Below are positions 1-20,673 of a stretch of DNA of 20,673 bases, one piece after another. Origin of the DNA: a virus. The notes under the pieces were generated by a model that had not been told where the DNA came from, searched no databases, and saw only the letters and a list, made by a program, of their open reading frames with translations. The translations under genes and the position numbers were made by a program. The stretch covers positions 1 through 20,673 of IMG/VR virus record IMGVR_UViG_3300025704_000145. The stretch is one strand, 5' to 3'. The first letter of the stretch is position 1. Every line of letters starts with the position of its first letter.

Positions 1-1
1 C

Positions 2-1048
2 CCAGATAAAAATTGGTTTGATGAAAACACGAACAACATGCAAGGTACTTTTCAAGGTTGCCATAGTTTGAGATATTTACCGCCTGGTTTATTTGGTGAC
101 CTTCCAAACTGTACTAATTTTTATAGAACGTTTCGAAACTGTTTTATGCTAGAGCATATTCCGTATATGGGTATAAGCACTACTGTTTCTGAAGTATGGC
201 TAAGAGAAATGTTTTTACAATGTTCAAGGTTAAAAGCTATACCGCAAGGCTTTAATATATCAAAGGTTAGAGGCAGTCAGGCTCTATATGGGTTGTATGG
301 TACATTTAATGGTTGCAATAGTATTCAAGATTGGTCTCTTTTAAATATAGAACAGCCAGAAACAACGCTGTTTGATATGTCTCTTGCGTTTGGGGAATAC
401 TCCGCCTATTTCCCGAACATAGCAGTATTTCCATATATAGGTCAATTTAGTAAGGTTTATGATTTATTCGCCACATTTCAGTATAAAAGTATAAGGCGGT
501 TTAGTTCGCAATACACATATCTCGATTTTACAAATTGCACACGATTAAGACAAACATTCAGTTCGTGTTACTATTTAGAAGAGTTACCACCAATACACGT
601 ATCAGCTTTAACTCAATCGTTTTCTTTAGCTTATACCTTTCAAAATTGCTATCGGTTAAGAGAAGTTACTATTGTTGGAATGACAGCAGGTCCGGCCGAT
701 GGCGAATATACTAGATGTTTTTTAAATTGTTATGATTTACAAAAAATAAGCGGTATAGATTGGTCTTATACTAATGATTCTGGCGATTTGAGTAGCGCGT
801 TCCAGTCTTGTCGAAACTTAGCGTATATTGATTTTCCAGGTGGACCTACCGATGAAACAGGATTTAAACATTCTGTTGTACTGAGTTATATTCGTTTAGA
901 TCGAGATGCAATACTAAATATTTTTAATCACTTATGCACAATAACTCATTCTGCCACTATTGATCTTAGGTACAATAGTTACACTGCTGATTTGACAGCT
1001 GCTGATAAACTTATAGCAACCAATAAGGGGTGGACAATATCATTATAA
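2..1048 (+). CDS. BspA-like leucine-rich repeat protein, 3' part (likely fibre/adhesin)
   Basis: The reading frame is open to the left edge of the window (no stop before the first in-frame ATG at 38), so this is the C-terminal part of a longer protein. The visible ~349 residues consist of irregular repeats of the BspA/DUF285 type: a phenylalanine, a cysteine a few residues later, then Leu-x-x-Ile (for example FRNCFMLEHI, FLQCSRLKAI, FLNCYDLQKI). The end (ATIDLRYNSY... then NKGWTISL) is the usual closing motif of such repeat domains. Proteins of this class are bacterial surface adhesins; in phages they are usually found as virion-attached fibres or decoration proteins, so host binding is an inference. 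A second gene of the same class lies at 19161-20336. The small gene at 1051 starts 2 bases after this stop and is probably cotranslated. Confidence 0.8.
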   Translation, partial: PDKNWFDENTNNMQGTFQGCHSLRYLPPGLFGDLPNCTNFYRTFRNCFMLEHIPYMGISTTVSEVWLREMFLQCSRLKAIPQGFNISKVRGSQALYGLYGTFNGCNSIQDWSLLNIEQPETTLFDMSLAFGEYSAYFPNIAVFPYIGQFSKVYDLFATFQYKSIRRFSSQYTYLDFTNCTRLRQTFSSCYYLEELPPIHVSALTQSFSLAYTFQNCYRLREVTIVGMTAGPADGEYTRCFLNCYDLQKISGIDWSYTNDSGDLSSAFQSCRNLAYIDFPGGPTDETGFKHSVVLSYIRLDRDAILNIFNHLCTITHSATIDLRYNSYTADLTAADKLIATNKGWTISL

Positions 1049-1050
1049 TT

Positions 1051-1290
1051 ATGGAAGAAGAAAACGGATTTTATAAACTAGAAGTCGGAACAGAACACTC
1101 AGTATTGATCTTTGCTACTCGTTTAGAGAATAAGAATTTTACCTTGGACATTAGTCTAAAGGACACATATGATTACCCAGTCGATGGGTGGACATACTTT
1201 AACTCATTGAACGAAGCATGTGAATCTTTTGGTGTAGATCCAGAAGAATTCAGAGAAGATCTTTTTCCAACTGAGGAAGAAATAACATAA
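1051..1290 (+). CDS. Small acidic protein paired with the BspA-like gene
   Basis: A 79-residue acidic protein of unknown function. An in-frame GTG at 1030 lies inside the preceding gene; I prefer the ATG at 1051, which is 2 bases after the upstream stop and begins MEEENGFYKLEVG. The C-terminus is strongly acidic (EEFREDLFPTEEE). There is no signal peptide or membrane segment. Its position directly behind the BspA-like gene is mirrored by the 59-residue acidic gene at 20338 behind the second BspA-like gene, so a role as an assembly partner or chaperone of the repeat protein is possible. That is inference from position only. Confidence 0.65.
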   Translation: MEEENGFYKLEVGTEHSVLIFATRLENKNFTLDISLKDTYDYPVDGWTYFNSLNEACESFGVDPEEFREDLFPTEEEIT

Positions 1291-1316
1291 ATAACACAAC
1301 TCAAAAACACAAATTG

Positions 1317-1324
1317 TATAAATA
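1317..1324 (+). promoter_or_regulatory. T4-type late promoter TATAAATA (capsid operon)
   Basis: Perfect match to the T4 late -10 element, in an intergenic gap, 5 bases before the ATG at 1330. In T4 the element spans about -13 to -6, which would put +1 at the A of that ATG. It probably drives the gp68-like, 21, 22, 23 operon. Confidence 0.8.
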
Positions 1325-1329
1325 GAACT

Positions 1330-1491
1330 ATGGAAAATACAGAAAAACTTTTTAACGCTCTAGTATCTGGAGATTCTGAAGAAATTCAATCCTCATTCGC
1401 CTCTACGGTTGGTGAAAAGATGCAGCAAGCTCTTGATATCCGAAAGGTTAGAGTCACATCAAATGTTTTCAACACACAAGGAGAAGACTAA
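1330..1491 (+). CDS. 68: Small prohead core protein (gp68-like)
   Basis: A 53-residue protein beginning MENTEKLFNALVSGD and containing EKMQQALDIRKVRV, then SNVF. Short proteins with an ALxxRKVxVxxxxF-like core occur just before the prohead protease gene in T4-like phages and correspond to the gp67/gp68 prohead core components. T4 gp68 is much longer (about 141 residues), so the assignment rests on position and the short C-terminal motif. It starts just downstream of a late promoter and its stop codon is directly followed by the ATG of gene 21. The end of this gene carries an AAGGAG-type ribosome binding site for gene 21 (about 1479-1484). It could equally be called a gp67 analogue. Confidence 0.65.
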   Translation: MENTEKLFNALVSGDSEEIQSSFASTVGEKMQQALDIRKVRVTSNVFNTQGED

Positions 1492-2136
1492 ATGAAATTA
1501 ATTACAGAGCACTTAGACTCAGTTCAGTATATTACTGAAGCAAACGATAAAGGTGAAAAGAATGTTTTCATCGAAGGCGTTTTTATGCAAGCGGAGCAAG
1601 AAAATCGCAACAATAGAATTTATCCTAAAGCAATACTGACAGAAGCAACTGCCAAGTATGTTAAGGAGCAGGTTAAAACTGGAAGAGCAGTTGGTGAATT
1701 GAATCACCCTGAAGGTCCACAAATTAACCTAGATAAAGTTTCACATCGTATTACTGAACTTAATTGGAACGGTAATAATGTTGTTGGAAAAGCACTGATA
1801 CTAGACACGCCAATGGGTAAAATCGTGAAAGGTCTCGTCGAAGGCGGGTGTAAGTTAGGTGTTTCAAGTCGTGGTATGGGTACTGTTGAGAGAAGAGAAA
1901 ATAAGTCATATGTTAAGAATGATTTTATTCTTAATACGATTGATATTGTTCAAGATCCCTCTGCACCATCTGCCTTCGTTGAAGGTATTATGGAAGGTGT
2001 AGAATGGGTTTGGGATAATGGTCTTCTAAAACCTCAGCAAATTGAAAGTTATGAGACAGAGATCAGAAAAGCATCTTCGAGTCGCCTCGCTGAGGCACAA
2101 GAAAATATTTGGCAAGATTTCCTCTCCAATCTCTAA
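1492..2136 (+). CDS. 21: Prohead core protease (gp21)
   Basis: A 214-residue protein similar to T4 gp21, the serine-type maturation protease of the prohead. It cuts scaffold and capsid proteins after (L/I)xE sites once the shell is built. Family features are visible: the NRNxRIYP region near residues 39-45, GELNHPEG with candidate catalytic His72, the VSSRGMG segment with candidate nucleophile Ser125 or Ser126, and VQDPSAPSAFV with Asp155. Length matches T4 gp21 (about 212). A good Shine-Dalgarno sequence ends about 8 bases before the ATG, inside the previous gene. It lies between the core protein and the gp22 scaffold, as in T4. Confidence 0.93.
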   Translation: MKLITEHLDSVQYITEANDKGEKNVFIEGVFMQAEQENRNNRIYPKAILTEATAKYVKEQVKTGRAVGELNHPEGPQINLDKVSHRITELNWNGNNVVGKALILDTPMGKIVKGLVEGGCKLGVSSRGMGTVERRENKSYVKNDFILNTIDIVQDPSAPSAFVEGIMEGVEWVWDNGLLKPQQIESYETEIRKASSSRLAEAQENIWQDFLSNL

Positions 2137-2157
2137 TCTAAAAAAGAAAGTAAATAT

Positions 2158-3423
2158 ATGTCAGAAGATATTATTGAAGACATCACTGAAGAAGCTTTGC
2201 TTGAAGATCAGGAGCTTGTGCAGGATACATCTGCCGAAGAAGTTACTGAACAACAAAGCTATTCTGATGCAATTAAAAGCGTTCTTCTAGGAGAATCTAA
2301 AGCGTCTAAAAAAGAATCAGATTCCGAAGAGGAAGAAGATGAAAAAGAAGACGAAGAAGATGAAATGGAAGAAGGCTATAAAAAGAAAACTGAATCTGAA
2401 GATGAAGACGAAGAGTCTGAAGAAGAAGATGAAGATGAAATGGAAGAAGCTGCTCCTACACCTACTGCTAGTGGTAATGCTACTGATGCTGTTGTCGTTA
2501 AAGACGGCGAAGCAGAAGCAGCAAAAACTGCTGATAGCATTACGAAGTCAGAGCCAAAATCTGCTGCTACTCCAAAGGGTACTGGCAAAGCTGCGTCCGT
2601 TAAGACAGCAGATGAAGTCGATTCTGTCAAATCAGTTGATAAAGCTGCTAAGACAAAACCTAAGGCAACATCTGAGGATCTTGACATTCTCATCTCAGCT
2701 GAAGCAAACTTGACAGAAGATTTCAAAGCAAAGGCATCGACATTGTTCGAGGCTGCCGTATCTGCAAAGATCGTTGCTGAGAAAGAACGCTTGCAAGAAG
2801 AGCATGAACAAAATCTAGTTGAAGAAGTTACTGAAATCAGAGAAAGCCTTATTAACAAGATCGATGACTATCTTAATTATGTCGTTGAATCATGGGTTGA
2901 GGAAAATCAGGTTGCAGTAGATACTAAACTTCGCACTGAAATCGCTGAAGGCTTTATGGGTTCTCTTAAGGATCTGTTTGTTGAAAGCTATATTGAGGTG
3001 CCTGAAGCAAAAACTGATCTGTTTGATGAGCTTGAAAAAGAATCTCTAGAGGTTAAAGAATCTCTAGAAATCGCTACTAACGAAGTGGCTGACCTTTCCG
3101 AAAAGGTTGAGGAGCTTACACGCGCTAAAATTCTTGCAGAGCAAACTAGAGATCTTGCTTCTACACAAGTAGAAAAAATGAAGGCTCTTACTGAAGAAGT
3201 TGAATTTGTATCCGAAGAAGCATTTGCTGAAAAGGTTGCAACTATCAAAGGTTCAGTATTTAAGTCTTCTTCAAAATCAGAAGATATCGTTGAAGATACA
3301 CATTCAGAAACTGAAGTTATCGTAGAGGGTGAATCAGGTATTAATGAGAATGTCTCTAATGACATGAAGAAATACCTTTCGGCTCTTACGCGAATCAAAG
3401 AAAATAACCCAAACGGTAAATAA
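2158..3423 (+). CDS. 22: Prohead core scaffold protein (gp22)
   Basis: A 421-residue, very acidic protein between the gp21 protease and the gp23 capsid gene, the place of T4 gp22, the main internal scaffold that is degraded by gp21. Residues ~55-100 are a low-complexity run of Glu/Asp/Lys/Ser, followed by an Ala/Lys/Thr-rich stretch to about residue 170. From about 175 to the end the protein is predicted alpha-helical with coiled-coil character (LTEDFKAKASTLFEAAVSAKI, then repeated E/L/K heptads). That later part carries the recognisable gp22 family similarity. T4 gp22 is about 269 residues, so the acidic N-terminal extension is unusual. Several LxE sites suit gp21 cleavage. The low complexity gives long spurious reading frames on both strands. 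Confidence 0.88.
   Translation: MSEDIIEDITEEALLEDQELVQDTSAEEVTEQQSYSDAIKSVLLGESKASKKESDSEEEEDEKEDEEDEMEEGYKKKTESEDEDEESEEEDEDEMEEAAPTPTASGNATDAVVVKDGEAEAAKTADSITKSEPKSAATPKGTGKAASVKTADEVDSVKSVDKAAKTKPKATSEDLDILISAEANLTEDFKAKASTLFEAAVSAKIVAEKERLQEEHEQNLVEEVTEIRESLINKIDDYLNYVVESWVEENQVAVDTKLRTEIAEGFMGSLKDLFVESYIEVPEAKTDLFDELEKESLEVKESLEIATNEVADLSEKVEELTRAKILAEQTRDLASTQVEKMKALTEEVEFVSEEAFAEKVATIKGSVFKSSSKSEDIVEDTHSETEVIVEGESGINENVSNDMKKYLSALTRIKENNPNGK
3037..3068 (+). repeat. 14-base direct repeat inside gene 22
   Basis: AAAGAATCTCTAGA occurs at 3037-3050 and again at 3055-3068, coding KESLE twice in a helical segment of the scaffold. It looks like a small local duplication within a coiled coil. 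Confidence 0.6.
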
Positions 3424-3464
3424 TTTACCACACTTACAACAACAACAAATAGAAAAATATTAAT

Positions 3465-4727
3465 ATGTTTAATTCAGAAACAGACATGAAAAAGTGGGCT
3501 CCAGTGCTTGATCACTCAGACGCTGCTCCCATCCAAGACAACTACCGTAAGGCTGTTACAGCTAAGCTTCTTGAAAATACAGAAATCGCTCTTAAGCAAG
3601 AGTCTTCTGCATACGGTTCTCTTAACGAGAATCAATCAACAAGTGCTGTAAGCAACTTCGATCCAGTTCTTATCTCTCTTGTACGTCGTGCAATGCCTAA
3701 CCTTATCGCTTATGATATCGCAGGTGTTCAGCCAATGTCAGGTCCTACTGGCCTCATCTTCGCTATGAAGAGCCGCTATAACGACGGTGCTGCAGAGTCT
3801 CCAGCTTCAGATCTTATCTCCACAGGTGATACAGAAGCTCTCGGTCTCAACGAGCCTAATACAGCTTTCTCTGGTACTGCAGGAACTACTGCTGGTGTTG
3901 ATGGAGAAGCTATCGTCACTGCTACTGGTGAAGTTCTCACTGGTTCTGGCTTCGGCGATATGGGTTTCACAATCGAAAAGGCTACTGTAGAAGCTAAGAC
4001 ACGCGCTCTTAAGGCTGAATACACAATGGAGCTTGCACAAGATTTGAAGGCTATCCATAACTTGGATGCTGAATCAGAGCTTGCTAACATCCTTTCGACT
4101 GAAATCCTTGCTGAAATCAATCGTGAAGTTATTCAAACTATCAACGCAGTTGCTAAGCCTGGTTTCCAAAATGAGGTCAACTCTCCTGTAAACAATACCT
4201 TTGACCTTGCATCAGATGCTGACGGTCGTTGGGCAGTTGAAAAGTTCAAGAGCCTTATGTTCCAAATCGAGATTGAAGCAAATACTATTGCTAAGCAAAC
4301 TCGTCGCGGTAAGGGTAACTTCGTTGTTTGCTCGAGCAATGTAGCTTCGGCTCTTGCAGCTTCAGGTGCTTTGGATTACGCTCCAGCTCTTGCAACTAAC
4401 CTTAATGTTGATGACACCGGTAACACTTTCGCAGGTGTTCTTAATGGTCGCACTAAGGTTTACATCGACCCATATGCAGCTGCTGACTATGTAACAGTTG
4501 GATATCGTGGAACTAATCCATACGATGCTGGTATGTTCTATTGCCCATATGTACCACTTACTATGGTACGTGCAGTTGATGAAGAAACCTTCCAACCGAA
4601 GATTGCTTTCAAGACTCGTTACGGCATGCAACAGAATCCATTCGTCGGTACAACTACCGGTGTTGGTTTAGTTAATGAAAATCCTTACTTCCGTAACTTC
4701 AGCGTTGCTAATATCAACGTTGCTTAA
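3465..4727 (+). CDS. 23: Major capsid protein precursor (gp23)
   Basis: A 420-residue protein with clear similarity to T4 gp23, which has the HK97 fold and forms the hexamers of the head. Diagnostic segments are RRAMPNLIAYDIAGVQPMSGPTG (about residues 72-94), MGFTIEKATVEAKTRALKAEY, ELAQDLKAIHNLDAE, ILSTEILAEINREV, GKGNFVVCSSNVASAL and the C-terminal FKTRYGMQQNPF. A likely gp21 cleavage site is Leu53-Asn54-Glu55, which would remove the N-terminal propeptide (T4 is cut after residue 65). The protein is about 100 residues shorter than T4 gp23 (521), mainly because the region between the GVQPM motif and MGFTIEK is reduced, which is where T4 carries its insertion domain. It ends just before a strong terminator. 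Confidence 0.96.
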   Translation: MFNSETDMKKWAPVLDHSDAAPIQDNYRKAVTAKLLENTEIALKQESSAYGSLNENQSTSAVSNFDPVLISLVRRAMPNLIAYDIAGVQPMSGPTGLIFAMKSRYNDGAAESPASDLISTGDTEALGLNEPNTAFSGTAGTTAGVDGEAIVTATGEVLTGSGFGDMGFTIEKATVEAKTRALKAEYTMELAQDLKAIHNLDAESELANILSTEILAEINREVIQTINAVAKPGFQNEVNSPVNNTFDLASDADGRWAVEKFKSLMFQIEIEANTIAKQTRRGKGNFVVCSSNVASALAASGALDYAPALATNLNVDDTGNTFAGVLNGRTKVYIDPYAAADYVTVGYRGTNPYDAGMFYCPYVPLTMVRAVDEETFQPKIAFKTRYGMQQNPFVGTTTGVGLVNENPYFRNFSVANINVA

Positions 4728-4752
4728 TTAAGTAAGTTTAACACTCAACTTT

Positions 4753-4785
4753 AAGTGGAGGTCTTTCGAGACCTCCACTTTTTTT
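4753..4785 (+). terminator. Rho-independent terminator after gene 23
   Basis: A perfect 12-bp stem (4753-4764 with 4769-4780, AAGTGGAGGTCT and its complement) closed by the stable TTCG tetraloop and running into a T tract to 4785. The next late promoter starts 2 bases later. Confidence 0.95.
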
Positions 4786-4786
4786 G

Positions 4787-4794
4787 TATAAATA
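4787..4794 (+). promoter_or_regulatory. T4-type late promoter TATAAATA (tail gene)
   Basis: Perfect late element directly behind the gene 23 terminator, 5 bases before the ATG at 4800. This is the same spacing as at 1317-1330, so the transcript should start at the start codon. Confidence 0.8.
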
Positions 4795-4799
4795 CAGGT

Positions 4800-5267
4800 A
4801 TGACACAGCTAACAGATAACTTTAATATGCTATCTCCTACGGGTTTTAGACTAACAATTGAGGCACCCACGTTCTCAAACTTAGAATACTTTATAACAAC
4901 AGTCAATCTACCTACAGTCAATTTGCCTGAAGTTTCGGCTGGTTATAAGAACTACCAGGGCTTCGTAGCAGGTGATACTCTTACGTACGATGCAATTGAT
5001 ATACAATTTCTTATCGATGAGGATATGAAAAATTATGTCGAGGTATTCAATTGGATGAAAAGTAATGCAAATGATAACACTTCGACTAAACATGATATCA
5101 TTTTAACGATATTGTCTAGTCACAATAATTTAAATAAGCAAATTCGATTTGTCCGTGCAATTCCAACTTCTTTGGGAGGTGCAGAGTTTACTACTCAAGC
5201 AACAGATATTGAATATCTGCAAGGTACAATATCATTTAGGTACGATTACTTTGAAATAATTGCGTAG
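4800..5267 (+). CDS. Tail-tube-fold structural protein
   Basis: A 155-residue protein beginning MTQLTDNFNML. An in-frame ATG at 4755 would start inside the terminator and upstream of the late promoter, so 4800 is preferred. The pattern SPTGFRLTIEAPTFSNLEYFI, then TVNLPTVNLPEV, GDTLTYDAIDIQFLIDEDMKNYVEVFNWM is that of virion proteins with the T4 gp19-type tube fold in marine T4-like phages. The last segment is a beta strand plus a conserved helix used in ring contacts. Whether it is the tube subunit (gp19), the tube terminator (gp3) or a baseplate tube initiator (gp54/gp48 type) cannot be settled here. Its place between gene 23 and uvsY is where related phages put a tail completion gene. It is expressed alone from a late promoter. 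Confidence 0.62.
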   Translation: MTQLTDNFNMLSPTGFRLTIEAPTFSNLEYFITTVNLPTVNLPEVSAGYKNYQGFVAGDTLTYDAIDIQFLIDEDMKNYVEVFNWMKSNANDNTSTKHDIILTILSSHNNLNKQIRFVRAIPTSLGGAEFTTQATDIEYLQGTISFRYDYFEIIA

Positions 5268-5275
5268 ATTTACTT

Positions 5276-5283
5276 TATAAATA
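5276..5283 (+). promoter_or_regulatory. T4-type late promoter TATAAATA (uvsY)
   Basis: Perfect late element in the gap before uvsY, 10 bases from its ATG at 5294, predicting a leader of about 5 bases. In T4, uvsY also has a late promoter. No T-run terminator separates it from the previous gene. Confidence 0.75.
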
Positions 5284-5293
5284 ACTATATATT

Positions 5294-5740
5294 ATGATAC
5301 TTGATGAAATACTAAAAATGTGGGGTGAAGATGTTAAAATCGACGACCTCAATCTTGATGAAGAAACAACGAAGTCTGCCAAACTTCACTCTAAGTACCT
5401 TGAGTTATTCTCTCTAGCTAAGTTACAATTGAAGAGGAATGAGATGGAACTTAATACAGTTCGTAGAGATAAATGGCTTTACTATAACGGTAAGATGACA
5501 AAGGAAGAGATTGATAAAAGATCGTGGAAATATGATCCATTTGATGGTATGTCAAAGCCTTTAAAATCCGATATGGAAATGTTCTATAAAACTGATGAAG
5601 ATATCGTTCGTGTAACAGGTAAAATTGAATACCAAAAGACTATGGTGGAAACTCTCGAAGAGATTATGAATAACCTTCGGTGGAGGCATGGTCATATTAA
5701 GAACATCTTAGAGTTCAAAAAGTTTACATCTGGAGCGTAA
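5294..5740 (+). CDS. uvsY: UvsY-like recombination mediator
   Basis: A 148-residue, charged, mostly helical protein. It ends GHIKNILEFKKFTSGA, which parallels the C-terminus of T4 UvsY (KHIQDMRAFEAGK), and it is followed by uvsW as in T4. In T4, UvsY helps load the UvsX recombinase on gp32-coated single-stranded DNA. Other family-like segments are SKYLELFSLAKLQLKRNEMEL near residues 34-54 and YYNGKMTKEEIDKR with PFDGMSKPLKSDMEMFYKTDEDI. Sequence identity to T4 is low, so the call combines weak similarity, length (T4 137) and synteny. uvsX itself is not in this window. Confidence 0.8.
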   Translation: MILDEILKMWGEDVKIDDLNLDEETTKSAKLHSKYLELFSLAKLQLKRNEMELNTVRRDKWLYYNGKMTKEEIDKRSWKYDPFDGMSKPLKSDMEMFYKTDEDIVRVTGKIEYQKTMVETLEEIMNNLRWRHGHIKNILEFKKFTSGA

Positions 5741-5758
5741 CTTAATAATATTAAGAAC

Positions 5759-7252
5759 ATGCTCAACATACGCAAAAAGGATGAGGCTAAAATAGTTATC
5801 GAATCTAATGATTCTGGTATACTAAGAGAGCTAAGCGAATATTTCACCTTCTATGTTGAAGGCTATAAATTTATGCCTGCGTATCGCAATAAAATGTGGG
5901 ATGGAAAGGTTCGACTATTCGATATGCGATCTCATCAATTGCCATTTGGGTTGTTGGGTAAGGTAGCAGAATTTGCAAGCGCTCGTAAGTATGAGCTTAC
6001 TGTTGATCCTGATATACGACCAACTCTTAGCGCGACTGATAAAGAACTCGACCAGTTTGTTAAAAATCTTCCGCTGTGTTCAGGAGGTAATGTAATTCAA
6101 GCGAGAGATTACCAAGTAGATGCCTTTAAAAAGGCAACTCAATCGCAAAGGGCAATCCTTCTTTCTCCTACTGGATCTGGCAAATCTCTAATAATCTATA
6201 TGCTATCGCGGTACTTTTTGTCAAAGGATATGGATAGAAAGGTGTTAATCGTGGTTCCTACTACTTCGTTGGTTGAACAGATGACAAAAGATTTTGCTGA
6301 TTACTCTTTAAATGATGCTGAGTTTGATGTTGAAGAAGATGTACACAAAATCTATTCTGGTAAAGAAAAATTCGATATTGATGCAAGTATCGTTATTACT
6401 ACATGGCAGAGCGCAATTAAACTTCCTCTCGATTGGTTTATTTCTTATGGTATGGTTGTAGGTGATGAAGCTCATACATTTAAAGCAAAGAGTCTAACCA
6501 CTATAATGGATCGTTTGAATAAAGCGTATTTCAGAATTGGCACAACTGGTACTCTTGATGGTGGCAAAGTTAATGAATTAGTACTAGAAGGAAGCTTTGG
6601 TCCTACATATAAGGTAACATCAACGAAAGAATTGATTGATTCTGAAACATTAGCTGATTTAACTATTCAGTCTCTTGTTATGAAATATCCAGACGAAGTC
6701 AAAAAGATGATGGCAAAAGCCAAATATCAAGATGAAATTGGCTTCATTGTATCATATGCAAATCGTAATAAGTTTATAACAAATCTTGCATTAGATCAGA
6801 GCGGAAATACCCTTGTTCTATACAATCTCGTCATTAAACACGGTAAGCCGCTTTATGACATGATTAAAGCTAAGGCAAAAAACCGAAACGTTTTCTTTGT
6901 ATCTGGAGAAGTGAATGCTGAAGAGCGAGAAAGAATTCGCGAACTTACAGAAAAAGAAACTGGTGCTATTATTGTCGCATCAGTTGGAACATTCTCAACT
7001 GGTATTAATATTAAGAATCTCCATAACATTATATTTGCTGCACCAACCAAATCACAAATTCGAGTACTTCAATCGATTGGTCGCGGTCTCAGAAAATCTG
7101 ATTCAGGTCAGCCAACCGTTGTCTATGATTTAGCAGATGACCTGTGTTGGAAGAAACATAAAAACTATACGCATAACCATGCTATAAATAGGATTAAGAT
7201 CTATGCTAAAGAAGGTTTTAAATATAACATACATGAGGTACAACTAAAATAA
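5759..7252 (+). CDS. uvsW: UvsW-type superfamily 2 DNA/RNA helicase
   Basis: A 497-residue helicase matching T4 UvsW (503 residues), which unwinds R-loops and branched recombination intermediates and switches replication from origin-dependent to recombination-dependent mode. An N-terminal DNA-binding region of about 100 residues (YRNKMWDGKVRLFD near 45-58) precedes the motor. Motif Q-like RDYQVDAF lies before Walker A (Thr138-Gly-Ser-Gly-Lys142-Ser), followed by TTSLVEQM, the DEAH box at 236-239, GTTGTLDG, then in the second RecA domain VASVGTFSTGINI and motif VI QSIGRGLRKSD (438-448). It follows uvsY after 18 bases and its stop overlaps the next start. The gap before it contains a small imperfect inverted repeat (5741-5755). 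Confidence 0.95.
   Translation: MLNIRKKDEAKIVIESNDSGILRELSEYFTFYVEGYKFMPAYRNKMWDGKVRLFDMRSHQLPFGLLGKVAEFASARKYELTVDPDIRPTLSATDKELDQFVKNLPLCSGGNVIQARDYQVDAFKKATQSQRAILLSPTGSGKSLIIYMLSRYFLSKDMDRKVLIVVPTTSLVEQMTKDFADYSLNDAEFDVEEDVHKIYSGKEKFDIDASIVITTWQSAIKLPLDWFISYGMVVGDEAHTFKAKSLTTIMDRLNKAYFRIGTTGTLDGGKVNELVLEGSFGPTYKVTSTKELIDSETLADLTIQSLVMKYPDEVKKMMAKAKYQDEIGFIVSYANRNKFITNLALDQSGNTLVLYNLVIKHGKPLYDMIKAKAKNRNVFFVSGEVNAEERERIRELTEKETGAIIVASVGTFSTGINIKNLHNIIFAAPTKSQIRVLQSIGRGLRKSDSGQPTVVYDLADDLCWKKHKNYTHNHAINRIKIYAKEGFKYNIHEVQLK
7193..7200 (+). promoter_or_regulatory. Possible late promoter TATAAATA inside uvsW
   Basis: Perfect TATAAATA near the 3' end of uvsW, 51 bases before the next ATG (7252). 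It could give late expression of that gene, but chance occurrence in AT-rich coding DNA cannot be excluded. Confidence 0.35.
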
Positions 7253-7674
7253 TGAACGAATTCTACGAAGAACTGCACGGCGAGAATGTATTTACATACA
7301 GGTTAACTGATGGAAGTTACATCATAGCGGATGAACTTGAACTCGATGAAGAGTCAGGAGCTATATTTGTAGCTGATCCTCTTGAATTAATTAGAGATCC
7401 TGCTGGATATAAACTAAGACCATGGATTCTGGTAGATGAAGAAAATATAGTTGAATTGAATTCATCTAACATCGTAGCTCGAAGCAGTACCGCAGAGATG
7501 TTCGTAACCTCGTATCTTAAGTTTGTTTCATCTGAGAGACTACTACGTAAAATGAGTAATATCTTTAAAGAAGATGACTTAGATCAGGATAATTATGATC
7601 AAGTTGATAATCTAGATTCATTAGACAAATTCTTTAGTAAATTAGAAAAACCAAATAGATTAGATTATAATTAA
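7252..7674 (+). CDS. Conserved-looking phage protein of unknown function
   Basis: A 140-residue acidic protein whose ATG overlaps the uvsW stop by one base. The N-terminal half has alternating hydrophobic strands, with TYRLTDGSYIIADELELDEE followed by IFVADPLELI and YKLRPWILV. This resembles the small beta-barrel (Sm-like) layout of short phage proteins near uvsW in marine T4-like phages, but I cannot identify a family. The C-terminal third is acidic and probably disordered (DDLDQDNYDQVDNLDS) and ends LDKFFSKLEK, a short amphipathic segment. A GAGGT sequence lies about 12 bases before the start. Function is unknown. Confidence 0.75.
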   Translation: MNEFYEELHGENVFTYRLTDGSYIIADELELDEESGAIFVADPLELIRDPAGYKLRPWILVDEENIVELNSSNIVARSSTAEMFVTSYLKFVSSERLLRKMSNIFKEDDLDQDNYDQVDNLDSLDKFFSKLEKPNRLDYN

Positions 7675-7677
7675 TAG

Positions 7678-7737
7678 ACATCTCTGTGGTTGTTTGTGTT
7701 TGATAAATCCAATTATACCAACAAATAGCAGAGATGT
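7678..7737. repeat. 9-bp inverted repeat in the gap before gene 55
   Basis: ACATCTCTG at 7678-7686 is the exact complement of 7729-7737, with 42 bases between. The right arm lies in the -35/spacer region of the minus-strand promoter described here. It could be a paired operator or a long-loop RNA stem. Confidence 0.5.
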
Positions 7738-7740
7738 AAA
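7712..7740 (-). promoter_or_regulatory. Sigma-70-like promoter facing left (antisense)
   Basis: Read on the minus strand: TTTACA (7740-7735), exactly 17 bases, TATAAT (7717-7712), with TGG just before the -10 (extended -10). Predicted start near 7705. It matches the same consensus as the promoters of genes 45, 44 and 55, yet no minus-strand gene of normal size follows. Transcription would run antisense to the 7252-7674 gene. Confidence 0.55.
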
Positions 7741-7777
7741 CCTCTAAACATCGCACAGGCTGATATAAAATTAAGTA

Positions 7778-7806
7778 TTTACTTGTTAGAAATTATATGG
7801 TATAAT
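7778..7806 (+). promoter_or_regulatory. Early-type promoter of gene 55
   Basis: TTTACT (7778-7783), 17-base spacer, TATAAT (7801-7806) with TGG before the -10, then 7 bases to the ATG at 7814. +1 is predicted at about 7813, giving an almost leaderless mRNA. Confidence 0.8.
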
Positions 7807-7813
7807 ATATATT

Positions 7814-8413
7814 ATGAAAATGAATCCTAAGACAAAGAGAGTACGTCGCGCCAAAGAGCATTACGTAAACAATAAGGAATTCTCACAAGCTGTGGTAGAT
7901 TATGTCACTAGCGTCAATGAATCCCGAGCTAGCAAAAACGAAGAACCAGTAATTACCGATTATATTGGTAGATGCTTTTTGAAGATATGCGATGGTCTAT
8001 CCCATAAGCCAAACTTTGTAGGCTATACATATCGAGAAGAAATGGTTATGGATGCGGTAGAGAATTGCATTAAAGCTATTATGAACTATGATGTAAAGAA
8101 AGCTACAAGAACAGGATTGCCAAACGCATTCGCCTACTTTACTCAAATATCGTATTACGCATTTCTACGGCGCATTGCGAAGGAGAAGAAGCAGCAGGAT
8201 ATTAAGGAACGATACATGGCTTATGCAGGTGTAGATGCTTTTGCTGATTTTAATTCATCTATGCCGGACGCAAATTCACAAAACATTGTTGATCAAATTA
8301 GAAATAAGAATCAGTCGATCAAAAATAAGGATAATGCGCTTAAGGAGTTTGGAAAGCAAACTAAAAAAGAATCCAAAGAGAAGCTACCTCGTGGAATTGA
8401 GCTCTTTTTTTAG
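7814..8413 (+). CDS. 55: Late-transcription sigma factor (gp55)
   Basis: A 199-residue homologue of T4 gp55 (185 residues), the divergent sigma factor that directs host RNA polymerase to TATAAATA promoters. Shared segments are HYVNNKEFSQAVVDYV (residues ~17-32), ICDGLSHKPNFVGYTYREEMVMDAVENCIKAI (sigma region 2 core) and NAFAYFTQISYYAFLRRIAKEKK. The last residues, GIELFF (194-199), resemble the hydrophobic C-terminal motif by which T4 gp55 contacts the gp45 sliding clamp. ATG 7814 is chosen because the promoter points to it; an ATG two codons later is also possible. The gene has its own early-type promoter, as expected for a factor needed before late transcription. Its end overlaps the next gene. 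Confidence 0.93.
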   Translation: MKMNPKTKRVRRAKEHYVNNKEFSQAVVDYVTSVNESRASKNEEPVITDYIGRCFLKICDGLSHKPNFVGYTYREEMVMDAVENCIKAIMNYDVKKATRTGLPNAFAYFTQISYYAFLRRIAKEKKQQDIKERYMAYAGVDAFADFNSSMPDANSQNIVDQIRNKNQSIKNKDNALKEFGKQTKKESKEKLPRGIELFF

Positions 8414-8690
8414 TCGCGTCCCTAACGATAACAATCTATTAGTTCAATGGTATTTGATACTGAGCTACGCGTACTATATCGAGGATGAATCATTAGTTAG
8501 CGATAACGAATACGATGCATTATGCATAAGACTACTAGATAAGTTTGAAGAAATTGAACATCACCATAAGCATCTAATAAGTAAAGAAGACCTTAGAGCT
8601 GGTACTGGATATGCGTTAGCTAGAAAGGATTATCCTTTAATAGTGATTGGCGCAGCAAAACATTTGAAAGAAGAACTAAATTATGAGTAA
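8391..8690 (+). CDS. Small protein resembling the NAD-ligase N-terminal (Ia) domain
   Basis: About 99 residues in a different frame from gp55. No in-frame ATG lies in the right place; GTG at 8391 (or TTG at 8397) inside the end of gene 55 is the likely start, suggesting coupled translation. Upstream codons in this frame overlap gene 55 and are not convincing. The segment LSYAYYIEDESLVSDNEYDAL resembles domain Ia of NAD-dependent DNA ligases (pattern YY...D.P..SD.EYD.L), which binds NMN. The adenylation domain and the rest of the ligase are absent. The second half (HHHKHLISKEDLRAGTGYAL...YPLIVIGAAKHL) is of a type found in marine T4-like phages. Catalysis is unlikely. Its stop overlaps the gene 47 start by 8 bases. 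Confidence 0.7.
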   Translation: MELSSFFSRVPNDNNLLVQWYLILSYAYYIEDESLVSDNEYDALCIRLLDKFEEIEHHHKHLISKEDLRAGTGYALARKDYPLIVIGAAKHLKEELNYE

Positions 8691-9744
8691 AATTGCTATT
8701 TTAAACGACACACACTTTGGTGTCAAGAATGGATCAGCTATCTTTATGGATTATGCGTCTAAGTTTTTTGACGAGGTATTCTTTCCATACTGTGTTGAGA
8801 ATGATATCAAACATGTGCTGCACTGTGGCGACTACTTTGATCATAGAAAGTTCGTCAACTATAAAGTCATGCAGCATTCATTCGATGCCTTCATTTCGAA
8901 ACTCTATGAGTATGACATGACAATGGATATTATTTGTGGCAATCATGACGTATATTATAAGAATACTAATGAACTCAATTCTTTAGAACAAGTTCTTGGT
9001 CAGTATTCTGATCGCGTCCACATCCACATGAATCCAACTGATAAAGAGTTCGATGGACTAAGTATTGGTTTCTTACCATGGATGACACAAGATAACCACG
9101 ATCAGTGCATGGATTTTATTGCCAAATCTAAATCATCGATCTTAGTTTCTCACTTAGAATTGCAGGGGTTTGAGATGGGTAAAGGTTTGCCTGTTGCTTC
9201 ACATGGTTTAAACAGAAGTTTATTCTCTCGTTATGAGATGGTCTTGTCTGGACACTACCATACAAAATCGACGCAAGGAAATATAAACTATCTTGGCACT
9301 CAAATGGAATTAACGTGGTCTGATGCTGGAGATCCAAAATATTTTCACACTATAGACACACAGACTCGTGAGTTAACTCCTATTAGAAATAAGCATGTAC
9401 TTTTTCGCAGAATAAGGTATAATGATACAGAGACAGAGACTATTACACGAAATGAGATTAAAGGATCTTATGTTAAAGTTGTAGTAGTATCTAAAAAAGA
9501 CCTATATGAGTTTGACAAGTTTATTGATCGCCTTCAATCGTATGAACCCTTCGAAGTAAAAATCGTTGAAACATTCGAAGAATACACTGGTGAAAATGTT
9601 AATGATGACGATATATCAACAACCGATACACCAACATTGCTTAATACGTATGTTGACTCTATAGAAACAGATCTCGACTCTGATAAACTAAAAACTATGC
9701 TACAAGAATTATTCGTCGAAGCACAACAGCTTGAATCTATATAA
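8683..9744 (+). CDS. 47: Recombination endonuclease subunit gp47 (Mre11/SbcD-like)
   Basis: A 353-residue metallophosphoesterase matching T4 gp47 (339 residues). With gp46 it forms the Mre11/Rad50-type nuclease that resects DNA ends for recombination-dependent replication and degrades host DNA. Metal-binding motifs are present in order: NDTHFG (Asp9, His11), HCGDYFDHR (Asp50, His54), CGNHDVYY (Asn87, His88), then VSHLEL and SGHYHTKS further on. After about residue 240 comes the capping/Rad50-binding region. The gene begins 8 bases inside the preceding one and its TAATG end overlaps the start of gene 46, so the three are probably translationally coupled. Confidence 0.95.
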   Translation: MSKIAILNDTHFGVKNGSAIFMDYASKFFDEVFFPYCVENDIKHVLHCGDYFDHRKFVNYKVMQHSFDAFISKLYEYDMTMDIICGNHDVYYKNTNELNSLEQVLGQYSDRVHIHMNPTDKEFDGLSIGFLPWMTQDNHDQCMDFIAKSKSSILVSHLELQGFEMGKGLPVASHGLNRSLFSRYEMVLSGHYHTKSTQGNINYLGTQMELTWSDAGDPKYFHTIDTQTRELTPIRNKHVLFRRIRYNDTETETITRNEIKGSYVKVVVVSKKDLYEFDKFIDRLQSYEPFEVKIVETFEEYTGENVNDDDISTTDTPTLLNTYVDSIETDLDSDKLKTMLQELFVEAQQLESI

Positions 9745-11471
9745 TGTTACTCTTTGAATCTATATCATACAAAAACTTCTTATCGACGGGTGACAAACCA
9801 ACAGTCATTGAGTTGAATAAGGATAGTGCCACTCTAGTAGTAGGTGCAAATGGTGCTGGCAAATCTACAATGCTTGATGCTATTTCGTATGCACTATTTG
9901 GAAAGCCACACCGAAACATTAATCGACCTCAGTTAGTCAACAGCATTAACAATAAGCAGTTGCTAGTAGAAGTTAAGTTCTCTCTTGGTTCAAACAGGTA
10001 CCGCGTAATTCGTGGTATGAAGCCGAACATATTTGAAATTTATCATAATGATAAGCTTCTTAATCAGGAATCTCATAGCCGTGATTATCAGAAGGTGCTT
10101 GAGACAAACATACTTAAACTAAATCATAAATCATTTCATCAGGTTGTTGTCCTTGGTTCAAGTAACTTTATTCCATTTATGCAGTTACCTTCATATCAGA
10201 GAAGGGGTGTGATTGAGGATCTTCTCGATATTGGTATCTTTACAAAAATGAATACTCTTATTAAAGATAGGTATTCAAAGATGAAGAGCGATATACTTGA
10301 TACTGATCAACAGCTTAATATTATTAAAGAGCAAATCGCTCTTCAAACAAAGCATATTAAAGATTTACAAAATATCGATATTCAGCAATCTACTAAGGCT
10401 CTTAAGCAAATCGAGTCGATGCAGTCAGAAGTTGACTTACTTCAAAATAGAAACAAAGAGCTTCAATCTAACTACGACGAAGTTGCTCCAACGCTTTTAT
10501 CTAATAAGAAATCCGCTATTGATAAGCAGAGTTCTCTTAATGAGTATAAGATTCAAATTAATACTAACATCAATAAGATTGTAAAGGATGCTATGTTTTA
10601 CGAGAACAACGATTGCTGCCCTACATGCGATCAATTAATTAGCGATAGCGTTAAAGAAGTCAAAAAGTCTGAAGCACAAGAAAAGGCGCAAAGCCTAGAT
10701 CAAGGGTTACAGCAATTAGAAGATAGAATTACTAAAGCAAACAAAACTTTTGACGCCGCGAATGAAGCATATAATAAGATGCAGGATTTACTATCTGATA
10801 TTAGATCTAATCAGAATTTGATTGGCAATCTACATAAGCAGATATCTGATCTACAGACACAAAAAAATACATCTAATGAGCTAACTGACACGAAGGAAGC
10901 AGAAGCAGATTTAGATAGTAGAAAACTTCAATATGATACCACTTTAGCTAGCAAATCATCTCAACTCGAAACGCGTTCATACTATGACGCTATTGGAGAA
11001 ATGCTTAAAGACACTGGTATCAAGACAAAAATCATTCGTCAATATCTTCCAGTAATGAACAAGCTTATTAATAAGTATCTTAATATATTGGACTTCTTTG
11101 TTAAGTTTGATCTAGATGAATCATTTAACGAGACTATTAAATCTCGCCACCGCGATGAGTTCTCGTATGCTTCATTTTCAGAGGGTGAAAAATCTCGAAT
11201 CGATTTGGCTTTGCTTTTCGCATGGAGACAGATAGCAAAGATGAAGAATTCTGCTAATACCAATCTGCTCATTCTTGACGAAACATTTGACTCATCTCTT
11301 GATGTAGATGGTGTAGATAATCTTCTCAAGATCTTGTATAGCTTAAAGAAAGACACCAACGTGTTTATTATATCTCATAAGAAAGACGTCCTCGATGGCA
11401 AATTCCCAAGCAGAATTGAGTTTGAGAAGGTGAATAACTTCAGTAGAGTACGTAAAAATGGATCAGTATAA
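9744..11471 (+). CDS. 46: Recombination endonuclease subunit gp46 (Rad50/SbcC-like ATPase)
   Basis: A 575-residue SMC-type ATPase (T4 gp46, 560). Walker A GANGAGKST is at residues 34-42, with Q-loop region VVVLGSSNFIPFMQL further on. A long coiled coil runs from about 180 to 400, broken by a zinc hook CPTC at 292-295 for dimerisation. The ABC signature FSEGEKSR starts at 478, Walker B LLILDE ends at 513, and the His switch region is FIISHKK. It is the partner of gp47 and is fused to it by a TAATG junction. Domain order and length are complete, with no frame break. Confidence 0.95.
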   Translation: MLLFESISYKNFLSTGDKPTVIELNKDSATLVVGANGAGKSTMLDAISYALFGKPHRNINRPQLVNSINNKQLLVEVKFSLGSNRYRVIRGMKPNIFEIYHNDKLLNQESHSRDYQKVLETNILKLNHKSFHQVVVLGSSNFIPFMQLPSYQRRGVIEDLLDIGIFTKMNTLIKDRYSKMKSDILDTDQQLNIIKEQIALQTKHIKDLQNIDIQQSTKALKQIESMQSEVDLLQNRNKELQSNYDEVAPTLLSNKKSAIDKQSSLNEYKIQINTNINKIVKDAMFYENNDCCPTCDQLISDSVKEVKKSEAQEKAQSLDQGLQQLEDRITKANKTFDAANEAYNKMQDLLSDIRSNQNLIGNLHKQISDLQTQKNTSNELTDTKEAEADLDSRKLQYDTTLASKSSQLETRSYYDAIGEMLKDTGIKTKIIRQYLPVMNKLINKYLNILDFFVKFDLDESFNETIKSRHRDEFSYASFSEGEKSRIDLALLFAWRQIAKMKNSANTNLLILDETFDSSLDVDGVDNLLKILYSLKKDTNVFIISHKKDVLDGKFPSRIEFEKVNNFSRVRKNGSV

Positions 11472-11664
11472 GAAAGATATCGCTCAAAACATACTTGCTC
11501 TTACACTTACGAGAGAGAAGTGTGATCCACAACAGGTTGATGATGAAATGTTTATGGCATATTTTACTAACACTTTGTCTCCCTCATTCAAAGATGAGTA
11601 TGGTATAGAGCTTGATTATGGATCGTATCAAAGTATAATTAAGAGGGTGTCTGCAATTTTGTGA
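11458..11664 (+). CDS. Small protein of unknown function after gene 46
   Basis: A 68-residue protein starting 14 bases before the end of gene 46, in another frame. It is soluble, probably helical (MDQYKKDIAQNILALTLTREK, then DDEMFMAYFTNTLSPSFKDEYGIEL), with no recognised motif or membrane segment. The overlap implies coupled translation with gene 46. In T4 the 45-46 region also holds small genes, but I see no match to them. The following 116 bases hold only the promoter region of the VWA gene. Confidence 0.65.
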   Translation: MDQYKKDIAQNILALTLTREKCDPQQVDDEMFMAYFTNTLSPSFKDEYGIELDYGSYQSIIKRVSAIL

Positions 11665-11726
11665 TTTTAGTCATGAGACTTTTCATATTTTCTCTAAGTA
11701 GTTGATCATCAATTACATATTGCTGG

Positions 11727-11754
11727 TTTACTTTTGATCCAGACATGGTATAAT
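11727..11754 (+). promoter_or_regulatory. Early-type promoter of the HExxH-VWA gene
   Basis: TTTACT (11727-11732), 16 bases, TATAAT (11749-11754) with TGG before the -10. The leader to the ATG at 11781 is about 20 bases. Confidence 0.8.
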
Positions 11755-11770
11755 AGATCTATAACAGTTA
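11743..11770 (+). repeat. 28-bp promoter/leader repeat, copy 1
   Basis: Bases 11743-11770 are identical to 14094-14121. The repeat covers the -10 region and the first ~10 transcribed bases (AGATCTATAACAGTTA); after one mismatch TTAG also matches. The flanks differ, so this is a specific shared control segment. Confidence 0.9.
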
Positions 11771-11780
11771 GTTAGAGCTT

Positions 11781-14009
11781 ATGGAAAACATATTAGACCT
11801 TCAAAATCAATCCTCTCTGGCCAAATTATTGGCCACAGAGAACATTACTGTCACTCACAGTAAGTCCTTATCGACAGCATACTTCGACGTTAAGAATCGT
11901 GTGCTTGGCCTTCCAGTTTGGAAGAATCAAGGCAAGGTTGTTTATGACATGCTTGTTGGTCACGAAGTTTCCCATGCTCTCTATACTCCGCAGAAAGAGT
12001 TTTCTGAATTCCTTGAAGTTGAAGGTCGCTCTCACTTTGATATCCTTAATATTGTTGAAGATATTCGCATTGAGCGACTTATCAAATTAACGTATGCAGG
12101 TATGCCACGCATCTTCAACGGTGCTTATAAGAACCTTGTAGAATCTGACTTCTTCAAGGTTGAAGGCAAAGACTTTAACGAATTAAACTTCCTCGATCGC
12201 CTTAACCTTCACGCTAAAATCGGTCCTCACGCAAATATTCCTCTCTCAGAGGAAGAACTCGCTCTTTATAATAAGTGCATGAAAGCAGAATCTTTTGAAG
12301 ATGTTGTTGCTCTTTATCACGAAATTAAAGCTTTTACTGAAGAAGAAGCTAAGCAAAAGGCCGAAGAGAAGTCTGAAGCCGAAGACGAAGAATCTGACGA
12401 AGAATCTGCCGAAGATCAAAATTCAGAAGAAGGAGATGAAGCTGCTGACGACGAAGAGTCTAAAGATAGTGCTGAATCATCCAACTCTGCTGACGACGGC
12501 GAAGAATCATTTGCTAATGACACTAACGATACCGAAGAAGACAGCGATGCTGATACTTCTGAAGGAGTTGAAAGTGATACCGAATCTGTAGAAGAATCAC
12601 TCACTAGCGCATCAGACGAAGATGCTGGTGGTGCTTCTTCTTCCTCAACTGGCGAAGATCTTGAACCAACTCATAAGTCTGAAACACAAGAGGCATTTAA
12701 AAAAGCTATTGCAGATGATACTGAGGATACCGACCATCAAGTGATCACATTGATGCCAACAAAGAAGAATATCGAGCAACATATCATTCCCTATAGTAAG
12801 GTGTTAGATGGTCGACCAAGTCTTAGATCGGCACTCGCAAACTGCCGCCATCCTGATGATATTGATTCAGCGGTCGCCAGCATCAACTCTAAGCTCATTG
12901 ACTTTAAGAAAAAAACCAACAAAAAGGTTGGTGTTCTTGTTCGAGAGTTCGAACGTCGTAAAGCTTCATACCAGTATTCTCGAGCACAAGAGTCCCGCCG
13001 CGGATCTTTGGATGTCAATAACTTACATAAGTACAAATACGACGATCAAATTTTCCAAACTACTACGCGATTGGCCGATGCTAAAAGCCACGGTATGATT
13101 TTCTTTGTTGACTATTCAGGTTCAATGAGCATCGTTCTTCGCGATGTCTTAGAACACACTCTTAATCTAGTACATTTCTGCAAGAGAGTTGGCATACCAT
13201 TTGAAGTTTATGGCTTTACTTCTGACTATCGTCAAGAGTGTGATCTTGACGATAGTCAATCTGATCTCGAATTTGATATGTCTGGCACGATGATCTTCGA
13301 GTTATTCTCAAGCAAAATGTCAAAATCAGACTATGAAAAAGCTTTTGTACAAGTTTCACAGCAGATCTTATTGTCGGGTTCTAACTTTTCTCAACATGCT
13401 TGCTCACAATACGAATGGCTTGGAGGCACACCTCTCGACGCAACTCTCCTAGCAGCACATCACATCGTAAATAAGTTTAATAAGCGATACTCAGTACAAA
13501 AGACAAACGTTATTATACTCAGCGACGGCGATTCTCATCGCTGCGAACCAAAGGGTGCTAGCTATCGCACACGATCGTACTTGACGAATATCAACGGCAA
13601 ACAATACGATATACCAAAACGCGGTATGACCGCTCGCCTAACTAAAATCTTATCTGAAACAACTGGAGCAAACCTCATTGGATTCTTTCTTCCACAGTGT
13701 AACAGAACAATCCGCACGCAATTGTCCGAGATGTCACCTTCTAAATGGGACGATATAAGTGCTAAAGTTCGGAAATACAAGAAAGACGGTTTCGCTGTAG
13801 CGCATAATGCTAAAGGGTACGACTCATATTTCTTGCTTCCAAGTGATGTTAGAATCTCGGACGATGAATTCAAATTCGGTTCTGATTCAGTCGACATAAC
13901 TGATAGTCGCGCAGCACAGACAAAGCTTGCCCGAGACTTCGCTAAGCACAATCTTAAGAATCGTCAAAGCCGCATCATCTTAACCAAATTCGCAGAGTTG
14001 ATTGCTTAA
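11781..14009 (+). CDS. HExxH metallopeptidase-like + VWA protein (CobT/DUF2201-like)
   Basis: A 742-residue protein in three parts. (1) Residues ~1-180: a zincin-like domain with HEVSH at 61-65 (HExxH) and a downstream NIVEDIRIE (90-98), which could give the third zinc ligand (Glu93). (2) Residues ~182-300: a very acidic Glu/Asp/Ser linker. (3) Residues ~310-742: a VWA domain with MIDAS motifs Asp444-Tyr-Ser446-Gly-Ser448, Thr550 in GGTPLD and Asp582-Gly-Asp. This architecture is like CobT (cobaltochelatase VWA subunit) and, for the metallopeptidase half, like DUF2201 proteins. The partner AAA+ ATPase follows with an almost identical promoter. No CobN-like chelatase is present, so cobalamin synthesis is not supported; a MoxR-VWA remodelling or peptidase role is inferred. 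Confidence 0.85.
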   Translation: MENILDLQNQSSLAKLLATENITVTHSKSLSTAYFDVKNRVLGLPVWKNQGKVVYDMLVGHEVSHALYTPQKEFSEFLEVEGRSHFDILNIVEDIRIERLIKLTYAGMPRIFNGAYKNLVESDFFKVEGKDFNELNFLDRLNLHAKIGPHANIPLSEEELALYNKCMKAESFEDVVALYHEIKAFTEEEAKQKAEEKSEAEDEESDEESAEDQNSEEGDEAADDEESKDSAESSNSADDGEESFANDTNDTEEDSDADTSEGVESDTESVEESLTSASDEDAGGASSSSTGEDLEPTHKSETQEAFKKAIADDTEDTDHQVITLMPTKKNIEQHIIPYSKVLDGRPSLRSALANCRHPDDIDSAVASINSKLIDFKKKTNKKVGVLVREFERRKASYQYSRAQESRRGSLDVNNLHKYKYDDQIFQTTTRLADAKSHGMIFFVDYSGSMSIVLRDVLEHTLNLVHFCKRVGIPFEVYGFTSDYRQECDLDDSQSDLEFDMSGTMIFELFSSKMSKSDYEKAFVQVSQQILLSGSNFSQHACSQYEWLGGTPLDATLLAAHHIVNKFNKRYSVQKTNVIILSDGDSHRCEPKGASYRTRSYLTNINGKQYDIPKRGMTARLTKILSETTGANLIGFFLPQCNRTIRTQLSEMSPSKWDDISAKVRKYKKDGFAVAHNAKGYDSYFLLPSDVRISDDEFKFGSDSVDITDSRAAQTKLARDFAKHNLKNRQSRIILTKFAELIA
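13223..13258. repeat. Perfect 15-bp inverted repeat inside the VWA coding region
   Basis: Arms TGACTATCGTCAAGA (13223-13237) and its exact complement (13244-13258) with a 6-base loop GTGTGA. It codes residues ~481-493 (SDYRQECDLDDSQ), just after the first part of the VWA domain, without disturbing the frame. Confidence 0.9.
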
Positions 14010-14077
14010 TTTCACACTTTTTTAGCAGCCTTTTGTATAAAGTGTATAACTCAATGCAATTCAATAATATAAAAAGT

Positions 14078-14105
14078 TGTACAAATCTCCCCAACATGGT
14101 ATAAT
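14078..14105 (+). promoter_or_regulatory. Early-type promoter of the cobS-like gene
   Basis: TGTACA (14078-14083), 16 bases, TATAAT (14100-14105) with TGG before the -10; same spacing and same downstream 16 bases as the promoter at 11727-11754. The leader to ATG 14135 is about 24 bases. Bases 14010-14077 of this gap contain no gene. Confidence 0.75.
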
Positions 14106-14121
14106 AGATCTATAACAGTTA
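14094..14121 (+). repeat. 28-bp promoter/leader repeat, copy 2
   Basis: Identical to 11743-11770. It places the AAA+ gene under the same control segment as the VWA gene. Confidence 0.9.
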
Positions 14122-14134
14122 ATTAGTATAAATT

Positions 14135-15286
14135 ATGAATAAAAACAAATCCCTCACAGAAGCCCTCAAATCTCGCGGGCAATTTAGTTACCGCAATCAA
14201 GAGATTCTCGAGATTGCACACGGTCTTGGAATTGACCACAACGATGCCTACAAGGTTATTCGTAAAATGTATAAACTCTCTCGCGGTGTTTATACTCTTG
14301 ATGCACCTTCTGCTCCAACACCTTCAGCAGAACCTTCTCCTTCGACAGCAATCGCAAACCACGTCGAACTTAGAGGAGTCTCCTCTGTCTCTGACGACGA
14401 GATCTATGTTCCAGCTGTGGACCCAACATTTATCAAGTGGGGAGAGTACAATACGATCATGAAGATTCTCAAGTCGAATCTCTTCTTTCCAGTGTACGTC
14501 TCTGGACTCTCTGGAAACGGTAAGACAATGATGATCGAACAAGCCTGCGCGAAAGCAAAGCGTGAATATGTTCGAGTTCAAATCTCGCCTGAAACTGACG
14601 AAGATGATTTGATTGGTGGCTTTCGCCTCATCAATGGTGAAACAGTCTTTCAAAAAGGACCAATCATCAAAGCGATGGAACGTGGATGTGTTCTCCTCAT
14701 TGACGAGATTGATCGTGCTACGAATAAGATCATGTGTCTACAAGGTGTACTTGAAGGCAATCCAGTTCTGCTAAAGAAAACTGGTCAAGTGATCGCCCCA
14801 GCCCCCGGTTTTAACGTGATCGCTACAGCCAATACTAAGGGTCGTGGCTCAGACGATGGCCGATTTACTTCAGCTTCGATCATTGACGATGCATTCCTTG
14901 AGCGATTCGTCTGCGCGATTGATCAAGAATTTCCTACTCCAGTCATCGAGAAGAAAATCGTTATGGCTCATATGAGTAAGTTCGGCGTTGAAGCAGAAGA
15001 ATTTGCTGATAAGCTTATAGCTTGGTCGAATGTTATTCGCAAGACGTTTGAAGCTGACGGTGTAGATGATATCGTCTCGACTCGCCGTCTATGTCACATC
15101 GTTAAGACTTACTCTATCTTTGAGGACCGATTAAAGTCTATTTCAATGTGCATCAGTCGCTTCGACGATGATACGCGTACAGCGTTCTTAGACCTCTACA
15201 CCAAGGTTGACGAGAGCCAACTTACTGAAGATGGAGAGATCGTGATCGAGGGCGAAATTACACCAGAAGAAGAAGCACCATTTTAA
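14135..15286 (+). CDS. cobS: CobS/MoxR-type AAA+ ATPase
   Basis: A 383-residue AAA+ protein. Residues 1-55 form a small helical, winged-helix-like N-terminal domain (LTEALKSRGQFSYRNQEILE...), followed by a Pro/Ser/Thr/Ala linker (57-75). The ATPase domain has Walker A GLSGNGKT (124-131), the CobS-typical QISPETDEDDLIGGFRL (149-165), Walker B LLIDEID (187-193), sensor 1 region NVIATANT and arginine-rich FLERFVCAI. The C-terminus is acidic. Phage homologues are commonly named CobS after the cobaltochelatase ATPase; the MoxR class generally works with VWA partners. Here that partner is the gene immediately upstream, and both share a 28-bp promoter repeat. The target is unknown. Confidence 0.9.
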   Translation: MNKNKSLTEALKSRGQFSYRNQEILEIAHGLGIDHNDAYKVIRKMYKLSRGVYTLDAPSAPTPSAEPSPSTAIANHVELRGVSSVSDDEIYVPAVDPTFIKWGEYNTIMKILKSNLFFPVYVSGLSGNGKTMMIEQACAKAKREYVRVQISPETDEDDLIGGFRLINGETVFQKGPIIKAMERGCVLLIDEIDRATNKIMCLQGVLEGNPVLLKKTGQVIAPAPGFNVIATANTKGRGSDDGRFTSASIIDDAFLERFVCAIDQEFPTPVIEKKIVMAHMSKFGVEAEEFADKLIAWSNVIRKTFEADGVDDIVSTRRLCHIVKTYSIFEDRLKSISMCISRFDDDTRTAFLDLYTKVDESQLTEDGEIVIEGEITPEEEAPF

Positions 15287-15290
15287 CAAT

Positions 15291-15308
15291 TTGCGGTGGA
15301 GACCGCAA
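15291..15308 (+). other. Short hairpin after the cobS-like gene
   Basis: Perfect 7-bp stem TTGCGGT/ACCGCAA with a GGAG loop, 5 bases after the stop codon. No T tract follows, so it may protect the mRNA 3' end or help the next terminator. Confidence 0.6.
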
Positions 15309-15333
15309 GTCATAACTAACTAACTGAAAAAGT

Positions 15334-15373
15334 CCTATTCCTCGGGGGAGCCTGAGGAATAGGCACCATTTTT
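15334..15373 (+). terminator. Rho-independent terminator after the cobS-like gene
   Basis: Perfect 10-bp stem CCTATTCCTC (15334-15343) with GAGGAATAGG (15354-15363), 10-base loop, then T5 at 15369-15373 after a 5-base gap. It ends the VWA/AAA+ unit. Confidence 0.8.
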
Positions 15374-15386
15374 AATATACACTACC

Positions 15387-15686
15387 ATGAACGGAATAAA
15401 ATACGACAACTGCAAACCAGACTATAGTCTGATACCTCCACACGCGCTCGACGATGTTGCGAAGGTACTGACCTATGGAGCTCAAAAGTACGACAGAAAC
15501 AATTGGCTCGAACTCGAGAATCTCAATGAACGATATTTTGCTGCAGCTCAACGACACATGTGGGCTATTCAAAAAGGTGAAACACATGACGATGAGACAG
15601 GCATTCATCACTCAGCACATGCTATTTGTTGTATGATGTTTATGCTTGAATTTAGTTATTTACAAAACAACAAAAACAAGATATAA
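15387..15686 (+). CDS. DUF5664 / MazG-like nucleotide pyrophosphohydrolase-type protein
   Basis: A 99-residue helical protein with the DUF5664 pattern: KYDNCKPDYSLIPPHALDDVAKVLTYGAQKYDRNNW (residues ~5-40), RYFAAAQRHMWAIQKGE and DDETGIHHSAHAICCMMFMLE. This family is related to all-alpha NTP pyrophosphatases and is annotated in phages as a dATP/dGTP diphosphohydrolase domain; the acidic residues and ETGIHH segment are candidate metal ligands. It would act on the dNTP pool, which suits a site between replication genes. Its stop codon overlaps the -10 of the gene 45 promoter. I see no clear promoter of its own behind the terminator at 15334. Confidence 0.82.
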   Translation: MNGIKYDNCKPDYSLIPPHALDDVAKVLTYGAQKYDRNNWLELENLNERYFAAAQRHMWAIQKGETHDDETGIHHSAHAICCMMFMLEFSYLQNNKNKI

Positions 15687-15687
15687 T
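15659..15687 (+). promoter_or_regulatory. Early-type promoter of gene 45
   Basis: TTTACA (15659-15664), 17 bases, TATAAT (15682-15687), 7 bases to ATG 15695; predicted +1 at 15694. It lies inside the 3' end of the preceding gene. Confidence 0.85.
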
Positions 15688-15694
15688 ATATATT

Positions 15695-16369
15695 ATGAAA
15701 ATTAGTAAAGAAACGTTAGAGGTGCTGAAGAACTTTTCAGCTATTAATCCAAACCTTGTTATCGAAAAGGGTAATAAGTTATCTACAATCGCAGAAGTTA
15801 AGAATATTATGGCTTCGTGTATTGTCCAAGAAACTTTTGATAAGGACATTGGCATTTACGACTTAAATGAATTCTTATCGGCGCTTTCTCTTATCGAGGA
15901 TCCAGAGTTTGAATTTGGTGATAGCTCTGCGACTATTAAATCAGATCTGACATCGCTTACATATCGCTATGCAGATAAGTCTATCCTTACGTCTCCTGAG
16001 CGTGGTGTTAATATGCCTGAAGGAGAAGTCAATGTTGAACTATCAGCTGAAGTCATTAATCAAATTCGCAAAGCAGGTGCTGCGCTTAATCACCCTGTTG
16101 TATCAATCACAACAAATGCAGGAGATAGTAAACTCTATTTACAAGTTAAGGATCCAAGCAACAGCTCTTCGAACATGTTTCAACAAGAGATCGCTTCAAC
16201 ATATGATCCAGAAGCTGCCTTTGATTTCCAGTTCCTAATTTCTAATCTAAAACTAATTGCAGGTGATTATCAAGTTGCAGTAAGTTCTAAGTTAATTTCG
16301 CACTGGAAATGTATAAATAACAGTCCAGTCGAATATTGGATTGCTCTCGAGAAGACATCCGTTACGTAA
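15695..16369 (+). CDS. 45: Sliding clamp (gp45)
   Basis: A 224-residue protein matching T4 gp45 (228 residues), the trimeric DNA clamp that tethers the polymerase and, in T4, also activates gp55-dependent late transcription. Family segments include MKISKETLEVLKNFSAINPNLVIEKGNKLSTI at the N-terminus, ASCIVQETFDKDIGIYDLNEFLSALSLI and the C-terminal YWIALEKT. It is first in the order 45-44-62-regA, as in T4, and starts one base after the predicted transcription start. No Shine-Dalgarno sequence is visible. Confidence 0.95.
   Translation: MKISKETLEVLKNFSAINPNLVIEKGNKLSTIAEVKNIMASCIVQETFDKDIGIYDLNEFLSALSLIEDPEFEFGDSSATIKSDLTSLTYRYADKSILTSPERGVNMPEGEVNVELSAEVINQIRKAGAALNHPVVSITTNAGDSKLYLQVKDPSNSSSNMFQQEIASTYDPEAAFDFQFLISNLKLIAGDYQVAVSSKLISHWKCINNSPVEYWIALEKTSVT
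16312..16319 (+). promoter_or_regulatory. Possible late promoter TATAAATA inside gene 45
   Basis: Perfect TATAAATA near the 3' end of gene 45, 74 bases before the ATG at 16394. It could provide late transcription of the small acidic gene, or be a chance match. Confidence 0.3.
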
Positions 16370-16393
16370 CAAACAAAACAAATACATAATAAT

Positions 16394-16651
16394 ATGAGTG
16401 AAGAAACACAGGTAGAAACCCCGGAAACCCCGGAAACACAAAATGAACCACAAATCAGTCTCGCTGATTTTTCCGCTGCGCTGCAAGTAATTGACGCGTG
16501 TACCACACGTGGAGCATTCCGCGGTGAGGAACTATCCTCAGTTGGTCAACTACGCGATCGCCTCGTCGCATTCGTAGAATTCCACGCACCTTCTGAGGAG
16601 GGTGAGGGCGAAGAAGATACTGCTGAAGAAGTAGAAGTCGCTGCTGAGTAG
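16394..16651 (+). CDS. Small acidic phage protein between 45 and 44
   Basis: An 85-residue protein with a central folded part, QISLADFSAALQVIDACTTRGAFRGEELSSVGQLRDRLVAF (about residues 20-60), flanked by an N-terminal ETPETPET repeat and a strongly acidic C-terminus. Short proteins with this central motif (IDxxxxRGAFRGxELxxVG) are common in marine T4-like phages, with no known function. Possible roles with the clamp or single-stranded DNA are speculation from position. It has no clear Shine-Dalgarno sequence, follows gene 45 by 24 bases and ends at a terminator. Confidence 0.8.
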   Translation: MSEETQVETPETPETQNEPQISLADFSAALQVIDACTTRGAFRGEELSSVGQLRDRLVAFVEFHAPSEEGEGEEDTAEEVEVAAE

Positions 16652-16662
16652 ATACGGTGACC

Positions 16663-16696
16663 TGAGCAAGTCTTTATAAACTGCTCATCTTTTTTT
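16663..16696 (+). terminator. Terminator between the small acidic gene and gene 44
   Basis: Stem TGAGCA (16663-16668) with TGCTCA (16682-16687), a 13-base loop that can add two more pairs, then a T7 run at 16690-16696. The stem is short, so termination may be partial. Confidence 0.65.
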
Positions 16697-16699
16697 GAG

Positions 16700-16728
16700 T
16701 TTACAAGTGTAAGCATTAATGTTAGAAT
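16700..16728 (+). promoter_or_regulatory. Early-type promoter of gene 44
   Basis: TTTACA (16700-16705), 17 bases, TAGAAT (16723-16728) with TG one base before, then 7 bases to ATG 16736. Predicted +1 at 16735. It follows the terminator by 3 bases. Confidence 0.8.
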
Positions 16729-16735
16729 ATATATT

Positions 16736-17674
16736 ATGAACGAATTTTTATGGGTCGAACGTCATCGACCAAGCCGCATCGAAGAGTGTATCCTTCCAAA
16801 ATCATTGAAGGCCACATTCACTGAAATTGTTAAACACGGCGAATTGCATAATATGCTGTTATCTGGCACAGCTGGTTTAGGTAAGACCACAGTCGCGCGA
16901 GCACTATGTAATGAGTTAAATTTAGAGTATCTCTTGATCAATTCATCTGAAGAGAGCGGCATTGATGTTCTTCGTTCGAAGATTAAACAGTTCGCCTCAA
17001 CTGTGTCATTACATGGTGGCAAATATAAAGTGGTTATTCTCGACGAGGCTGATTACTTAAACGCTTCATCAACGCAGCCAGCGCTGCGAGGCTTCATTGA
17101 GGAGTTCAGCTCTAATTGTCGATTTATCCTTACATGCAATTTTAAGAATCGTATCATTGAGCCTCTCCATTCGCGTTGTGCGGTCATTGAGTTCAATACT
17201 AATAAGAAGCAACTTGCTGAATTAGCTGGACAGTTCATGAAGCGCCTTCAGACTATCCTTGACGAAGAAGGCATTAAGTATAATAACAAAGTGATTGCTG
17301 ATCTTATTATGCGCTATGCTCCAGATTGGAGACGCGTACTTAATGAATGCCAACGCTATTCTGCATCAGGGGAAATCACACCAGATATTCTCGTAGGCAT
17401 GTCTGATCAAAACGTTGCTCAGCTTATTTCGCACCTCAAGACACGAGACTTCAAGAGCATGCGCAGTTGGGTAACAAATAATTCCGACGTTGATTCATCA
17501 GTGATCTTTCGAAAGATATATGATTCTCTATATGACTACGCAGAAGGTCAATCTATTCCGAGTATTATTCTTATCTTAGCTGACTACCAATATAAGGCGG
17601 CATTTGTAAGTGATAGAGAATTGAATATCGTAGCGTGCTTAACTGAAATCATGGCATCATCGCAATGGAAGTAA
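16736..17674 (+). CDS. 44: Clamp loader large subunit (gp44)
   Basis: A 312-residue AAA+ protein matching T4 gp44 (319 residues), four copies of which combine with one gp62 to open and load the gp45 clamp. Visible motifs are WVERHRPSRIEECILP at the N-terminus, Walker A GTAGLGKTT (44-52), Walker B VVILDEADYL (99-108), sensor 1 ILTCN and the SRC arginine-finger motif (146-148), all typical of RFC-type loaders. The C-terminal collar region follows. Its stop overlaps a short membrane-protein gene at 17665. Confidence 0.96.
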   Translation: MNEFLWVERHRPSRIEECILPKSLKATFTEIVKHGELHNMLLSGTAGLGKTTVARALCNELNLEYLLINSSEESGIDVLRSKIKQFASTVSLHGGKYKVVILDEADYLNASSTQPALRGFIEEFSSNCRFILTCNFKNRIIEPLHSRCAVIEFNTNKKQLAELAGQFMKRLQTILDEEGIKYNNKVIADLIMRYAPDWRRVLNECQRYSASGEITPDILVGMSDQNVAQLISHLKTRDFKSMRSWVTNNSDVDSSVIFRKIYDSLYDYAEGQSIPSIILILADYQYKAAFVSDRELNIVACLTEIMASSQWK

Positions 17675-17835
17675 CTACAAAGGTAATTGTTTGGCGCATA
17701 TTGTCGATTGTACTATGCTCGCTTATGGGTAGAATTTGGTTTGGTGATTGGCACGTTACAGCGTTCGGTATTTTTATTTCGTTTGTTATGACATTCGTTC
17801 ACTATTACTTTGAAAAACTATGGCCGACAAACTAA
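17665..17835 (+). CDS. Small DUF2061-like membrane protein
   Basis: A 56-residue reading frame that starts 10 bases inside the end of gene 44 and ends 16 bases inside gene 62, filling what would otherwise be a 145-base gap. The sequence begins MEVTTKVIVWRILSIVLCSLMG and continues WFGDWHVTAFGIFISFVMTFVHYYFEKLW. This matches the DUF2061 pattern: K-x-[IV]-x-[WY]-R start, two membrane helices (about residues 8-24 and 30-48), a short G-D/N turn and the YYxxE/K-x-[VL]-W end. The predicted site is the inner membrane and the function is unknown. The overlaps on both sides suggest translational coupling. It is an odd guest within a clamp-loader operon. Confidence 0.82.
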   Translation: MEVTTKVIVWRILSIVLCSLMGRIWFGDWHVTAFGIFISFVMTFVHYYFEKLWPTN

Positions 17836-18248
17836 CACCATTTGACTTTCTAAAGAGTATCAACACTTCTAGCCCAAACCTCTTAAAGGGTTGTAAAGCG
17901 TATGAAGGTGAAGAGTTAACTAATCCAGACTCTCCGTCTAAGCAGTATGTTCCATTCATAATTAATCGTGGATTGTCACAGTTCAATGACACTGTCCTAC
18001 TTGTTAACGAGCTTAATATCCGTCATCAGCTTCCAGCCAAAATGCAATATGATTTTCTTAAGTCGGCTATTCGTCCAAGAAAACGATTTTCAAAATGGGC
18101 GAAGAAGTTGAAAGATCCTGCAGATCTAAAGGCAATACAAGAAACGTATAACTACTCAAAGGAGAAAGCTGAACAGGTATATTCGCTATTTACTGAAGAA
18201 GCTCTAAGGGAAATACGCAAGCGCTTAGATCAAGGAGGCAAGGCATAA
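17820..18248 (+). CDS. 62: Clamp loader small subunit (gp62)
   Basis: A 142-residue protein directly after gene 44, in the place of T4 gp62. Segments PFDFLKSINTSSPNLL, YVPFIINRGLSQFNDTVLLVNELN and QYDFLKSAIRPRKRFSKWAKK are family-typical. It is shorter than T4 gp62 (187), as in other marine T4-like phages. One copy joins four gp44 in the loader. The ATG lies within the end of the small membrane-protein gene, and no Shine-Dalgarno sequence is visible, so coupling is likely. Confidence 0.92.
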   Translation: MADKLTPFDFLKSINTSSPNLLKGCKAYEGEELTNPDSPSKQYVPFIINRGLSQFNDTVLLVNELNIRHQLPAKMQYDFLKSAIRPRKRFSKWAKKLKDPADLKAIQETYNYSKEKAEQVYSLFTEEALREIRKRLDQGGKA

Positions 18249-18253
18249 GCGAA

Positions 18254-18308
18254 AGAGTTTAATATTATAAATAGATCTTTAACGATGTAACTTATAATAT
18301 TAAACTCT
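18254..18308. repeat. Perfect 17-bp inverted repeat before regA
   Basis: AGAGTTTAATATTATAA at 18254-18270 is the exact complement of 18292-18308, with a 21-base loop. The 3' arm ends 1 base before ATG 18310. The left arm shares its end with the late promoter at 18266. No T tract follows, so it is not a typical terminator. Confidence 0.92.
18266..18273 (+). promoter_or_regulatory. T4-type late promoter TATAAATA (regA)
   Basis: Perfect late element overlapping the 5' arm of the inverted repeat. Predicted start is about 18279-18281, so the transcript would lack the 5' arm. Confidence 0.7.
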
Positions 18309-18309
18309 C

Positions 18310-18732
18310 ATGATTGAACAAGAATTAGTGCAATGGGATCCAAGCCAAATGCTTGAGATCTCCCTAGAAGAACCAGATGATTTTCTTAAGATTAAGGAAA
18401 CTCTTACACGAATAGGGATATCTTCAAAGAAGGATCGCAATACACTATTCCAGAGTTGTCATATTCTACACAAGCAAGGTAGGTATTTCATTGTTCACTT
18501 TAAAGAACTCTTCATGTTAGATGGCAAACCATCAAACTTAACTAATGAAGATGTCTGCCGACGCAACTCTATAACAACTCTTTTGTCGGATTGGGGATTG
18601 CTGGATATAGTAAATTTAGATCAAGCAAAAAATAAAACTACACTAAGACATATTAAGATTATTTCTCATCGTGATAAAGCGGAGTGGAATTTGGAATCGA
18701 AATATTCGATTGGTAATACTAAAAGCGTTTAA
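18310..18732 (+). CDS. regA: RegA translational repressor
   Basis: A 140-residue homologue of T4 RegA (122 residues), which binds the initiation region of many early mRNAs, including those of clamp and loader genes, and its own, and blocks ribosome entry. Strong matches are EEPDDFLKIKETLTRIGISSKKDRN, FQSCHILHKQGRYFIVHFKELFMLDGK and SIGN near the end. The ATG at 18310 gives a 13-residue N-terminal extension relative to T4. An internal ATG at 18349 (MLEISLEEP, aligning with T4 MIEITLKKP) would give 127 residues and may be the true start. The gene sits after 62 as in T4 and its TAATG end overlaps the next gene. Confidence 0.94.
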   Translation: MIEQELVQWDPSQMLEISLEEPDDFLKIKETLTRIGISSKKDRNTLFQSCHILHKQGRYFIVHFKELFMLDGKPSNLTNEDVCRRNSITTLLSDWGLLDIVNLDQAKNKTTLRHIKIISHRDKAEWNLESKYSIGNTKSV

Positions 18733-19118
18733 TGAAAGCACATTTCAAGACAGATCTTGAAGCAACTGTTTCAGGTTACTTTAATGGTAACAAATTCATT
18801 CGTACAGTTACACTGCTAGAAGATTTGGTATTCTATACAAAGGCAGGTGATTCTATCACTGTTCCTAAGGGGTTTGAGAGTGATGGAGCGAGTGTGCCTA
18901 AAGTATTCTGGTCAGCCTTTCCACCATTTGACACATATCTACCTGCAGCGGTCGTACACGATATTCTATGTGTACAAGCTCATGACGATAAGTGTTTATA
19001 TACCTCTAAAGAAGCAGCTGATATATTCTATGAAGCAATGCGGGTATGTGGAGTTGGAAGAACTAAAGCACGAACGATGTATTATGCAGTAAGATATTTC
19101 GGTCCTAAATGGAAATAA
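18732..19118 (+). CDS. DUF1353 protein
   Basis: A 128-residue protein with the DUF1353 pattern: a beta-rich start, ITVPKGFESDGASVPKVFWSAFPPF (about residues 40-64), AAVVHDILC and AADIFYEAMRVCGVGRTKARTMYYAVRYFG. Phages often carry this domain, sometimes among lysis or structural genes; no activity is established. The conserved FxSDGASVP and VHD motifs are intact. Its ATG shares one base with the regA stop, so it should be translated along with regA, although it is not part of the T4 arrangement. Confidence 0.85.
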   Translation: MKAHFKTDLEATVSGYFNGNKFIRTVTLLEDLVFYTKAGDSITVPKGFESDGASVPKVFWSAFPPFDTYLPAAVVHDILCVQAHDDKCLYTSKEAADIFYEAMRVCGVGRTKARTMYYAVRYFGPKWK

Positions 19119-19142
19119 ACCAAATCTGTAATTTCAATTCGA

Positions 19143-19150
19143 TATAAATA
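19143..19150 (+). promoter_or_regulatory. T4-type late promoter TATAAATA (second BspA-like gene)
   Basis: Perfect late element 10 bases before ATG 19161, the same spacing as at uvsY; predicted leader about 5 bases. It supports a virion role for the gene. Confidence 0.8.
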
Positions 19151-19160
19151 ACATATATAC

Positions 19161-20336
19161 ATGGCTTGGCAAGATATACCTAATAATCCATACTGGCAAT
19201 ATGACGACGCTCCACTTGACCCAGGTGGGGCAGAAACTGCGCTATGGGCGACTAGCACAAATGGTGTTCGGCTGAGCGTTAGAGGTGAGGAAATCTATGT
19301 TAATTGTAGACATAAACTTCTACACCCAACACAGGATTCTTTTCCTAATGAAATAAATAAAACTTTTTGGACAGGTCCCTTGCTCTTTACTGTCGATACT
19401 TCTTTGGGTTCAGACCTTATAGTGGGATTTGATAGTGCCCAAGTTTACGATGCAACTATAGATTGGGGAGACGGAAGTAATCCGTTGACTGTGGGGCCGG
19501 GAGAAGGAACAGTAACAAAGCAGTATAGCTCGGTTGGAACATATCAGGTAAGGGTCAGCGGAACATTTGCTCCCGAAATAATACTTTCTTCAAATCAAAA
19601 TATAGTTTCAGTAGAGAATCTTGGAACGCTTGGATATGTTGATCTATCAAATATGTTCCGTAATTGCCAAAACTTGGTGAGTTTTAATGCTGGAAAGACT
19701 GATACTTCCAGTGTGACAGATCTTACTGGTATGTTTACTGATTGTATTTCTTTATCAAGCGCAAACGTAAGCACTCTTGATACATCAAACGTTACTATTA
19801 TTAATTCGATGTTCCAAGGTTGTAATAGTCTCACTACTTTGGTTTTAAGTAACTGGGATACATCCAATGTAGGTTATTTTGTTAATGCATTTAGGGGGTG
19901 TACATCTCTAGAAACATTATTATTGCCAGACAATTTTGTTACATCCAACGCACTTCAGATAACTTCGGTTTTTTATGACTGCCAAAGTCTCCAAAGCCTT
20001 GATGTGTCAACTTGGGATACTTCTAATGTCCGTCGTATGACTGCAATTTTTGTTAGGTGTTTTGGTCTTACTGATATTGTTGGACTAGAAACAAATATTA
20101 GTATTAATGGTCTCAATGTTACAGACGGTTTAACCAACACTGCCAATGGTGTCCCAAATCAAGGAACTGATTATGACGCATTGCTCATTAACTGGGAAGC
20201 AAATTTACCAACTTCTGGATTAGCTCAAAGTCCAAGATTCAACCTAAGCAAAGTTACCACTACGGCTGGTAACAATGCTAGAATTTCCCTTATCAATAAC
20301 TACAACTGGGTAGTCTTAGACGGAGGCCCACTATAA
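19161..20336 (+). CDS. BspA-like leucine-rich repeat virion protein with a PKD-like domain
   Basis: A complete 391-residue protein. The N-terminus (MAWQDIPNNPYWQYDDAP) is a phage-type attachment segment. Residues ~70-135 form a PKD-like beta-sandwich (DATIDWGDGSNPL... QYSSVGTYQVRVSG). From ~145 to 315 there are DUF285/BspA repeats with the typical motif LDTSNVTxxNSMFQGCNSLTTLxLSNWDTSNV, repeated about every 23-25 residues. The C-terminus ends in a WxxNLPxSGL and NYNWVVLDGG closing segment. Such proteins are probably fibres, neck whiskers or capsid decorations that bind host or surface glycans (inference). It has its own late promoter. A small acidic gene follows after 1 base, repeating the arrangement at the left end of the window. 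Confidence 0.88.
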   Translation: MAWQDIPNNPYWQYDDAPLDPGGAETALWATSTNGVRLSVRGEEIYVNCRHKLLHPTQDSFPNEINKTFWTGPLLFTVDTSLGSDLIVGFDSAQVYDATIDWGDGSNPLTVGPGEGTVTKQYSSVGTYQVRVSGTFAPEIILSSNQNIVSVENLGTLGYVDLSNMFRNCQNLVSFNAGKTDTSSVTDLTGMFTDCISLSSANVSTLDTSNVTIINSMFQGCNSLTTLVLSNWDTSNVGYFVNAFRGCTSLETLLLPDNFVTSNALQITSVFYDCQSLQSLDVSTWDTSNVRRMTAIFVRCFGLTDIVGLETNISINGLNVTDGLTNTANGVPNQGTDYDALLINWEANLPTSGLAQSPRFNLSKVTTTAGNNARISLINNYNWVVLDGGPL

Positions 20337-20337
20337 A

Positions 20338-20517
20338 ATGGCTATAGAAAACAAAACATCTGGTTGTTATATCATTAACTCAACAGCGGTCTGCCTAATG
20401 GAAGGTCAAGTTGTCTCCTATCGGGACGATGCTATTGTTCAAGAGTTTGACACTGAAGAAGAAATGCTTACAGCACACAAGGAGCAATTCCCAGATCAAT
20501 ACTTAGAAGAGGAATAA
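20338..20517 (+). CDS. Small acidic protein paired with the second BspA-like gene
   Basis: A 59-residue protein, MAIENKTSGCYIINSTAVCLMEGQ at the N-terminus and an acidic, Glu/Gln-rich end (HKEQFPDQYLEEE). It starts 1 base after the stop of the BspA-like gene, so it is probably cotranslated with it. No family is recognised. The similar position and acidic tail of the gene at 1051-1290 suggest a related role, though the two sequences are not clearly homologous. Confidence 0.65.
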   Translation: MAIENKTSGCYIINSTAVCLMEGQVVSYRDDAIVQEFDTEEEMLTAHKEQFPDQYLEEE

Positions 20518-20557
20518 GAAAAAGTATGATGCACGACCTTATCTACAAATAAACTTT

Positions 20558-20603
20558 TAAGGTAACACGCTGTTACTTTAAATGAGACGCCCTCGGGGTC
20601 TCA
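20558..20603 (+). other. Two hairpins in the gap before the last gene
   Basis: First hairpin: a 10-bp stem with one G-T pair (20558-20567 with 20571-20580) and a CGC loop. Second: TGAGAC (20583-20588) with GTCTCA (20598-20603), extended by two pairs around a CTCG loop with a bulged G. Neither is followed by a T run. A near-match late element TACAAATA lies at 20544-20551. Confidence 0.5.
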
Positions 20604-20639
20604 CAACAACATAACCCTGCCTAATAGGAGGAACAATAA

Positions 20640-20673
20640 ATGACACAATACACAATCCCACGTTCGTGGACAA
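20640..20673 (+). CDS. Start of a gene cut by the window edge
   Basis: ATG at 20640 with the strongest Shine-Dalgarno sequence in the window (AGGAGG at about 20626-20631, 8 bases upstream). Only 11 residues are visible (MTQYTIPRSWT), too few to identify. The strong ribosome site suggests an abundant, perhaps structural, product. Confidence 0.6.
   Translation, partial: MTQYTIPRSWT

Follow-up and report, generated by a model that had tools for sequence, protein, structure and literature searches.

The stretch of DNA analysed here, called the window, comprises 20.7 kb (20,673 nucleotides) of a virus record with 38% G+C and is a fragment of a T4-like phage. Its genes include a gp67-like gene, gp21, gp22, gp23, a gp3-like tail gene, uvsY, a UvsW-like helicase gene, gp55, gp45 and regA. 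The genes gp47, gp46, gp44 and gp62 are likely present as well, as named from sequence and gene order. On the plus strand lie uvsY (5294..5740; phrog_231, E 6.5e-37), the late sigma factor gene gp55 (7814..8413; phrog_234, E 3.7e-52), the sliding clamp gene gp45 (15695..16369; phrog_223, E 3.9e-65) and the putative gp44-like clamp loader gene of 312 aa (16736..17674). The nearest cultured relatives by gp23, at about 60% identity, are the Pelagibacter phage HTVC008M, the Methylophilales Melnitz phages and phage C48C1. Proteins built of LRR-like repeats, in which C, N and L recur at certain positions, are encoded near both ends of the window (2-1048 and 19161-20336), and the two are possibly phage adhesins. 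The second corresponds to a 391-aa gene with no assigned function (19161..20336, plus strand), and its PHROG matches come from segments of very long phage proteins.

Late promoter elements and the genes behind them

The late promoter element TATAAATA occurs seven times in perfect form in the window, always on the plus strand, while shuffled sequences contained 2.0 +/- 1.3 copies and none of 100 shuffles reached seven. As in the T4 late system (gp55/gp33/gp45), the same 8-bp element stands upstream of late genes, and both gp55 and gp45 are encoded in the window. The arrangement TATAAATA-N5-ATG is found twice, and the reversed control pattern is not found in the window. In the first case (1317-1324, plus strand) the element is followed by gaact and the ATG at 1330, in the second (4787-4794, plus strand) by caggt and the ATG at 4800. 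We call the number of nucleotides between element and start codon the gap, and at this gap of 5 the predicted +1 is 1330 or 4800, the start codon itself. Two further plus-strand elements have a gap of 10: the one before uvsY (5276-5283) is followed by actatatatt and the ATG at 5294, with the predicted +1 at 5289, and the one before the 391-aa gene (19143-19150) by acatatatac and the ATG at 19161. The preliminary description had listed these four spacings, and all of them are exact in the sequence; the start codon coincides with the predicted +1 at 1317 and 4787 but not at 5276 and 19143. There is no room for a Shine-Dalgarno site at gap 5, and none was found upstream of the four short-gap genes of the window.

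The window also contains longer spacings. Upstream of regA, TATAAATA (18266..18273, plus strand) lies 36 nt before the ATG at 18310, so regA is leadered here, and in the relative G006 regA has TATAAATA at gap 5. A start-stop pair, ATG TAA, is present between this late element and regA (window 18266-18310), 11 nt past the element. A repeated block, GGTATAATAGATCTATAACAGTTA.TTAG, is found upstream of both the cobT-like and the cobS-like gene (window 11740-11781 and 14090-14135), and these genes have leaders of about 20-25 nt.

The gene at 1330 (1330..1491, plus strand) is a gp67-like small prohead core gene with a weak match to the prohead family phrog_1064 (E 0.0078). It opens the capsid operon, with gp21, gp22 and gp23 following, and is predicted to be leaderless. 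The downstream cistrons (1492..4727, plus strand) encode the gp21 protease (1492), the gp22 scaffold (2158) and the gp23 major capsid protein (3465), and gp21 carries an AAGGAG site. Gap 5 at the 1317 site is retained in the near relatives G001, G003 and G004 and is also seen in L003, L086, L006, L041 and L051; the counterparts have gap 6 in G002 and gap 11 in G006. A second candidate late promoter, CATAAATA, is located at 1286-1293 (plus strand), 36 nt before the ATG at 1330 and without a Shine-Dalgarno site. Since CATAAATA has an excess at gap 5 elsewhere (10 of 53), it is probably a working variant, and the capsid operon may thus have an additional transcript whose leader is about 31 nt long.

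The gene at 4800 (4800..5267, plus strand) encodes a gp3-like tail completion protein with the tail-tube fold (phrog_45, E 1.4e-28) and is likewise predicted to be leaderless. It lies between gp23 and uvsY, which is the position of gp3 (tail completion) in cyanophages, and its cyanophage homologues are annotated as gp3; the product is thus probably gp3-like and not the main tube protein gp19. A terminator hairpin of 12 pairs with a T run (4753..4780, plus strand) ends 6 nt before the late element, and the fold of 4755-4795 has a free energy of -17.9 kcal/mol (z -5.8). Hairpin and T run are retained in orthologues. TATAAATA stands exactly 5 nt before the ATG in all 25 near orthologues, defined as those aligned from the first residue, and additionally in L005 and L106, while the five bases of the gap vary (caggt, tagat, taagt, taaac, tatgt, catgt). 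Among the more divergent homologues the late element is absent upstream in six with 46-49% identity; others retain hairpin, element and gap. Pairwise comparison of codons 2-10 gives 192 synonymous differences and not a single nonsynonymous one, which indicates indirectly that the protein starts at the ATG at 4800. A downstream start was rejected in view of this coding constraint and of the absence of the second Met from many homologues. A GTG upstream at 4755 was also rejected as the start, as it lies inside the terminator and would be outside the transcript from the 4787 promoter.

At the locus that follows gp23, the gap is short in some relatives and 18-43 nt long in others, and several of the latter have AGGAG or AAGGAG. 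The short-gap state is uniform in the promoter-bearing relatives around the window, but about 11 changes are required over the gp23 tree, so that the state switches and the tree does not support the idea that the short gap arose only once at this locus. The gp19-like tube gene is leadered (gap 19-22) in G002, G006, G016, G018 and G023, in which the gp3-like paralogue has gap 5; G017, with its gp19 at gap 5, is the exception, making gp19 leadered in five of six genomes. From the spacing, control of dose is a possible role of this difference between the leadered gp19 and its predicted leaderless paralogue.

Spacing of the element in related genomes

Of 170 TATAAATA sites in ten related phage genomes, 30 are followed at a distance of exactly 5 nt by the ATG of an open reading frame, where about 0.8 would be expected. 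AT-rich DNA before start codons might produce nearby TATAAATA copies by chance, and the G+C content of the window (38%) and its AT-rich start regions point that way. However, 55 permuted 8-mers reached gap 5 in the same ten genomes at only 34 of 7,376 sites (0.46% against 17.6%; P ~1e-37), and neither T4 nor P-SSM2, which is similarly AT-rich, has gap-5 sites. Chance or composition is rejected by the permuted 8-mers and the control patterns, and we give it a negligible probability. Five further long contigs had 20 of 82 TATAAATA sites at gap 5 against 0.5 expected, and gaps 6 and 7 accounted for a further 15 and 6 sites, respectively; the contigs were chosen mainly for their length with the pattern counts seen beforehand, and therefore do not form a blind test.

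The gap distribution in the ten genomes has two parts, one from 4 to 12 with a spike at 5 and a nearly empty gap 4, and one from 16 onward. Gap 5 is the commonest single spacing in these phages. Orthologous sites are not independent of each other, and counting each protein family once still leaves 43 of 131 promoter-linked families with a gap-5 member. These include the gp3-like gene, the head-tail adaptor, the portal (gap 5-8), a baseplate wedge subunit, the DNA end protector and regA. Among single-base variants of the element the gap-5 excess survives only changes of the first position (NATAAATA), which is also the free position in the late motif NATAAATA of cyanophage S-PM2 (PMC2984593).

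Other T4-like phages are organised differently. Perfect TATAAATA at gap 5 was found at none of 32 sites in T4 and none of 29 in the two cyanophages Syn9 and P-SSM2. In these three phages the element is mostly 13-35 nt before the ATG, so that only the long class is present, and gaps 4-8 are empty except for one NATAAATA in P-SSM2. No gap-5 match was found in S-PM2, phiM12, DLP6, KVP40, X1, S-CRM01, BUCT-ZZ01, CPt10 or S-SKS1, and there is one each in RB49 and Vibrio phage 1.081.O. The cultured marine T4-like phages HTVC008M, Mosig and Melnitz (Kyanoviridae) share the gap-5 class with 5, 2 and 2 perfect sites; gap-5 sites of HTVC008M (KC465899) include those at positions 31132 and 49760.

The preliminary description had suggested a genome-wide scan of gaps 5 and 10 and had named a lack of enrichment as the outcome that would speak against its reading. 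For gap 5 this outcome did not occur. Gap 10, on the other hand, is rare outside uvsY, where it is exact in 26 of the 33 orthologues carrying NATAAATA; we therefore reject it as a second general class. The 10-nt spacing at 5276 and 19143 and a predicted leader of about 5 nt stand as described, but gap 10 is a trait of uvsY, and genes at this spacing would at best be near-leaderless. Upstream of uvsY in L228, L231, L233, L234, L237, L239 and L240 there is an in-frame ATGATG, the first ATG of which is at gap 7 from AATAAATA. The variant TATAAATC is found before uvsY at gap 5 or 11 in L245, L246, L262 and L270 and is perhaps a shifted late promoter consensus of that branch.

Predicted transcription start

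The first base of the T4 late element is T(-13), approximately one helical turn upstream of the transcription start (PMC2988020). By this geometry +1 would be six nucleotides past the element, and a gap of 5 would place it on the A of the ATG. Several features of the sites agree with this geometry, which the preliminary description had applied. C or T precedes the ATG at 30 of 30 gap-5 sites compared to 50.6% at ordinary ATGs (P 1.3e-9), and position -1 is a pyrimidine at all 77 distinct TATAAATA gap-5 sites (78 of 80 with all NATAAATA variants included). In leadered promoters of the same phages, A is found at the predicted +1 in 42 of 59, the highest value among nearby positions. All 44 start codons at gap 5 are ATG, with no GTG and no TTG, and a comparable alignment, described below, is seen for sigma70-type promoters at gap 6. 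A terminator-like hairpin precedes 49% of the gap-5 sites, 12% of the leadered sites and 1.3% of random positions.

An alternative is that the late promoters are real but initiate a few nucleotides away (e.g. at -3 or +3), which would result in very short leaders or in loss of the first AUG and use of a later start. The choice of start site by RNA polymerase is somewhat flexible, and the enrichment also extends to gaps 6-8, as in the five further contigs, so the position is not absolutely fixed; the sites at gaps 6-12 do not match a strict placement of +1 on the A of the ATG. Against a displaced start, gap 5 is the most frequent spacing and gap 4 hardly occurs, the pyrimidine at -1 is invariant in the 77 sites, the leadered promoters peak for A at the same +1, and codons 2-10 of the gp3-like gene are constrained as coding sequence. 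We consider a displaced start unlikely compared with initiation on the start codon.

Three sigma70-type promoters on the plus strand of the window are similarly placed, each 7 nt before an ATG: TTTACT-17-TATAAT with an extended TG (7778..7806) before gp55 at 7814, TTTACA-17-TATAAT (15659..15687) before gp45 at 15695, and TTTACA-17-TAGAAT (16700..16728) before the gp44-like gene at 16736. The spacer between -10 and ATG is the same 7 nt, atatatt, in all three. TATAAT peaks at gap 6 in the ten genomes (22 against 5.0 expected, or 11 against 1.3 if a -35 element is required) and in the five further contigs (7 against 1.2 expected). The signal is weaker than that of the late promoters, and with a pyrimidine at -1 in 11 of 16 gap-6 sites the bias at this base is unclear. 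The sigma70 -10 element spans -12 to -7, so gap 6 would likewise set +1 on the A. That the two types of promoter are each placed at a distance of their own suggests that it is the start site which is aligned, and since the sigma70-type promoters lie at gap 6-7, leaderless initiation would not be confined to late genes. With regard to adaptation to the host, the gap-6 signal was absent in 400 kb of one Pelagibacteraceae genome, which may not be that of the host of the window and thus carries little weight, and a full-consensus sigma70 pattern was too strict for use on five SAR11 genomes.

It could also be argued that the messages are longer, through read-through or an upstream promoter, and that TATAAATA is an AU-rich landing site for ribosomes or S1 rather than a promoter. 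AU-rich leaders can aid translation without a Shine-Dalgarno site, and CATAAATA at 1286 could supply a leadered capsid message. A landing site would not account for spacing that is precise to one nucleotide, a substitution tolerance that matches the known late promoter motif, terminators directly upstream and a different optimum for sigma70 elements, and we regard this explanation as very improbable. Under the promoter reading, some gap-5 genes could in addition be transcribed from further upstream, through read-through or from another promoter (e.g. CATAAATA at 1286).

Proposed translation modes and known systems

The preliminary description had predicted leaderless late mRNAs, and enrichment, upstream terminators and coding constraint from the first codons agree with this prediction. 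We infer the 5' ends and leaderless translation from the spacing, its enrichment and conservation, the sequence signs at +1, the terminators and the coding constraint. At gap 5, host RNA polymerase with gp55 would read NATAAATA and initiate at the first base of the start codon; the mRNA would then begin with 5'-AUG and be translated without a leader or Shine-Dalgarno site. Gaps 6-8 would correspond to a leader of 1-3 nt or to a slightly shifted start, and uvsY to a leader of about 5 nt. The late promoters of the other class lie 16-45 nt upstream and would produce leaders that often have a Shine-Dalgarno site. A Shine-Dalgarno-like site is found in 17 of 18 leadered late genes in Melnitz, 6 of 6 in HTVC008M and 15 of 20 in Mosig, but only in 0 of 3, 2 of 12 and 0 of 9 short-gap genes, respectively; the comparison covers these three phages, as leadered sites are too few in the nearest relatives of the window, G001, G002 and G006.

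The coexistence of the two classes suggests that promoter spacing decides the translation mode gene by gene. On the sequence evidence it is likely that gap-5 late promoters lead to transcription from the start-codon A and to leaderless translation, with the spacing setting the mode. In this large marine T4-like group, many virion and replication genes would probably be expressed from leaderless mRNAs. More tentatively, and somewhat short of an even chance in our estimate, a dual programme could operate across a mostly uncultivated T4-like assemblage, in which the distance from gp55 or sigma70 promoters to the AUG selects leaderless or Shine-Dalgarno translation, perhaps for dose.

The textbook example of transcription coupled to replication is provided by the late genes of T4, which have leadered messages, and lambda cI transcribed from PRM is a leaderless mRNA. 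The genes described here resemble lambda cI and the leaderless genes of mycobacteria (PMC4633059) in the predicted 5'-AUG, the AUG start, the promoter directly upstream and the lack of a Shine-Dalgarno site. They differ from these known leaderless mRNAs in that a phage late sigma factor and many virion genes of lytic T4-like phages are involved.

In the sections available of the respective papers, late promoters of marine T4-like phages are given by motif only (PMC9004378), and a metagenomic study reports that the prediction of late promoters failed in pelagimyophages (PMC7029224); in those sections we found no discussion of the spacing between promoter and start codon. No report joining the T4 late promoter with leaderless messages was found in the literature searched, which excludes most subscription papers. 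The parts are known, and their combination is new within that literature. If the prediction is true, capsid and tail genes of widespread marine relatives are translated leaderless during lytic infection. As a guess, the short spacing explains the failed prediction of pelagimyophage late promoters. The spacing can also aid annotation there, since the promoter as well as the true start codon can be located by it.
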